This document shows, in pieces, positions 1 through 64,000 of a DNA stretch of 64,000 nt. Below the pieces are notes generated by a model, which searched no databases, was not told where the DNA came from, and saw only the letters and a program-made list of their open reading frames with translations. Positions within the stretch are counted from its first letter, which is position 1, and every line of letters starts with the position of its first letter. The stretch comes from Methylocystis sp. MJC1 (GTDB lineage: Bacteria > Pseudomonadota > Alphaproteobacteria > Rhizobiales > Beijerinckiaceae): NCBI RefSeq assembly GCF_026427715.1, contig NZ_CP107558.1, forward strand, positions 1,773,001-1,837,000. Reading direction: 5' to 3'. The translations under genes and the position numbers were made by a program.

Positions 1-191
1 TCGTCCTGCTGTTCATAGGACGCCTGTTGGCTGTTGGCGTAAAATACATCCTCATTCGCAGCGGCGGGACTGGGTTGTTCTTCGAAAAGCGCCATAAAGC
101 CCCGGTCTTCCGCCGAGGCGGTTGTTGAAAAGGCGCCGGCGATCAGCATGGAGGCGGCGGCGGCGAGACGCCGAAAATTGAAAAGACGCAT
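1..191 (-). CDS. Secreted protein, N-terminal part only (runs off the left edge)
   Basis: Reading leftward from an ATG at 189-191 gives an open frame to the window edge, about 63 residues. It starts MRLFNFRRLAAAASMLIAGA, a classic signal peptide with a basic n-region, a hydrophobic core and a cleavage site near ...TTASA-ED. The visible mature part (FMALFEEQPSPAANEDVF...) is polar and low-complexity, so the family cannot be named. The neighbouring DUF459 gene is also exported and on the same strand, which suggests a periplasmic or cell-wall role, but that is inference. The C-terminal domain lies outside the window. Confidence 0.6.
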   Translation of the reverse strand, partial: MRLFNFRRLAAAASMLIAGAFSTTASAEDRGFMALFEEQPSPAAANEDVFYANSQQASYEQQD

Positions 192-326
192 TTTCTATGG
201 CTCCGCAAATTCATCTGCAGGAAAATGCGGGAGTCGGGCAAAGCGTTCCATGCGTGCGCGCACATTGGCCGATAGGGTAAAATTTGTTCAAAACATCGAG
301 ACGGTGCTTGAAGCGTTCTTAGAGCG

Positions 327-1643
327 TCAGGGCGCGGCGGGTTTCCAGGATTGGTCGTCGGCGCGATTGGGCCGCGGCGGCTGATCTCCCCCTTCGACGA
401 AGACATGTCGTGCGAGCGCCTGCGCATCGGCGCCGGCGGGCGGCGGGGCAGCGGCGCGCCGAGCCAGTTCCGATGCGCTGCCCGGAGCCGGAGCGCCGGT
501 CAATGTCTGGACGGGTCCAATAGCCGGGCGCTCGGGAAGCGATGGGGCCTCGCTCGATAGCGGCTTTTCGGGTGAGCGGAAAATGAGGGGTGCGGCTGGC
601 GCCGCCGCTGATGCGGGCGGCTGCGCTGTTGCCGCTGGCGCGCCGGGAGAGGGGGGCTGTTCCAGTTCCGGCTGCTTTCGCTCGTCGTAAAGCTTCTTGA
701 TTTCATTGGCGACGAAATGCGCGACGCTGAGCGCGCCGGCGTCGGTGAAATGCACGCCATCGGCTGTGCGCAGCTTCACGATCTGGCCGTTGATGTCGGG
801 CCCGAACGCGTTGAATTGGCCGCGCTCGTCAGCAAGCGCCTCCCAGAGATCGACATAGATCCCGTCGTTCTTGGCGACTTCTTCCCTGAAAAGGTCGTTG
901 AGCTTGCCCATATCGGCGGAGAAGCTCTCGTTTTTCATCATCGGCAGGCCGACCCAAATCACTGGAATTTTCTTTTCCCGGAATGGCGCCATCACCGCGT
1001 CGATACGCGCGGCGTAGGCCTCGCGCCAATGCGCAGAGAAGGGTTCGTCGCTTTGCGCGCCTTCGCGCAGCGACTGCCTGTCGTTCGAGCCGATCATTAT
1101 CACGGCGACGTCGATCTTCTGCGTCCCGTTGGCGATGTCCTTCGCCGTCTTCGGCCAGTCGTAGAAATCGCTGCGCACGAGGCCTGAGCTTTCCTTGCCC
1201 TTGCGCAAAATTCCGATCTCGGGCTTGTCGGCGAAGGTCTCCTCCAGCCCGTTGGCGAGCAAAATGCCGAGCGTGTCGCCCATCACGGCGACGAAATAGG
1301 TCGCGGCGACTTCCGGGGCTTCACTCTTGGCGGCCTCGCTGGCGCTTGTCGCTGGCTCGCTACGTTTCACGGTGCGTTTGGGTCCCGAGCGCGCCGCCTC
1401 GCCGCCGCGCCAATAGGTCGGCGGCCGGTTTTCCTGATGCGGCATGATGCGTCGCACGCGCGGCTCGTCGGCAGGGCGTTGAACCGGCGCGCGCTTGAAA
1501 CCGAACAGGCCGCCGAAGAAATCGGAAAAGGGGTCCTGCGCCAGGGAGGCTTCCGGGCTTGCGAGAAGCGCCGCGAGGGCGATCACAGCGAGCGCCAGCG
1601 CGCGGCGCAAGGTGACGGCATGATCGTTCCGGTGCTCGGCCAT
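327..1643 (-). CDS. DUF459-type SGNH-fold periplasmic protein
   Basis: Product of 438 aa. I chose the ATG at 1643 because it starts directly before a signal peptide (MAEHRNDHAV..., hydrophobic core ALALAVIALAALLA, cleavage after SLA); the longer frame would bury that signal. The fold blocks of the SGNH hydrolase superfamily are visible: block I VMGDTLG, block III MIGSND and block V DGVHF. DUF459 proteins are typical of Rhizobiales envelopes and their substrate is unknown. The nucleophile position reads Thr (GDT) instead of the usual Ser. The C-terminal 90 or so residues are Pro/Ala-rich and probably disordered. It is divergent from the exported protein at 1744, with 100 bp between them. Confidence 0.75.
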   Translation of the reverse strand: MAEHRNDHAVTLRRALALAVIALAALLASPEASLAQDPFSDFFGGLFGFKRAPVQRPADEPRVRRIMPHQENRPPTYWRGGEAARSGPKRTVKRSEPATSASEAAKSEAPEVAATYFVAVMGDTLGILLANGLEETFADKPEIGILRKGKESSGLVRSDFYDWPKTAKDIANGTQKIDVAVIMIGSNDRQSLREGAQSDEPFSAHWREAYAARIDAVMAPFREKKIPVIWVGLPMMKNESFSADMGKLNDLFREEVAKNDGIYVDLWEALADERGQFNAFGPDINGQIVKLRTADGVHFTDAGALSVAHFVANEIKKLYDERKQPELEQPPSPGAPAATAQPPASAAAPAAPLIFRSPEKPLSSEAPSLPERPAIGPVQTLTGAPAPGSASELARRAAAPPPAGADAQALARHVFVEGGDQPPRPNRADDQSWKPAAP

Positions 1644-1743
1644 GTGGAAAGTATAAAGGGCTTTTTCGGCCCTTCGCAAATCGCCGCTTGACGGGCGGGC
1701 GCGCATTCGCCCCAATTCGCCCGACTCGACCAAGGGGATTCCC

Positions 1744-2205
1744 ATGACAGGCTCTGTTTTTCGGCGGGGTGTTTTTTTCTTGGCGTTGCTTCCGCTCCTC
1801 GGCGCGACCTCGGCCGTCGCCGCCCCGCGCGAGCACGACCAGCCGGCGGAGTTCCGCGTGCCGCCCTACAGCGGAATTTTGCCGTTGTGCTCCGACCCGC
1901 TGGTGCTGACGGAAATCACCTCGAGCTTTGGCAGCCGGGAGGCCGAATATTGGAATTCGGGCCTCGTGATCGAGGGCTATGAAAGCGCCTCTGAATTTGG
2001 CTATCGCACGGATGGGCTGAGCTATATTCCGCGTCGCTACTGCCGCGCCGAAGCCTATTTCAACGACGGCAAGCGCCGCCGCGTCGTCTACAACATCGGC
2101 GAGGATTTGGGCTTCATCGGCGTTGGTTCGGGCGTCACTTGGTGCGTCCAGGGGCTTGACCGCAACCACGCCTTCAGTCCGAATTGCCGCGCGGCCGGAC
2201 CTTGA
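1744..2205 (+). CDS. Conserved hypothetical periplasmic protein
   Basis: Product of 153 aa starting MTGSVFRRGVFFLALLPLLG with a clear signal peptide (cleavage near SAVAA-PRE). The mature part is small, rich in aromatic residues, and has cysteines near residues 50, 100, 138 and 150 that could form disulfides. It resembles small periplasmic hypotheticals common in Hyphomicrobiales, but I do not recognise a named family. It sits 36 bp ahead of the RNase T2 gene on the same strand, so the two exported proteins are probably co-transcribed. Confidence 0.7.
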   Translation: MTGSVFRRGVFFLALLPLLGATSAVAAPREHDQPAEFRVPPYSGILPLCSDPLVLTEITSSFGSREAEYWNSGLVIEGYESASEFGYRTDGLSYIPRRYCRAEAYFNDGKRRRVVYNIGEDLGFIGVGSGVTWCVQGLDRNHAFSPNCRAAGP

Positions 2206-2241
2206 GCCCGGCCGCCCAACAAGCGGCTTTGAGGTTTTCCG

Positions 2242-3012
2242 ATGTTCAGCATTTTGACGATGGCGACGGCGGCCATTTTTTCCGCTTTTTTGTTTCTCGC
2301 GCCCGCGAGCGCCAAGGACGACGATTGTATCCTCGACCATTGCGCCGACCGGCTCCCGCCGAAGCCACAGACCGACGCCAAGCCCACGCCGGCCCAGCCG
2401 GCCGAGCCTGAACCGAAGCGCGACGCCGGTTTCCGCGGCAGCGCGCCCTCCAAGGATTTCGATTTCTATGTGCTCGCCTTGAGCTGGTCTCCCGACTTCT
2501 GCGACAGCGTCGGCGGCTCGCATGACCAATGCGAGCCGGGGAAGGGCCTGGGCTTCGTCGTGCATGGGCTGTGGCCGCAATATGAGCATGGCTTCCCCAG
2601 CGACTGCGACGGTCCGCGGGCGCCCTCCCGCATCGCTCTGCAGCGCGCCGACGGGCTCTTCCCGGACGAGCGCCTTGCGCGCTACGAATGGCGCAAGCAC
2701 GGAACCTGCAGCGGCAAAAGCCCGAGCGACTATTTCGCCGACGTGGCCCGCGCGCGAGAGGCGGTGACGATCCCCGCGGCTTTCGTGAGGCCAAAGGGCG
2801 ATCAGACCTTCACGCCGATCGACGTCGAACGCGCCTTCTACGACGCTAATCCGCGGCTGCGGCCGGGCATGATGGCGGTCTCCTGCCGTCGCAACGTCTT
2901 CGAGGAAGTGCGCATCTGCCTGTCGAAGGATCTGCGGGAGTTCCGCGCCTGTCCTGAGGTCGTGCAGCACGGCTGCCGCCAGCGCGAAATTTCCGTGCCG
3001 GCGCCCTTGTGA
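2242..3012 (+). CDS. Ribonuclease T2 family protein, secreted
   Basis: Product of 256 aa with an N-terminal signal peptide (MFSILTMATAAIFSAFLFLA, cleavage near ASA-KD) and a Pro-rich linker to about residue 65. Both catalytic signatures of the RNase T2 family are present: FVVHGLWPQ with His about residue 108, and YEWRKHGTCSG with Glu/Lys/His about 148-152. Several Cys residues fit the disulfides of the family. It should cleave RNA non-specifically through a 2',3'-cyclic phosphate in the periplasm or outside the cell, probably to scavenge phosphate and nucleosides. RBS-like GAGG lies upstream of the ATG. Length is normal for bacterial members. Confidence 0.9.
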   Translation: MFSILTMATAAIFSAFLFLAPASAKDDDCILDHCADRLPPKPQTDAKPTPAQPAEPEPKRDAGFRGSAPSKDFDFYVLALSWSPDFCDSVGGSHDQCEPGKGLGFVVHGLWPQYEHGFPSDCDGPRAPSRIALQRADGLFPDERLARYEWRKHGTCSGKSPSDYFADVARAREAVTIPAAFVRPKGDQTFTPIDVERAFYDANPRLRPGMMAVSCRRNVFEEVRICLSKDLREFRACPEVVQHGCRQREISVPAPL

Positions 3013-3014
3013 AT

Positions 3015-3043
3015 GTCATTCCCGCGAAAGCGGGAATCCAGGG
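3015..3043. repeat. Short palindromic repeat, family A
   Basis: GTCATTCCCGC followed by GAAA and GCGGGAATCCAG forms a hairpin right behind the RNase T2 stop codon. Related GTCATTCCCG...CGGGAATCCAG elements lie near 3998, 49958, 54749 and 55301. It belongs to the intergenic palindromic repeats common in Hyphomicrobiales. An open frame extends through it into rlmJ, but the repeat is not coding. Confidence 0.75.
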
Positions 3044-3123
3044 CAGACATGACGCGCGCGTGGACTGACATCGGCGCGCGCGTCAGTGCTTGCGGCTCGG
3101 CGGCAACCGGCCGATACAACGGC

Positions 3124-3969
3124 ATGAACTATCGTCACGGTTTCCACGCGGGCAACTTCGCGGATGTTTTCAAACATGCGCTGCTCGCGCGCCTGCTCCT
3201 CTATTTGGCCCATAAGGACGCGCCCTTCCGCGTCATCGACACCCATGCGGGGGAGGGCGCCTATGACCTTGCTGCCGATGAAGCGGAGCGCACGCTGGAG
3301 TGGCGCGGCGGCGTTGGGCGCCTCGCCGATCTCTCGGGCGCAGACGAAGAGACGCGCGCGCTTCTTGCGCCCTATCTCGATTGCGTCGGCGCCTTTGACG
3401 CCGAGGGGCGGCCGGGTCTCTATCCCGGCTCGCCGCTCATCGCCACGCGGCTGATGCGCGAGCAGGATCGCGCCATCTTTTGCGAGCTGCGGCCCGACGC
3501 CTTTGAGGCGCTGCGTTATCGCTTCGGCCGCGATGGGCGCGTGAAGACGATACATATCGACGGCTATACGGGGCTCAGCGCCTATGTGCCGCCCAAGGAG
3601 AAGCGCGGCCTCGTGCTCATCGATCCGCCCTTCGAGCGGACGGATGAATTCGATGCGATGTTTGCGACCTTTCTGCGCGCCTATCGGAAATGGCCGAACG
3701 GCGTCTACGCCTTGTGGCATCCGTCGAAGGACGTCGTTGCGGAGCGCAAGTTTCTCGACGGCTTTGCGCGCGAGGGCGTGAAGCGCGCGCTGCGTCTATC
3801 GCTCGCGGTTGCGCGCGGGGGCGAAGGCCTGCGGCGGACGGGATTGGTTGTCGTCAATCCGCCTTTCGTCTTCGAAGCGGAGGCGCGGAAAATTCTCGCT
3901 TTCCTTGCGCCGAAACTGGCCCAGGCCGAAGGGGCGGGCTTCGAGATCGATCGCTTGACGGGGGAGTGA
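3124..3969 (+). CDS. rlmJ: 23S rRNA (adenine2030-N6)-methyltransferase RlmJ
   Basis: Product of 281 aa beginning MNYRHGFHAGNFADVFKHAL, the hallmark N-terminus of RlmJ. The frame stays open upstream to 3013, but that part runs through a palindromic repeat, so the ATG at 3124 is the real start. A SAM-binding segment (IDTHAGEGAYDL), the catalytic DPPFE motif (LIDPPFERTDEF) and the family's PGSP segment (YPGSPLIATRLM) are visible. RlmJ methylates N6 of A2030 in 23S rRNA during ribosome assembly in the cytosol. It appears monocistronic; no clear terminator follows. Confidence 0.93.
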   Translation: MNYRHGFHAGNFADVFKHALLARLLLYLAHKDAPFRVIDTHAGEGAYDLAADEAERTLEWRGGVGRLADLSGADEETRALLAPYLDCVGAFDAEGRPGLYPGSPLIATRLMREQDRAIFCELRPDAFEALRYRFGRDGRVKTIHIDGYTGLSAYVPPKEKRGLVLIDPPFERTDEFDAMFATFLRAYRKWPNGVYALWHPSKDVVAERKFLDGFAREGVKRALRLSLAVARGGEGLRRTGLVVVNPPFVFEAEARKILAFLAPKLAQAEGAGFEIDRLTGE

Positions 3970-4264
3970 TACGAGATCCGCGTGATTAGTTCGGCGTTAT
4001 TCCCCGACGCTCGCAAAGCGAGCGATCAGGCAATGCAAGCTGTTCAAGCGGATCGACGATTATTAGAAAATCAATCGGATTGTTTGCGGGGAAACGATTA
4101 TTGCGGGACAAGATGTCGGGCCCTCAACGATAAGATGAAACAAATTCGGCTCTCGATTGTTTACCAGCGGTAGCGAGCGTCGCGCTCACGAATTGGTCGA
4201 TCCGTCATATGCGCGACCAGTCGGCGTTCTACTACTCGGATGCATTGTGATGGAGGCATTTCAT
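3970..4264. other. Intergenic region with degenerate family-A repeat
   Basis: About 295 bp between rlmJ and the next gene. Around 3998-4036 there is a worn copy of the family-A repeat (TTCCCCGACGC TCGCAAAGCGAGCGAT). The rest is AT-richer than its surroundings. A 63-codon open frame through it has no convincing start site or protein features, so I do not call a gene. Confidence 0.5.
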
Positions 4265-4879
4265 ATGTTTTCCATGAGCATTTGCGGGCGTGGCGCAACT
4301 GGACGAATCACCCGTTTCTTCGCGTGCGGAGTCTTCCTCGCGAGTCTCGCGCGTCCCGCTAACGCCGGATTCCTAGAAGAACTTTTCGGCTTGGGCGACG
4401 CCTACCAGGCGCGGAGCGCGCCAAGGACCCAAGCGCACGTCAAGCATATCTACGCGCGGCGTCATTCCTTTTCTCTTCGCTTCGACAATTTGCAAAAAAG
4501 GAATGCTCGCGCCAGGGAGCGGCAAATCCTGGAAAACGGCTCCGATTTGGCGGAAGCCAAGCTGCCAAAACCCTTCTTTTGCTTGGCGGAGCCGGCTCAG
4601 CCGCAGGCTGAGGATAATTCGTTTCTGCTCTTGCACGACGCCACCTTGCGCACGGGCGACGGCATCGTGACGCCGACAGGGATTCTTGTATTCCGAGGCC
4701 GCGTCGGCTGCCCGCACAGCAATGCGGATTTTGTCGCGCTCGCCGATTCGGGCCTCCCTCGACAAAAACGCGACGCCCTTCTCAGCCTGGAGCGCACATT
4801 GCCTTCCCACCGCCCAGGAGCGGGCGCCAGGGCGGGAAAGCCTTCCGAAGTGAAAATGGCGGGTGAGGGCCACCCCTGA
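4265..4879 (+). CDS. Hypothetical secreted protein
   Basis: Product of 204 aa. The ATG at 4265 is preceded by GGAGG nine bases upstream and opens a signal peptide (MFSMSICGRG..., core FFACGVFLASLA, cleavage near ANA-GF). The mature protein starts FLEELFG, then a basic, Arg/His-rich stretch, and a C-terminal half with two Cys (PFFCLAEP, VGCPHS) that may pair. The phrase TPTGILVFRGRVGCPH looks like a compact extracellular domain, but I do not recognise the family. Genes on either side are unrelated. Confidence 0.6.
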   Translation: MFSMSICGRGATGRITRFFACGVFLASLARPANAGFLEELFGLGDAYQARSAPRTQAHVKHIYARRHSFSLRFDNLQKRNARARERQILENGSDLAEAKLPKPFFCLAEPAQPQAEDNSFLLLHDATLRTGDGIVTPTGILVFRGRVGCPHSNADFVALADSGLPRQKRDALLSLERTLPSHRPGAGARAGKPSEVKMAGEGHP

Positions 4880-4949
4880 CTTCCTTGCGCAGAGACGCGC
4901 GGTCAGGATAAGGAACGCCGACGTTCAGTAAAACGGCGGTGGTCCGCAA

Positions 4950-5543
4950 ATGATGATTCTTCGTTATTCTCCCGCCTCGCCTTATGCTCGCAAAATCCGC
5001 ATTGTCGCCGATCTGGTTGGACTTTCCCGGCAAATCGACGTTGTTTCGGCCAGCACGACCGATCCCAGCGACACGCTGCGCAGCCAAAATCCGCTGGGCA
5101 AGATTCCGACGCTCATTTTGGCGGACGGCTCGTCCCTCTATGACAGCCGCGTGATTGCCGAATATCTGGACCATCTCGGCGGCGGAAAGCTTTTCCCCGG
5201 CGATCCGGCGCGCCGCTTCGAGGCCCTGCGCCTGCAGGCGCTCGGAGACGGGATTAACGACGCGGCGCTGCTGATGCGCTACGAGACCGCCACGCGCCGG
5301 CCCGAGCTGCGCGATCAGGAGGCGATCGACCTTCAGCAGGGCAAGATCGACCGCGCGCTTGCGGCGCTCGAAGCTGTGCTGCCGGTGGGTGACATCACGA
5401 TCGGACATCTCGCCGTCGCCTGCGCGCTCGGCTATCTCGATCTGCGCTTCGAGGGCGCATGGCGGACGAAATATCCGAAGCTCGTCGCCTGGCTCGCGGA
5501 TTTTTCAGCGCGCGTCCCGGCTTTCGAGGCGACGAAGGCTTAA
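4950..5543 (+). CDS. Glutathione S-transferase family protein
   Basis: Product of 197 aa with the thioredoxin-like GST N-terminal domain (MMILRYSPASPYARKIRIVA; SPYARK is the usual glutathione-site helix start; NPLGKIPTL supplies the cis-Pro; DSRVIAEYLD supplies the gamma-glutamyl contact) to about residue 78. An all-helical C-terminal domain follows. Closest in style to small bacterial GSTs of the YibF type. Such enzymes conjugate glutathione to electrophiles or act as peroxidases; the substrate cannot be read from sequence. It is convergent with the LysM gene. Confidence 0.88.
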   Translation: MMILRYSPASPYARKIRIVADLVGLSRQIDVVSASTTDPSDTLRSQNPLGKIPTLILADGSSLYDSRVIAEYLDHLGGGKLFPGDPARRFEALRLQALGDGINDAALLMRYETATRRPELRDQEAIDLQQGKIDRALAALEAVLPVGDITIGHLAVACALGYLDLRFEGAWRTKYPKLVAWLADFSARVPAFEATKA

Positions 5544-5544
5544 A

Positions 5545-5577
5545 CTAAAAAACGCCGGAGCGAGCGATCGCTCCGGC
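5545..5577 (-). terminator. Rho-independent terminator of the LysM/BON gene
   Basis: GCCGGAGCG-AGCGAT-CGCTCCGGC forms a 9-bp perfect stem. Read on the minus strand it is followed by GTTTTTTAG, so it should terminate the LysM/BON gene. It lies 22 bp beyond that gene's stop codon and just after the stop of the convergent GST gene. Confidence 0.75.
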
Positions 5578-5598
5578 AAACTGCGGAAGGAGAGCGCG

Positions 5599-6117
5599 TC
5601 AGGCCTTCTTCCCCGCGATTTCCTTCGGCGGCGCCCAGACGATAGCACTCGCGGCGCTAGGCCCGCTCACGCCGGGTATCCGCAGGCGCTGGCCGGGATA
5701 AATCTTGTCGGGGTCCTTCAGCATCGGCTTGTTGGCCTCGAAAATCTCTTCGTAACGCGCGCCGTCGCCATAATTCTCCGCGGCGATCTTCCACAGCGTA
5801 TCGCCGTGCTTCACAACATAAAGGCCCGAGGGGGATTCCGGGTCGGCGTCGGGCGCGATGAGATTGTTCTCGACCTGCGCCACGCCCTTGGTGTTGCCGA
5901 CCGCCAGAACGATTTTCTCGAGCGTGGCGCGCGAATCCACTGCGCCATTCAGCGTCACCTTGCCGCCGTCAACCTCGATGTCGACGCCAGATACGTCGAA
6001 GCCGTGGGCTTCCAATTCCTTCGTCAACGCCTCGGCCGACGCCGCCGTGGTTTCCGTCGCGCCCGCGGGAGCGGGGGCCGCTTTGCTCTTGCCGGTAAGA
6101 AAATCCAATATGCCCAT
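5599..6117 (-). CDS. lysM: BON and LysM domain protein (Kbp/YgaU type)
   Basis: Product of 172 aa with no signal peptide (MGILDFLTGKSKAAP...). A BON domain covers roughly residues 28-88 (VEVDGGKVTLNGAVDSRATLE-like core) and a LysM domain roughly 97-150 (YVVKHGDTLWKIAAENYGDG...IYPGQRLRIP). This architecture matches E. coli Kbp (YgaU), a cytosolic potassium-binding protein. Alphaproteobacterial homologues are usually annotated peptidoglycan-binding protein LysM. The lack of an export signal favours the Kbp-like role. Confidence 0.88.
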   Translation of the reverse strand: MGILDFLTGKSKAAPAPAGATETTAASAEALTKELEAHGFDVSGVDIEVDGGKVTLNGAVDSRATLEKIVLAVGNTKGVAQVENNLIAPDADPESPSGLYVVKHGDTLWKIAAENYGDGARYEEIFEANKPMLKDPDKIYPGQRLRIPGVSGPSAASAIVWAPPKEIAGKKA

Positions 6118-6221
6118 GACTAAATGCCTCCCTGAGAGAAGACGCTCTTCGCGACGCCCCTTTATCTAGGAGGCGCCTCGCCGCTGCGACAGGGCCATTC
6201 GTCACGGGGCTGCGTGTCTGC

Positions 6222-7058
6222 TTACGCTTCGCCCGTCGCGGAGGTTCGGCCGCGCCCGGCCGCCTTTTTTTCCGCCCGAGCTTTGTCCTTGGCGATCGCC
6301 TTCGCTCGGTTCTCCGCGACGCGGGGCGCGAGGCTCGGATCGGCGGCGACGGCTTCGGCAATCAGCCGGTCCGAGGCGGTTTCAATCTCGCTTTGAAGCT
6401 TTTCGAAGAATTCGCGCGTCGGCAGGCCCGGCGGGATGGGCGGCAGGAATTCGATCACCACCGTGCCCGGATAGACCAGGAAAGAGCGGCGCGGCCAGAA
6501 CAGGCCGGCGTTGAGCGCGACGGGCAGCACCGGCACATTGGCCGCGGCGTAGAGATGGGCGACGCCGATCTTATAGGCCGGCGGCGCGCCGGCGGGACGG
6601 CGCGTGCCCTCCGGGAAGATGAAGAGCTGGCGTCCCTCGGCAAAAAGCTTCTTCGACTTCTCGACGAGCTGCGGCAGCAGCTTGCCGCCCTTGGCGCGGT
6701 CGATGGCGATCTGCTCGGCGGCGAGCAGATACCAGCCGAAAAACGGCAGCCAGACCAGCTCATGTTTGAGGATATAGCTGAAGTCCGGGAACTGGGTCGG
6801 CAGGACGAAAGTGTCCCAGATCGACTGGTGCTTCGAGGCGACGATCACCGCGCCTTTGGGTTTGTTTTCCTGCCCGCGAAATTCAACTTTGGTCCCGCAG
6901 ATCTTGTCGAGTAGCCACAAAGAGACGCGGCCCCATGTGCGGCCCAGCTCCTGCGAGACTTGCCGGCCCATGAAAAGGCCCGGCAGCCAGATCAGCATCA
7001 GCGCGACCATGGCCAGGAAAAAGAGAATCTGGAAGACGAGCGAACGCAGATAGATCAT
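6222..7058 (-). CDS. plsC: 1-acyl-sn-glycerol-3-phosphate acyltransferase
   Basis: Product of 278 aa. An N-terminal membrane segment (residues 4-30) is followed by the acyltransferase motif H77-x4-D82 (KHQSIWDTF) and the FPEGTRRP glycerol-phosphate motif near residue 150. PlsC transfers an acyl chain to lysophosphatidate in the inner membrane to make phosphatidic acid. It is last in the leftward run ftsE-ftsX-ydcF-plsC, a conserved Rhizobiales order. The basic Lys/Arg-rich tail (about 40 residues) is low-complexity. Confidence 0.92.
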   Translation of the reverse strand: MIYLRSLVFQILFFLAMVALMLIWLPGLFMGRQVSQELGRTWGRVSLWLLDKICGTKVEFRGQENKPKGAVIVASKHQSIWDTFVLPTQFPDFSYILKHELVWLPFFGWYLLAAEQIAIDRAKGGKLLPQLVEKSKKLFAEGRQLFIFPEGTRRPAGAPPAYKIGVAHLYAAANVPVLPVALNAGLFWPRRSFLVYPGTVVIEFLPPIPPGLPTREFFEKLQSEIETASDRLIAEAVAADPSLAPRVAENRAKAIAKDKARAEKKAAGRGRTSATGEA

Positions 7059-7134
7059 GGGGGCGCTTCCGTGCGGCAGGCCCGCGCCTTTTACGCCAGC
7101 GGCGCCCAGCTTAACAAGCCGCCGACGAATTGGA

Positions 7135-7161
7135 CCGCGCGCCTTCGGGCGCGCATTTTTC
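7135..7161. repeat. GC-rich hairpin between ydcF and plsC
   Basis: GCGCGCC-TTCG-GGCGCGC followed by ATTTTT on the plus strand. The T-run faces the wrong way to terminate the flanking minus-strand genes. It is best read as a small palindromic repeat or an mRNA processing hairpin; a similar GCGCGCC-TTCC-GGCGCGC hairpin lies near 16644. Confidence 0.5.
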
Positions 7162-7187
7162 CAGCGAGCCAGAAGGCCGCGGCCCGT

Positions 7188-7940
7188 TTACGGCGAAGCT
7201 GGCTCCGGACGCAGCCCCGTCAGATCGGGGCTGTTCTCGTTCTGGCGCAGCGTGATGCGCGCGAGGGCGCCCAGATATTTGAGATATTCGCCGCCGACCA
7301 GCCTGATGACGCCGGCGTCGCTCGCCCAGCCATCGACATTCACATGGTCGCTGACGACAGGGAAGGGATGCAGCGTCATATCCGGGAGTTCCGCCGAGAG
7401 CTCGGCGAGCGCGCGCGGCATGTGGTAATTTGAGGTCACGACGATGAGCGAATGGGAGATGTTGCGCGTGCGCGCCCATTCCCGCGTCTCTCGAGCGTTG
7501 CCGATCGTATCCTGGGCCTGATAGCCGAGATCGACGCAGCAATCGAATAGCTTATGGGAGACGGGCAGCAGCCTGGCCAAAACGGAGCTGCGGGTCCCGC
7601 GATTGACTCCGGTGATGAGCATCCTTTTCGCTTGGCCGCGCGCTAAAAGTTCCGCCGCCTCCTGCACACGGTCGGACCCGCCGGTGAAGACGACGATCCC
7701 CTCGGCCCTGACCGTCAGGCGCGGTTCGACGCGCGACAATGACAGCGCGAACCAGACGTATCCAGCCGCAAAGAGGAGGGCGCCAATCGCAAGGCCGGTG
7801 AGCGCCGCAATGCCGGCAACGCCCTTGAAACCGACCGGCGCCATCCCGGCCTGACGCGCTCCCGCCGCCACCTTGCTACTCTCCCGCCGCTTTCGTCGAC
7901 CGTGCATCGAGGCTCGGTTTCTGGACAGATATATGGTCAT
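7188..7940 (-). CDS. YdcF/DUF218 family membrane-anchored protein
   Basis: Product of 250 aa. One N-terminal transmembrane helix (about residues 38-68) is followed by a DUF218/YdcF domain: VFTGGSDRVQEAAELL, MLITGVNRGT, a central DTIGNARE and VVTSNYHMPRAL. DUF218 proteins include ElyC/SanA-type envelope factors linked to lipid-carrier and peptidoglycan homeostasis. The biochemical activity is unsettled. It lies in the ftsE-ftsX-ydcF-plsC run, which supports an envelope role. Confidence 0.85.
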   Translation of the reverse strand: MTIYLSRNRASMHGRRKRRESSKVAAGARQAGMAPVGFKGVAGIAALTGLAIGALLFAAGYVWFALSLSRVEPRLTVRAEGIVVFTGGSDRVQEAAELLARGQAKRMLITGVNRGTRSSVLARLLPVSHKLFDCCVDLGYQAQDTIGNARETREWARTRNISHSLIVVTSNYHMPRALAELSAELPDMTLHPFPVVSDHVNVDGWASDAGVIRLVGGEYLKYLGALARITLRQNENSPDLTGLRPEPASP

Positions 7941-7965
7941 AAGGCGGCGTTTCGGACGAGGGCCG

Positions 7966-8955
7966 TCATCCGAGCCGCCTCAGGTGGCGGAAGACGATCG
8001 ACTGGGAAAGATAGCCAGTGAGAAGCGCAATGCCGCCCGCGAGCGAAAGGATGATAATCACGCCCTCGGCGCCTATTGAGAAATCGCCGAACATCGCCTC
8101 CATTTGTTCGCCGCCCGCCGTCGCGCGCCAATTTTGCATCAGCGTGCGCGCAAGGAAAAGAAAGGCGATCGCCGCGCCGCCGCCGATCAGCGCGCCGCGA
8201 AGTCCGAGCGCCAGAAAGCGGCGCTGGAACTCGCGCGCGATGAATGTATCCGCCGCGCCGACAATATGGAGCACCTCCACAATCTCGCGATTGGTCGCGA
8301 CCGCCGCGCGCGTGGCCGAGACGACGGCGATGCCCATGGCGCCGAGAATGAGGACGAAGATCAGCGTCGAGACGGCGACGACGGCGCGCGCCATATCGCC
8401 GAGACGTTCGAGAAATAGTCGGTGGTCGTCGAGCACGGCGTTCGAGACGGCCTCTGCGAGATCAGCCTGCAGGACGGTGAGATCGGGGCGCTGTTTGGGA
8501 TCGAGCTTGACCACGATCATGCGGGGCGTCGGCAATTCGGAGAGGTCGAGGCCTTCGCCGAGCCAGGGCGACAGCAGCGCTTCCGATTCGGCTTTCGTAT
8601 AGATCTGCGCCTCGCGCACGCCAGCCGTCTTGCGCAAGATTTCGGCCGCGGTCGTCAGATCGGCCTCGATATCGCGACCGGGCGTCGGCCGGACCTGGAC
8701 GCTGACTTCGCTCGACGCTTCGGCCCGCCATTCGACGCTCGCCTGGGCGACAAGCAGCGCGGCGCCGGCGGCGAGGGCCGCGAGGAAGGTCATGATCGCG
8801 ATGACGATGACCAGCGAGCGACCGGCGACGGAATCGGTCGGCACCAGCGGCGAGCGGAAGGCGGCCTCCTCCTCGGCGACGGGCGCTGATTGGCGCAGGA
8901 CCCGAACGCGCGCGAGGAGATCGGCGACGAGTGGCGGCAGCTCCATCCGCCTCAC
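7966..8955 (-). CDS. ftsX: Cell division protein FtsX
   Basis: Product of 329 aa with four predicted membrane segments: one after a cytosolic N-terminus (VIVIAIMTFLAALAAGAALL, about 50-70), then three in the C-terminal half. Between the first two is the periplasmic domain that contacts murein-hydrolase activators. FtsX pairs with FtsE at the divisome to activate septal peptidoglycan hydrolysis. I chose a GTG start at 8955, whose GTGA overlaps the ftsE stop codon, a typical coupled arrangement; an ATG at 8946 is the alternative. Confidence 0.9.
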   Translation of the reverse strand: MRRMELPPLVADLLARVRVLRQSAPVAEEEAAFRSPLVPTDSVAGRSLVIVIAIMTFLAALAAGAALLVAQASVEWRAEASSEVSVQVRPTPGRDIEADLTTAAEILRKTAGVREAQIYTKAESEALLSPWLGEGLDLSELPTPRMIVVKLDPKQRPDLTVLQADLAEAVSNAVLDDHRLFLERLGDMARAVVAVSTLIFVLILGAMGIAVVSATRAAVATNREIVEVLHIVGAADTFIAREFQRRFLALGLRGALIGGGAAIAFLFLARTLMQNWRATAGGEQMEAMFGDFSIGAEGVIIILSLAGGIALLTGYLSQSIVFRHLRRLG

Positions 8956-9614
8956 TCGAAAATATGGAGACGGCCGTCCGCGAGCACGAGGCGTCGCGCG
9001 GCTTCATATTGGTCCATCAGGCTCAGATCATGCGTTGCGATCACCACGGCGGTCCCGGATTTGTGCAGCTCCACAAAGAGCCTCAGAATGCGGCGGGCAA
9101 GAGTCGGATCGACGTTTCCTGTCGGCTCGTCGGCGAGCAGGAGCTTTGGCTGCGAGATCAACGCGCGCGCGATGGAGGCGCGCTGCTTCTCGCCGCCCGA
9201 GAGCACGGTGGGCAGGCTGTGCTTGCGCTCGCCGAGACCGACCCACTTGAGCAGCTCGATGACCTCCGAACGATAACTTGCCTCCTCGCGCCCCAGGACA
9301 CGCAGCGGCAGCGCGACATTCTCATAGACGGTCAAATGGTCGAGCAGGCGAAAGTCCTGGAACACGACGCCGATCCGCCGGCGCGTGTCGGCGATTTCAT
9401 CCGTGTCGAGCGTCGCCGAGTCCCGCCCGAAAATATTGATGAGTCCGCGCGTCGGCTTCAGCGCCATGATGATGAGGCGCATCAGCGTCGTCTTGCCGGC
9501 GCCTGAAGGCCCGGTGAGGAATTGGAAGGAACGCGGCGCGATGTCGAAGGTGACGTCGCGAAGCGTTTCCGGGCCGACGCCATAGCGCAAGCCGACGTTT
9601 TCGAAGCTCAGCAA
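8952..9614 (-). CDS. ftsE: Cell division ATP-binding protein FtsE
   Basis: Product of 220 aa, a standalone ABC ATPase. Walker A GPSGAGKTT is at residues 35-43, the signature LSGGEKQR is near 140, and Walker B LLLADEPTGNVD follows, with the D-loop and a switch His in ATHDLS. The FtsE-typical Q-loop VFQDFRLL is present. The start is a TTG at 9614 preceded by a CTGGAGCGG RBS-like stretch; no ATG fits. Coupled to ftsX by a 4-bp overlap. Confidence 0.92.
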   Translation of the reverse strand: MLSFENVGLRYGVGPETLRDVTFDIAPRSFQFLTGPSGAGKTTLMRLIIMALKPTRGLINIFGRDSATLDTDEIADTRRRIGVVFQDFRLLDHLTVYENVALPLRVLGREEASYRSEVIELLKWVGLGERKHSLPTVLSGGEKQRASIARALISQPKLLLADEPTGNVDPTLARRILRLFVELHKSGTAVVIATHDLSLMDQYEAARRLVLADGRLHIFE

Positions 9615-9767
9615 CTGTCTGCCGCTCCAGGCGATCGAGCCGCCTCAAAAGCGGCGTTGGTTAGCTGGGAATCAACGCTAGAGAATAGCAGTTCACGGCC
9701 CCTTAACCATAACGGCGCCTAATTGAGCCGCGCGCCAGCACCAATGCTGCGTCAGTGGGAGCCTGAA

Positions 9768-10376
9768 ATGAGCTTTACTCAGGAAGAGGACATCCGCCGG
9801 CGCAGCGCGCCTCAGGAAATTGCCGCCGAAGCCTCGAGCGAGTTTTCGCGCACCCCGAGCTTCGATGAGCTGTGGGGCCGGCCCATGCGACCCGTCGCGC
9901 GTCAGGCGCCAGAGGTCAAGCGCGACCGCGCCCCTATCGTCGCCGCCATTATCGCAATCATCATCGGCGCTACGGCAATGATCGCCATGCGGGAGCGAAT
10001 CGTTCGCATCGCCCCGCCGCTGGCGACGACCTATCGTGCGCTCGGCATGCCGGTAAATCTCGCTGGGCTGGAGCTAAGGGACGTGCGCTCGCGCATCGTG
10101 ATGGACGGCGCGCGCCGGGTGCTGGTCACCGAGGGCGAGATCGTCAATATCCGCCGCGACCGCAACGCGGTCCCCGCGATCTCGCTTGCCGTGCGCGGGA
10201 CGAATGGACTCGATCGCTATCGCTGGACCGCGCCCGCGCCGAAGTCGCGGCTGGACGCTGGCGAGAAGATCGCATTCCGCGCCCGCCTCGCGTCCCCGCC
10301 GGAGGACGGCGCCGAGGTGCTGGTGCGCTTCGCCAAGCTGGACGCGGAGAAGGGTCAAGCGCCGACTTACAGGTAA
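9768..10376 (+). CDS. Membrane-anchored DUF3426-like protein, divergent from ftsE
   Basis: Product of 202 aa. The ATG at 9768 has GGGAG six bases upstream, better than the earlier TTG or ATG candidates. A cytosolic N-terminal 60 residues, a single transmembrane helix (PIVAAIIAIIIGATAMIAMR) and a C-terminal beta-rich extracytoplasmic domain (VLVTEGEIVNIRRD, then DRYRWTAP and VLVRFA) match the DUF3426 layout. In many relatives this gene beside ftsE also encodes an N-terminal MJ0042 zinc finger; no CxxC motif is present here. Function unknown, probably envelope-associated. Confidence 0.7.
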   Translation: MSFTQEEDIRRRSAPQEIAAEASSEFSRTPSFDELWGRPMRPVARQAPEVKRDRAPIVAAIIAIIIGATAMIAMRERIVRIAPPLATTYRALGMPVNLAGLELRDVRSRIVMDGARRVLVTEGEIVNIRRDRNAVPAISLAVRGTNGLDRYRWTAPAPKSRLDAGEKIAFRARLASPPEDGAEVLVRFAKLDAEKGQAPTYR

Positions 10377-10383
10377 AAGCCGG

Positions 10384-11925
10384 CTAGCGCTTCAAGCGCG
10401 CCCGCAGAGCGCCGATTCTGATTCCCATGACATGGAGCGCGCCGGCGGCGGCCACGCCATAGACAACCGCTCCCGCAGCCCCCAAAAAGATCAGCGCCGC
10501 GAGATTGGCCTGAGAGCCGAAATGCGCTCCCAAGGCCAGCGCGGGCGCTCGGCCAAAAGCGGCGACCACCGAGAGCAGCGCGCAGGCGGCGACGGTCGCC
10601 CCCAGGGTCTTGGCGAAAACGCTATCGAAGTCGATGAGCTCACGGTGGATGGCGATCGCCACGAGCGCGCCGAAGTTGATCCAAAGGCCGACCGAGGTCG
10701 CGGTGGCGAGACCGACGGCTCCGAGCGGCCGGAAAAGGGCGACTTTGAGCGCGACATTCACGGCGAGCGCCGCGAGCGCGATCTTCATCGGCGTCGCCGT
10801 GTCGCCGCGTGATTGAAAGCTCGCGCGGGCCGAGGCGATCAGCACCAGCGCCATCAGCCCGCCGCCATAGGCGGCGAGCACGTCGCCGGCGGCGATGGCG
10901 TCGGCCGCGGTAAATTTGCCGCGCATAAAGAGCCCTGCGACGATGAGCTCCGGCAACATCACGAAGGCGATGAAGAAAGGCGCTGCCAGCGCGATGGTCA
11001 GCGCCATGGTCCGGCTCTGCGCCTGATGCGCGCCGTCCACGTCGCGCGCTGCGATGCGGCGGCTCATCTCGGGGAGCAGGACCGTGCCCGCCGCAAGTCC
11101 GATCACGCCAACCGGAAGCTGATACAGCCGCTCGGCATAGGAAATCGCCGACACGCCGCCATCCGCGAGCATGGAGGACAGGATCGTGTCGGCAAAGACG
11201 GCGATCTGCGGGCTGGCCGAGCCGATCACCGCCGGGCCGAGATTGACGAAAAACTCGCGCACGCGCGGCCAATGCGGCTTGCGCAGGCCGCGCAAGACGC
11301 CGATGCGCCGCGCGCCCCACATGAGGAGGCCCAATTCCAACGCGCCGGAAATCGTGACGCCCCAGCTCGCCGCATAGCCGGCGTTGGGGAACAGAAAGGC
11401 GACGGCGAGCGCCGCCATCACCGTGAGATTCATGAGGTTTGGCGCGAATGCCGGCAGCGCGAAACGGCCATGGGCGTTGAGCGTGCCCATATGCAACGCG
11501 AAGAGCGTCATGAAGAGCAGGTAAGGAAAGGTGATGCGCGTGAGGCTCACGGCCAGCGCGAATTTCTCCGGCCGGTCGCCGAGCCCCGGCGCCAGCAGCC
11601 CGACGAATTGCGGCGCGAAGAGCCAGACGAGCGCAAGCAGCACGATCTGCGAGACGAGGAGCAGCGTATAGACCTCGCCGGCGAATTCCTCGGCCGGTTC
11701 GGCCCCGTCCTGCTCCAGCGCCTTTGCGTAGCAGGGAATATAAGCGGCGTTGAAGGCGCCCTCGCCGAAAATGCTGCGGAAACTGTTGGGCAGGCGCTGT
11801 GCGATGAAGAAGGCGTCGGAAACGACGCCCGCGCCCATGATCGCCGACTGCATCGCGAGCGACAGAAAGCCCGTGAGCCGCGAGAGCAGGGTGAAGCCGC
11901 CGACCGAGAGAAGATTGCGAATCAT
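10384..11925 (-). CDS. murJ: Lipid II flippase MurJ
   Basis: Product of 513 aa with about 14 hydrophobic segments. The N-terminus MIRNLLSVGGFTLLSRLTGF and the segment RLPNSFRSIFGEGAFNAAYIP are diagnostic of MurJ/MviN in the MOP exporter superfamily. It flips lipid II across the inner membrane for peptidoglycan synthesis and is normally essential. Length is normal. Convergent with the DUF3426-like gene (7 bp gap). Confidence 0.95.
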   Translation of the reverse strand: MIRNLLSVGGFTLLSRLTGFLSLAMQSAIMGAGVVSDAFFIAQRLPNSFRSIFGEGAFNAAYIPCYAKALEQDGAEPAEEFAGEVYTLLLVSQIVLLALVWLFAPQFVGLLAPGLGDRPEKFALAVSLTRITFPYLLFMTLFALHMGTLNAHGRFALPAFAPNLMNLTVMAALAVAFLFPNAGYAASWGVTISGALELGLLMWGARRIGVLRGLRKPHWPRVREFFVNLGPAVIGSASPQIAVFADTILSSMLADGGVSAISYAERLYQLPVGVIGLAAGTVLLPEMSRRIAARDVDGAHQAQSRTMALTIALAAPFFIAFVMLPELIVAGLFMRGKFTAADAIAAGDVLAAYGGGLMALVLIASARASFQSRGDTATPMKIALAALAVNVALKVALFRPLGAVGLATATSVGLWINFGALVAIAIHRELIDFDSVFAKTLGATVAACALLSVVAAFGRAPALALGAHFGSQANLAALIFLGAAGAVVYGVAAAGALHVMGIRIGALRARLKR

Positions 11926-12052
11926 CGGCTGCCTTTTAACAGGATCGTTTTCAAAATCAGCGTCTCTTCCGCTTGCGGTGGCGGGCGGCCCCGAGAATGC
12001 CTAATTTCGCTAGCGGGCGTTTATCGGGCGGCGCGCCGCCGGGGTCAGAAAT

Positions 12053-12406
12053 ATGAGATCGAGCCTGCTCCTTGCCGTTCCTTTGCTTATCGGGACCGTT
12101 GTTCCCGCCTTGGCGCTACGCTGCGGGTCGGAGCTTGTCGTCGAGGGGCAATCGAAATTCGAGGTGCTGCAGCGCTGCGGCGCGCCCGCATATACGGACG
12201 AACACATCGAATACCGGGCCGGGGGGCCCAATCCGACCATTCCGAGGCCGCTCGATTCCCTCGAGCAAACCTATCCCTTTCCCGTGGCGCGCGAGGTGTC
12301 GGTCGAGCAGTGGATCTATAATTTCGGCCCGACCCAGCTCATGTCGTCACTCACCTTCGAAAACGGCCGTCTCATCAAGATCGAAACGCTCGGCTACGGG
12401 AGGTAG
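12053..12406 (+). CDS. DUF2845 domain protein, secreted
   Basis: Product of 117 aa with a signal peptide (MRSSLLLAVPLLIGTVVPAL, cleavage after ALA). The mature part LRCGSELVVEGQSKFEVLQRCG...VEQWIYNFGPTQLMSSLTFENGRL fits the DUF2845 family, small periplasmic proteins with a conserved CG...CG pair that may form a disulfide. Function unknown. Divergent from murJ with about 130 bp between. Confidence 0.8.
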   Translation: MRSSLLLAVPLLIGTVVPALALRCGSELVVEGQSKFEVLQRCGAPAYTDEHIEYRAGGPNPTIPRPLDSLEQTYPFPVAREVSVEQWIYNFGPTQLMSSLTFENGRLIKIETLGYGR

Positions 12407-12418
12407 CGTCGTTGGGCC

Positions 12419-13567
12419 CTAGACGCCGCCCGGAGTGACCCGGTTTCGACCTGAGGACTTCGATGCGTAGAGGCAGGAGTCCGCGCGGCTGATGAGCTCG
12501 GCTGGCGTGTCGTTGGGGCGCGATTGCGCGACGCCGAACGACGCGGTGATCTTCTGGGCCTGCGGCTTGCCGGCAATCTTCCAATTATTGCCGTGGAGCC
12601 ATCGCCGCATTTTTTCAGCGATAGCGACGGCGGTCTCAACGCTCGTGTGGGGAAGGATAACCGCAAATTCCTCCCCGCCGAAACGGGCGACAGTATCCTC
12701 GGCGCGCGCATGTTTCTGCATCTGATCGGCGAACATCTTCAGCACCTCGTCGCCAACGAGGTGGCCATGCTCGTCATTTATGCTCTTGAAATGGTCGAGA
12801 TCGGCCAGGATCAGGCTGACCGCGCTCGCGCGCCGATTGGCGTCCGCCAGGATATTGGTGAGCTTGGCGTCGAAATATCGACGGTTATAAGCGGACGTCA
12901 GAGTGTCCTTCTGAGTCTCGGCCTGCTTTTCCGCGAGTTCGAAGCGCAGCTTGCTGATCTGATCGCGAGAATTGCGCAAGCTCGCCTGATAGGCCTCGGT
13001 CTCCTTCAGCATTTTCTGGTTTTCGGAAATCAGGAATTCAATTGCCGATCGCAGGCGATCCGGAGTGCTCGCCTTGGCAAGCTCGTCGCTTCCTCTGAGC
13101 ACCGAATCCGCGAACTTCTGATTACGTTCAGCATATCCCTGGAGGAGGTCGATGATCGCTGAGATCTCGTCGTCGAGCCGGCCTTTGACGATTGCGAGCT
13201 TGGCCGGCGTAAACCTCGAGGCGTTCGACTTCTCCGTAACGACAATCGTCGCGCCGATCAGCGTTAGCGCGATCACGGCGAGGTTTCGGGTCAAAGCGAA
13301 AGGCTCGTGAACGATTTGAATCATTCTGCCGTCGGCTGAGGTTTCCGTCGTCCAGGACTGAATCGCCCAAGACCAAAGGCTCGAAATGTCCGACGCGCTT
13401 TGGGGTTGCGCCTTCACGGTCATTCCGGCGAAGAAAGCGACGCAAAAAACGAGCGCAAAAGCAGAAAGCAATGGGGCGATGGACCGTAGGGATCTCACGG
13501 GGCTTCCAATTCGCTGGGCAACCAAAAAGAAAGAAGAGAGCCGACGCATGGGGACCAGACCCGACAC
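12419..13567 (-). CDS. Membrane diguanylate cyclase (GGDEF)
   Basis: Product of 382 aa. Two transmembrane helices (about 26-52 and 92-112) bracket a roughly 40-residue periplasmic loop. A coiled-coil signalling helix leads to the GGDEF domain in the C-terminal half. The active site reads GGEEF at 297-301 and the product-inhibition site RxxD (RAED) is at 288-291, so it should be an active, feedback-inhibited c-di-GMP synthase. The start is a GTG at 13567 with AGGAGG about 11 bases upstream; an ATG six codons later is an alternative. Confidence 0.88.
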   Translation of the reverse strand: MSGLVPMRRLSSFFLVAQRIGSPVRSLRSIAPLLSAFALVFCVAFFAGMTVKAQPQSASDISSLWSWAIQSWTTETSADGRMIQIVHEPFALTRNLAVIALTLIGATIVVTEKSNASRFTPAKLAIVKGRLDDEISAIIDLLQGYAERNQKFADSVLRGSDELAKASTPDRLRSAIEFLISENQKMLKETEAYQASLRNSRDQISKLRFELAEKQAETQKDTLTSAYNRRYFDAKLTNILADANRRASAVSLILADLDHFKSINDEHGHLVGDEVLKMFADQMQKHARAEDTVARFGGEEFAVILPHTSVETAVAIAEKMRRWLHGNNWKIAGKPQAQKITASFGVAQSRPNDTPAELISRADSCLYASKSSGRNRVTPGGV

Positions 13568-13702
13568 GCCGGCGTCCGCCTCCTGACTGCAGGAAGGGAT
13601 CAGGAGACCTCGCCAGGATAAATCTTTAGCCTTGCTGGAAGCTGACGCTCCGGCAGGCGTCCGATTAAGCAGCGATTTTATAGCGTTCCTGTTAACCGAG
13701 CG

Positions 13703-14137
13703 CTAATGCATTGGGCAATGCTGGTAATAGCCGCCCGTGAGCTTGGTCACGCGCCCCGTGGCGTCAGCGCTCCAGCGGAGGTTCCCGCTATGCTGGCATT
13801 TGTCGTTCAGGCCCGCGCGACGATCGTAGGTCGCGACTCGCGCCAACGGAGAGGCGCGCTTGAAGCCCTGCGCGGCCAGCGCGTCCAAAAGGTCTGGCTC
13901 GGCGAGGCCGGCGGGAAAGGCTTGATCGAGCCGCGCGCGGAAGAATTCTTGATCCGCCTCCGTATTCGAATCCGGCAGATTTTCCAGAAGCGCGGGCAAC
14001 GGCGCTTCCGCCCCGAACCAGACGAGGCGTAGCCCGAATGCGAATGCGAGGAAAAGCAGGGCCGAGAGACCCAAGATGATCGCCAATCGGGGGCCGGCGG
14101 GGCGCGCAGCGGCTGTCATGAGGGGACCAAATATCAT
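13703..14137 (-). CDS. Hypothetical protein with one membrane anchor
   Basis: Product of 144 aa if started at the ATG at 14137; a second ATG at 14119 would also work. One transmembrane helix (LAIILGLSALLFLAFAFGLR) is followed by an extracytoplasmic domain. That domain ends with two Cys (DKCQHSG and QHCPMH) flanking GRVTKLTGGYYQHC. It resembles small membrane-anchored hypotheticals in Hyphomicrobiales; no named domain recognised. Monocistronic by position. Confidence 0.6.
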   Translation of the reverse strand: MIFGPLMTAAARPAGPRLAIILGLSALLFLAFAFGLRLVWFGAEAPLPALLENLPDSNTEADQEFFRARLDQAFPAGLAEPDLLDALAAQGFKRASPLARVATYDRRAGLNDKCQHSGNLRWSADATGRVTKLTGGYYQHCPMH

Positions 14138-14485
14138 TTTTCCGCCATTCAGGCGACTATACTTCGGCCAGGAGGTGCGCCGCGGCGGGTAAGGAAGTGG
14201 AAACCAAGGCGGCAAACATGTGAAATCCAATCATTATATCCGCGCGAAACATAATACCGGCGCGCCTTTGCAATAGCCGTGAGCCGCCGGTCAGGCATTA
14301 TGGCCAAGCTTACGCGACCGGCCGGGCACAAGGCAGGCCGGGGTGCGGGCGGTTCGCGCGAGAGCAGGAGGAGCCACGCAAATATCCCAGGGTGGATGCC
14401 TTGCTCTGGGAAATTCGGATTAGAGAAACGCGTTGTTCGAAGTCTCCTAGTTTTCATTGAATAGATGCCGCCAGGAACCGAAAAC
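14138..14485. other. Intergenic region, no gene seen
   Basis: About 350 bp. It holds a modest hairpin near 14387-14412 (TCCCAG ... CTGGGA) and AT-rich patches that could be divergent promoters for the flanking genes. No open frame with a plausible start and protein character. Confidence 0.4.
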
Positions 14486-14701
14486 ATGTCCCACGCTAAT
14501 CTTGAGCCGGAATTTCAGGAAGACGCTGCAATATATATCAGTGACATAAGCGCCGAACTCGCCGACATGGCGATACGGTCGCAACTGCTGACGGTCGCCC
14601 ATCTTCTTCAAATGGCGAGGATCGAAGCCCTATCCTCGCTCGATTGCCTTCCCGGTTCGATCAGCCTCGATCGGTCGAGCGACGGCGAAGCAGCAACCTG
14701 A
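14486..14701 (+). CDS. Small conserved hypothetical protein
   Basis: Product of 71 aa. ATG at 14486 is preceded by AGGAA at a good distance, better than the earlier in-frame ATG at 14465. Acidic N-terminus (MSHANLEPEFQEDAAIYIS) and an amphipathic helical middle (ELADMAIRSQLLTVAHLLQMARIE). No signal peptide. Looks like the small cytosolic helical hypotheticals common in this order. Function unknown. Confidence 0.6.
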   Translation: MSHANLEPEFQEDAAIYISDISAELADMAIRSQLLTVAHLLQMARIEALSSLDCLPGSISLDRSSDGEAAT

Positions 14702-14748
14702 GGGGCGAGAAGACGTAAGTCGCTTGGCGAAGGCGCTGCGCGCCTTCC

Positions 14749-15720
14749 TCATTCTTTGGAGTGTCCGGGTTCTCTTTTGGCTTCCACCCGCTCCGCCACG
14801 AGATAAAGCGGCCGTCCTTTCACCTCGTTGAAAATGCGCGCGACATATTCCCCCAGCACGCCCAGCGAAATGAGCTGGACGCCCGAGAAGAAGGCGATGG
14901 AAACGACCAGCGTCGGAAAACCCGGCGTATCGACGCCGAAAAGCATGGTGCGCACCCAATAATAGCCGGCCAAGCCGAGCGCGAAGATCGAGATCGCGAG
15001 CCCGACGTAAGTCCAAACCTTGAGAGGAATCGAGGAGAAGGACATGAGCCCGTCCAGCGCGAAGCTGACGAGGCGGGTGAAGTTGAATTTCGATACGCCG
15101 CTCGCCCGCGCATCAACCTCGAAAGGCACGCCAATCGACTTGAAGCCGATCCAGGCGTAGAGGCCTTTATTGAAACGGGCGCGTTCGCGCATGGAGAGCA
15201 AGGCGTCGGCAGCCTGTCGGTCGAGCAGACGGAAATCCCCGGCGCCGGGCGGCAGCGAGACGTCGCCGAACTTCGCCAGCAGCCGGTAGAAGATCTCCGT
15301 GAAGAAGATGCGCGTTTTGGGGTCGGTCGCGCGGTCGGCGCGTTGGCCGTAGACGTTTTTATACCCCTCGCGCCATCTCTCGACGAATTGGACGATGACC
15401 TCGGGAGGATGCTGCAGGTCGGAATCCATGATGACGACGGCGCGGCCGCACGCGTCGTCGAGACCTGCCGCGATCGCCACTTCCTTGCCGAAGTTGCGCG
15501 AGAAGGAGAGGGCGCGAAAACGCGGCTCCTCGGCGCACAGGGCCCGCAATTCTTCCAAGCTGTCGTCATGCGACCCGTCGTCGACGAAGATCGCTTCGAA
15601 GCTCACGCGCGCCTGTGCCAGCGCGGGCGTGAGCCGCGCCGCAAGCGGGCGCAAATTGGCGCGCTCGTTGAAGACAGGGATGACGACCGATATATCGGGG
15701 ATCTCGATGGTGTCGCTCAT
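14749..15720 (-). CDS. Family 2 glycosyltransferase with membrane tail (GtrB/ArnC type)
   Basis: Product of 323 aa starting MSDTIEIPDISVVIPVFNER, the standard GT2 opening. The nucleotide-sugar site FVDDGSHDDS and the DxD-like MDSDLQHPPE are present, then QRADR and the C-terminal membrane pair (about 230-255 and 265-290). This layout matches polyprenyl-phosphate glycosyltransferases such as GtrB, ArnC and DPM1, which load a sugar on undecaprenyl phosphate at the inner membrane. The divergent ChbG-type deacetylase 50 bp away suggests a shared glycolipid pathway; the sugar is unknown. Confidence 0.87.
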   Translation of the reverse strand: MSDTIEIPDISVVIPVFNERANLRPLAARLTPALAQARVSFEAIFVDDGSHDDSLEELRALCAEEPRFRALSFSRNFGKEVAIAAGLDDACGRAVVIMDSDLQHPPEVIVQFVERWREGYKNVYGQRADRATDPKTRIFFTEIFYRLLAKFGDVSLPPGAGDFRLLDRQAADALLSMRERARFNKGLYAWIGFKSIGVPFEVDARASGVSKFNFTRLVSFALDGLMSFSSIPLKVWTYVGLAISIFALGLAGYYWVRTMLFGVDTPGFPTLVVSIAFFSGVQLISLGVLGEYVARIFNEVKGRPLYLVAERVEAKREPGHSKE

Positions 15721-15770
15721 GACGCAGGCTTCAAGCAGAAATTCGTCGCGCGGCATAGATGGGAGGCGGG

Positions 15771-16631
15771 ATGGCCAAGGCAAACGAGCGGATCGTCGCG
15801 CTTTGCGCGGATGACTATGGCCTCTCCCAAGGGGTCTCGGTCGGCATTCTGAAGGCGCTCGACGCCGGGAGGCTGACGACTGTCTCGGCGCTGGTCAATG
15901 GCTCGCGCTGGCCCGCCATGGGCCGCGATCTGCTGCGCCGTAGCGAAAACGCCGACGTCGGTCTGCATTTCAACCTCACCCTTGGGCGCCCGCTTTCGCC
16001 CATGCCGACGCTTGCGCCGACCGGGACCTTCCCCGCCATCCGGCAAGTGATCGGCCTCGCCATGGGCGGCAAACTCCCCATGGACGAAATCCGCGCCGAG
16101 ATAGAGCGACAGCTGGACCGTTTCGAGGCGGTGATGGAGCGGCGGCCAGATTTTGTCGACGGGCATCAGCATGTGCATGGACTGCCGGGGATTCGCGAGG
16201 CGCTGCTCGACGCCATGGCCGCGCGTAAGCTCGCCGGCCGCGCCTGGGTGCGCGACGCCGCCGATGGGCCGCACCGCATCGCGCTGCGCCGCGCGCATGT
16301 CGGCAAGGCGCTTACCGTGCGCGCGCTGACCTCGGGTCTTCGCCGCGCCGCCAAATGGCGCGGCTTTGCGGTTAATGACGGCTTTTCCGGCTTTTCCGAT
16401 TTTGATCCCGGGAAGGATTACGCCAAGGCCTTCGAGACATTTCTGCGCGCGCCGGGGCGGCGCCACCTCATCATGTGCCACCCGGGTCACGTCGACGACG
16501 AGTTGAAGGCGCTCGACCCCGTGACGATCACGCGCGAGCAGGAACTGGCGTTTCTGTTGTCGCCGCGCATGCCGGAGATGCTTGAGAGGCGGGGGCTGAA
16601 ACTCGGGCGGTTGAGCGCCGCGTTGAGTTGA
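15771..16631 (+). CDS. ChbG/HpnK family carbohydrate deacetylase
   Basis: Product of 286 aa; ATG at 15771 has GGGAGG just upstream. Metal-binding and catalytic motifs of the YdjC/ChbG family are visible: CADDYGLSQGV near residue 13, DVGLHFNL, DGHQHVHGLP near 127-135 and MCHPGHVDD near 240. HpnK-type members deacetylate an N-acetylglucosamine-hopanoid; ChbG acts on chitooligosaccharides. With a divergent glycosyltransferase as neighbour, a glycolipid substrate is plausible but unproven. The rest of a hopanoid cluster is not in the window. Confidence 0.85.
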   Translation: MAKANERIVALCADDYGLSQGVSVGILKALDAGRLTTVSALVNGSRWPAMGRDLLRRSENADVGLHFNLTLGRPLSPMPTLAPTGTFPAIRQVIGLAMGGKLPMDEIRAEIERQLDRFEAVMERRPDFVDGHQHVHGLPGIREALLDAMAARKLAGRAWVRDAADGPHRIALRRAHVGKALTVRALTSGLRRAAKWRGFAVNDGFSGFSDFDPGKDYAKAFETFLRAPGRRHLIMCHPGHVDDELKALDPVTITREQELAFLLSPRMPEMLERRGLKLGRLSAALS

Positions 16632-16636
16632 TCGAA

Positions 16637-16698
16637 TGGGCCGCGCGCCTTCCGGCGCGCCTGTGCGCTGCGAGCCTGAAGGCTCGCGGTCCCGGCGG
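16637..16698. repeat. Pair of small palindromes between the deacetylase gene and nadC
   Basis: Two adjacent hairpins, GCGCGCC-TTCC-GGCGCGC and GCGAGCC-TGAA-GGCTCGC, lie between the convergent genes. They may act as a bidirectional transcription stop or be simple REP-like repeats; no T-run follows either. Confidence 0.5.
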
Positions 16699-17550
16699 TC
16701 AGGCGATTTCTATATCGAGCCCCAGGTCTAGAACCCTCGCGGAATGCGTCAGCGCGCCGACCGAGATGAGATCGACGCCAGTCTCGGCAATCTCGGCGAC
16801 GGTCTCGAGCGTGACGCCGCCCGAGGCTTCGCAGATCATTCGGCCGCCAACCATCTCGACGGCTCGGCGCAGATCGGCGGGTTTCATATTATCGAGCAGC
16901 ACGGCGTCGGCGCCCTCGGCCAAGACGTCCTTCAGCTGACCGAGTGTATCCACCTCGATCTCGATCTTTACAAGATGACCGACGAAGCGCTTGGCTGCGC
17001 GCAGCGCCGGGACCACGCCGCCCGCGACCGCGATGTGATTGTCCTTGATGAGCACCGCGTCATCGAGCCCAAAGCGATGATTGGCGCCGCCGCCGCAACG
17101 CACCGCGTATTTTTCCAAGGCGCGCAGGAGCGGCGTGGTTTTGCGCGTGTCGCAGACCTTGGCTTTAGTATGCGCGATGCGCGCGGCATATTGAGCGGTC
17201 AGCGAGGCGACGCCGGAGAGCCGGCCCATGTAATTCAGCGCGACGCGCTCTGCGGAGAGAATGGCGCGCGCCGGCCCCTCTATGCGCGCGACAATGTCGC
17301 CGCGGGCGGCCTTGGCGCCGTCCTTGAGCCACGCTTCGACGCCGATATTCGAATCCATCTGCCGGAAGGCCGCGCGCGCCAAAGGGAGGCCAGCGACGAC
17401 GCCCGTCTCTCGCGCGGCGATCACGGCTCTGGCCGCGGCGCGGGCGGGGATGATCGCCTGCGTCGTAATATCGCCGGCGCGGCCGAGATCTTCCGCCAAA
17501 GCGGCGCGGACGGCGTCGTCAATCAGAAGAGGTGAAAGGTTGAAGCTCAT
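16699..17550 (-). CDS. nadC: Nicotinate-nucleotide pyrophosphorylase (carboxylating)
   Basis: Product of 283 aa starting [20 protein letters not shown]; the ATG at 17550 gives the usual N-terminus. Motifs of quinolinate phosphoribosyltransferase are clear: [53 protein letters not shown] and LIKDNHI. It converts quinolinate and PRPP to nicotinate mononucleotide. Third pathway step, downstream of nadA and nadB in the same direction but separated from nadB by about 410 bp of repeats. Confidence 0.95.
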
Positions 17551-17584
17551 GCGCCGTCTCCAATGAGCCACCCTGCCTGCGGCA

Positions 17585-17690
17585 TCTCTCCCCCCTTTGC
17601 GGAGAGAGGGCGATAATCTCGGGCGAAAGTGGGGGCAGGCCCCACCCGATCCCGCTACGCGGGCATACTCTCTCCGCAGGAGTTACCGCA
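17585..17690. repeat. Palindromic repeat in the nadB-nadC spacer (family D-like)
   Basis: TGCGGAGAGA at 17598-17607 and TCTCTCCGCA at 17669-17678 are perfect inverted arms around about 60 bp. The style (CTCTCC...GCGG stems, CCCCACCCG centre) matches repeats near 20147, 35608 and 59155. Confidence 0.65.
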
Positions 17691-17716
17691 TGCACACATC
17701 TTCATGCCGCTGCCCT

Positions 17717-17892
17717 CGTCATGGCCGGGCTTGTCCCGGCCACCCACGCCACGCAAACCGCAGCTAATGCTGGGCAGCCGCCGGGGACTTTGGAGCCTCC
17801 AAAACCCTACATGAACTTTATCCATAGTGATAACGCGTCTTGTTGGGTTGTGTCCCTGGGCGTGGGTGGCTGGGACAAGCCCGGCCATGACG
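17717..17892. repeat. Long inverted repeat, family C
   Basis: CGTCATGGCCGGGCTTGTCC at 17717 onward is mirrored by GGACAAGCCCGGCCATGACG ending at 17892, with further pairing of CCACCCACGCC and GCGTGGGTGG. The loop of about 115 bp is AT-richer and contains no gene. This is a widespread type of dispersed repeat in Hyphomicrobiales. Confidence 0.8.
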
Positions 17893-17963
17893 GCCCCGAG
17901 ATGTGTGACTTCCTTAGCCCGCAATGGGGAGGGAGGGGGGATGCAGATTAGCGCATGCGGCCG

Positions 17964-19508
17964 TCACGCCCCAACCTCATCCGCAACCCGCAGGGCCTCA
18001 GCAAGCGTCATCTGCGAGCGCCGGGCGAAGGCGGGGTCCGGCTGCGGATAATCGGCGCGGAACTGCGCGCCTCGGCTCTCGCGTCGCGCCAGGGACGAGG
18101 CGGAGATCATCAGCGCCGTGGTCAGCATATTGGAAACTTCGATGTCCCGCGCCCGGCTGGAGAGGCGGCGGATCGCTTTGAGCGCGCCGGAGAGCCCCGC
18201 CGCGTCGCGGATGACCCCGACATTGGCGGACATGAGGTCGCGCAATTCCTCGATTATTGCGAAATCGCTTTCGCGCGCGGAAGCCTCCGCGCGCTCCGCG
18301 CCGACGCGCAAATCGATATCCTGCAAAGGTGTTGCGGCAATGTCGTCCGCCACGCGTGCGCCGAAGACGACGGCCTCCAGAAGCGAATTTGAAGCGAGAC
18401 GATTCGCGCCATGCACGCCCGTCGAGGCGACTTCGCCGACCGCCCAAAGACCTGAGACGCTCGTGCGTCCCCGCGCGTCGGTCCAGACGCCGCCCATGTG
18501 GTAATGCGCCGCCGGCGCGATGGGGATGGGCTCGGTTACAGGGTCGAGGCCGGCCGCCCTGCAGCTCGCATAAACCGTCGGGAAGCGAAGCGGAAACTCC
18601 GCGCCGACGGCGGCGCGGGCGTCCAGAAAGGCGCCGCGTCCCGCCTTGACGCTTGCGAAGACGCCGCGGGCGACGATGTCGCGCGGGCCCAGCTCTGCCG
18701 CCGGATCGACGTCGAGCAGAAAGCGCCGGCCCTCCCGATCGACGATAATGGCGCCTTCGCCGCGCAGCGCTTCGGTCGCGAGCGGCGCCGGGTCGGCGTC
18801 TATGTCGATCGCCGTCGGGTGGAACTGCACGAATTCAGCGTCCGCGACAATGGCGCCGGCGCGCGCCGCCATGGCGAGCCCGACGCCGCGCGACTCGACG
18901 GGATTGGTGGTGAGCCGGTAGAGATGGCCGACGCCGCCGGTCGCGAGCACGAGCGCGGAGCAGGGGATGTCGCAGATTCGCCCCGAGGCGTGGCGGGCGC
19001 GCACGCCCACGACGCGACGGTCGCGCGTGATGATCTCCTGCGCGGAATAGCCGTCGACGACGGTGACCGACGGGGTCTCGGCGATCTTTCTTTCCAGCGT
19101 CTCCATGATGGCGCGGCCCGCCCCGTCGCCCATGACGCGCACGACGCGGCGGCAGGAATGCGCGGCCTCGCGAGAGGGCGAGAAAGCGCCGCCGTCCTTG
19201 CGATCGAAGGGCGCGCCCATGGCGGCGAGATCCTCGACGCGCGCGCGCGCTTCCTGCGCCATGCCGAGCGCCATTTCGGCGTCGACGATGCCGGCGCCCG
19301 CCGCCATCGTATCCTCGGCGTGGCGTTCCGGCGTGTCGCCATCCTCGACCGCCGCCGCAATGCCGCCCTGCGCCCAATAGGAGGAGCCGCTCGCGCCGAG
19401 CGGCGTCGGCGCCAGAATGGCGACTGGATGCGGCGCGAGTTTCAGCGCGCAGAAGACGCCGGCGAGGCCGCCGCCAACGATGATGATGGGAGGAAGCTTT
19501 TTCGGCAT
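17964..19508 (-). CDS. nadB: L-aspartate oxidase
   Basis: Product of 514 aa. FAD-binding GGGLAGVFCALKLA near residue 12, the GASGSSYWAQGGIAAAV flavin-site loop, HSCRRVVRVMGDG and the C-terminal helical domain are typical of NadB. It oxidises L-aspartate to iminoaspartate, which NadA then condenses with dihydroxyacetone phosphate. Its ATG is 3 bp after the stop of the DUF4202 gene, so the two are translationally close and co-transcribed. Confidence 0.95.
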   Translation of the reverse strand: MPKKLPPIIIVGGGLAGVFCALKLAPHPVAILAPTPLGASGSSYWAQGGIAAAVEDGDTPERHAEDTMAAGAGIVDAEMALGMAQEARARVEDLAAMGAPFDRKDGGAFSPSREAAHSCRRVVRVMGDGAGRAIMETLERKIAETPSVTVVDGYSAQEIITRDRRVVGVRARHASGRICDIPCSALVLATGGVGHLYRLTTNPVESRGVGLAMAARAGAIVADAEFVQFHPTAIDIDADPAPLATEALRGEGAIIVDREGRRFLLDVDPAAELGPRDIVARGVFASVKAGRGAFLDARAAVGAEFPLRFPTVYASCRAAGLDPVTEPIPIAPAAHYHMGGVWTDARGRTSVSGLWAVGEVASTGVHGANRLASNSLLEAVVFGARVADDIAATPLQDIDLRVGAERAEASARESDFAIIEELRDLMSANVGVIRDAAGLSGALKAIRRLSSRARDIEVSNMLTTALMISASSLARRESRGAQFRADYPQPDPAFARRSQMTLAEALRVADEVGA

Positions 19509-19511
19509 ACG

Positions 19512-20132
19512 CTAATCGAGTGAGACGGCGGCGAGCCGTTCGAGTGCGGCGGCTTCGCGCGCCACGGCGGCGGCGGCGAGCGCGCGGGCGCGCTCGGGCA
19601 AGGGTAAAGCAAGCGCTGTAGCATGACCCTTGGGGGACATCTTGCAAAGGGTCTTGCCGAGAATATCGACGATCTTGTCGTCGGAGTAGCCGTCATATTT
19701 GGCGAGGAACTCCTCGAAGTAATGTTCGAGGAAGACGACCGCCGCGACATTCTCCAAGGCCTGCGATTCCGGGTCTTTTTTCAATTGTTCCTTCCGGATC
19801 AGCGCGCCGACATGGGCGATCGACGCTTCGTCGTAGCCGTTGGCGCGCATGATCCTGCCGGCGAGATCGGCGTGGTGAACGCGGCAGGCGCGTCGCCAAT
19901 CGTTATAGCCCTTGCGCCCTTCCGGGTAATCGCCGCGCGGAATCTCCCAGCGGCGCAGATGCTGCGCGCGGGCGGCGATTTTCAAAAGGTCCGAGGCCTC
20001 GGGGTAGAGCGCGGCGAGACGCGCGCTCATGCGCTCTGCGTACACCGTCTCGACGGCGCGGCCGTCGACTTTGCGGGGGTCTTCGGCGTTGGCGGCGTCG
20101 ATGGCGGCAAGGACCGCGTCGAGAGAGGGCAT
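19512..20132 (-). CDS. DUF4202 domain protein inside the NAD operon
   Basis: Product of 206 aa; the ATG at 20132 gives MPSLDAVLAAIDAANAEDPR, the family's usual opening. The conserved block RAQHLRRWEIPRGDYPEGR-KGYNDWRRACRVHHADLAG (about residues 57-94) is rich in His and Trp and looks like a metal or nucleotide site, followed by LIRKEQLKKDPESQALENVA and VFLEHYFEEF. DUF4202 has no assigned activity that I know of. It sits between nadA and nadB with a 3-bp gap to nadB, which points to a link with NAD synthesis. Confidence 0.85.
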   Translation of the reverse strand: MPSLDAVLAAIDAANAEDPRKVDGRAVETVYAERMSARLAALYPEASDLLKIAARAQHLRRWEIPRGDYPEGRKGYNDWRRACRVHHADLAGRIMRANGYDEASIAHVGALIRKEQLKKDPESQALENVAAVVFLEHYFEEFLAKYDGYSDDKIVDILGKTLCKMSPKGHATALALPLPERARALAAAAVAREAAALERLAAVSLD

Positions 20133-20146
20133 GTGGTTTTCCCGTT

Positions 20147-20267
20147 GCGCCCCCTCCCCAAGCCTCCCCCGCAAGCGGGAGAGAGAGCAGGGTTGAGGCC
20201 TTCATCGACAGCGCCGATCATGAGCGCCCCCTCTCCCGCGACAGCGGGGGAGGGTTGGGGAGGGGGC
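20147..20267. repeat. Inverted repeat filling the nadA-DUF4202 spacer (family D)
   Basis: GCGCCCCCTCCCCAAGCCTC at the left is mirrored on the right by GAGGGTTGGGGAGGGGGC, with inner stems CCCCCGCAAGCGGG and CTCTCCCGC. The element spans nearly the whole gap between the two genes. A stretch in the uvrB tail (58937-58977) has the same arm sequence. Confidence 0.8.
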
Positions 20268-21362
20268 TCACCCCAGATCGATCATCCGCTGCACGCTTTG
20301 CCGCGCGCGGGCGGCCACGGCCGGGTCTACCAAGACCTCCTCGCGGATGTCGAGCAGCGCGTCGAGAATCTTCGGCAGCGTAATCCGCTTCATATGCGGG
20401 CAGAAATTGCAGGGCCGCACGAATTGCGTGCCCGTGGTTTCCGCCGCAATATTGTCGGCCATGGAGCATTCGGTGACGAGCAGCACGCGCGCCGGCTTTT
20501 TCGTGCGCACATAATCGATCATCGCCGCCGTGGAGCCCGAGAAGTCGGATACTTCCACGACCTCGCGCGGACATTCGGGATGGGCGATGACCTTGAGGCC
20601 GGGATGATCGGCCTTGAAGCCTAGGATTTCTTCGGCCGTGAAAAGCTCGTGCACTTCGCAGGCGCCGTTCCAGGCGATGATCTTCACCTTCGTCTGCGCG
20701 GCGACGTTCTGCGCCAGGAAACGGTCGGGGACCATGATGACGCGATCGACGCCGAGGCTCTCCACCACCTTCACCGCGTTGGAGGAGGTGCAGCAGATGT
20801 CGACCTCGGCCTTCACCTCGGCAGAGGTGTTGACATAGGCGACCACCGGCACGCCCGGGTATTTGCGGCGCAGCGCGCGAACGTCGGCGGCGGTGATCGA
20901 GGCGGCGAGCGAGCATCCGGCTTCCGCGTCCGGGATCAGCACGGTCTTTTCGGGGTTCAGGATCTTCGACGTCTCGGCCATGAAATAGACGCCGCCCTGG
21001 ACAATCACCTCGGCGTCGGATTTCGCCGCAAGCTTCGCGAGCTGCAGGCTGTCGCCGATATAGTCCGAGACGCAATGGTAGATTTCCGGCGTCTGGTAGT
21101 TATGCGCCAGAATCACCGCATTGCGCGTCTTCTTGATGTCATTGATCGCCTTTACGTAAGGCGCGTGAAACGGCCATTCGATCGCCGGAATCACCTTGGA
21201 GACGCGCTCATAAAGATGGGCCGTCGCCGCCTCGACCTCGGGGGTCCACTCCAGATTCGGGCGCGGAATGATCGGAAAGCGGCCGTCGGGCCCCAGGCCC
21301 AGCGCGCGCGGACGGATCGTCGGCGCTGGCGCTCTCGTCAGTTCGGCGGATTGGGACGTCAT
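20268..21362 (-). CDS. nadA: Quinolinate synthase
   Basis: Product of 364 aa; ATG at 21362 (MTSQSAEL...). Diagnostic segments include [44 protein letters not shown], the iron-sulfur and substrate Cys in [22 protein letters not shown] and [12 protein letters not shown]. The enzyme uses an oxygen-sensitive 4Fe-4S cluster to make quinolinate. It is first in the leftward nadA-DUF4202-nadB-nadC run and carries a palindromic operator upstream. Confidence 0.95.
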
Positions 21363-21406
21363 GGCTCGCTTGCCCCTCAAAGTAGTCGACGCCTGCGCGG
21401 CCTTGA

Positions 21407-21425
21407 TATACTCAATTTGAGTATA
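21407..21425. promoter_or_regulatory. Perfect 19-bp palindrome upstream of nadA (putative NadQ-type operator)
   Basis: TATACTCAATTTGAGTATA has 9-bp perfect arms around one central base and lies 45 bp before the nadA start. It includes TATACT and TATATC, either of which could serve as a -10 box, so a bound repressor would block transcription. Rhizobiales nadABC operons are known to be repressed by NadQ; whether this is that motif is from memory and unverified. The regulator gene is not in the window. Confidence 0.7.
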
Positions 21426-21692
21426 AGCCGGCCCTACAAAAACTCCGCGGCGAACCCCGCCCGGAGCGCTCATTCGCTAGAGCTTAATGACACTCGTCGG
21501 CGCCCGCAAGCCCAGCTGCCCGAGAGATGTTCTCGCGGCGAGCATAAGTCAAGGGCACATCGGGGAAAATGAGATGTTAACCCCTTCTGGGGCGGGCCCC
21601 AGGGCTTTAACAATTGTCAACGTCTGCGGCGGATCATCGAATCCAAGACCCTCCCGGCATGACGCCGGGGGCAAAGAGGGCCGCGGGCTGGC
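21426..21692. other. Intergenic region upstream of the GGDEF-EAL gene
   Basis: No gene seen. CTGGGGC-GG-GCCCCAG at 21587-21602 is a strong 7-bp hairpin with no T-run. The rest should contain the promoter of the GGDEF-EAL gene, but I cannot fix it. Confidence 0.4.
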
Positions 21693-23750
21693 ATGACAAT
21701 TTTAACCGCTTTTTCCGGCGCGCTTTCGCGCCTCCATATTTCCCTTTTTAATTCCGATGAGTCTTGTTTCGCGCGTCTTCGTCATTTTCTCGAAGGCGAC
21801 CCACTCGCATTCGAGGCTTGTCCGCTGTCGCCTTCTGTACGGGGTCGTTTTCGCGCCGAACAGCTGACCGATCTGGAGCGCGGCACACCTGTCATCTTGC
21901 TCGTCTCCTGTTTCAGCGCCCTGACCTTTTTGTTGCTGATGTGGGAAACGCCCATTGCCGGGCAGGTCGGAGTCTGGTCGGCGCTCGTATTTTGCCTTGC
22001 GGGGATCGTTTATGCCCGGCGGGTGAGCGCGCCCGTGCGCCAGTGCAGCGCCGCTTCCGCGAACGGCGTCTGGCGCGCCACTGCGAATGCGTTCTTGCAC
22101 GGCACGCTGTGGGGCGCCTTTCCGGCGTTTTTTTTCGCCGACTCGGCGCTGCCGCAGCAGCTCGTCATCGTGGGATTCGTCTTATCGACCATGTTTGGCG
22201 GCGGTTTTGCCCTCTGCATGATCCCCGGCGCCTTGCTGGCGCATGTCACGCCGATCTGGGCGGGCTTTGCCGTCGCGCTCTTGGGCAAGCATGATCCCGC
22301 GTTCAACGTCGTCGGCTTCACGACGGCGCTCTATAGCCTGGTGATGGTCAACGGCGCGTTCAAACGCGCGGCTGCGGCGGCGCAGCGTTGCGCGGCGGAA
22401 GCGGCGGCGCAGGAGGGCGCCCTTCGCGACGAGCTGACCAATCTGCCGAACCGCGTGGCCTTTCGTGAGGAGCTGTCGCGTTCCTTCGCGCGTCTGGCGC
22501 GCCGGAACGAATGCTTCGCGGTGATGTGCTTCGATCTCGACGGCTTTAAAAGCGTCAATGACTCGATGGGGCACGAGGCGGGAGATCTTGTCCTAATCGA
22601 GGCCGCGCGTCGGCTGAAGGCGTCCACGCGCGAAAATGACCTGGTCGCGCGTCTCGGTGGTGACGAATTTGCGCTGATCGCCGCCGACATTCACAATGTC
22701 GAAGACGCCGCGACGATCGCGCAACGCACCCTGGCCAATTTCCGCCCGCCATTCGAGGTCGAGGGGCGCAGCCTGCCGATCTCCATGAGCATCGGCGTCG
22801 CCATCGCGCCGAGCGACGGCGTCGACGCCGAAAGCATCATGCGCAACGCCGACAGCGCCATGTATGCGACGAAGCAGTCGGGGCGTCGCGGATATACGCT
22901 GTTTCGAGATCGCTTCGGCTTCATCGCGGAGAGAAACACGCTCGACGCCGAGCTGGACCGCGCCTTCGCCGAAAACGAGCTCTTTATGGTCTATCAACCC
23001 TTCGTTGATTCGCAGAGCTGCGAAACGACGGGTTTTGAAGCGCTTTTGCGCTGGCGCCATCCGGCGCGCGGCGTGCTCAGCGCAGCAGAGATCGTGCCGC
23101 TCTTCGAGCGCGAAGGGCAGATCGAGCGGGTGGGGGCCTGGGCGTTACGGGAAGCAATGGCCGAGGCAAGCGGATGGCCGTCGCATCTTAGGGTCGCGGT
23201 CAATGTCTCGGCGCTGCAGCTGCGCAAGCCCAATTTCGAAGCGATCGTCCTCGACGCTTTGAACGCGAGCGGTCTCGACCCCAGCAGATTGGAGCTCGAG
23301 CTCACCGAGACGGCCATGATCCTCGACGGCGAAAAAGCCTTCGACATGCTTGCCAGTCTGCGCCAGCTTGGCGTCACGACGGCGCTCGACGATCTCGGAA
23401 CGGGCTATTCCTCTTTGGCGAATCTCGTGGGACTGCCCCTCGACCGGCTGAAAATCGATCGTTCTTTCGTCGCCAATCTCGAGACAAATCCAATGTGCGC
23501 TTCCGTCGTGAAGCTGACGATCGAGCTGGCGCGTTCTCTCTCGCTGTCGGTAACGGCTGAAGGGGTCGAAAACCCGCGCCAGCTCGGAATGCTCCGCGAA
23601 TTCGGATGCCGCGAGGTGCAGGGCTATTTGTTCAGCGCGCCGCGGCCGGCGACGCGGATCGCCGCGCTGTTCGAAAGGTGCCCGCTCGGCGGAGATGCGC
23701 AGACGCTCCCGCTCCAGCATGTGGCCAAAAGTTGCGTTCTAGCCGGGTGA
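21693..23750 (+). CDS. Membrane GGDEF-EAL protein (c-di-GMP synthesis and hydrolysis)
   Basis: Product of 685 aa. The N-terminal 210 residues hold about five or six transmembrane helices of unnamed type. The GGDEF site (322-326) has the RxxD inhibition site (REND) five residues before it. The EAL domain keeps its catalytic and metal set: FEALLRW (E449), [40 protein letters not shown] and QGYLFS. Both activities therefore look intact, which usually means signal-switched net output. ATG at 21693. Confidence 0.9.
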
Positions 23751-23799
23751 GCCTCTTGGAGCGGAGGGGTCGCGGCGGCGGCGAAACCCCGCTATAGAC

Positions 23800-24753
23800 G
23801 TGGCCATGCAGCCAGATGTCCAAACCGTTTTCCCACGCCGTCATCTCCTCGGCATCGAAGGCCTGTCCCGACCGACGATCGAAATGCTTCTCGACATGGC
23901 CGAGCAAGCGGTCGAAGTGTCGCGGCAGGTCGAGAAAAAGCGGTCGATCCTGCGGGGGCGCACCCAGATCAATCTTTTCTACGAAGCCTCGACGCGCACG
24001 CAGGCCTCCTTCGAGATCGCCGGAAAGCGCCTCGGCGCCGACGTGATGAACATGTCCGTGGCGCGCTCTTCGGAATCCAAGGGCGAGACACTGCTCGATA
24101 CGGCGATCACGCTCAACGCCATGCGGCCGGACATTATTGTCGTGCGGCATGCGCAGGCCGGCGCGGCGCATCTTCTGGCGCGAAAAGTCGATTGCTCGGT
24201 CGTCAACGCCGGCGACGGCGCGCATGAACACCCGACCCAGGCGCTGCTCGACGCGCTGACCATTCGCCGCAACAAGGGACGCATCGAAGGGCTCATTGTC
24301 GCAATCTGCGGCGATATTCTCCATTCGCGCGTGGCGCGCTCGAATATTCTGCTGCTGTCGGCGCTCGGGGCGCGGCTCCGGGTCGTGGGGCCGTCGACGC
24401 TCGCCCCCGACAGCCTGTCTCGGCTCGGGGTAGAGGTCCATCACGACATGCACAGCGGCCTCGCGGGCGCGGATATTGTGATGATGCTGCGGCTTCAGCG
24501 CGAGCGCATGGCGGGCGCGCTTACGCCCAGCGCCCGGGAGTATTACCATTTCTTCGGCCTCGATGAGGAAAAGCTCGCCTATGCCGCGCCGGATGCGCTG
24601 GTCATGCATCCGGGCCCGATGAACCGGGGGGTGGAAATCGACTCCGCCGTCGCGGACAGCGGCCGCTCCTTGATCCGCGAGCAGGTGGAAATGGGCGTCG
24701 CGGTCCGAATGGCGGTTCTCGAGGCCCTCGCGCAGCACCTGCCCAACGTGTAA
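23800..24753 (+). CDS. pyrB: Aspartate carbamoyltransferase catalytic subunit
   Basis: Product of 317 aa. The carbamoyl-phosphate site [13 protein letters not shown], the [11 protein letters not shown] loop, [13 protein letters not shown] and the C-terminal [13 protein letters not shown] are all diagnostic of PyrB. It makes carbamoyl-aspartate in pyrimidine synthesis. The frame starts at a GTG at 23800, with an ATG two codons later that could also be used. In relatives pyrC often follows; here a small membrane protein follows instead. No pyrI or dihydroorotase gene is in the window. Confidence 0.94.
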
Positions 24754-24786
24754 GATCGGTCGAAAAGAACCAAAAAGGGGCGAGAA

Positions 24787-25131
24787 ATGCTCAAGTTGAT
24801 CCGCTTCATCGGATTGGTGTCTCAGTCGATCATGATCCAGTTCGCGCATTTGTTCGGCCTCGTCGCCTTCGTGGCGGGGGCGGCGCTCGGCTATTTCCGC
24901 CTGCCGTCATGGGCCGTGCCGATTCTCGCCGTCGTCTGCGGCGTGCTTTCTGACAAGTTCCTCGACGAGGAGTCCGTCACAGGGCTTTTGGAGAAGGCGC
25001 ATTCCGCTAATCAACGCGGCGGCTTTCTGATCGTCGTCTATTTCGTGATCTGCGCGCTCGGCTACGTCGTCGGCGCCTATGGGCGCCACTATCAGCGCAA
25101 GCGCGTCACGGCGGCGGCCACGAAGGAGTGA
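24787..25131 (+). CDS. Small membrane protein of unknown function
   Basis: Product of 114 aa with about three transmembrane helices (LFGLVAFVAGAALGYF, WAVPILAVVCGVLS and FLIVVYFVICALGYVVGAYG) and a basic C-terminus (YQRKRVTAAATKE). Good RBS (AAGGGGCGAGA) before the ATG. It follows pyrB by 33 bp, so it may be co-transcribed, but no pyrimidine link is evident. Confidence 0.7.
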   Translation: MLKLIRFIGLVSQSIMIQFAHLFGLVAFVAGAALGYFRLPSWAVPILAVVCGVLSDKFLDEESVTGLLEKAHSANQRGGFLIVVYFVICALGYVVGAYGRHYQRKRVTAAATKE

Positions 25132-25158
25132 CGTTCGCCGGCTCTCGTAGGAATAAAC

Positions 25159-25240
25159 CGTCATTGCAAGCGAAGCGAAGCAATCCAGGGCCCCGTCGCT
25201 GCTCTGGATTGCATCGTGGCTACGTTCCTCGCAATGACGG
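25159..25240. repeat. Palindromic repeat, family B, copy 1
   Basis: CGTCATTGCAAGCGAAGCGA followed by AGCAATCCAG, a short centre, then CTGGATTGC...CTCGCAATGACGG. The two ends are inverted copies. Other copies are at 26331-26417, 26973-27045 and a half copy near 62595. Confidence 0.85.
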
Positions 25241-25279
25241 CGAGATTTCCTTGGCGGCGCCGAGCGCCGCCTGCCGCGC

Positions 25280-26155
25280 TCAATTGTGAGCGATGGCTGC
25301 CAGGGAGCCGCTGACGTTGACGCCGTTCCGGATGAAGCTGTTGTCGCCATAAGTGGAGGCGAAACCGCCTGAGACTTTGACGCCAGTCGGGTTTCCAACC
25401 GCAGTCGACTTCGTGAGATAGATGAAGGCGTTGTTCGTGACCGAAAGACCGGTGGCCGCGTTTGCGGTCGCATCTACCTGGTCGATCTCCACATAGGCGA
25501 GGCTCGTCGCGAGCACGCCGACGCCATTGGCGTTCGCCTTCACGCGCGTCAGCGTTCCGGTCGGCTGAACATAATTCATATTCTGCGCGTTCGCGATATT
25601 GCCCTGTACGAGGACGCCGGTCCCGTTGTCGCGCACGAGCGTCTCGGCGACAGCGAAGAGGCCAGGGCCTGCCTGCGGGACGATGGCGACGCCATTGGCC
25701 TTGAACCCGAGGACCGTGCAGTCCTGGATGGCGATGTTGCCGAAGCCCGTGGCGTTGACGCCATTCGTCGCGGTTCCGCCCCCGTCGATGACGAGACCCT
25801 TGATGAGAACCGACGCCGTTGTCGGAGCCTGCACGGCGATTGCGTCGCCGGTGGAGACCGACACGCTGGCGTCGCCGACGTTCGCATTGACGATCGACAG
25901 CGCATTCTTGATCACGACCGGCCCGTACGCGCCGGGATCGCGCACCAGAATCGTCCCGCCAACGGCCACGATGGCGTCGTGCATGTATTGAAAGGTCTTG
26001 CAGGGGCTCGTAAGGGCGCCGCAGCTCGCGCTGTCGGCGCCGAACTGCGCAGACGCCCAGGCGCGCTGAAGCGTGCCCGAGGCATGAGAAATATTCGGGG
26101 CAAGACTCGCCGTGGCGATGACCGCCGCAAAGAAAGCTGAGGATGATTTGTTCAT
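25280..26155 (-). CDS. Secreted parallel beta-helix repeat protein
   Basis: Product of 291 aa; ATG at 26155 with an AGGAG RBS. Signal peptide (MNKSSSAFFAAVIATASLA, cleavage near SHA-SG), then a segment with paired Cys (SCGALTSPCKTFQ) and a run of 20-25-residue beta-rich repeats with alternating Val/Ile, Asn and Gly (IKGLVIDGGG, IAIQDCTVLGFKANGV, LVRDNGTGVLVQG, YVEIDQVDATANAATGL). This is the right-handed beta-helix (pectate-lyase-like) fold. No catalytic residues can be assigned; a cell-surface or polysaccharide-binding role is possible. It lies between two family-B repeats. Confidence 0.75.
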   Translation of the reverse strand: MNKSSSAFFAAVIATASLAPNISHASGTLQRAWASAQFGADSASCGALTSPCKTFQYMHDAIVAVGGTILVRDPGAYGPVVIKNALSIVNANVGDASVSVSTGDAIAVQAPTTASVLIKGLVIDGGGTATNGVNATGFGNIAIQDCTVLGFKANGVAIVPQAGPGLFAVAETLVRDNGTGVLVQGNIANAQNMNYVQPTGTLTRVKANANGVGVLATSLAYVEIDQVDATANAATGLSVTNNAFIYLTKSTAVGNPTGVKVSGGFASTYGDNSFIRNGVNVSGSLAAIAHN

Positions 26156-26330
26156 AACCAACTCCTGACTGCGCAATTCCAGTGCGCAATCGCAATGTTA
26201 GCCAGGCGTCGGAATACATCCGTGCGCCTGCTCACTCGGCGAACGCGAATGAAGGGAATGGTCGGAGAGGCCCCGCGAACGGGTTCATGTCCGCTTGTTT
26301 GCGACGGCTCTCATCGCCTGAGATTTAGCC
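26156..26330. other. Upstream region of the beta-helix gene
   Basis: Holds GCGCAATTCC-AGTGCGC, a short inverted repeat about 20 bp before the beta-helix start that could be regulatory. Otherwise nothing recognised up to the family-B repeat. Confidence 0.35.
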
Positions 26331-26417
26331 CGTCATTGCGAGCGAAGTGAAGCAATCCAGGGCCGTGATATCCGCCTAGGATTGCTTCGTTGGGCTTAGC
26401 CTCCTCGCAATGACGGC
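26331..26417. repeat. Palindromic repeat, family B, copy 2
   Basis: CGTCATTGCGAGCGAAGTGA then AGCAATCCAGGGC, mirrored by GGATTGCTTCGTTGG...CTCGCAATGACGG. It sits about 20 bp beyond the 3' end of the AT-richer orphan gene. Confidence 0.85.
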
Positions 26418-26437
26418 GAGTCAGCTTACTGAAGATT

Positions 26438-26959
26438 TTATAGTCGCGATCGAACCTTTCTGCCGCACCAAAGTTCGATCGCCCGGGTTACCGATGGGCC
26501 ATAAATCTCTTTATTGATCTCGCTGCCTGCGATGGCCTTTTTGAAGTACCATTTGGCGTAGCTACAAATAGTATCAGCTTCGTCGTCACGCGCGATTTCA
26601 AAAAGGATAGGTCCGATATTGAAGCGTATTTGAGCATCGCTCTCAGTAATAGGAGTCGAAATCGCTTCTGAAACTACGTAATTCAGATGGTCGTTTGGAT
26701 TGTAATCCAAAATTATTGACTTAAGATAAAGTGGCAATATCGCTATGGTAGCCTCGTCGTTCAAGTATACGAATGCTGCTTGAGCGCTATTGCTCCGGTC
26801 AATCGCCGTCGCGGTCCTGATATAGGCGTCGACCCTCGCGGCTTCTGCGTGGTTTTCCAAATCGAATTCAGGACGAATAATCCGCCCTGCTGGCAGTTTG
26901 CGCGCATAAAATGAACGCGTAATAGCGGATACGAGATCTTTTTCGCGATCCGATATCAT
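26438..26959 (-). CDS. Orphan hypothetical protein with foreign-looking base composition
   Basis: Product of 173 aa; ATG at 26959 (MISDREKDLVSAITRSFY...), with GGAAGAG upstream. No signal peptide or membrane helix; predicted mostly helical with scattered aromatic residues. The gene is visibly AT-richer than its neighbours and uses codons such as ATA, TTA and AGT that are rare elsewhere here. It lies between two family-B repeats, one ending 20 bp after its stop and one starting 14 bp before its ATG. No family recognised. A recent acquisition is likely. Confidence 0.6.
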   Translation of the reverse strand: MISDREKDLVSAITRSFYARKLPAGRIIRPEFDLENHAEAARVDAYIRTATAIDRSNSAQAAFVYLNDEATIAILPLYLKSIILDYNPNDHLNYVVSEAISTPITESDAQIRFNIGPILFEIARDDEADTICSYAKWYFKKAIAGSEINKEIYGPSVTRAIELWCGRKVRSRL

Positions 26960-26972
26960 CTGCGTCTCTTCC

Positions 26973-27045
26973 GCGACGCGAAGCAATCCAGGGGCCGCGA
27001 TAGCTCCGTGGATTGCTTCTCGGCTTCGCCTCCTCGCAATAACGG
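26973..27045. repeat. Palindromic repeat, family B, copy 3 (one end worn)
   Basis: GCGACGCGAAGCAATCCAGG, a short centre, then GGATTGCTTC...CTCGCAATAACGG. The left terminus expected for the family is replaced by sequence leading into the orphan gene, so that gene's RBS lies at the repeat boundary. Confidence 0.8.
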
Positions 27046-27064
27046 CGAGGGGCGCGCCGTCGGC

Positions 27065-28045
27065 TTACAGTCCCTCGAACAGCGCCGTGGAAAGATAGCG
27101 CTCGGCGAAAGAGGGGATAATCAGGACGATATTCTTGCCCTCGGCCTCCGGCCGCCCGGCGATTTCCAGCGCCGCGGCCACGGCAGCGCCCGAGGAAATG
27201 CCGACCGGAATGCCCTCCACCCGCGCAAGTAGGCGCGCCGTGTCGAAGGCGGTCTGATTGCCGATGGTGACGATCTCGTCGATCACGCCGCGGTCGAGGA
27301 TCGGCGGCACAAAGCCGGCGCCGATGCCCTGGATCTTATGCGGTCCCGGCGGGCGGCCGGAGAGCACTGCGGAATCCTCCGGCTCCACCGCCACCACGCG
27401 CAACGCTGGATTATGCTGCTTCAGCACCTGGCCCACGCCGGTGATCGTTCCGCCGGTGCCGACGCCCGAGACAAAATAATCGACGTGGCCCTGGGTGTCG
27501 TTCCAGATCTCCTGCGCCGTGGTGACGCGGTGAATCTCGGGGTTCGCCGGGTTTTCGAACTGCTGCGGAATAACGGCGCCGGGCGTTTCGGCGGCGAGTT
27601 CCGACGCCTTGGCGAGCGCGCCCTTCATGCCTTGGGCGGCGGGCGTCAGCACCAGTTCCGCTCCGAGCAATGCGAGCATCTTGCGTCGCTCGATCGACAT
27701 CGATTCGGGCATCACGAGAATAAGCCGGTAGCCGCGCGCCGCCGCGACGAAGGCGAGCGCAATGCCGGTGTTGCCGGAGGTCGGCTCGATGAGCACGGAT
27801 TGGCCGGGCGTAATCTTGCCGCTCTTTTCGAGCGCGTCGATCATGGCGACGCCGATACGGTCCTTGACGCTCGCGATCGGATTGAAGAATTCGAGCTTGG
27901 CGAGAAGGTTGCCCTTCACGCCTTTCTCTTTCGCCAGTCGATCGAGGCGCACGAGCGGCGTGTCGCCAATCGTCTGCGTGATGGAGTCGTAAATGCGGCC
28001 GCGCCCCGGCTTTGCGGGCGGCGTGAACGGCGTGTCGTTCGACAT
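27065..28045 (-). CDS. cysK: Cysteine synthase A (O-acetylserine sulfhydrylase)
   Basis: Product of 326 aa. The frame is open far upstream, but the protein begins at the ATG at 28045 ([16 protein letters not shown]). PLP-lysine motif [11 protein letters not shown], substrate loop [16 protein letters not shown], phosphate-binding GTGGTITG and PVGISSGAA are all present. It makes cysteine from O-acetylserine and sulfide. It follows tauE on the same strand with a 20-bp gap, so the pair forms a sulfur operon. Confidence 0.95.
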
Positions 28046-28065
28046 GTCTTGCTCCGGAATGAGTT

Positions 28066-28869
28066 TCAGATCGACAGCTTGGCCCCGACCGCCGCCATCA
28101 TTGTCGCAAGCGCGGGCCTCAAATAGTGGTCGGGGACGCGAGCGGCCAGATGACTTCCCAGCCAGATGCCGGGCAGCGAGCCCACAAGCAGGGAGAACAG
28201 CAACAGCCAGTCGACGCCGCCCATCAGCCAATGCCCGAAGCCGGCGACCAGCGTCAATGGCACCGCGTGAGCAATATCGGAGCCAACGAGGCGCACGGTC
28301 GGCAAGCGCGGGTAAAGGGCGAGCAGCACCGTCATGCCGACCGCTCCCGCGCCCACCGAGGAGATCGAGACCAGCACGCCGATGAACGCCCCGAGCCCGA
28401 TTGTCAGGAAGCGCGCGCGGCTGTCGGTTAGATTGTCGGTGTGCCGCGCGATGTAGTCGAGAATCCATCGGCGGAAGAGAATCGCAAGGGCTGTCAGCAG
28501 CAAGGCGACGCCCAGCGCCGACGTGATGAGGCCGTTCGCCGCATGGCCGGCAGCTTTGCCGAGCCAGGAGAGCAGAACGAGCGAAGCGATCGTCATCGGA
28601 ACCGAGCCGCAGGCGAGGCGCCGCGTAATGCGCCAATCGACCGTGTCGTTGAGCGCATGGACGATCGTGCCGCCGCTTTTCGTGACGGCGGCATAGAGCA
28701 GATCGGTGCCCACCGCCGTCGTCGGCGCAATGCCGAAAATCAGCACGAGGATCGGCGTCATCAATGATCCGCCGCCGACGCCGGTAAGCCCGACGAGCGA
28801 GCCGACGACGAAGCCCGATAGCGAATACAACGGGTTGAAGGCATGGAGCGCATCGGCGACCGAGACCAT
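28066..28869 (-). CDS. TauE/SafE family sulfite exporter-type permease
   Basis: Product of 267 aa; ATG at 28869 ([14 protein letters not shown]). About eight hydrophobic helices in two similar halves, with the family signatures [31 protein letters not shown] and [12 protein letters not shown]. TauE/SafE proteins move sulfite, sulfoacetate or related organosulfur anions. Being 20 bp ahead of cysK suggests a role in sulfur assimilation; direction and substrate are inferred, not shown. Confidence 0.88.
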
Positions 28870-28962
28870 GGGATGAGCCCCTTTATTCCACACTAATTTC
28901 CCGTGCAAAAACGGGAGCTACGGACATTAATTGTATAATTGTCGCAAAAGCCTCGCGCGTCA

Positions 28963-28995
28963 AATGTCTACTGTTCTAGTTAAAAGGTAGAATGG
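28963..28995. promoter_or_regulatory. Possible regulatory site between tauE and the Rrf2 gene
   Basis: The 260-bp divergent gap is AT-rich in its middle. It holds TCTAC...GTAGA (5-bp arms about 15 bp apart), with ATTAATTGTATAATTGT to its left. Rrf2 regulators often control divergent sulfur or iron-sulfur genes from such a gap, but the arms are short and this is a weak call. Confidence 0.3.
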
Positions 28996-29129
28996 GTGGC
29001 GGGAGGCCGTCAAGCTATTATATGAAAGCTCGTGAATATGTGATTTAGTCCCGCCGCCGGGCGGGAGAATGGGCTAAGCGTCACAAGCGGCGCCGGCCGC
29101 GCGTGGCCAAATCTGTGGTAAGCTGTCGA

Positions 29130-29615
29130 ATGCTCACAAAAAAAGCAAAATACGGCCTGAAGGCGATGGCCTATCTCGCGGGGATAGAGCCGGGCCAGAC
29201 CGCTCTCGTCGCGGACATCGCCGCCAGCAATCAAATCCCCAAGAAATTTTTGGACGCCATCCTCAGCGAATTGCGCAACGCGGGCTTTGTCCATTCCAAG
29301 AAGGGCAAGGGCGGCGGATATATGCTTGCCCGCCTGCCGGAACAGATCGCCGTCGGCGACCTCGTGCGCGCCCTCGACGGCCCGCTTGCCCCGATTCAAT
29401 GCGCCAGCAAGCGGCTTTATAGGAAATGCGACGACTGCCCGGATGAGTGTCATTGCCCCGTCCGCCTGGTCATGCTCAAGGCGCGCGACGCGATTGCTCA
29501 GGTACTCGACAACACCTCGCTAGCTCAAATGCGCGCGCTGGGAGAGGCGGGATTGAAGCCGGCCGAAGGCAAGGCGGCGAAATCCGCCGCCGCCGCGGCC
29601 ATGGACATGGCGTAA
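29130..29615 (+). CDS. Rrf2 family transcriptional regulator
   Basis: Product of 161 aa; start at the ATG at 29130 (MLTKKAKYGLKAMAYLAGIE), the family's standard N-terminus. A winged-helix domain (SNQIPKKFLDAILSELRNAGFV, KGKGGGYMLAR) is followed by a Cys cluster (QCASKRLYRKCDDCPDECHC) that could bind an Fe-S cluster or sense thiols. Closest in style to CymR/IscR-like regulators. Its divergence from tauE-cysK suggests control of cysteine or sulfur genes. The Ala/Lys-rich tail is probably disordered. Confidence 0.88.
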   Translation: MLTKKAKYGLKAMAYLAGIEPGQTALVADIAASNQIPKKFLDAILSELRNAGFVHSKKGKGGGYMLARLPEQIAVGDLVRALDGPLAPIQCASKRLYRKCDDCPDECHCPVRLVMLKARDAIAQVLDNTSLAQMRALGEAGLKPAEGKAAKSAAAAAMDMA

Positions 29616-29698
29616 GGCTGAACCTATAAAGCCCGCGCCGGCTTTTCTTGCCGGGCAATTTTGCTGAAAATAGAGGCCGGCCTGACGCCGGGAAGCGA

Positions 29699-30415
29699 AT
29701 GTCGGAAGCAGCTGTGGCGACGGTTCGTCGGGGTGCGGAGCAGGGACAAGCGGTGGCCGCGTTGCGGCGCACCATGGTCGAGCGTCAGCTGCGTCCCTTC
29801 GATGTCACGGACGTGCCGCTCCTCGAGCGCTTCCTCGAAATCCCGAGAGAATTGTTCCTGCCTGCGAGCCAGGCGCCGCTCGCCTATTCCGACCTTGCCA
29901 TAACGGTGAACGGCGCCGGCGGACATAAGCGCGCGCTTTTGCCCCCGCTTGTTCTTGCCCGCCTGTTGCAAGGGGGCGCGCCCCGCCCCGGCGAGAAGGC
30001 GCTCGACATCGGCGGCGTCGGTTATTCGGCGGCGCTTCTTGCGGGCCTGGTCGGCGAAGTGACGGCGCTCGAGTGCGATCCGGAGCTCGCGGCGCGCGCC
30101 AAGGACGGTCTATCCGCGCTCGGCGTGAGCAATGCGCAAGTCGTGACCGGCCCGCATCAGCAGGGCTTCGCCGCCAAAGCGCCCTATGACGTGATCTTTG
30201 TCCATGGCGCGGTCGAGGCGGGTCTCGACGCGCTTTTTGCCCAGCTGGCGCCCAACGGCCGCCTTCTTGCAATCGTGACGCCGGAGTCGGGCGCCGGGCA
30301 GCATGTTGTGCGGTTCGAGCACCAGGATGGCCAGCTCGCCGGGCGAATCTCTTTGCTCAGCGCGAATGCGCCGGTACTCGAGGGTTTTGCAAAGGCGCCG
30401 TCTTTCGTCTTCTGA
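29699..30415 (+). CDS. Protein-L-isoaspartate O-methyltransferase family protein
   Basis: Product of 238 aa; ATG at 29699 with GGAAG upstream. The opening RRTMVERQLRPFDVTDVPLLERFLEIPRELF (positions about 23-53) matches the divergent PCMT family found ahead of tolC in Rhizobiales. The SAM-binding glycine motif is changed (ALDIGGVGYSAALLAGL instead of the usual GxGxGY), as in many of these relatives. True isoaspartate repair is therefore uncertain. It precedes tolC and popZ in a conserved order. Confidence 0.82.
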   Translation: MSEAAVATVRRGAEQGQAVAALRRTMVERQLRPFDVTDVPLLERFLEIPRELFLPASQAPLAYSDLAITVNGAGGHKRALLPPLVLARLLQGGAPRPGEKALDIGGVGYSAALLAGLVGEVTALECDPELAARAKDGLSALGVSNAQVVTGPHQQGFAAKAPYDVIFVHGAVEAGLDALFAQLAPNGRLLAIVTPESGAGQHVVRFEHQDGQLAGRISLLSANAPVLEGFAKAPSFVF

Positions 30416-30548
30416 GGCGTCGGCGTTTCGCCTTATTCGCGTACCTTGCGTTCCTTGTGCCGCGTCTTGTGGAGAAACGCCTTCCGCGCAGGGCGTTCTC
30501 GCTGTCGTGCCTCTGGCGGCAGTCGGATTGTGATGAGGAGCGTTTAGT

Positions 30549-31994
30549 ATGAATTTGGCGTCGAAGCGGTCGCTGGGGCAGGGCCTTGCGCCTGTTGCGC
30601 ATATCGCCCTCATTGCGGCGGCGCTGGTTACGGCTTCGATCAGCGACGCACAGGCCGAATCGCTTCTATCGGCGCTCGCGCGCGCCTACGCTGGCAATCC
30701 AGACCTCAATCAAAGCCGCGCGAATGTGCGCGTGCGCGACGAGGACACGCCCAAGGCCGCCGCCGGCATGCGCCCCAAGGCCAGCATCCAGGCCTCGGCC
30801 GGACCCCAATACGGTAATTTGCGCATTCCCGGCGGGCGCAATCAGACGACCGGTCAGCGCCAATTTTTCGGCGATGAATTCGTCGGCTGGCCGCGCGGCG
30901 CAACGCTCAATATCACGCAGAGCGTCTTCGACGGCGGACGCACCGCGAATTCCATGCGCCAGGCCGAATCCGGCGTCTTCGCCGCGCGCGCCACGATGCG
31001 CCTTACCGAACAGGCGATCCTGCAAAACGGCGCCACCGCCTACATGAACGTGCTGCGCGACACGGCGGTTGTTAATCTGCGCAAGAATAACATCTCCGTT
31101 CTCGAGCAGCAGCTCAAGCAGACTCGCGACCGATTCGACGTGGGCGAGGTGACGCGCACGGACGTGGCTCAAGCCGAGGCCTCACTCGCCCAGGCGCGCT
31201 CCGATCTCTACGCCGCGCAAGCGCAGCTCAAAACCAGCATCGCCAATTATCACCAGCTCATCGGCAATGATCCGAGCCATCTCGAACCCGGCCGGTCGCT
31301 GGAGCCGCTCCTTCCAAGATCGCTGAATGAGGCAATCGGCGTTGCGCTCGCGGAGCACCCCGGCGTTGTTGCGGCGCTGCATCAGGTCGACGCGGCGGAG
31401 CTTGCTGTGAAAGTTGCCGAGAGCGCGCTGTCGCCGACATTGTCGGTCAATGCGCAGGTCTCCAATCAATATGATTCATTCCTCGGCTTTCCCGGATCGC
31501 GGCAATTCTCGGCCTCCGCCATCGGTCAGCTGAATGTGCCGCTCTATCAGGGCGGCGCGGAATACGCCTCGATCCGCCAAGCGAAGGAACAGCTCGGACA
31601 GGCGCGCTTGAACGCTGATCTGCAGCGCGACAGCGTTCGCGCCAGCGTGGTGTCGAGCTATGGGCTGCTGGAGACGGCGAAGGCCTCGATCGTCTCGCAG
31701 CAGGCGGCAGTGAAGGCGGCGGAAACTGCGCTTGCCGGCGTGCGCGAAGAGGCGAAGGTCGGCCAGCGCACGACGCTCGACGTGCTCAATGCCCAGCAGG
31801 CGTTGCTCAATGCGCGCGTGGGGCTGGTGATTGCGCAACGCGATCGCGTGGTGGCCTCTTTCGCTGCGCTCGGCTCCATCGGCCGGTTGTCGGCGCAGGA
31901 GCTCAATCTCGACGTCACGTTGTACGACCCCGGCGTTCACTACGAGCAAGTCAAATTGAAGTGGATCGGGACTGAGACGCCCGATGGGAGATGA
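30549..31994 (+). CDS. tolC: TolC family outer membrane channel
   Basis: Product of 481 aa with a signal peptide (cleavage near AQA-ES). Two internally similar halves of long helices and beta strands, e.g. LLSALARAYAGNPDLNQSRANV and LNEAIGVALAEHPGVVAALHQV, with the RTTLDVLNAQQALLNARV helix typical of TolC. It forms the outer-membrane duct for type I secretion and RND/ABC efflux pumps; no inner-membrane partner is encoded nearby. GAGGAG RBS upstream. Confidence 0.93.
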   Translation: MNLASKRSLGQGLAPVAHIALIAAALVTASISDAQAESLLSALARAYAGNPDLNQSRANVRVRDEDTPKAAAGMRPKASIQASAGPQYGNLRIPGGRNQTTGQRQFFGDEFVGWPRGATLNITQSVFDGGRTANSMRQAESGVFAARATMRLTEQAILQNGATAYMNVLRDTAVVNLRKNNISVLEQQLKQTRDRFDVGEVTRTDVAQAEASLAQARSDLYAAQAQLKTSIANYHQLIGNDPSHLEPGRSLEPLLPRSLNEAIGVALAEHPGVVAALHQVDAAELAVKVAESALSPTLSVNAQVSNQYDSFLGFPGSRQFSASAIGQLNVPLYQGGAEYASIRQAKEQLGQARLNADLQRDSVRASVVSSYGLLETAKASIVSQQAAVKAAETALAGVREEAKVGQRTTLDVLNAQQALLNARVGLVIAQRDRVVASFAALGSIGRLSAQELNLDVTLYDPGVHYEQVKLKWIGTETPDGR

Positions 31995-32128
31995 TCTGAA
32001 TTGGTGACAGCGCGTCCCGAAAGGTGTGGAATTCGGTAACGCCGTGTTGATTCGGAAGCGAGCGAGGGTCACTGATTAATCGACCTTTCGTCGTAGACAC
32101 AACGCTAACCATTTCGAGAAAGCACTCC

Positions 32129-32836
32129 ATGAGCGCAGCGAACGCTTCCGCCCCGTCGCCCTCTATCCAAGAAGAGATGCGTGCGCACGAGCCGTCGATG
32201 GAGGAAATTCTCGCTTCCATCCGCCGCATCATCGCCGACGACGATTCGCTTCCCGGCGCCCGTCGCGACCGCGACGAACGTCGTCGCCGCGACGCCGAGC
32301 ACGCTATTGCAGATGCCCCAGCGCTCGCCCCGCAGAGCGCCGCCCCGTCTGCGGCGGCGCCTGAAGCCGCGTCGCAGCCCGAGCCTGCGGTCGAACCGGA
32401 GCCGCAACTCGCCTCCGCAGCCAAGATCAGATCGCTGCCGCTGCGTCTCAACCGCGCGCCGGAACCCATCCAGCTGGTCGAGGAAACGGTCGCCGAAGAA
32501 GAAGATTATTCGGAGGAGCAGGAGCTTTCCGAGACGGTCGATTTCGACGCCGAAGCGCCGGTTGATGAGCAGCTCGAAAGCGAAAGCTCGGAAATCGCCG
32601 GCTATGAAGTCGAGGATGCGCCGCTGGTTTCAGCCGAGGCCGCATCCTCGGTCGCCTCGCAATTCCAGACGCTCGCTGCGAGCATGATCCTCAACGACAG
32701 CGGCCTCCTTCAAAAATACGCGCAGGAGATGCTGCGCCCGATGCTCAAGCAATGGCTCGACGACAATCTCCCGGTCATCGTCGAGCGGCTCGTGCGCGTG
32801 GAGATCGAACGCGTGGCGAGAGGCGGGCGCCGATAA
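32129..32836 (+). CDS. popZ: PopZ family polar organising protein (DUF2497)
   Basis: Product of 235 aa. The N-terminal helix MEEILASIRRIIADDD and the C-terminal oligomerisation helices (about 175-230, GLLQKYAQEMLRPMLKQWLDDN then LVRVEIERV) are the PopZ signatures. The middle is a Pro/Ala/Glu-rich disordered linker. PopZ condenses at the cell pole and anchors the chromosome through ParB. In relatives valS usually follows; here an FtsB-like gene does. Confidence 0.92.
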   Translation: MSAANASAPSPSIQEEMRAHEPSMEEILASIRRIIADDDSLPGARRDRDERRRRDAEHAIADAPALAPQSAAPSAAAPEAASQPEPAVEPEPQLASAAKIRSLPLRLNRAPEPIQLVEETVAEEEDYSEEQELSETVDFDAEAPVDEQLESESSEIAGYEVEDAPLVSAEAASSVASQFQTLAASMILNDSGLLQKYAQEMLRPMLKQWLDDNLPVIVERLVRVEIERVARGGRR

Positions 32837-32900
32837 AGCGCGCCCGGGCTTTGACGGCCCGTTAACGATAACGATAGGAGTCGGCGCTAGCGTTTTGCTC

Positions 32901-33230
32901 ATGCACCGACTCCGCCTGTTTCTTCGCTCGCTTATCTTGCCCGTCACGCTGTTTTGCGCGGCCGGCGCGGTTGCGAGCTATTTTGTCTGGCATGGCGTCC
33001 ACGGCCAGCGCGGTCTCAAGACCGGCGAGGAATATGAGCAGAAGCTGGCGCAGCTACGCCTCGAACGCGACATGCTGAAGCTGCAGCGCATGCAATGGGA
33101 ATCCAGGATCGCGCTCATAAAGGGAGAGAATATCGACGCGGATATTCTCGACGAGGAAACCCGCAAGAGCCTCGGACGCGTGCATAAGAACGAAGTGGTG
33201 ATATTGCTCCCCGAAGGCGAGACGCCGTAA
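32901..33230 (+). CDS. ftsB: FtsB/DivIC family septum formation protein
   Basis: Product of 109 aa: one transmembrane helix near the N-terminus (LILPVTLFCAAGAVASYFVW), then a coiled coil (EEYEQKLAQLRLERDMLKLQRMQ in the span 41-65) and a short tail. This is the FtsB layout, a bitopic protein that joins FtsL and FtsQ in the divisome. ATG at 32901 is preferred over an upstream TTG. In many relatives it lies between eno and the pyruvate dehydrogenase genes, so this location is different. Confidence 0.82.
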   Translation: MHRLRLFLRSLILPVTLFCAAGAVASYFVWHGVHGQRGLKTGEEYEQKLAQLRLERDMLKLQRMQWESRIALIKGENIDADILDEETRKSLGRVHKNEVVILLPEGETP

Positions 33231-33236
33231 TCCGTC

Positions 33237-34121
33237 TCACCTGAGCGAATATCGTCCGGCAGGTCGCGGCGGCCCTTCGCTTTCGACCAATCCGCGCCCG
33301 ACCAAATCCTCCAAATGCGCGAAGACATTCATGGCCGCTGCGCCATGGAGCCGTTTATCGATGCTCTCATAAAGGCGCGCGACCATCTGCGGGATGGTGT
33401 CGTCGCCCTCGGCCAGGCGTTGAAGGATCGCGGCCTCGCGGGCGTGGCGATGGTGGACGAGCGCGCGCAGATAACGGGGCGGATCGCGCACAGGGTCGCC
33501 ATGGCCCGGCCAGAAGATTTGGTCGTCCCGCAGCCGCAGGTCCTCGAGCGATTCCATGTAGTCGGCCATCGAGCCGTCCGGCGGCGCCACCACCGTGGTC
33601 GACCACCCCATGATATGGTCGCCGGTGAAAAGCGCTTTCTCCTCCAGCAGGGCGAAGCAGAGATGGTTCGCTGTATGGCCGGGCGTCTCCAACGTTTCGA
33701 TCGTCGCGCCGGGAAGATCGAGACGGTCGCCGTCTCTGAGAATGACGTCCGGCGCATAGGCCGTGTCATGCGAGGCGTCGAGGCCGGGGCCGGTGACGGC
33801 GATGTTCGGCGAGGGGGCATAGGGCGCGCAGCCGGCGATCGTCGCGCCGGTCGCTTCCTTCAAGGCGCGGGCCGCCGGCGAATGGTCGCGATGCGTGTGC
33901 GTGACAAAAATATATTTCAGCCGCTCGCCCTCGATCGCAGCCTGCAGGGCGGCAAGGTGGCGCGGATCGGCGGGGCCGGGATCGATGATGGCGACCTCGC
34001 CTTGGCCGACGATATAGCTGCAGGTTCCCTTGTAGGTGAAAGGCCCGGCGTTTGGCGCGACGACGCGGCGCAGCAGCGGAGAGACGCGCTCGGCGGCGTG
34101 CTGGACTGGCGCGTTCATCAT
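33237..34121 (-). CDS. Metallo-beta-lactamase fold hydrolase (LACTB2-like)
   Basis: Product of 294 aa. Metal ligands are clear: THTHRDHS near residue 95, TPGHT, FTGDHIMGW and WPGHGDP. A C-terminal winged-helix-like segment (VHHRHAREAAILQRLAEG..., HLEDLVGRGLVESEG) matches the LACTB2/RNase-type branch. It probably hydrolyses an ester, thioester or nucleic acid; substrate unknown. Convergent with ftsB (6-bp gap). Confidence 0.87.
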   Translation of the reverse strand: MMNAPVQHAAERVSPLLRRVVAPNAGPFTYKGTCSYIVGQGEVAIIDPGPADPRHLAALQAAIEGERLKYIFVTHTHRDHSPAARALKEATGATIAGCAPYAPSPNIAVTGPGLDASHDTAYAPDVILRDGDRLDLPGATIETLETPGHTANHLCFALLEEKALFTGDHIMGWSTTVVAPPDGSMADYMESLEDLRLRDDQIFWPGHGDPVRDPPRYLRALVHHRHAREAAILQRLAEGDDTIPQMVARLYESIDKRLHGAAAMNVFAHLEDLVGRGLVESEGPPRPAGRYSLR

Positions 34122-34194
34122 CTTCCTCCCTGGACGGAGAGGAAGATAGAAGTTTCGCGCCAGCGTTTCAAAAGGCGGATGCGGGCCGCCCCGC

Positions 34195-34680
34195 TTACAT
34201 CGGGAAGAGGGCGCCCTCGCGCTGCAGCAGGTTCTCCATCATATAGCCGACCGCGCCGTTGTAATTCACCTGGCACCAGCTTGCCTGCCAGCCCGCATAG
34301 CAGGCGCCCTTATTGACCCTCGCGCCGCCCGGCACCGCGCCGATGACCGGATATTTGGTCCCGGGGCCCTTGTAGAGATTGGCGAGCTCCGTGGTGACGA
34401 CCGGCGCGACGATGACATCATTTCCAGACGGGGCGAGCACGCCCGCAGCGACATAGCCGCTGGTTTGCCCGAAGGAGACCTTGCACCAGTCGCGCTTCCA
34501 GCCGCCCCCGCATTGCAGGACCTGCACATCGGCGCCGGCGGGGATGGTGGCGATGACGGGCCATTTCACGCCCGGGCCCGATCGCACATTGGCGGGGCTT
34601 GTGACGGGCGCTGCGGTTGCTGCGCTCGCGACGAAAACAATGGATAGTCCCGCGAAACGGAGAAGGCTCATAGTCGACAT
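34195..34680 (-). CDS. Secreted protein with two bacterial SH3 domains
   Basis: Product of 161 aa with a signal peptide (cleavage near TAA-AP). Two SH3_3 repeats: ANVRSGPGVKWPVIATIPAG...WCKVSFGQTSGYV and ANLYKGPGTKYPVIGAVPGG...WCQVNYNGAVGYM. Each has a Cys pair (QCGGGWKRDWC and ACYAGWQASWC). Such proteins usually bind cell-wall peptides in the periplasm. Monocistronic. Confidence 0.85.
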   Translation of the reverse strand: MSTMSLLRFAGLSIVFVASAATAAPVTSPANVRSGPGVKWPVIATIPAGADVQVLQCGGGWKRDWCKVSFGQTSGYVAAGVLAPSGNDVIVAPVVTTELANLYKGPGTKYPVIGAVPGGARVNKGACYAGWQASWCQVNYNGAVGYMMENLLQREGALFPM

Positions 34681-34764
34681 TCGATTACTCCCTTGGAAAT
34701 GATTTTACGTTTTGGCGAACCAGCCAAAAGATAATGATTTTATGGGGAAAAGGTTCCGCTTGCG

Positions 34765-37700
34765 TCAGTGGAAGTTGCGGGCCTTGGGCATCGCCTCGCC
34801 TTTCGAGACGCGCATCGCCTCCAAGAGGCGCAGATCGGCCGAGAGGTCGTCGACGCGCTGCGCGACCACATGGATGACGCCCGATTCCTTTTGCAGCCGG
34901 CCGGTGACGGCGACATAGCGGGCGCCGATGATCTCGGCGCGCTGGCGCTCCAGAAGCTTTGGCCAGACGATGATATTGGCCTGGCCGGTTTCGTCTTCGA
35001 TCGTCATGAAGACGACGCCCTTGGCGGTGCCCGGCCGCTGCCGCAGCAGCACCAGGCCCCCGACCATGACCCGCCGCCCGTCGCCGTCGGGAAAGCGCGA
35101 GAGCGCCTCGCAGGGCAGGGCGCCGCGCGCCTCCAGCCGGGAGCGCAGGAAAGCCACGGGATGGCCTTTGAGCGAGAGCGAGAGGAAACGATAGTCCTCG
35201 ACGATCTCCTCCCCCGGCGGCATGGGCGGCAGATGGGCGTCGGGCTCCAGCGGCGAGAAAGAGAGCGCGCGCAGAAGCGGCAGATCGTCCTTGTCGCCGA
35301 CGCGATTGAGCCCCGCCGCCGCCCAGAGCGCGTCGCGGCGCGAGAGGCCGAGAGAGGCAAAGGCATCGGCTTCGGCGAGGCGTTGGATCGTCTCCGGCGA
35401 GAGCGCCGCCCGCAGCCAGACATCGCGGACCGAGTCGTATCCCTTGCCACGTAGCGCGACGAGACGGCGCATGTTTTCCTCAGCGACACCCCTGATCTGG
35501 CGGAACCCGAGGCGGATGGCGCGGTCGCCGATAATGTCGCCCGCCATATCGGCATGGCGAGGGTGGAGAGACTTGGTGGAATGACGGACGCTGGGCGTGA
35601 GTTCATCCCTCCCCTTTACGGGGAGGGTGGCGCAGCGAAGCTGCGACGGGTGGGGTAAGGCCCCATCAGAGTCGTTGCGGCTCGAACCCCACCCGGCGGC
35701 CTGCGGCCGCCGACCTCCCCGTAAAGGGGAGGTATTGGTCGCCATGCTCCCCAGACTGTCGTTGGCGCCTTGGGAGCTATTTGCCTCCAACGTCGCATCC
35801 CAATCCGACGCATTGATATCCACCTCGCGCACCTCGACCCCATGCTCCTTGGCGTCGCGCACGATCTGCGCGGGGGCGTAGAAACCCATGGGCTGTGAAT
35901 TCAGCAAAGCGCAGGCGAAGACGTCCGGGTAACGGCATTTGAGCCAGGCCGAGGCGTAGACGAGCAGCGCGAAGGAGGCCGCATGGCTTTCCGGAAAGCC
36001 GTAAGTGCCGAAGCCCTCGATCTGGCTGAAGCAGCGCTCGGCGAACTCCCGCGCATAGCCCTTCTGCGTCATGCCGGAGATCATCTTGTCGCGGAAGCCG
36101 CCGATAAGGCCGGCGCGTTTGAAGGTCGCCATGGCGCGGCGAAGCTGGTCGGCCTCCGACGGCGTGAAGCCAGCCGCGACAATGGCGATGCGCATGGCCT
36201 GCTCCTGAAACAGCGGCACGCCATGGGTTTTGCTGAGCACCTGCTCGAGTTCCTTGGAAGGATAGGAGACCGCCTCCTTGCCCATGCGGCGGCGCAAATA
36301 GGGATGCACCATGTCGCCCTGAATGGGGCCGGGGCGCACGATCGCAACCTCGATGACGAGATCGTAAAAGCACTTGGGCTGGAGCCGCGGCAGCATGGAC
36401 ATTTGCGCGCGGCTTTCGATCTGGAAGACGCCGACCGTGTCGGCGCGCGAGATCATGGCGTAGACGCGCTCGTCTTCGGCGGGGATCGAGGAGAGGCGAT
36501 GCGCGATCCCGTAATGCTGTGCGAGAAGCGCGAGACCCTTGCGCAGGCAGGTGAGCATGCCGAGCGCCAGCACGTCGATCTTGAGCAGGCCCAGCGCGTC
36601 GAGATCGTCCTTGTCCCATTCGATCGTGCTGCGGCCCTCCATGGCGGCGGGCGCGACGGGGACGACTTCATCGAGCCGGTCGCGCGTGATGACGAAGCCG
36701 CCGGAATGCTGCGTGAGATGACGCGGAAAGCCTTCGATCTCCTCGGCGAGCGCCAGCGCCTTGGCGAAGCGCGGCTCGGATGCGTCGAGGCCGAGCTTTT
36801 GAATATCGTCTCCGCGCTTGCCGCGCTCGCTGCCGCGCCCGAATGCCGCCGACGACAGGCGGCCGACGAGATCGCTCGACAGGCCGAAAGCCTTGCCGAT
36901 TTCGCGTATGGCGCTCTTGCCGCGATAGGTGGTGACGGCGGCGGCAAGCCCCGCGCGCTCGCGGCCGAAGCGGCTGTAGATATATTGGATCACCTCTTCG
37001 CGCCGCTCATGCTCGAAATCGACGTCGATGTCGGGCGGCTCGTTGCGTGCAGCGGAAACGAAACGCTCGAACAGCAGGTCGTGCTTCGTTGGATCGACTT
37101 CCGTGACGCCGAGACAAAAGCAGATCACGGAATTGGCCGCCGAGCCGCGCCCCTGCGCGAGGATTTCCTTGCTCCGCGCAAAGCGCATGATGTCGTGCAC
37201 GGTGAGGAAATAGGCGGCGTATTTCAGCTCGGCCACGAGCGTCAATTCGCGTTCGAGCAGCGCCGAGACATGATCGGGAACGCCTTGCGGATAGCGCGCC
37301 TTTGCGCCCTCGCGCGAGAGCGCTTCGAGCGCTTCCTGCTCGCTCGCAAAACCTTCGCGCAATTCGCTCGGATATTCGTAAGCGAGATCGGTGAGGCGGA
37401 AGTCGAGCCTTTGTAGAAAGCGCGCGCTTTCATCAACGGCGTCTGGCGCGTCATTGAAGAGCCGCGCCATTTCGGCGGCGCTTTTCAAATGCCGCTCGGC
37501 GTTGGCGGCGAGGAGAAAACCAGCTTCATCGAGCGTTGTCTTCTCGCGAATGCAGGTCAGCGCGTCGGCGAGCGGGCGACGCTCCACGACATGCATATGC
37601 GCGTCATTCACCGCGACGAGCGGCAGCCCGAGCCTTTGCGCAAGCTCGATGCGGCCAAGAAGCCGCGCGCGCGGGCGTGGGCCGAACAAAGCGGTCGCCG

Positions 37701-38154
37701 CCAGCCAGACGCGGCCTCGCGTCGCCTCCAACAGGGCAGGGGGCGGCGCGCCATTCTCCATGAGGATGAGCTGCTGGCCCTCGGCAAAGTCGAGAAGATC
37801 GGCGAGGAAAAGCGCACAGTCGCCCTTCTCGGTTCGCAGATTGCCGCGCGTCAACAGCCGGCACAGGCGCCCATAGGCGGCACGGTCCTTGGGATAGCAG
37901 AGAATATCCGGCGTCTCGTCGCGAAAGACGAGCCGCACGCCGACCGCAAGGCGAAAATCCCCGACGCTTTCCTGATGCGCGCGCAGATAGGAGAAGGCGC
38001 GCACCACGCCCGCGAGCGAATTGTGGTCGGCGACGCCAATGCCGCAATGCCCGAGCGCCAGCGCCGTCGCCGCCATCTCTTCCGGATGCGACGCGCCGCG
38101 CAGGAAGGAGAAATTGGTGGTTGTCGCAAGCTCTGCGTAGCGGGGCGGCGGCAT
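34765..38154 (-). CDS. dnaE2: Error-prone DNA polymerase III alpha subunit DnaE2
   Basis: Product of 1129 aa. An N-terminal PHP domain (about 1-210) precedes the C-family polymerase core with PDIDVDFEHERREEVIQY, the catalytic acids. C-terminal HhH and OB domains follow, with LVLLRQRPGTAKGVVFMTIE typical of DnaE2. It does mutagenic translesion synthesis, normally with ImuA and ImuB; neither is adjacent. A segment of about 86 residues (791-876) is extra compared with the family and corresponds to an in-frame palindromic repeat. A LexA-type box precedes the gene. Confidence 0.93.
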   Translation of the reverse strand: MPPPRYAELATTTNFSFLRGASHPEEMAATALALGHCGIGVADHNSLAGVVRAFSYLRAHQESVGDFRLAVGVRLVFRDETPDILCYPKDRAAYGRLCRLLTRGNLRTEKGDCALFLADLLDFAEGQQLILMENGAPPPALLEATRGRVWLAATALFGPRPRARLLGRIELAQRLGLPLVAVNDAHMHVVERRPLADALTCIREKTTLDEAGFLLAANAERHLKSAAEMARLFNDAPDAVDESARFLQRLDFRLTDLAYEYPSELREGFASEQEALEALSREGAKARYPQGVPDHVSALLERELTLVAELKYAAYFLTVHDIMRFARSKEILAQGRGSAANSVICFCLGVTEVDPTKHDLLFERFVSAARNEPPDIDVDFEHERREEVIQYIYSRFGRERAGLAAAVTTYRGKSAIREIGKAFGLSSDLVGRLSSAAFGRGSERGKRGDDIQKLGLDASEPRFAKALALAEEIEGFPRHLTQHSGGFVITRDRLDEVVPVAPAAMEGRSTIEWDKDDLDALGLLKIDVLALGMLTCLRKGLALLAQHYGIAHRLSSIPAEDERVYAMISRADTVGVFQIESRAQMSMLPRLQPKCFYDLVIEVAIVRPGPIQGDMVHPYLRRRMGKEAVSYPSKELEQVLSKTHGVPLFQEQAMRIAIVAAGFTPSEADQLRRAMATFKRAGLIGGFRDKMISGMTQKGYAREFAERCFSQIEGFGTYGFPESHAASFALLVYASAWLKCRYPDVFACALLNSQPMGFYAPAQIVRDAKEHGVEVREVDINASDWDATLEANSSQGANDSLGSMATNTSPLRGGRRPQAAGWGSSRNDSDGALPHPSQLRCATLPVKGRDELTPSVRHSTKSLHPRHADMAGDIIGDRAIRLGFRQIRGVAEENMRRLVALRGKGYDSVRDVWLRAALSPETIQRLAEADAFASLGLSRRDALWAAAGLNRVGDKDDLPLLRALSFSPLEPDAHLPPMPPGEEIVEDYRFLSLSLKGHPVAFLRSRLEARGALPCEALSRFPDGDGRRVMVGGLVLLRQRPGTAKGVVFMTIEDETGQANIIVWPKLLERQRAEIIGARYVAVTGRLQKESGVIHVVAQRVDDLSADLRLLEAMRVSKGEAMPKARNFH
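35527..35784. repeat. In-frame repeat insertion inside dnaE2
   Basis: The core, about 35608-35733, has inverted ends CCTCCCCTTTACGGGGAGG and CCTCCCCGTAAAGGGGAGG with CCACCC/GGGTGG inner arms. The reading frame runs through with no stop, adding SPLRGGRRPQAAGWG... and ...HPSQLRCATLPVKG to the protein. Flanking DnaE2 sequence resumes at DRAIRLGFRQI. The remaining flanks of the extra segment are low-complexity and may be worn repeat. Confidence 0.8.
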
Positions 38155-38175
38155 GGGCGGCGGAGAGGGGTGTTT

Positions 38176-38190
38176 GTTCCCCTATTGTTC
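38176..38190. promoter_or_regulatory. LexA (SOS) box upstream of dnaE2
   Basis: GTTC at 38176-38179, seven bases, then GTTC at 38187-38190. GTTC-N7-GTTC is the established alphaproteobacterial LexA site. It ends 22 bp before the dnaE2 start, the position expected for SOS repression of dnaE2. Confidence 0.8.
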
Positions 38191-38254
38191 TAGGCTTTTT
38201 CTCCCGGCGTCAAGTGGGAGGACAGTGAGCCCTGTAACTTGCTTGTTCGTTGGT

Positions 38255-38575
38255 CTGTAGAGAGAAGGACGAGCTCCTGCGCTCGGTTCCAGGCGTGGTC
38301 CGATCGTCTCGCGCACGCTGATCGCCGAAGTACCGGAGTTCGGAACGCTCGACCGTCGCGAGATCGCCCTCGCTTGCGGGCCTTAAGCCTTGGACGCGAC
38401 AATCCGGCCGGTGGAATGGCAAGAGCTTCATCGACGGCGGGCGTTCCTGCGTCAGAACCGCGCTCTTCATGGCCGCCATGGTAGCAGCGCGGTGGAACAC
38501 AACGCTGAAAGCCTTCCGCGACAGGTTCGTGCAGGGTGCCCCAGAACGCTTGACCGGCAAGCCAGTGATTTCAGG
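38255..38575 (+). pseudogene. Decayed IS110-family transposase (C-terminal part)
   Basis: Three consecutive frames on the plus strand together give a typical IS110 C-terminal (Transposase_20) domain. The first reads REKDELLRSVPGV, the second PIVSRTLIAEVPEFGTLDRR then EIALA, and the third GLKPWTRQSGRWNGKSFIDG followed by RTALFMAAMVAARWNTTLKA. Joining them needs single-base frameshifts near 38296 and 38374. The N-terminal catalytic DEDD domain is absent. The remnant ends close to the terminator of the outer-membrane protein gene. Non-functional. Confidence 0.8.
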
Positions 38576-38590
38576 CGCGCATCACCCCAA

Positions 38591-38626
38591 GAAAAACGGC
38601 GCGGGGAGCGCCCGCGCCGTTTGAAG
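38591..38626 (-). terminator. Terminator of the outer-membrane barrel gene
   Basis: AACGGCGCGGG-GAGCG-CCCGCGCCGTT forms a strong hairpin. On the minus strand it is followed by TTTTCTT, about 6 bp beyond the barrel gene's stop, so it should terminate that gene. Confidence 0.8.
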
Positions 38627-38631
38627 AAAGA

Positions 38632-39504
38632 TCAGTATTTCCGCACCAATGGGGGCATCGGAGGCGGAGCCATCATCGGCACCGGCGTGAGCGACGGAAT
38701 GATGTAGCGGAAGCCGATCCGCACGTCGTTGGAGGCGACGTTGAAGGAGTGGCGCTCGCCGAAGCAGGGCACGGAGTTGCAGGAGATCGGATTGCTCGTG
38801 ATCTTGCCCATGTCGAGGTAGCGATAAGCCACTTCCAGCCGCAGGTTCGGCGTTACCGCGAAGCCGAGGCCGCCTGTCACATGCCAGGCGAAATTCGTCG
38901 CGTTCATGTCGGCGGCGACGCCATAGCCGCCATTGGCGATGCCGTAGCCGGTATCTGTGAGGCCCGAGAAATTGTGGAAGGCCGCGCCGACGCCGGCGCC
39001 AATGAAGGGCGTCAGTCCATACCAGGTGCCGAGATCGACATAGGCGTTCGCCAGGAAAAGGGCGGTGCCCAGATTGGCGTTGTAATTGTCGAAGCCGCTA
39101 CACGCCGAGCCGCAGCCCGGAAAGCTGAAGTGATTCGTGGCGCGATAGGCGGACTGGATGCGGTATTCGCCGGTCAGATCGAAGCGAACCCAGCTATTGA
39201 ACTGGTAGCCGACGCCAGCGCCCGCGAACGCCGTGTCGCCGATGCTTCGCTGGGTGTTCCAGACCGGACCGGCGGGAACCACCACGTTTCCGAAGCTGTC
39301 GATGCCCGGGCGTAGCGAATAGTTCCAGCTGGAAATCTGGGTTGCGCCGACGCCCACGTCGCCGCGCAGATACCAGCCTCCGAAATCGACGGGCGGCGGC
39401 GGTTCCATCGGCGGGGGCGGCGGCAGCAGATCGGCCGCATTTGCGCCAGCGTTCGCGCCGGCGAGAAGTGCGGCCGCAAAAAGGAGGGCGAATATACGGC
39501 CCAT
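38632..39504 (-). CDS. Outer membrane beta-barrel protein (Omp25/RopB-like)
   Basis: Product of 290 aa; ATG at 39504 (MGRIFALLFAAALLAGANAG), cleavage near NA-ADLLPPPPP. The Pro-rich start (ADLLPPPPPMEPPPP) and eight or so amphipathic strands (GWYLRGDVGVGATQ, FDLTGEYRI, LRLEVAYRYLDMG, VRIGFRYI) match the alphaproteobacterial Omp25/porin-like family. Ends with a short Pro/Met-rich tail and an aromatic C-terminus (VRKY). Likely an abundant structural outer-membrane protein. Confidence 0.87.
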   Translation of the reverse strand: MGRIFALLFAAALLAGANAGANAADLLPPPPPMEPPPPVDFGGWYLRGDVGVGATQISSWNYSLRPGIDSFGNVVVPAGPVWNTQRSIGDTAFAGAGVGYQFNSWVRFDLTGEYRIQSAYRATNHFSFPGCGSACSGFDNYNANLGTALFLANAYVDLGTWYGLTPFIGAGVGAAFHNFSGLTDTGYGIANGGYGVAADMNATNFAWHVTGGLGFAVTPNLRLEVAYRYLDMGKITSNPISCNSVPCFGERHSFNVASNDVRIGFRYIIPSLTPVPMMAPPPMPPLVRKY

Positions 39505-39708
39505 GATTACTTCCCCTTTACGTAAAGAGGGCCGCGAAGCGGACCCGTGGCGCGTAGCCATCGGGCGTAAACATGACCGAAACCGCTTAAAGCCGAGTTA
39601 ACCTTACCACTTAACCCAAAATACCGGCAGTTTAGCTAATTCTGTAAAGCATAACGGCTTTTGAAAGGCGGAGCGGGGCGTCTCCAACGCCCACGCCCGC
39701 TTTTTTTC

Positions 39709-41055
39709 TCATGCCGCTTCCGCCGGCTCTTTCAGCGCGTCGCAAACCTGCGCGACGAGCGTCTCGACGAGATCGCGGTCGTCGCCCTCGGCCATGACGC
39801 GGATTACCGGTTCAGTGCCGGAGGGGCGCACGATGAGGCGTCCCGCATTGCCAAGCCGCGCGCGCGCCGAGTCGATCGCCACGACGACCGACTTCTTCTC
39901 CAGCATCCTCTTTTGCGCACGGACGTTCTTGAGCACCTGCGGCAAGGGCTGGAAACAATGGCAGACCTCGCTTACGCGCCTGTTCTTGCGCTTGACCTCG
40001 GCGAGCACTTGCATGGCGGTCACGAGTCCGTCGCCGGTCGTCGAATAGTCGGAGAGGATCACATGGCCCGACTGCTCGCCGCCGACATTGTAACCCTCCT
40101 TGCGCATGCGCTCGATGACGTAGCGGTCGCCGACGGCGGTGCGCTCCAGCGTGAGGCCCATGGCGCCCAGATGGCGCTCGAGGCCCAGATTGGACATGAT
40201 CGTCGCGACGATGCCGGGCTTTGCGAGGAGCCCCTGATCGCGCCAGCTTTGCGCGACGACGGCCATCACCTGGTCGCCGTCGATCACCGCGCCGGTCTCG
40301 TCGACGAGGATCACACGGTCCGCGTCGCCATCGAGCGCGATCCCGACATCGGCGCGCAGTTCGCGCACCTTCTCGCGCAGCGCCTGCGGCGAGGTCGAGC
40401 CGACGTCGCGGTTGATGTTGAAGCCGTCCGGCTCCACGCCGATCGCGATCACCTCGGCGCCGAGCTCCCAAAGCGCTTCGGGGGCGACCTTGTAGGCGGC
40501 GCCATTCGCGCAATCGATCACCACGCGCAGGCCTTCGAGGCTCAGATTGCGCGGCAGCGTATGTTTGGCGAATTCGATGTAGCGCGCGCGCACGTCGTCG
40601 ATGCGGCGGGCGCGGCCGAGCTGGGTGGAGGCCGCGAGCTTGCGGCTGAGATCGCTGTCGAGGAGCGTTTCGATTTCGCTTTCGATCTCGTCGGAGAGCT
40701 TGTGCCCATCCGGCCCGAAGAGCTTGATGCCGTTGTCCTCAAAGGAATTGTGAGAGGCGGAGATCATCACGCCGACATCGGCGCGCATGGAGCGGGTGAG
40801 CATGGCGACGGCGGGCGTCGGCATCGGGCCGAGCAGCAGCGTGTCCATGCCGACCGAGGCGAAGCCGGCGACCAGCGCATATTCGATCATATAGCCGGAG
40901 AGGCGGGTGTCCTTGCCGATGACCACGCGATGGCGGCCCTCGCCGCGCTGAAAAATGAGGCCGGCGGCTTGTCCGACCTTGAGCGCCAGCTCGGGCGTTA
41001 TCTTGACATTGGCGAGGCCGCGTATGCCATCCGTTCCAAAATAATGACGCGCCAT
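39709..41055 (-). CDS. glmM: Phosphoglucosamine mutase
   Basis: Product of 448 aa. Catalytic phosphoserine loop [14 protein letters not shown], metal loop DGDADR, and the GEQSGH and [12 protein letters not shown] motifs are all present. Start choice: two ATGs at 41061 and 41055; AAGGA sits directly against the first but six bases before the second, so 41055 ([13 protein letters not shown]) is preferred. GlmM converts glucosamine-6-P to glucosamine-1-P for peptidoglycan and LPS precursors. Normally follows ftsH directly; here arsC and a PilZ gene on the other strand intervene. Confidence 0.95.
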
Positions 41056-41131
41056 CTGCATTCCTTTTCGTGGGATAAGGGCACAAGGTCACGCAAAGTT
41101 GGGCTTCGATGTGGCCAAAACATTCTGCCCG

Positions 41132-41150
41132 ATACCGTATTCAACGGTAT
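41132..41150. promoter_or_regulatory. Perfect palindrome between glmM and arsC
   Basis: ATACCGTATTCAACGGTAT has 7-bp perfect arms around 5 bp and lies 62 bp before the arsC start and 77 bp before glmM. It looks like a dimeric repressor site. The regulator is not identifiable from the window. Confidence 0.55.
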
Positions 41151-41211
41151 TCCACAATTTGGACCATAGGTTAAAATTTAGGTCGCTCTTGACTTCGAGA
41201 AGGATGTTGGA

Positions 41212-41562
41212 ATGCGGGTCGTTATTTATCACAATCCATCCTGCGGCACGTCGCGCAAAGTCCTCGCCGCTCTGCGCGAGGCTGGGCACGAGCCCGAGGT
41301 CGTCGAATATCTCAAGACGCCGCCGGATCGGAAGACCCTGCAAGGGCTTCTGAAACGCATGGGCAAGAGCGTGCGCGACATTCTCCGCAAGCGCGGGACG
41401 CCCTATGAGGAGCTTGGTCTCGACAACCCGGCCCTGTCGGACGAGGAAATTTTCGATGCCATCGAGAAAAATCCGATCCTCATCGAGCGGCCGATCGTGC
41501 TCGTCGGCGAGAAGGCGGCGCTCTGCCGTCCGGCGGAGACGGTGCAGGAGCTGATCGGTTAA
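41212..41562 (+). CDS. arsC: ArsC family arsenate reductase-like protein
   Basis: Product of 116 aa. NPSCGTSRK places the catalytic Cys at residue 11 with the following Arg at 15; the other conserved Arg lie in ERPIVLV and LCRPAE near the C-terminus, as in the glutaredoxin-coupled ArsC/Spx superfamily. GAAGGA RBS before the ATG. No arsR, arsB or ACR3 gene is adjacent, so true arsenate detoxification is uncertain; stand-alone members (YffB-like) have other roles. Confidence 0.85.
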   Translation: MRVVIYHNPSCGTSRKVLAALREAGHEPEVVEYLKTPPDRKTLQGLLKRMGKSVRDILRKRGTPYEELGLDNPALSDEEIFDAIEKNPILIERPIVLVGEKAALCRPAETVQELIG

Positions 41563-41732
41563 CCCAAGGATCGTTAAAGGCCCTTAGGGTTAAGAAAGTC
41601 TTTCGCCCTCTCCCTCCCGCGTAGCGGCTAAGGTGGCGTTGGCGCGCTTTTCCGGTCGGATGGATTGTCGGACCCTGACAAAGCCGCCTTTCGTTTCACT
41701 CGAGGCCACTCGTGATTTGAGAGGATGAATTG

Positions 41733-42023
41733 ATGGAAGAGCGGCGGACATATTTGCGACGGCGCACTTTGCTGGGCGCCAGGATCGAGTTTTTCGAGCG
41801 GTCTACATTTGACTGCGTCGTGCGCAACCTCAGCGAGGGGGGCGCGCGCGTGCAATGCGACCAACAGATTGCGCTTCCGGATGTCTTCGATCTTGTGATC
41901 GACAAGACAGAGGAGCGGCGCACGGCGCGCGCCGTTTGGCGGCTGGAGCGGGATATCGGCCTGCGCTTCTTCGCCAATGTCGTGACTTTGCGCCCGAAAA
42001 GGGTTGAACGCTTCGGCGCTTAA
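41733..42023 (+). CDS. PilZ domain protein (c-di-GMP receptor)
   Basis: Product of 96 aa; ATG at 41733 with GAGAGG upstream. The PilZ signatures are an Arg-rich N-terminus (EERRTYLRRRTLLGARIEF, containing RxxxR) and RNLSEGGARV (N-x-S-xx-G), followed by beta strands ending VWRLERDIGLRFF. It should bind c-di-GMP as a single-domain adaptor. Its partner is unknown. Lies between arsC and ftsH, convergent with ftsH. Confidence 0.87.
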   Translation: MEERRTYLRRRTLLGARIEFFERSTFDCVVRNLSEGGARVQCDQQIALPDVFDLVIDKTEERRTARAVWRLERDIGLRFFANVVTLRPKRVERFGA

Positions 42024-42025
42024 AG

Positions 42026-42061
42026 GAAAAGGCCCGGCGAAGTTTCGCCGGGCCTTTTTGT
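42026..42061. terminator. Bidirectional terminator between the PilZ gene and ftsH
   Basis: AAAAGGCCCGGCGAA-GT-TTCGCCGGGCCTTTTT is a near-perfect hairpin with an A-run on one side and a T-run on the other. It serves both convergent genes. Confidence 0.9.
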
Positions 42062-42062
42062 T

Positions 42063-43982
<1,920 letters not shown>

Positions 43983-44053
43983 TGGGTTATCCGTGACGGG
44001 AGCGCCTCGCGCGGGTGGATTCCCCCGAGAGGGACGCGCTCCATGTTCGAATT

Positions 44054-44082
44054 AATCTAGGCGCGCCCATGTTTCTTGCCAA
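44054..44082 (-). promoter_or_regulatory. Putative ftsH promoter
   Basis: On the minus strand TTGGCA (44077-44082), 17 bp, then TAGATT (44054-44059) is a reasonable housekeeping promoter about 70 bp before the ftsH start. CTTGGC...CCTAGATT in the same stretch also loosely resembles the sigma-32 pattern, which would suit a heat-shock gene. Unproven. Confidence 0.4.
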
Positions 44083-44122
44083 GAGAGGCCCCGTAAAGGT
44101 CGAGCGACTTTACGGTTTCGGT

Positions 44123-45106
44123 CTAGGTGGAACGCCTGGGCGGCGCCGGCCGCAGGATGACGTTGTTACCGTCCGATTCGATCAGAAGATCGGCAATGGT
44201 GAGCCGAAGTGGCGCCTTTTCGCCCAGCGCCCGGGAGAGCCGATCCGCCACCCGCTCCAGCCTATCGAGGCGAAGCTGCGCCTGCGGCGCGAGCCGGGCG
44301 ATTTCGCGCCCGAGGATGCGTTGCAGGATGTCGAGCGGCAGCTCCGTCAGAGCGCCCGCGTCGAAACGGGCGAGCGCCGGGGCGCTTTCCGCAAGCGTAC
44401 GCTCATAAGCGGCGGCGGCGCAAGAGGCGAGTGCAGCCTCGGCGCGGGCGGCGCGTTCGCCAAGGCGCAGAAGCGCCTCTCGATCGAACCCCTGTTCCGC
44501 AAGCAGCGGCACGAGCTTGCGCAGCCGGGCGCGGGCGTAGGCGTCGTTGGCGTTCGAGGGGTCGCAGAAAAAGCGATGGCCTGCGATTTCGCAGGCTTCG
44601 ACCAGCTCGGACTTTGAGAAGCCCAGAAGCGGACGCAGAAGCGCGACGTCATGCGTGCTCGCTCGCGGAGCCATCCCCGCCAGTCCGGAGACGCCCGAGC
44701 CGCGCGTCAGGCGAAAAAGGATTGTTTCCGCCTGGTCGTCGGCATGATGCGCCGTCACAATGGCGCCGGCGCCGATGCTTTTGGCGCAATCGGCGAGCAG
44801 GGCGTAGCGCGCCGTCCTGGCGCGCTCCTGAATGCGGGTCTGGGGTTTTTCGCCTTCCCAGCTCAAGAGATGATGCTGGAAGCTGAGGCTCCGGGCCCAT
44901 TCGCCAACCTGTTCGGCTTCCGCGCGGGCGTCGGCGCGAAGGCCGTGATCGACTGTCGCCACCGCAATCTCATGGGATGCGCGCTCCGGCCAATGCGCGC
45001 ACAGCAGCATCAGCGCGACGGAATCTGGTCCCCCGGAGACCGCGAGCAGCAGCTTCTCATGCGGCGCCAGCAGCGCGAGGGCGCCGCTCGCTCGATCCAG
45101 GGTCAA
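44123..45106 (-). CDS. tilS: tRNA(Ile)-lysidine synthase
   Basis: Product of 327 aa. The N-type ATP-pyrophosphatase P-loop SGGPDS is at residues 24-29, with VDHGLRADA, TAHHADDQAETILFRLTRGSG and LRPLLGFSK as in TilS. It changes C34 of the tRNA(Ile) CAU anticodon to lysidine, an essential step for AUA decoding. A TTG at 45106 is the most likely start, 13 bp after the cpoB stop; an in-frame CTG lies just upstream. Shorter than E. coli TilS, as is common in this class. Confidence 0.93.
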   Translation of the reverse strand: MTLDRASGALALLAPHEKLLLAVSGGPDSVALMLLCAHWPERASHEIAVATVDHGLRADARAEAEQVGEWARSLSFQHHLLSWEGEKPQTRIQERARTARYALLADCAKSIGAGAIVTAHHADDQAETILFRLTRGSGVSGLAGMAPRASTHDVALLRPLLGFSKSELVEACEIAGHRFFCDPSNANDAYARARLRKLVPLLAEQGFDREALLRLGERAARAEAALASCAAAAYERTLAESAPALARFDAGALTELPLDILQRILGREIARLAPQAQLRLDRLERVADRLSRALGEKAPLRLTIADLLIESDGNNVILRPAPPRRST

Positions 45107-45119
45107 GGGCGGCAGCCCG

Positions 45120-46136
45120 TCAGCATTGCAGCTTCTTGCTTTCCCGCTGCGCCGCGTCCCGAATACGCGGGGCCGAACCAGGGTATTTCATGCCGATCTC
45201 GCTGAAGGAGGCGCAGGCCTGTTCCTTCGCCCCCATGGCGCCGAGCGATTGGCCGAGCCGCAGCAGCGCGTCAGGGGCTTGCGACGACTGGCCGTATTTT
45301 TGAGATATTTCGAGGTATTTTTCGGCCGCCTCGCGGTGGCGCCCGCGCAGGAAGAAGCTCTCGCCGAGATTGAATGTCGCCGCAGGGGCGAATTTGCTCT
45401 TGGGGTTTTTGGTGAGGAAGGTTTCGAGCGATTTCTCCGCCGCCTCGAACTTGCCAGCCTTCAGCGTGGCGACCGCCTCTTCGTATTCCTCCTTGGGGCC
45501 GGGCGGGACGGCCGGAGGAGCGGGCGCGATTTCGGGCAAGGTAGAGGGCTGGTCGCCGACGAGGCGGCCATGGGCGATGTCGAGCGGCTGTCCGGCTTCG
45601 CGCACCGGCGGCGCGCTGCTGACCGAGCCTGCCACGGTCTTTGGCGGATTGGCAAGGGGCGCGGAAGGCGCGGTCGTCCCGAGCGGCTTGGGCGCGCCGG
45701 GCGCTAGAGGATCGCTCGCCGGATCGAAGGCGTCGCTGCGGCGCATTCCTGTCGTGGCCGGGCTGGGAGCTCCGGCGACGGGTGGAAGCGCTGCGGCGGG
45801 ATGCGCTGCGGCCGGGTCGGCCGGATGCGGCGCCGCGTCCTTGGCGGCGCGCAATTGCTCTTCCAGCAATTGCACCTTGTGCTGCAGCTCTTCGTTCTGG
45901 CCGGTCAGGCGGCGAATATCGCGCTCGAGCCGGTCGACGCGCGTCACCAGGGCTCCAGGCTCGGGGCCGCCATTGTCGATCTCGCCGGGCGGGAGGTCGA
46001 TGTCGGCGGACGGGCGGTTGTAGCCCTGAGCCAAAGTCATGTCGGACTCTGGCCGCGCAGGGCCATAGAGATCATAGGCGAGCGCGACGTCCGCGCTGAG
46101 AAAGAGGACGGCGGAAAGGGCGATGCGAGAGATCAT
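45120..46136 (-). CDS. cpoB: Cell division coordinator CpoB (YbgF)
   Basis: Product of 338 aa from the ATG at 46136, which opens a signal peptide (MISRIALSAVLFLSADVALA). After a coiled-coil segment (TRVDRLERDIRRLTGQNEEL...), there is a Pro/Ala-rich linker and C-terminal tetratricopeptide repeats (EEYEEAVATLKAGKFEAAEK, PAATFNLGESFFLRGRH). CpoB links peptidoglycan synthesis with Tol-Pal constriction. The tol-pal genes that usually precede it are absent here; the neighbour upstream is divergent. Confidence 0.9.
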   Translation of the reverse strand: MISRIALSAVLFLSADVALAYDLYGPARPESDMTLAQGYNRPSADIDLPPGEIDNGGPEPGALVTRVDRLERDIRRLTGQNEELQHKVQLLEEQLRAAKDAAPHPADPAAAHPAAALPPVAGAPSPATTGMRRSDAFDPASDPLAPGAPKPLGTTAPSAPLANPPKTVAGSVSSAPPVREAGQPLDIAHGRLVGDQPSTLPEIAPAPPAVPPGPKEEYEEAVATLKAGKFEAAEKSLETFLTKNPKSKFAPAATFNLGESFFLRGRHREAAEKYLEISQKYGQSSQAPDALLRLGQSLGAMGAKEQACASFSEIGMKYPGSAPRIRDAAQRESKKLQC

Positions 46137-46264
46137 GGGCGAGATATGGGAGTGAAGGGCCGCGCTGAAAGCAGAGCTTGCTTCCAAGCGCCGCATCATA
46201 GGCGCTCTTTGGGCGTAATTGCGGCGAATGTTGCGGTTGCTAAGGCGTGAGCTAATCTGGAGGC

Positions 46265-47140
46265 ATGAGACCCACGAAACCGAGCGCCTCCGGCCGTCGC
46301 AGCTTCTCCATTCTTCCCCCGCTCGCCGTCGTGGCGCTCTGCCTCTTTTTTGCCCCGCGCGCTCGGGCTCTCTCGCCGGCGCCCGAAACCGGCGCCTGCT
46401 CCCTGGAGAACGCCGCGCCCGCAACGGTCGCCCTGGTCGATGAGGACTTAGACCTCCTCATCGACGATGGCCGCCGCGCCGCGCTCACGGGCCTGGAATT
46501 TCCGCCGCCGCCCGCCCAAGGCGCCCCCGAGCGCCGCGCCGCCGCGCATAAGCGGCTTTCAGAATGGCTCACGGGCAAAGACATTTTTCTTGGCGCCTTC
46601 TCCGGCGCGGCGGATCGCTGGGGGCGCATTCCGGCGCGGGTCTTCGCCGCAAAGGGGGAGGGGGCACAGGCGCCGCTCGTCTCGGTCGGCGCGGCGCTGC
46701 TGGAGGAAGGCCTCGCGCGCTTTCGGCCCGATCCGCCGGCAGCGCCCTGCGCCAAGGCCTATCTTGCAGCCGAGGCGCCGGCGCGCGAAACATTGCGGGG
46801 CCTTTGGTCCGATCCGGAGATGCGCCCGGTCGACGCCGGCGCCAAAGGGAGCGGCGCGGCCTTGCTGCAGCGCAAGGGAATGGTGATCGTCGAGGGCAAA
46901 ATCCACGGCCTCGGCCAAAGCGCGGGAGCTATCTACCTGAATTTCAGTCAAAAACGGATTGAAGATTTCTCTGTCGTGATTTCGCGGCGCGATTTGTCTA
47001 TTCTTGCAGCATCGGGAATCGAACCCCCAAGGCTCATCGGGCGGCGGGCGCGCGTGCGAGGACTTATTGAGACAGGCTTTGGACCGCGTATGGCGATTTC
47101 AACGCCCGCCGAGATCGAAATCCTTGACGCGACGCCTTGA
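46265..47140 (+). CDS. Thermonuclease-like (SNase fold) exported protein
   Basis: Product of 291 aa with an N-terminal signal or anchor helix (LPPLAVVALCLFFAP, cleavage near RARA-LS). The middle resembles staphylococcal-nuclease-fold proteins: GRRAALTGLEFP, RWGRIPARVF, LLEEGLARFRP, then CAKAYLAAEAPARETLRGLW. The catalytic Arg/Glu/Arg set is not clearly conserved, so nuclease activity is uncertain. It overlaps the start of the following M48 gene, so the two are co-transcribed. Confidence 0.75.
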   Translation: MRPTKPSASGRRSFSILPPLAVVALCLFFAPRARALSPAPETGACSLENAAPATVALVDEDLDLLIDDGRRAALTGLEFPPPPAQGAPERRAAAHKRLSEWLTGKDIFLGAFSGAADRWGRIPARVFAAKGEGAQAPLVSVGAALLEEGLARFRPDPPAAPCAKAYLAAEAPARETLRGLWSDPEMRPVDAGAKGSGAALLQRKGMVIVEGKIHGLGQSAGAIYLNFSQKRIEDFSVVISRRDLSILAASGIEPPRLIGRRARVRGLIETGFGPRMAISTPAEIEILDATP

Positions 47141-48593
47141 CCTCTTCAGGCGCGCGGCCTTGGCCGTCGCCTGCATCTTCGCGCTCGCCAGTTGCGCTGA
47201 GCTCGAGCGGCAGGGGCAGCTTTTCGGGCCCACGCCGACCCCGCCCACGCGGCCGGCGTCCCTCAAGACGGACAACCGCTCCTCGGTCCAGCACAAGGAG
47301 CTGCTGGCTCAATTCGGCGGCGAATATCAGGCCGCCGCCGCCGAGCGTTACCTCAACGACATTCTGGTCAAGCTTGCGCAAGCGAGCGAAACGCCCGGTC
47401 AGACAGCCTATAAGGTGACGATCCTCAACACGCCGGTCGTCAACGCCTTTGCGCTGCCCTCCGGCAATCTCTATGTCACGCGCGGGCTCCTGGCCCTTGC
47501 CGGCGACGCTTCCGAGGCGGCGGCGGTCATGGCCCATGAAATCGCCCATGTCACGCTACGCCACAGCGCGCTACGCGCCGAAAAGGAGCGCGAGGCGGCG
47601 CTGATCTCACAGGCCGCGACCGTGATCCAGAGCAGGCAGAAAGGCGAGGAAGAACGCTCGAAGCAGCGCCTGTCGGTGGCGAGCTTCTCCCGCCAGCAGG
47701 AAATCGACGCCGACGAAACCGGCGTCAGAGTGATTGCGAGGGCCGGCTACGATCCCTATGGGGCCGCGCGCTTCCTCACGGCGCTCGGCCGGTCGTCAGA
47801 GCTGCGCGCGGCGCTTTACGGAAAGCGGAAAGACTCAGGCTTCGACATCACCTCGACCCATCCCTCGACCCCCGAGCGCGTCACGCGCGCGATCGGCATC
47901 GCTCGCCAGATCGGCGCGCCAGGCATTGGGAACCGCGACCGGGTCGGCTATCTCGCGGCGATCAACGGCGTGGCCTTCGGCGACGACCCGATGGAGGGCT
48001 TCGTCCGCGACCGGAAATTCACCCACCCGCGCCTGCGCTTCGCCTTCACGGCGCCAGAGGGCTTCCTGTTGGAGAATTCCAGCGAGGCGGTCTTTGGGGT
48101 CCGGCAGGCCGACAATGAGGCGCTGCGGCTCGATACGGTCAAGAATCCGCCGTCCGAGAGTCTCGAAGCCTATGTGGCGTCCGGCTGGGTCGATGGCCTG
48201 CTGCCGTCCACCGTGAGGAAGCTCGACGTCAACGGCCTGCCCGCGGTGACCGCCGTGGCGCGCGCCGGGGAGTGGAATTTCCGCCTCGCCGTAATCCAGT
48301 CGGGCGACTACCTCTATCGCCTCATATTTGCGGCAAAGGCTTTGACCGACCAGGCGGAAAGGGAGTTCATGGAATCGATCGCGACCTTCCGCCGGATCAC
48401 GCCAGAGGAGGCGCGCGAGGCGCATGGGCTCAAGCTTTCCATTGTCACGGCTGGGGTGGGGGATTCGGCGGAGAGCCTCGCGGCCCGGATGACAACGCCC
48501 AATCGCCCGCTAGAATATTTCAGGTTGCTCAATGGTTTGGATGAGAACGAGACGATCGCCGCCGGCGAACGTTACAAAATCGTAACGGAGTGA
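47124..48593 (+). CDS. M48 family zinc metalloprotease lipoprotein (BepA/LoiP-like)
   Basis: Product of 489 aa from a TTG at 47124, which overlaps the previous gene by 17 bp and gives a lipoprotein signal (MTRRLDLFRR..., lipobox LASC near residue 20). The M48 zinc motif HEIAH lies in VMAHEIAHVTLRHS with the third ligand in QEIDADETG. The C-terminal half adds a domain with THPSTPERVTRA and ends in a LysM-like IAAGERYKIVTE. It probably does outer-membrane protein quality control in the periplasm. Confidence 0.9.
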   Translation: MTRRLDLFRRAALAVACIFALASCAELERQGQLFGPTPTPPTRPASLKTDNRSSVQHKELLAQFGGEYQAAAAERYLNDILVKLAQASETPGQTAYKVTILNTPVVNAFALPSGNLYVTRGLLALAGDASEAAAVMAHEIAHVTLRHSALRAEKEREAALISQAATVIQSRQKGEEERSKQRLSVASFSRQQEIDADETGVRVIARAGYDPYGAARFLTALGRSSELRAALYGKRKDSGFDITSTHPSTPERVTRAIGIARQIGAPGIGNRDRVGYLAAINGVAFGDDPMEGFVRDRKFTHPRLRFAFTAPEGFLLENSSEAVFGVRQADNEALRLDTVKNPPSESLEAYVASGWVDGLLPSTVRKLDVNGLPAVTAVARAGEWNFRLAVIQSGDYLYRLIFAAKALTDQAEREFMESIATFRRITPEEAREAHGLKLSIVTAGVGDSAESLAARMTTPNRPLEYFRLLNGLDENETIAAGERYKIVTE

Positions 48594-48600
48594 TCGCCGC

Positions 48601-48652
48601 CGCCCGGGAACAGGATCCGGGCGCCGCGTGTTGAACGGCTAGAGTTGTTCAA
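48601..48652. promoter_or_regulatory. Hairpin and inverted repeat ahead of the rpoH-type gene
   Basis: CGCCCGG...CCGGGCG at 48601-48623 forms a 7-bp stem just after the M48 gene and may be its terminator, though no T-run follows. TTGAAC at 48631 and GTTCAA at 48647 form a 6-bp inverted repeat about 60 bp before the sigma-factor start and may be part of its control region. Confidence 0.4.
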
Positions 48653-48711
48653 AACGCGCGGATATCTCGCCAAATGATGCCCATGAGATAGCGCGCTATG
48701 GAGATTTGACC

Positions 48712-49602
<891 letters not shown>

Positions 49603-49609
49603 AGCGTTC

Positions 49610-49831
49610 TCAATGCGGGAAGGCGAAGAGCCGCCAGGCGGCGATCGAGGAGGTCGCCGCGGCGAGAAGCGCGAGCGCCAAGGCGACTTTGAAGAAGAGC
49701 GGAAGGAGAAGGTTTTCTCCGACGACATGCACGCCTTCGACATGTCGAATGCGCCGGCCGTATTGATCGGCTTTGACGGTTTGCAAAGAGCGCGGGACGG
49801 AACCACCAATGGAAACACTGAAACGCGGCAT
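49610..49831 (-). CDS. Small single-pass membrane protein
   Basis: Product of 73 aa starting MPRFSVSIGGSVPRSLQTVK with a C-terminal transmembrane helix (LFFKVALALALLAAATSSIA). RBS is weak. The codon use and the clear membrane segment favour a real gene, but its length makes the call uncertain. Convergent with rpoH (7-bp gap). Confidence 0.45.
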   Translation of the reverse strand: MPRFSVSIGGSVPRSLQTVKADQYGRRIRHVEGVHVVGENLLLPLFFKVALALALLAAATSSIAAWRLFAFPH

Positions 49832-49957
49832 GGCTTAATTTCCCATAATTGACCAAGGGCGGCTCGCTTCTGTCTCGAAAGGGGACAGGGGCGCGCCGCT
49901 GGCAATTAGGGTTCAAGCCAGGCGCCACTCATGGCATTTCCGCCGGATTGAGTCGAT

Positions 49958-50061
49958 GTCATTCCCGACGCTCGCAAAGCGAGCGACCGGCAATCCAGAG
50001 CAACACCAGCGCTTTTGCGGCTCTGGATTCCCGGTCGGGCTTTCAGCCCGCCGGGAATGAC
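49958..50061. repeat. Palindromic repeat, family A, full copy
   Basis: GTCATTCCCGACGCTCGC...GGCAATCCAGAGC is mirrored by GCTCTGGATTCCCGGTC...CGCCGGGAATGAC. The two halves pair over most of their length around a short centre. It fills the gap upstream of the small ydcH-type gene. Confidence 0.85.
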
Positions 50062-50096
50062 AAGCGCCAATGCGAGCTGTTCAAACGGAAATGGCG

Positions 50097-50315
50097 TCAG
50101 GCGATGATGTCGGGAGTCAGCTGGTCCTCGAGGAAGGCAATGCGATCGCGCAGCGCCAGTTTACGCTTCTTCAGTCGCTGGATTTGCAACTGGTCGGGGG
50201 GACCGACCGCGACCAGCGCGTCGATGGCCGCCTCGAGATCATGATGTTCGAGACGCAGGCGCTCGATTTCGGCGCGGATCGCGTCCTGCTCCGCCTTGCT
50301 GGCATTATCATTCAT
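50097..50315 (-). CDS. YdcH/DUF465 family protein
   Basis: Product of 72 aa, all helical and predicted coiled coil (AEIERLRLEHHDLEAAIDAL, then LQIQRLKKRKLALRDRIAFL). The H-x-L-E...LKKxKLxLRDRI pattern is the DUF465 signature. Cytosolic, function unknown, very common in Proteobacteria. Confidence 0.88.
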   Translation of the reverse strand: MNDNASKAEQDAIRAEIERLRLEHHDLEAAIDALVAVGPPDQLQIQRLKKRKLALRDRIAFLEDQLTPDIIA

Positions 50316-50398
50316 TGCCGCAACACTCGCCCCGCAAAGCGCCTAGAATCGAGGGGATTATCGCGCCGCACACAAGGGGCGTTCAAGAAGAAAACGTT

Positions 50399-51826
50399 TC
50401 AGGTGGAGGCGAAGCCATAGGCTTCGCGCATTTCGCCGATCTGCGCGATCTTAGCGCGCAGCGGCGACCAGTCGTCGCTCTCAGCGATGGCCGTCCAGAT
50501 CGACTCGACCTCGTCGATGAGCATGGCGCAGGGCGCCGCGCGGCGGAAATAAGGGTGGTCGAGCTGGACGTCGGCGGTCGCTTCATGCTCGGCGAAAGTC
50601 GCGCGGACGGGCGCGAATTCCGGCGCATCATAGAAGGCGGCGGAAGGACTCGCCTTCGCCCTTTCGCTACTCGCAAGGCCCCCGCGCCAATCGAAAAAAG
50701 TCTGCTCGAATGGAGCGCCGGAGGCGATCAGGAAATCGGTGAAGGCTTTCGCAAGCCGGGCGTCGGCCTCTTCCCCAGCGGGCGCGAGCGCAAGTCGGCG
50801 CAGCAATATCGTGCGAAACTCCTTTTGGAGAAGCGCTGCGAAACTGTCGAGCGTGCGTTGGGCGAACTCCAGTCCGGTCAGATGCAGCAGACATTCGGCG
50901 AGGCGCGCAAGATTCCAGCTCAGCGCCGAGGGCTGGTGGCCGAACGAATAGAGCCCGCTCTCGTCGAAATAAGCGGCGGTAAATTGCGGGTCGTAACTCG
51001 GGGCGAAGCGCCAGGGCCCATAGTCGAAGCTCTCGCCCGTGACGTTGATATTGTCGGAATTGAGCACGCCATGGACGAAACCCGCCGACATATAACCAGC
51101 GCCGAGCTTGGCGACGCGCGCGACAACCGTCTCGAAAAAGGCGCGCGCCTTGGCCTGGCCGGAAAGATCGGCAAGCGCCGGGAAATAATGGGCGCAGACG
51201 TAATCCAGCAGCCGATCGATCGCGCCTTTGTCATCGTGGTAGGCAAGCCGCTGGAAGGTGCCGATGCGGATATGTGAATGCGAGAGTCGCACGAGCACGC
51301 TCGAGCGGGTGGGCGAGGGCTCGTCGCCGCGCAGGAGAGCCTCGCCCGTCTCGATGAGGCTGAAAGTTTTCGAGGTGTCCACGCCGAGCGCTTCGAGCAT
51401 TTCGGTCGCGAGAATTTCGCGCACGCCGCCCTTGAGCGTGAGCCGCCCGTCGCCGCGTCGCGACCAGGGAGTCTGGCCGCTGCCCTTGGTGCCGAGATCG
51501 AGCAGGCGCCCATCGGCGACGTCGCGCAACTGCGCAAAGAGAAAGCCGCGCCCGTCGCCGAGCTCGGCGTTGTAAACGCGGAATTGATGGCCATGATAGC
51601 GCAGCGCAAGCGGTTGCTGCAGGCTGTCGGGCAGGGGCTCGAAACGGCCAAAATGCGCAAGCCATTCATCGTCGGTGAGCCCGTCGAGCCCCACCCGCGC
51701 AGCCCAGCGCTGGTTTCGAAAGCGCAAGATCGTCTGCGGGAATTTGGCGGCGTCGACGCGGTCGAAAAAGGGGTCGCCCAGGCTCTCATGCAGGGCTTCG
51801 GGGCGGTAGGCGGATGTGACGGGCAT
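50399..51826 (-). CDS. selO: Protein adenylyltransferase SelO (YdiU)
   Basis: Product of 475 aa. The pseudokinase-like core includes YHGHQFRVYNAELGDGRG, LDLGTKGSGQTPWSRRGDGR, GVREILATEMLEALGV, GFVHGVLNSDNINVTGESFDYGPW and FDESGLYSFGHQP. SelO transfers AMP from ATP to Ser, Thr or Tyr of target proteins, mainly in redox stress. It lacks a C-terminal selenocysteine or Cys in the last residues, as many bacterial members do. Confidence 0.94.
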   Translation of the reverse strand: MPVTSAYRPEALHESLGDPFFDRVDAAKFPQTILRFRNQRWAARVGLDGLTDDEWLAHFGRFEPLPDSLQQPLALRYHGHQFRVYNAELGDGRGFLFAQLRDVADGRLLDLGTKGSGQTPWSRRGDGRLTLKGGVREILATEMLEALGVDTSKTFSLIETGEALLRGDEPSPTRSSVLVRLSHSHIRIGTFQRLAYHDDKGAIDRLLDYVCAHYFPALADLSGQAKARAFFETVVARVAKLGAGYMSAGFVHGVLNSDNINVTGESFDYGPWRFAPSYDPQFTAAYFDESGLYSFGHQPSALSWNLARLAECLLHLTGLEFAQRTLDSFAALLQKEFRTILLRRLALAPAGEEADARLAKAFTDFLIASGAPFEQTFFDWRGGLASSERAKASPSAAFYDAPEFAPVRATFAEHEATADVQLDHPYFRRAAPCAMLIDEVESIWTAIAESDDWSPLRAKIAQIGEMREAYGFAST

Positions 51827-51923
51827 TTGGGGCGGTCTCTTACGCGTGTTCTGGCGTGGAGCAAGGGTCGCGCCATAACACGGGCCGCGCTTTCAGGCGC
51901 GCTCAGTTTGATGACAAACCTCC

Positions 51924-52051
51924 GAGGCGGCCTCGCCCTTCGAGACGCGAGCTTCGCTCGCTCCTCAGGATGAGGCCTAACTGTTTTATGCGGACGAAGA
52001 AGCCCTTCATGCTGAGGAGCCTGCGCAGCAGGCGTCGCGAAGCACGAGGGG
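51924..52051. repeat. Dispersed repeat, family E
   Basis: CTTCGAGACGCGAGCTTCGC...CTCCTCAGGATGAGG and, inverted, CATGCTGAGGAGCCTGCGCA...GCGTCGCGAAGCACGAGG. Two related arms in opposite orientation about 30 bp apart. This is another widespread Hyphomicrobiales intergenic repeat type. Nothing else is seen in the 290-bp gap between selO and the LOG-family gene. Confidence 0.75.
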
Positions 52052-52116
52052 CGTCAACGCCACTTTGTCAGCAGTCTGCGCGGGCAGAAGGCCAGCGTCC
52101 AGATTCGTCCGTCGCG

Positions 52117-52713
52117 TCACATCCTTTCGGTCACCGCCGTCTCTTCGATCTGCGGCGTGCGGCGCGCCGTCGACGTGATCATCGGCAAAATGTCCTCGAT
52201 ACGCTCGGCCACCATATAGCGGACGTCGTATCCCTCGCGGATGAATCCGGAATTGTGCATATGCGCGAAGAGCGTCAGCAGAGGCCGCCAAAAGCCGGCG
52301 ATGTCGGCGATGACGAGCGGCTTGCTATGCCGGCCGAGCTGAATCCAGGTGAGCTGCTCGGTGAGCTCTTCCAGCGTGCCGACGCCGCCGGGCAGCGCAA
52401 CGAAAGCGTCGGATTTCTCGAACATCAGCCGCTTTCGCGTATGCATATCGTCGACGACGACAAGCTCCGTCATGCCCTGCAAGGCGATCTCGCGCTCGTC
52501 TAGGAAGCCCGGAATGATGCCGGTCACGCGGCCGCCGGCGTTCAGCGTCGAGCGCGCCACGACGCCCATCAGCCCGCAGGAGCCGCCGCCGAAGACGAGC
52601 CCGACGCCGGCTTTGGCCAGCGCCCGTCCGAAAGTTTCCGCTGCGACGGCATAGCGTGGGTCATCCCCCTCGGCGGAGCCGCAGTAGACGCATATGTTCT
52701 TGATTTTCTGCAT
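52117..52713 (-). CDS. LOG family (TIGR00730) nucleotide phosphoribohydrolase
   Basis: Product of 198 aa. Rossmann-like start ICVYCGSAEGDDPRY, VFGGGSCGLMGVVA, HTRKRLMFEKSDAFVALPGG and VGTLEELTEQLTW; PGGxGTxxE is the family signature. Members release ribose-5-phosphate from AMP or cytokinin nucleotides, or are uncharacterised lysine-decarboxylase-like proteins. Cytosolic. Confidence 0.9.
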   Translation of the reverse strand: MQKIKNICVYCGSAEGDDPRYAVAAETFGRALAKAGVGLVFGGGSCGLMGVVARSTLNAGGRVTGIIPGFLDEREIALQGMTELVVVDDMHTRKRLMFEKSDAFVALPGGVGTLEELTEQLTWIQLGRHSKPLVIADIAGFWRPLLTLFAHMHNSGFIREGYDVRYMVAERIEDILPMITSTARRTPQIEETAVTERM

Positions 52714-52785
52714 AACTCTCTTCCGTCAACTGGCGCCTTCGGCTCGCCCGTCAAGCGGGGTGCGCGAAGAGGCTAAAGGTCTTAT

Positions 52786-54729
52786 ATGACGCCCAGGCCT
52801 CACCGCCGAGGCGCCCTTTCATCCATCACCGGACCTCGAATGCTCAGAATTGGTCAGCGCGTCTCGGGCGCTCATGCGTCCGATCCGCAAGACGCTTCCC
52901 TTTCCGAAGCCTCCTTCATCGCGACCATCCGCCGTCTGTGGCCCTATATTTGGCCTCGCGGAAGGCACGATTTGGAGCGGCGCGTCGCCTTGGTGTTTCT
53001 GCTGCTTATTGTCAGCAAGCTGTTCAACGCGCTCACCCCTTACGCTTTCAAATGGGCAACGGACGCGCTGGCGGAAAGCGGAGCAGATGCGCTTCCTGCT
53101 TTGGGCGCGGGAGCAGTCGGCTTCACCCTACTGATGGGCGCCATCCGAATCCTTTCGGTCATTCTGATGCAGACGCGCGACGGCATTTTCGCGGCGGTCG
53201 CGATGCACGCCGTGCGGCGTCTGGCAACCGACCTTTTCGTCCATATGCACGAATTGTCGCTACGATTTCACATCGGCCGCAAGACCGGCGGCCTCACGCG
53301 CGTGCTGGAGCGCGGCCGCAACGCCATCGAGACTCTCTCGCGCCTGGTGATGTCCACCGGCGCGCCCACGGCGTTTGAAATGGCGCTGGTGCTCGGCGTG
53401 TTTCTCTATCAATTCGACTGGCGCTACGGCGCCGTGCTCATTCTCACGCTCGCCGCCTATTTCGCCTACACGACTCTCGCCACCAATTGGCGTATCGCCA
53501 TCCGCCGCCAGATGAACGAGAGCGACACGGACGCCAACCAAAAGGCGATCGACAGCCTGCTCAATTACGAGACCGTCAAATATTTCTCGGCCGAAGCGCG
53601 CGAAGCGGCGCGCTACGATCGATCGATGGACCATTACGAGAAGGCGTCGACGCATTCCTACGTCTCGCTCGCCGTTCTCAACGCCGGTCAGACGGCGATC
53701 TACATCATCGGGGTCACCACGATGATGGTGATGTGCGTCTACGGCATTCGCGCCGGACGCAACACGGTCGGCGATTTCGTGCTCATCAACGCCATGATGC
53801 TGCAACTGGCGCAGCCCTTGAATTTCATGGGCACCTTCTATCGCGAGGTGCGCCAGGCGATTATCGACATCGAGACCATGTTCTCGATCCTCTCGCAACA
53901 TCCCGAGATTTCCGACAGGCCCGACGCCGAGCCGCTGGTGGTGCGTGAAGGCCGCGTCGTCTTCGACGACGTGCGCTTCCACTATGATCCCGACCGGCCG
54001 ATCCTGAAGGGCGTGAGCTTCGAGGCCGAGCCCGGGCAGACCATCGCCATCGTCGGACCTTCAGGCGCTGGCAAATCGACGATCTCGCGGCTGATGTTTC
54101 GCTTCTACGAGCCGCAGGGCGGGCGCATCACGATCGACGGGCAGAACATTCTCGACGTGACGCAGGCGAGCCTGCGTGCAGCGATCGGCATGGTGCCGCA
54201 GGATACGGTGCTGTTCAACGACTCCATCGGCTACAACATTCGTTACGGCCGTTGGGACGCTACCGACGAAGAGGTCCGCGAGGCCGCGCGTCTGGCGCAG
54301 ATCGACGATTTCATCCGCAGCGTGCCGGGCGGCTATGAGGCGCAGGTGGGCGAACGGGGCTTGAAGCTCTCCGGCGGCGAGAAGCAGCGCGTCGCCATCG
54401 CCCGCACGATTTTGAAGGGCCCGCCGATTCTCATCCTCGACGAAGCGACCTCGGCGCTCGACAGCTTCACCGAGCATGAAATCCAGGAGGCGCTGCGCAG
54501 CGTCGCCAGGGGCCGCACGACGCTGGTGATCGCGCATCGGCTGTCGACCGTGGTGGAGGCGGATGAAATCCTCTTCCTCGACCACGGCCGAATCGTCGAG
54601 CGTGGCCGGCATGCCGAGCTGCTGGAGCGCGGCGGCCATTACGCCGCCATGTGGAATCGCCAGCGCGAGGCCGCCGAGGCGCGGGCGAAGCTTCTGGAGA
54701 CGGAGCGGGAAGAGGCCGAGGCGGAGTAG
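52786..54729 (+). CDS. Atm1/HMT1-type ABC transporter
   Basis: Product of 647 aa; a later ATG at 52840 (MLRIGQRVSG) is a possible start. Six transmembrane helices span about 65-350, with the Atm1-typical SLLNYETVKYFSAEAREA. The ATPase has Walker A GPSGAGKST, signature LSGGEKQR and Walker B ILILDEATSALDS. Bacterial Atm1 exports glutathione-linked metals or polysulfide-like compounds and supports iron-sulfur protein maturation and heavy-metal tolerance. Divergent from the LOG gene. Confidence 0.92.
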   Translation: MTPRPHRRGALSSITGPRMLRIGQRVSGAHASDPQDASLSEASFIATIRRLWPYIWPRGRHDLERRVALVFLLLIVSKLFNALTPYAFKWATDALAESGADALPALGAGAVGFTLLMGAIRILSVILMQTRDGIFAAVAMHAVRRLATDLFVHMHELSLRFHIGRKTGGLTRVLERGRNAIETLSRLVMSTGAPTAFEMALVLGVFLYQFDWRYGAVLILTLAAYFAYTTLATNWRIAIRRQMNESDTDANQKAIDSLLNYETVKYFSAEAREAARYDRSMDHYEKASTHSYVSLAVLNAGQTAIYIIGVTTMMVMCVYGIRAGRNTVGDFVLINAMMLQLAQPLNFMGTFYREVRQAIIDIETMFSILSQHPEISDRPDAEPLVVREGRVVFDDVRFHYDPDRPILKGVSFEAEPGQTIAIVGPSGAGKSTISRLMFRFYEPQGGRITIDGQNILDVTQASLRAAIGMVPQDTVLFNDSIGYNIRYGRWDATDEEVREAARLAQIDDFIRSVPGGYEAQVGERGLKLSGGEKQRVAIARTILKGPPILILDEATSALDSFTEHEIQEALRSVARGRTTLVIAHRLSTVVEADEILFLDHGRIVERGRHAELLERGGHYAAMWNRQREAAEARAKLLETEREEAEAE

Positions 54730-54982
54730 GGGCTCCGTGCAAGCCAACCGTCATTCCCGACGCTCGCGTCAGCGAGCGATCGGGGATCCAGAACAAAAAC
54801 GACTGTCCCGGCCCTTGCTCAAGGTTGCATCCGGCAGCCGCCAGACTTACATTCGTCCCATCGATTTTCGGCCTGACGACTTGGCCCCGCTTCCACCGGA
54901 AGCCCGCTGACGACCTCTTTCCCCAAATATCGATCGACTCGGCCCGGCGCATGCGGGCTTTACCATGCTTGGAGATAGAGAC
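54730..54982. other. Upstream region of the cold-shock gene, with a family-A half repeat
   Basis: 54749-54794 holds CGTCATTCCCGACGCTCGC...GGGGATCCAGAAC, a half copy of family A. The remaining 190 bp is likely promoter and a long 5' leader, as is usual for cold-shock genes. No gene seen. Confidence 0.55.
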
Positions 54983-55192
54983 ATGGCTACCGGAACAGTG
55001 AAGTGGTTCAACGCGCAAAAAGGCTTCGGCTTCATTCAGCCCGACGCCGGCGGAGCCGACGTTTTCGTGCATATCAGCGCCGTTGAGCGCGCTGGCATGT
55101 CCGATCTGCGCGAAGGCCAGAAGCTGAGCTACGAAATTGTGCAGGACCGCCGTTCGGGCAAGAGCTCTGCGGATCAGCTGAAGGCTGTCTAA
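54983..55192 (+). CDS. Cold-shock domain protein (CspA family)
   Basis: Product of 69 aa; ATG at 54983 ([20 protein letters not shown]), after GGAGATAGAGAC. RNA-binding motifs KGFGFIQ (RNP1) and VFVHIS (RNP2) are intact. It binds single-stranded RNA and DNA and melts mRNA structure. Whether it is cold-induced cannot be read from sequence. Followed by a strong terminator. Confidence 0.95.
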
Positions 55193-55213
55193 AAGCGCCT
55201 TCCCGCTAGAATA

Positions 55214-55248
55214 GGAAAAAGCCGCCGGTGCTCCCGGCGGCTTTTTTC
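55214..55248 (+). terminator. Terminator of the cold-shock gene
   Basis: AAAAAGCCGCCGG-TGCT-CCGGCGGCTTTTTT, 23 bp beyond the stop codon; strong stem and T-run. Confidence 0.92.
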
Positions 55249-55300
55249 ACGTCGATGCTCTGCGTCGGCTGACGCCGATTCGGCCTGGACAGCTTGCATT

Positions 55301-55388
55301 GGGGTTTCCGACCGGCAATCCAGAGACCCAAGAGCATTGGTTTCGCTCTGGCTTCCGGATCGCTCGCTTGGCGAAGGTCAGCAATGAC
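55301..55388. repeat. Degenerate family-A repeat
   Basis: GGTTTCCGACCGGCAATCCAGAG...GCTCTGGCTTCCGGATCGCTCGC...GCAATGAC resembles the full copy at 49958-50061 with substitutions and gaps. Confidence 0.6.
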
Positions 55389-55442
55389 AAAGAATCAATC
55401 GAGCGGAAGCCGTAGATCGCCGCAAGGGCAGGGGAAATTGGC

Positions 55443-55730
55443 TCAACCCCCTGTGAGCCGCCGGAGATTGCGGTCCACCCGGCGCTTATAGACCGCCACG
55501 GCGCGGCCAGCCGCATGATGGGCCTGGCCCATGGCCACCGCGCGCGCCGCCGCGAAAGTCGCCTCGGCGGCGGCGTCGATCTTCTCGGAGACCATCAGGC
55601 TGCTCTCATGGTTGGGATCGACGGCGCCAAGCGCCATCTTCGTCAGCCTGACGGCAATGACGGCGTTCGCCGCGAGGCTCAGGGCGAGCGTGTCGGCGAA
55701 AAGCGTGGCGAGGCTCGATCTGTCGGTCAT
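55443..55730 (-). CDS. Small conserved helical protein of unknown function
   Basis: Product of 95 aa starting MTDRSSLATLFADTLALSLA. Mostly helical and Ala-rich, with AAARAVAMGQAHHAAGRAVAVYKRRV near the C-terminus. No signal peptide or membrane helix clear enough to call. Looks like small hypotheticals conserved in this order, perhaps phasin-like, but I would not assign that. Confidence 0.6.
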   Translation of the reverse strand: MTDRSSLATLFADTLALSLAANAVIAVRLTKMALGAVDPNHESSLMVSEKIDAAAEATFAAARAVAMGQAHHAAGRAVAVYKRRVDRNLRRLTGG

Positions 55731-55838
55731 CCGCTTGAGTCTCCGGCGATTAAAGGCCGAGTTTGCGGCATATGCGACAGAATTGTAAAGCCCCCGCCGT
55801 GACGTAGGTCAAGGTATCGTTGTTGCGGCGCGGGAGGT

Positions 55839-56234
55839 TCAATCCATGGCAGAGCGCAGGCCCAGCCTCTCTACGAATGGATCGAAGTCGCGGTCGCTGT
55901 AAAGCAGGGCCAAGTCGCTCTCGATGCAGCGCGTGGCGATAATCGTGTCGATCGTCTTGCGCGTGGTCACGCCCATGGCGCGCAGCTTCCGGTAGTTCTG
56001 CGCAGCGGAAATGGCGATCTCACGTCCACCGAGCCCGACGATCGTCAAAGACGTTAGAAGCTTCTGCGCCTGGGCGAAATCGCGTTCCCTGTCGAAGCCC
56101 TGGAGCACTTCCGTCAGGATGAGATCACCTGTGGCGATTAGCTCCTCGCCGAGAAGTCGTTCGAGACGCTCGGTCTGGGGCGTCTCGGCGCCATGAAAAT
56201 AGTCGATCCAGACACTGGAATCGACGAAGATCAT
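55839..56234 (-). CDS. vapC: PIN-domain toxin VapC
   Basis: Product of 131 aa. PIN nuclease acids are visible: D5 (IFVDSS), E42 (LTEVLQGF), D95 region (TIDTIIATRC) and YSDRDFDPF near 112-120. VapC is an RNase that cuts tRNA or rRNA when free of antitoxin. Its ATG overlaps the vapB stop by 4 bp (ATGA), so the pair is translationally coupled. Confidence 0.92.
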   Translation of the reverse strand: MIFVDSSVWIDYFHGAETPQTERLERLLGEELIATGDLILTEVLQGFDRERDFAQAQKLLTSLTIVGLGGREIAISAAQNYRKLRAMGVTTRKTIDTIIATRCIESDLALLYSDRDFDPFVERLGLRSAMD

Positions 56235-56425
56235 TTATCGGTCCGCATCGCGTCGAGATCGCCGCGCCAATCAAGCTTGCCGCGAAAGCGCTTAATCTCC
56301 TTCTGGCGTTCGAGCCGGAGCAGCGTGCGTAAGGCCAGATCGACCGCCTCGCGTTTTGTCGTTAGGCCGGTGGCCTTCAGCGTTTCCTTCATCAGGGCAT
56401 CGTCGATGACGATGTTGGTTCGCAT
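56231..56425 (-). CDS. vapB: VapB-type antitoxin
   Basis: Product of 64 aa. N-terminal ribbon-helix-helix (MRTNIVIDDALMKETLKATG, TKREAVDLALRTLLRL) and a short C-terminal toxin-binding tail with W and acidic residues (DWRGDLDAM). This is the VapB family 2 (DUF2191) layout. It neutralises VapC and represses its own promoter. Confidence 0.92.
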   Translation of the reverse strand: MRTNIVIDDALMKETLKATGLTTKREAVDLALRTLLRLERQKEIKRFRGKLDWRGDLDAMRTDK

Positions 56426-56453
56426 GTGTATAATCCCCTCTTGTGATACACAT
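56424..56453. promoter_or_regulatory. VapBC operator
   Basis: ATGTGTAT (56424-56431) and ATACACAT (56446-56453) are perfect 8-bp inverted arms, 14 bp apart, overlapping the vapB start codon. It is the expected site for VapB self-repression. Confidence 0.7.
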
Positions 56454-56569
56454 CTTAAGCATGCCCCCTCGGGCCCGCAAGAGTGACCTCACATGACGGC
56501 GCAAGATGCCGGCGCCGGTAGCCCACAACCCCGCTTCCATCCCGCCGCTACACCCCCCATATTGCCGCC

Positions 56570-59143
<2,574 letters not shown>

Positions 59144-59154
59144 GCGGGGGCGCA

Positions 59155-59367
59155 ACCCCTTCTCCCGCCTGCGGGAGAAGGTGGCCCCGCAAGCGGGGTC
59201 GGATGAGGGCGGCGCGGCGCACGTCTGGGCGAGATTTCTCCTAAGATGGTGCGAGAGTCAGGCTGCTATTGCGTGCAAGCCATAGGGAACGACACGCCAG
59301 GGCCGCGGCGGCCCTCATCCGACCCGGCTGCGCCGGGCCACCTTCTTCCGTAAACGGGAGAAGGATT
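59155..59367. repeat. Long inverted repeat between uvrB and infA (family D)
   Basis: CCTTCTCCCGCCTGCGGGAG, AAGGTGGCCCCGC and GGGGTCGGATGAGGGC at the left are mirrored at the right by GCCCTCATCCGACCC, GGGCCACCTTCTTCC and CGGGAGAAGG. The arms of about 60 bp are separated by about 85 bp. Could act as a terminator for uvrB or as a processing structure in the infA leader. Confidence 0.8.
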
Positions 59368-59510
59368 CGTCGCCGCAACTCTCCGGTTCACAAATTCGTC
59401 TTTCTCGATTAGGGTCCGCGCCAATCCGCCGTCCGTTCCGGGCGTTGCGGCCTTTTTGCTTTGCCGCGCTAACCGTCTTCTCCAGCGGGAGGCGCCACTC
59501 AAGGAACCAC

Positions 59511-59729
59511 ATGGCCAAGGAAGAACTGCTTGAATTCCCAGGAATCGTGACCGAGCTGCTGCCCAGCGCGATGTTTCGCGTGAAGCTCGAGAACGACCAC
59601 GAAATTGTCGCCCACACCGCTGGCAAGATGCGCAAGAATCGCATTCGCGTGCTCGAGGGCGACAAGGTGCTCGTCGAAATGACGCCCTACGACCTCACCA
59701 AGGGCCGCATCACCTATCGTTTCCGCTAA
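59511..59729 (+). CDS. infA: Translation initiation factor IF-1
   Basis: Product of 72 aa from the ATG at 59511 ([20 protein letters not shown]), with AGGAACC upstream. An S1-type OB fold, [20 protein letters not shown] and [17 protein letters not shown], gives full-length IF-1. It binds the 30S A site during initiation. It is 25 bp before maf, a conserved pair in this order. Confidence 0.97.
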
Positions 59730-59754
59730 TCCCTTTTCGGCGGAGCCGCTTTAT

Positions 59755-60393
59755 ATGACAGCCGAACCCGCCGCTCCCAAGTCGAAGCTCATTCTCGCTT
59801 CGGCGTCGCCGCGCCGTCTCGCCCTCTTGCAACAGGCGGGGTTGGAGGCCGACGCGCTTCTGCCTGCCGACATCGACGAGACGCCCCATAAGGGTGAATC
59901 GCCTCGCGCTTTGGCCATCCGCCTCGCCAGCGAGAAGGCGGCCGCCTCGGCGAAGGTTCGCGCGGCGCATGACGATCTGAAGCAGTCCTATCTCATCGCC
60001 GCCGATACGGTCGTGTCCGTGGGGCGCCGCACCCTGCCAAAGCCCGAGACGGCCGAGGAGGCGGAGGAGTGCCTGCAGCTTCTCTCCGGGCGCCAGCACC
60101 GGGTCTATACGGCGGTGAGCTTGATCACCCCGCGCGGCTTCGAGCGCAAGCGGCTGGTCGAGGCGCGGTTGCGTTTCAAGCGGCTGTCATCGATGGAGAT
60201 CGACGGCTATCTCGCCTCCGGGGAATGGCGCGGCAAGGCGGGCGGCTATGCGATACAGGGCCTCGCCGGGACTTTCGTGGTGAAGCTCGTCGGCTCTTAT
60301 ACGGCGGTCGTCGGCCTGCCGCTTTACGAGACGGTGTCGTTGCTGGCGGGCGAGGGATATCCGGTGCTGCAGCCTTGGTTCGCCAAGGCGTAA
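59755..60393 (+). CDS. maf: Maf family nucleotide pyrophosphatase
   Basis: Product of 212 aa. The Maf signature [46 protein letters not shown] and the C-terminal [13 protein letters not shown] are intact. Maf hydrolyses dTTP, UTP or modified nucleoside triphosphates as a house-cleaning enzyme. Co-transcribed with infA. Confidence 0.94.
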
Positions 60394-60457
60394 ACCTGTC
60401 TTAATGCGCGTCGTGCGGGGGCAGCTTCAAATGCTGTCGAGGCGGCGCGCGCGTTCT

Positions 60458-60724
60458 TCAAAGCTCCGTAATCAGCACGGCGTGGCTGATCGTCGAGGAA
60501 TGATATTCGATCACCGAGCGACGCAGGCCGGTGATTTGCTCGCTGAGTTTCATTTCCAGCAGATCGGACGCGACGTCAGCGCGCAGTGAGTGCATCTCGC
60601 TTTTAAACTCGGCGCGGAGTTCGGCGATTTGCCCTTTGGTGGCCATTTTGGCCTCAATGCCGGAGATATCGCCGCGCATGTCGCGCAGCAATTGCAGCAC
60701 GAGATTTTCCGGTTCGCCGCTCAT
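60458..60724 (-). CDS. Small coiled-coil protein of unknown function
   Basis: Product of 88 aa, helical with heptad character (LVLQLLRDMRGDISGIEAKM, IAELRAEFKSEMHSLRADV). No signal or membrane segment. Similar short coiled-coil hypotheticals are common in Hyphomicrobiales. Convergent with maf. Confidence 0.6.
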   Translation of the reverse strand: MSGEPENLVLQLLRDMRGDISGIEAKMATKGQIAELRAEFKSEMHSLRADVASDLLEMKLSEQITGLRRSVIEYHSSTISHAVLITEL

Positions 60725-60793
60725 TTGAATTCCTGCTGAAATGGCCTCGTCGAGCGCCGATCCTAGCGCGGCCGTGGGCGCCTGTCATGCCCG

Positions 60794-61942
60794 CTACGGC
60801 TCGACATACCGCCGGGCGAAGCGCCGTCCCAGCCGGGTCAGCACCTCATAGCCAATCGTTCCCGCCCGCACGGCCAGCTCCTCGACCTCGATCGTCTCGC
60901 CCAGCAGTTCGACCCATTCCCCGCGCCGCGCCGCCTCTTTAGGCGCGTCGGTCACGTCGAGCACGACGTAATCCATGGATACGCGGCCGACGAAGGGGCA
61001 GCGCACGCCGCCGACGATCGCCTCGCCTGCCGGCTTCCCCTGCGCGCCCGTCGTTGAGACGGGCAGTCCGTCCGCATATCCGACGCCGATGGTCGCGACG
61101 CGGGACGCGCCGGGGGCGGTCCATATGCCGTCATAGCCGACGGTCTCGCCAGCGGCGAGGTCGCGCACGGAGATCATACGCGCGCAAAGCCGCGCGACGG
61201 GCCGCATGGGGTTTTCCGCACCGGGCGTCGGATTGCCGCCATAGAGCCCATAGCCGGGCCGCACCAGATCGAAATGCGGCCGCTGCGGCAGGAAGACGCC
61301 TGAGGAATTGGCGAGCGAAGCCGGTATGCCGGGGAAATGCGCGCGGACGGCGAGGAAGCCCTCGATCTGGCGGTCGTTGATCGGCGAGTCCAAGAGCTGC
61401 GCGCTGACGAAATGGCTCATCACCAGCGTCGGCATGATCGCCTGCGCGCGCAGCGCGATAGCGTCGGCGTCCTCTGGCGCGAACCCCAACCTGTTCATAC
61501 CGGTGTCGAAATGGATCGCCGCCTCTAGCTTGCGGCCGAGCGTGGCGCCAGCCGCCGCCCATTCCTCCAACTCCGCAATAGAGCCGATCGCAGGTCGCAA
61601 TCGCGCTGCGGCGAGGCGCGGCGCGCAGCCCGGCGCGACGCCGTCGAGCACATAGATGGTCGCGTCCGGCGCGAGTGCCCGCGCGGTCTCTCCTTCGACC
61701 AGATTGGCCACGAAAAAGCTCCGGCAGCCCGCGCCGGCGAGCGCGCGTAGCACCGCCGCCAGGCCGAGGCCATAGCCGTCCGCCTTGACGACCGCTCCAC
61801 ATTCGGCCGCGCCTGCCAATGACGCGAGCTTGCGCCAATTCGCGACCAAGGCTGAAAGATCGACGGTCAAAAGCCCAGTCTCGACCGGCTCCGACGGGTC
61901 GGCGCAGGCCAGCAGGCGCTCTGTGGGCGAGATGATTCCCAT
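60794..61942 (-). CDS. alr: Alanine racemase
   Basis: Product of 382 aa. PLP lysine K53 in AVVKADGYGLG, then HFDTGMNRLGF, LVMSHF, YGLYGGNP and a C-terminal domain with VGYADGLP, GRVSMDYVVLDVT and the catalytic Tyr region. It makes D-alanine for peptidoglycan. Length is normal. ATG at 61942. Confidence 0.94.
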   Translation of the reverse strand: MGIISPTERLLACADPSEPVETGLLTVDLSALVANWRKLASLAGAAECGAVVKADGYGLGLAAVLRALAGAGCRSFFVANLVEGETARALAPDATIYVLDGVAPGCAPRLAAARLRPAIGSIAELEEWAAAGATLGRKLEAAIHFDTGMNRLGFAPEDADAIALRAQAIMPTLVMSHFVSAQLLDSPINDRQIEGFLAVRAHFPGIPASLANSSGVFLPQRPHFDLVRPGYGLYGGNPTPGAENPMRPVARLCARMISVRDLAAGETVGYDGIWTAPGASRVATIGVGYADGLPVSTTGAQGKPAGEAIVGGVRCPFVGRVSMDYVVLDVTDAPKEAARRGEWVELLGETIEVEELAVRAGTIGYEVLTRLGRRFARRYVEP

Positions 61943-62344
61943 GTGGCTATCTTACTCAGGAAACACGGCGTTCGCATGGCGCATTGGCGACGGCGCGCGC
62001 GGAATAATAATCCCACGCCTGCCACGACGTTTCTAAATCATCGACGACGCAATCTTTCCGCATGGCTTGCCGCCTGATTCGATCCAAAACGGCGGCGGGA
62101 CGTCGGAAATCTTGAGCTTGACTGGCACGGAATTTCTACTGGATCAGTCAGATGTTTAGCCAGTTGGAAATGTTTAAAACCCCGAACAATTTTTAATCAT
62201 CAGCGCAATTCACCGCACGACCGCGCAAAAGCGATAGCGCGGCAAACTGGCCCTATCAAAATGGTAAATTAATGGTTACCAGCGGGGAATCTCCCGCTCC
62301 GCGTCGAACGAAATCCGAGGGGCGTCGAGTCGAGGGGCATTCAA
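61943..62344. other. Intergenic region, no gene seen
   Basis: About 400 bp between alr and the small coiled-coil gene. TGGCACGGAATTTCTA near 62126 resembles a sigma-54 promoter but lacks the essential GC of the -12 box. The right part is AT-rich. No ORF with protein character and no RNA gene recognised. Confidence 0.4.
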
Positions 62345-62557
62345 GTGACGACGGAACAAATCATTCTCGCCAATCAGCGAGAGATATTGGAGACTCAAGC
62401 TGATCTCCTCAAAATTCAAGAGCAGCTCAGGCAGAGCTATGACGAAATAAGGCTCACCCTGAAAGAGATACAGCGGTCGCAAGAAAGGCTCGTTGCAAGC
62501 CAGGAATGCGTCCGGGTGCTGCTGGAAATCAAAAATCGGCGGTTCTTCGCGGCATGA
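62345..62557 (+). CDS. Small coiled-coil protein
   Basis: Product of 70 aa from a GTG at 62345 with GAGGGG seven bases upstream. Strong heptad pattern (ILANQREILETQADLLKIQE, IRLTLKEIQRSQERLVASQE). No recognised family. AT-richer than most neighbours. Moderately supported. Confidence 0.5.
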   Translation: MTTEQIILANQREILETQADLLKIQEQLRQSYDEIRLTLKEIQRSQERLVASQECVRVLLEIKNRRFFAA

Positions 62558-62594
62558 CTTTTCCGAGCGCGGCGAGCGGAACGTTCAACCGGAT

Positions 62595-62624
62595 CGTCAT
62601 TGCGAGCGAAGCGAAGCAATCCGC
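62595..62624. repeat. Half copy of family-B repeat
   Basis: CGTCATTGCGAGCGAAGCGA then AGCAATCCGC matches one arm of the repeats at 25159, 26331 and 26973; no mirrored arm follows. Confidence 0.75.
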
Positions 62625-62738
62625 GGGCCTATGGGTCTAAGCTCGCCCGCCTGATTCCACGCCAGCAGAAAGCGGGCTAAGCTCGCACGAACGCGCGCCG
62701 GAGTTCTTCTCCAGATTAGCGATGTGCGAGGCAACATC

Positions 62739-63962
62739 ATGAGCGACGACGCCATTCGATTCGGCCGGCTGCGCCTAATTCCGTCGAGCGTCTGGGCGTT
62801 GGGCGTCGTCTCTCTGCTGATGGATTTCTCATCCGAGATGATCCATGCGCTCCTGCCGATCTATCTCGTCGGGACCATGGGCACGACGATGGCCCAGGTC
62901 GGCGCCATCGAGGGCGTGGCGGAAGCGACGGCTTCGATCGTCAAAATCTTTTCGGGGGCGGTCTCCGACTGGTTCGCCAGCCGCAAGCTGCTCGCCATTT
63001 TGGGCTATGGCCTCGCGGCGGTGACGAAGCCGTTGTTTCCGCTCGCTCCCAATGTCGCCTGGGTGATGGCAGCGCGTTTCATCGATCGCGTGGGGAAGGG
63101 GATCCGCGGCGCGCCGCGCGATGCGCTCGTCGCCGACGTCACGCCGCCCGAGCTGCGGGGCGCCGCCTTTGGCCTGCGCCAGTCGCTCGACACGGTCGGC
63201 GCCTTTCTGGGGCCCGCAGTCGCGGTATTGGTCATGTGGGCGACGGTCGACGACATCCGCGCCGTTTTCTGGGTGGCCTGCATTCCCGCCGTCCTCGCCG
63301 TGGCGGTGCTGGCTTTCGGCGTGCGCGAGCCAGCCGAGACCCGCCCCGAGCGCCCGGCGCGCTTTCCGCTGCATTGGAATGAGATGCGGGGCTTGAGCGG
63401 GCGCTTCTGGCTCGTCGTCGCCGTCGCTTCGATCTTCAGCCTGGCGCGCTTCTCCGAAGCCTTTCTGATTCTCAAGGCGCAGGCGGTCGGCCTGCCCGAG
63501 GCGCTGGCGCCGCTGGTGCTGGTCGCGATGAATGTTGTCTACGCTGGCGCTTCCTATCCAGTCGGCGCCTTTTCCGATCGCGGGGACCGGATCACGCCGC
63601 TCGTGGCGGGCCTCGTCATGCTGATCGGCGCCGACGCGGCCCTTGCTTATGCCGAGCATCTCCCGCTCGTCTGGGCCGGGGTCGCGCTATGGGGCCTGCA
63701 TATGGGCCTCACGCAGGGGCTTTTCGCCGCCCTTGTCGCCGATACGGCGCCTGCCGCGTTGAGGGGCACCGCATTCGGCGTTTTCAACCTCACGGGCGGA
63801 CTGGCTTTGCTCGTTGCGAGCCTTTTGGCGGGCAGGCTCTGGGACGTCTACGGACCCTGGGCGGCCTTCGCGGCGGGAGGCGGCTGCGCTCTGATGTCGC
63901 TGGTTATTTTACTGAGCTTTTCAGGCGCCCTTTCGTCCCCGCCCGCCCCGCAGCGCCAGTGA
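62739..63962 (+). CDS. MFS transporter
   Basis: Product of 407 aa with about 12 transmembrane helices. ATG at 62739 with GAGG seven bases upstream. MFS loop motifs are visible: GAVSDWFASRKLLAILGYGL after helix 2 and DRVGKGIRGAPRDALVAD in the loop after helix 4. The latter GKGxRxxPRDALxAD pattern is typical of a subgroup of uncharacterised efflux-type MFS proteins. Substrate unknown. Confidence 0.88.
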   Translation: MSDDAIRFGRLRLIPSSVWALGVVSLLMDFSSEMIHALLPIYLVGTMGTTMAQVGAIEGVAEATASIVKIFSGAVSDWFASRKLLAILGYGLAAVTKPLFPLAPNVAWVMAARFIDRVGKGIRGAPRDALVADVTPPELRGAAFGLRQSLDTVGAFLGPAVAVLVMWATVDDIRAVFWVACIPAVLAVAVLAFGVREPAETRPERPARFPLHWNEMRGLSGRFWLVVAVASIFSLARFSEAFLILKAQAVGLPEALAPLVLVAMNVVYAGASYPVGAFSDRGDRITPLVAGLVMLIGADAALAYAEHLPLVWAGVALWGLHMGLTQGLFAALVADTAPAALRGTAFGVFNLTGGLALLVASLLAGRLWDVYGPWAAFAAGGGCALMSLVILLSFSGALSSPPAPQRQ

Positions 63963-63963
63963 C

Positions 63964-63997
63964 GGAAAAGCCCAATGAGGGCGGGCCTTTTGTCTTT
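63964..63997 (+). terminator. Probable terminator of the MFS gene
   Basis: AAAAGCCC-AATGAGGG-CGGGCCTTTTGTCTTT just after the stop codon: a stem with one bulge and a T-rich end. Confidence 0.6.
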
Positions 63998-64000
63998 ATT

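Follow-up and report, generated by a model that had tools for sequence, protein, structure and literature searches.

The window, i.e., the whole 64,000-nucleotide stretch of Methylocystis sp. MJC1 DNA that was analyzed, carries a gene for the error-prone DNA polymerase DnaE2 (Table 1). The protein scored 1352 bits against the NCBIfam model NF004225, for which the cut-off is 939 bits, the polymerase columns are conserved across 68 DnaE2 sequences, and the fold corresponds to that of Pol III alpha structures. Close to the start codon lies the motif GTTC-N7-GTTC, which we take to be the alphaproteobacterial SOS box. It is the sole exact match in the window, yet because 1.7 matches are expected by chance, SOS control of dnaE2 through this predicted box is only suggested. 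As judged by eye from the translations, no imuA/imuB-like frame was seen directly upstream of dnaE2 (window positions 38154-41169), and the neighbors in this interval are an outer-membrane beta-barrel-like protein and a GlmM-like protein.

Table 1. Features of the dnaE2 locus, in window coordinates
Feature	Position	Strand	Basis or remark
dnaE2, error-prone DNA polymerase, 1129 aa	34765..38154	-	NCBIfam NF004225, Pfam domains, intact frame
Lineage-specific in-frame insert, aa 791-862	35569..35784	-	Alignment of relatives; pLDDT <50 at aa 798-857
Probable full element with weakly conserved flanks common to dispersed copies, ends inferred	35584..35766	-	60% flank consensus, 18 copies
Repeat core, inverted arms and branched hairpin fold	35605..35735	-	Copies, alignment, fold
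Palindromic arm CCTCCCCTTTACGGGGAGG	35608..35626	.	Motif search
Inner hairpin CGCAGC-TTC-GCTGCG (coding sense)	35631..35645	.	Sequence, fold
Inner hairpin GGCGGCC-GCA-GGCCGCC (coding sense)	35695..35711	.	Sequence, fold
Palindromic arm CCTCCCCGTAAAGGGGAGG	35714..35732	.	Motif search
GTTC-N7-GTTC, LexA/SOS-box-like	38176..38190	+	21 nt from the dnaE2 start codon

A reading of the window made beforehand from the letters alone (the sequence-only reading) had proposed that a palindromic repeat with mirrored ends was absorbed in frame into dnaE2. Both points held: the dnaE2 frame is unbroken through the element, and a search for CCTCCCCNNNANGGGGAGG with at most one mismatch returned four matches in the window, namely the two 19-nt arms on both strands, where shuffling expects 0.02. 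These arms are nested in 28-nt inverted arms (35605-35632 and 35708-35735) that are 89% complementary. The same reading described residues 791-876 as unlike DnaE2. Residues 791-862 are indeed lineage-specific, beginning directly after the nearly invariant E790, but residues 863-876 (LHPRHADMAGDIIG) are conserved in relatives without the element, so that the proposed span overshoots at one end. In E. coli alpha, about 10 residues occupy the position of the loop (query residues 782 and 877 correspond to 818 and 828, the second match being weak at 15 bits). In an AlphaFold2 model built with 68 sequences (mean pLDDT 83.3), the low-scoring residues of the insert lie between strands 788-791 and 878-881. 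The insert is thus predicted to be a disordered loop within an otherwise confident polymerase model, where it links the finger and helix-hairpin-helix parts, in agreement with the earlier suggestion that a flexible loop might be tolerated there.

The element occurs at the identical position of DnaE2 in three related species, G036, G035, and G010. In G009, DnaE2 is 89% identical over the first 794 residues to the protein in the window's genome (G000), and 21 other residues replace the insert; the loops of G006, G033, and G039 are likewise short at this position. Because of these short loops, the element is an insertion. A clean gap of about 86 residues had been anticipated in the alignment; a gap is present in relatives, but measures 72 residues and in G009 is occupied by the 21 unrelated ones. 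DnaE1 groups G000, G035, G036, and G010 as one clade, therefore one ancestral insertion is enough, and it would date to the ancestor of these four species.

In pairwise comparisons of G000 with G036, G035, and G010, dN/dS of dnaE2 was 0.07-0.13 on the 5′ side of the insert (216 codons only for G010) and 0.07-0.09 on the 3′ side, so that the gene is under purifying selection on both sides and is not decaying. Within the insert, dN/dS is relaxed, at 0.58-0.84, values resting on 14 to 28 changes. These values bear on a further reading, in which dnaE2 is disrupted by the element or the element stems from an error in the assembly, and which is exceedingly improbable. Such events do occur in the genus, since dnaE2 of G041 (contig C322) is split over two overlapping frames (query residues 1-603 and 634-1073), likely by a frameshift or assembly error. 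However, the same insert is present in four separate assemblies, which, together with the strong purifying selection on the part 3′ of the insert, led us to reject a pseudogene or an assembly error. We infer that DnaE2 is made at full length with its loop, and that the loop is neutral.

The element is also dispersed, as the sequence-only reading had expected of an insertion. A 141-nt query returned 59 match rows in the 4.54 Mb genome of G000, with many places matched on both strands because the element is palindromic. The rows correspond to about 30 distinct places, two of them less than 200 nt apart, a possible undercount given that scoring covered 40 of the 67 first-look candidates. Among the other full-length copies, the best match has 90% identity. 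Core length ranged from 120 to 126 nt among 16 measured copies, both genic ones included. Judged by the terminal inverted repeats that define a MITE, the arms of the core are clear and the outer ends are weakly conserved; in 18 two-armed copies the flanks beyond the arms are also weakly conserved. The element would be described as a non-autonomous palindromic element, REP/MITE-like, with a core of about 130 nt and roughly 180 nt in all with flanks. Two copies (G000:C1:2495839 and 2496792) lie within 1 kb of each other and flank a 219-aa frame. The 183-nt element had no match in 72,556 plasmid records, from which near relatives are possibly left out. Mobilization by a RAYT was rejected as an explanation: at E 0.001, PF01797 (Y1_Tnp, RAYT) had no match in G000, with 5 of 14 control genomes positive.

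To place the copies relative to genes, 26 of the 30 places were laid out for frame analysis, the other four having no locus. A spanning frame with high third-position GC and a length of 120 aa or more is present at seven of the 26, dnaE2 among them, and absent from the other 19. Pfam searches of the six other frames found domains on both sides of the element in ligD, domains only after it in a tRNA synthetase frame (L026), and none in the remaining four. Homology-supported genes therefore hold 2 of the 26 laid-out places (dnaE2 and ligD), and this gene count is a lower bound, as the Pfam searches covered the spanning frames with high third-position GC. In ligD (875 aa), the phosphoesterase and ligase domains flank the copy, which is oriented as in dnaE2 and read in the same codon phase, both copies being at codon offset 2. 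The ligD insert is common to G035, G036, and G010, and is lacking from G032, G031, G008, G042, G043, and G040 (by alignment for G032, G008, and G042). Of 16 copies, 10 have no stop codon in the frame used in both genes, compared with 6 to 8 for each of the five other frames.

In-frame palindromic elements are known from Rickettsia, a comparison that the sequence-only reading had drawn and that proved fitting. As far as the accessible text of a review describes them (PMC10969869), RPEs are palindromes of about 150 bp that are inserted in frame into genes unrelated to one another and encode a common peptide. Here, the repeat is palindromic, falls in the size range of about 100-150 bp, is dispersed over about 30 places, and is read in frame in the conserved genes for DnaE2 and LigD, relatives of which are without the insert, and orientation and frame are the same in the unrelated genes, two genes only. 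The encoded peptide (NTSPLRGGRRPQAAGWG...ATLPVKGRD in DnaE2) has a close match in LigD, as in the RPEs of that text. The genic share differs, being 2 of 26 laid-out places here compared with nearly half of the RPEs in R. conorii, as given in the same text. Set against the RPE description, the element thus appears to work like a Rickettsia-type protein-coding palindromic element, an apt likeness in behavior.

Bacterial REPs are a second point of comparison. The accessible text of Di Nocera, De Gregorio, and Rocco (2013; PMC3733652) describes intragenic REPs of the GTAG and CGTC families, mostly intergenic otherwise, that are read in frame within DNA-repair genes, including DnaE2 and a DNA ligase. 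The present element resembles the REPs described there in being palindromic, mostly intergenic, and in some cases in frame in DNA-repair genes, and a repeat within this polymerase is not a first case. Relative to those GTAG and CGTC REPs, the element is larger and lacks such a GTAG or CGTC tag next to its stem; the aligned copies, viewed by eye, mostly have ATA before the stem and GAT after it, and a CGTC present in the 5′ flank consensus is more than 10 nt from the stem. For lack of this tag, we do not class the element as a GTAG/CGTC REP. The Bradyrhizobium elements Br-REP1 and Br-REP2, which the part of the source available (PMC5082802) places between genes and in 3′ UTRs, are alike in being lineage-specific alphaproteobacterial palindromic repeats with many copies.

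We considered whether the hairpin itself might act in the dnaE2 mRNA by slowing ribosomes or stabilizing the upstream mRNA, and thereby set the level of DnaE2. The fold of 35584-35766 is far stronger than that of shuffled sequences (-109.3 kcal/mol, z -6.6, against a shuffle mean of -77.4 kcal/mol), but palindromes would fold wherever they are placed. Covariation over 14 aligned copies gave +0.52 kcal/mol, i.e., no support, with changes on both sides in 4 of 38 pairs. The fold is also weaker in G010, both in DnaE2 (from -94.9 to -81.6 kcal/mol) and in LigD (from -102.3 to -73.0 kcal/mol). Selection on the hairpin is thus not supported by these data, and an RNA-level device is very improbable. 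No Rfam family matched in the window at the gathering threshold, so that a known RNA family was discarded for the element. At the level of the DNA, the 128-nt element has no indel in the four species, in dnaE2 and in ligD, and this constant length is as a reading-frame constraint predicts. Four-fold sites of the element differ less than those of the flanks in 6 of 6 comparisons (one with p 0.038, the others not below 0.05), therefore some constraint is possible.

The same loop of DnaE2 carries other repeats in other species. In G008 it contains half-units of the element arranged inside out, in G032, G042, and G043 another arrangement together with a second repeat, and in G031 and G040 an unrelated pair that is CGTC-REP-like by eye (CGTC, stem start AT, CCA tail). 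To extend the comparison, 80 wider DnaE2 loci were taken as the best 80 of at least 589 matches, hence not a random sample; they are mostly from Alphaproteobacteria with a few from Bacteroidota, and together with the genus set gave an alignment of 118 DnaE2. The loop was assessed in 113 of these, after dropping L092, L110, L104, and L115 (partial or misaligned) and L041 (a duplicate of G001). Loops of at least 58 aa were found in 26 of the 113, none of them in Bacteroidota. Taking as strongly palindromic a z above 3 relative to windows of the same gene, 18 of the 26 long loops qualified, compared with 2 of the 87 shorter ones. The long loops that fail are those of G009, G010, G032, G033, G042, L064, L068, and L077; the test misses some, because G010 plainly carries the element. 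G001 is borderline, with z 3.2 in the loop test and 2.6 in the segment scan described below.

The inserts are diverse as well as recurrent. By BLAST, 23 inserts fall into 10 unlinked groups, the largest of which is joined partly via conserved flanks and includes at least three repeat types. Four other inserts, each searched against its own genome, gave 22 (G031), 81 (L081), 56 (L073), and 68 (L096) match rows, counting both strands and the insert itself, and in L081 two repeat families adjoin within the loop. Various palindromic repeats thus occupy this one loop in other DnaE2s, mainly from Alphaproteobacteria, and we estimate about a dozen independent insertions, counted by genus and repeat type and not as events on a tree. 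Along the whole protein, we scanned 27 segments in 111 DnaE2 (the 118 minus the five loop-test drops, G010, which has half the gene, and L100) and found 28 insertions that add at least 25 aa and are strongly palindromic, counts that include related, non-independent species. Residues 778-887 account for 17 of them among 25 large insertions, the clade of the window included, and residues 887-920 for seven of nine large insertions, five of the nine being from Bradyrhizobium and L039/L074 being near duplicates. The others are at 130-160 (2 of 8), 95-130 (1 of 1), and 545-580 (1 of 2), and the remaining 22 segments have no strongly palindromic insertion of this size. Large non-palindromic insertions include 18 at 60-95 and 2 at 955-990. 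In Bradyrhizobium L078, L079, L083, and L084, strongly palindromic insertions are seen in a second DnaE2 loop, at 887-920. DnaE2 of G006 (L158) has a different palindromic insert, 54 aa long and in frame, at another loop near residue 113; the peptide PSPAIAGEG is repeated within it.

Comparable insertions are nearly absent from DnaE1, the replicative relative, across 89 genomes, of which 12 gave partial matches. In 39 genus genomes (40 rows, five partial or in pieces), the matched span is no more than 7 aa longer than the query. In 50 wider genomes, drawn from the best 80 of at least 589 DnaE2 matches, one DnaE1 has an extension of +25 aa or more (L129, +35 aa) and seven are partial, compared with DnaE2 loops of at least 58 aa in 13 of the same 50. 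The single DnaE1 is from a Novosphingobium genome (G096, contig C101) in which DnaE2 has repeat inserts too.

A distribution of this kind could reflect where elements land and not what survives, if the loop were a mutational hotspot. The presence of several repeat families in one loop, the two that adjoin in L081, and the inverse arrangement of half-units in G008 are compatible with such targeting. The insert-free loops, though, vary between species with no obvious shared target by eye, other loops of DnaE2 are hit as well, and a RAYT-type transposase was not found in G000; targeted insertion is therefore improbable. The extension might, alternatively, have been selected, with the loop altering partner contacts, stability, or fidelity of DnaE2 and thereby induced mutagenesis. 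One linker just ahead of the helix-hairpin-helix region is extended repeatedly, each of the two genic copies found in G000 lies in the gene of a repair enzyme, and Di Nocera et al. (2013), in the accessible text, note REPs in repair genes and suggest mutator effects. Adaptive tuning of this sort is nevertheless unlikely, given that the 23 inserts are of 10 unlinked groups with loops ranging from 65 to 126 aa, that many DnaE2 have loops of only 23-31 aa, and that the window's own insert is predicted to be disordered and has a relaxed dN/dS. We likewise doubt the broader proposal that one DnaE2 loop is a recurrent landing site of palindromic repeats across Alphaproteobacteria whose insertions change the polymerase, so that selfish repeats would adjust the induced mutation rate of the host.

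The genomic copies, the presence and absence among relatives, and the disordered loop model support the view that a dispersed palindromic element was inserted in frame into DnaE2. We consider it fairly likely that such insertions are tolerated in a disposable linker of DnaE2 and recur across lineages by the same filter. The element would have entered the loop between the finger and helix-hairpin-helix parts in frame, would be translated as a disordered loop, and would be kept because the loop accepts almost any stop-free sequence; many copies, often with stop-free frames, and a disposable linker in a conditionally used polymerase would then lead different repeats to the same place. Tolerance alone leaves unexplained why DNA-repair enzymes account for both of the homology-supported genic copies in G000. 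The accessible text of Di Nocera et al. (2013) finds the targeting of repair genes hard to regard as fortuitous and discusses both neutral linkers and mutator effects. REP sites in that text differ among genes of the same category, except recB of two Xanthomonas, whereas here a single DnaE2 loop is hit repeatedly. REPs inside DnaE2 have been known since 2013; for this recurrence, no report was found in the literature searched, which was mostly without subscription papers and in which PMC3733652 was compared by its accessible text.

Unrelated repeats in one loop of one translesion polymerase, with close relatives without the insert, amount to natural replicates. They make directly testable a question that dates from 2013, namely whether repeats inserted into repair genes alter mutagenesis or have no effect on it. 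They also show how a dispersed repeat can become protein sequence in bacteria other than Rickettsia, and call for caution in that repeat-derived segments are present in some DnaE2 and LigD sequences.

Elsewhere in the window, intergenic elements of the same general style had been noted, which holds loosely; the arm motif is found nowhere else in the window. The palindrome at 17717-17892 is intergenic, but belongs to a different family, i.e., an inverted pair (CGTCATGGCCGGGCTTGTCCCGGCCA...) of the CGTC type, the same kind as in DnaE2 of G031 and G040. This repeat gave at least 97 match rows in G000, and among the matches listed, 35 stretches examined contain 38 places, with at least 13 spanning frames. 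In Pfam searches of 10 of the 13, no frame had domains on both sides of the element, two had clear domains only after it, and one had a sub-cut-off match; for this repeat, too, the gene count is a lower bound. Copies of another, CCGTCATTGCGAGCGAAGCGAAGCAATCCAGGGCC-like repeat lie at 25158-25193, 26330-26365, 26973-26996, and 62594-62629, and a 54-nt repeat (CGACCGGCAATCCAGAG...) is present at 49984-50037 and 55309-55362 as two copies that are 72% identical.
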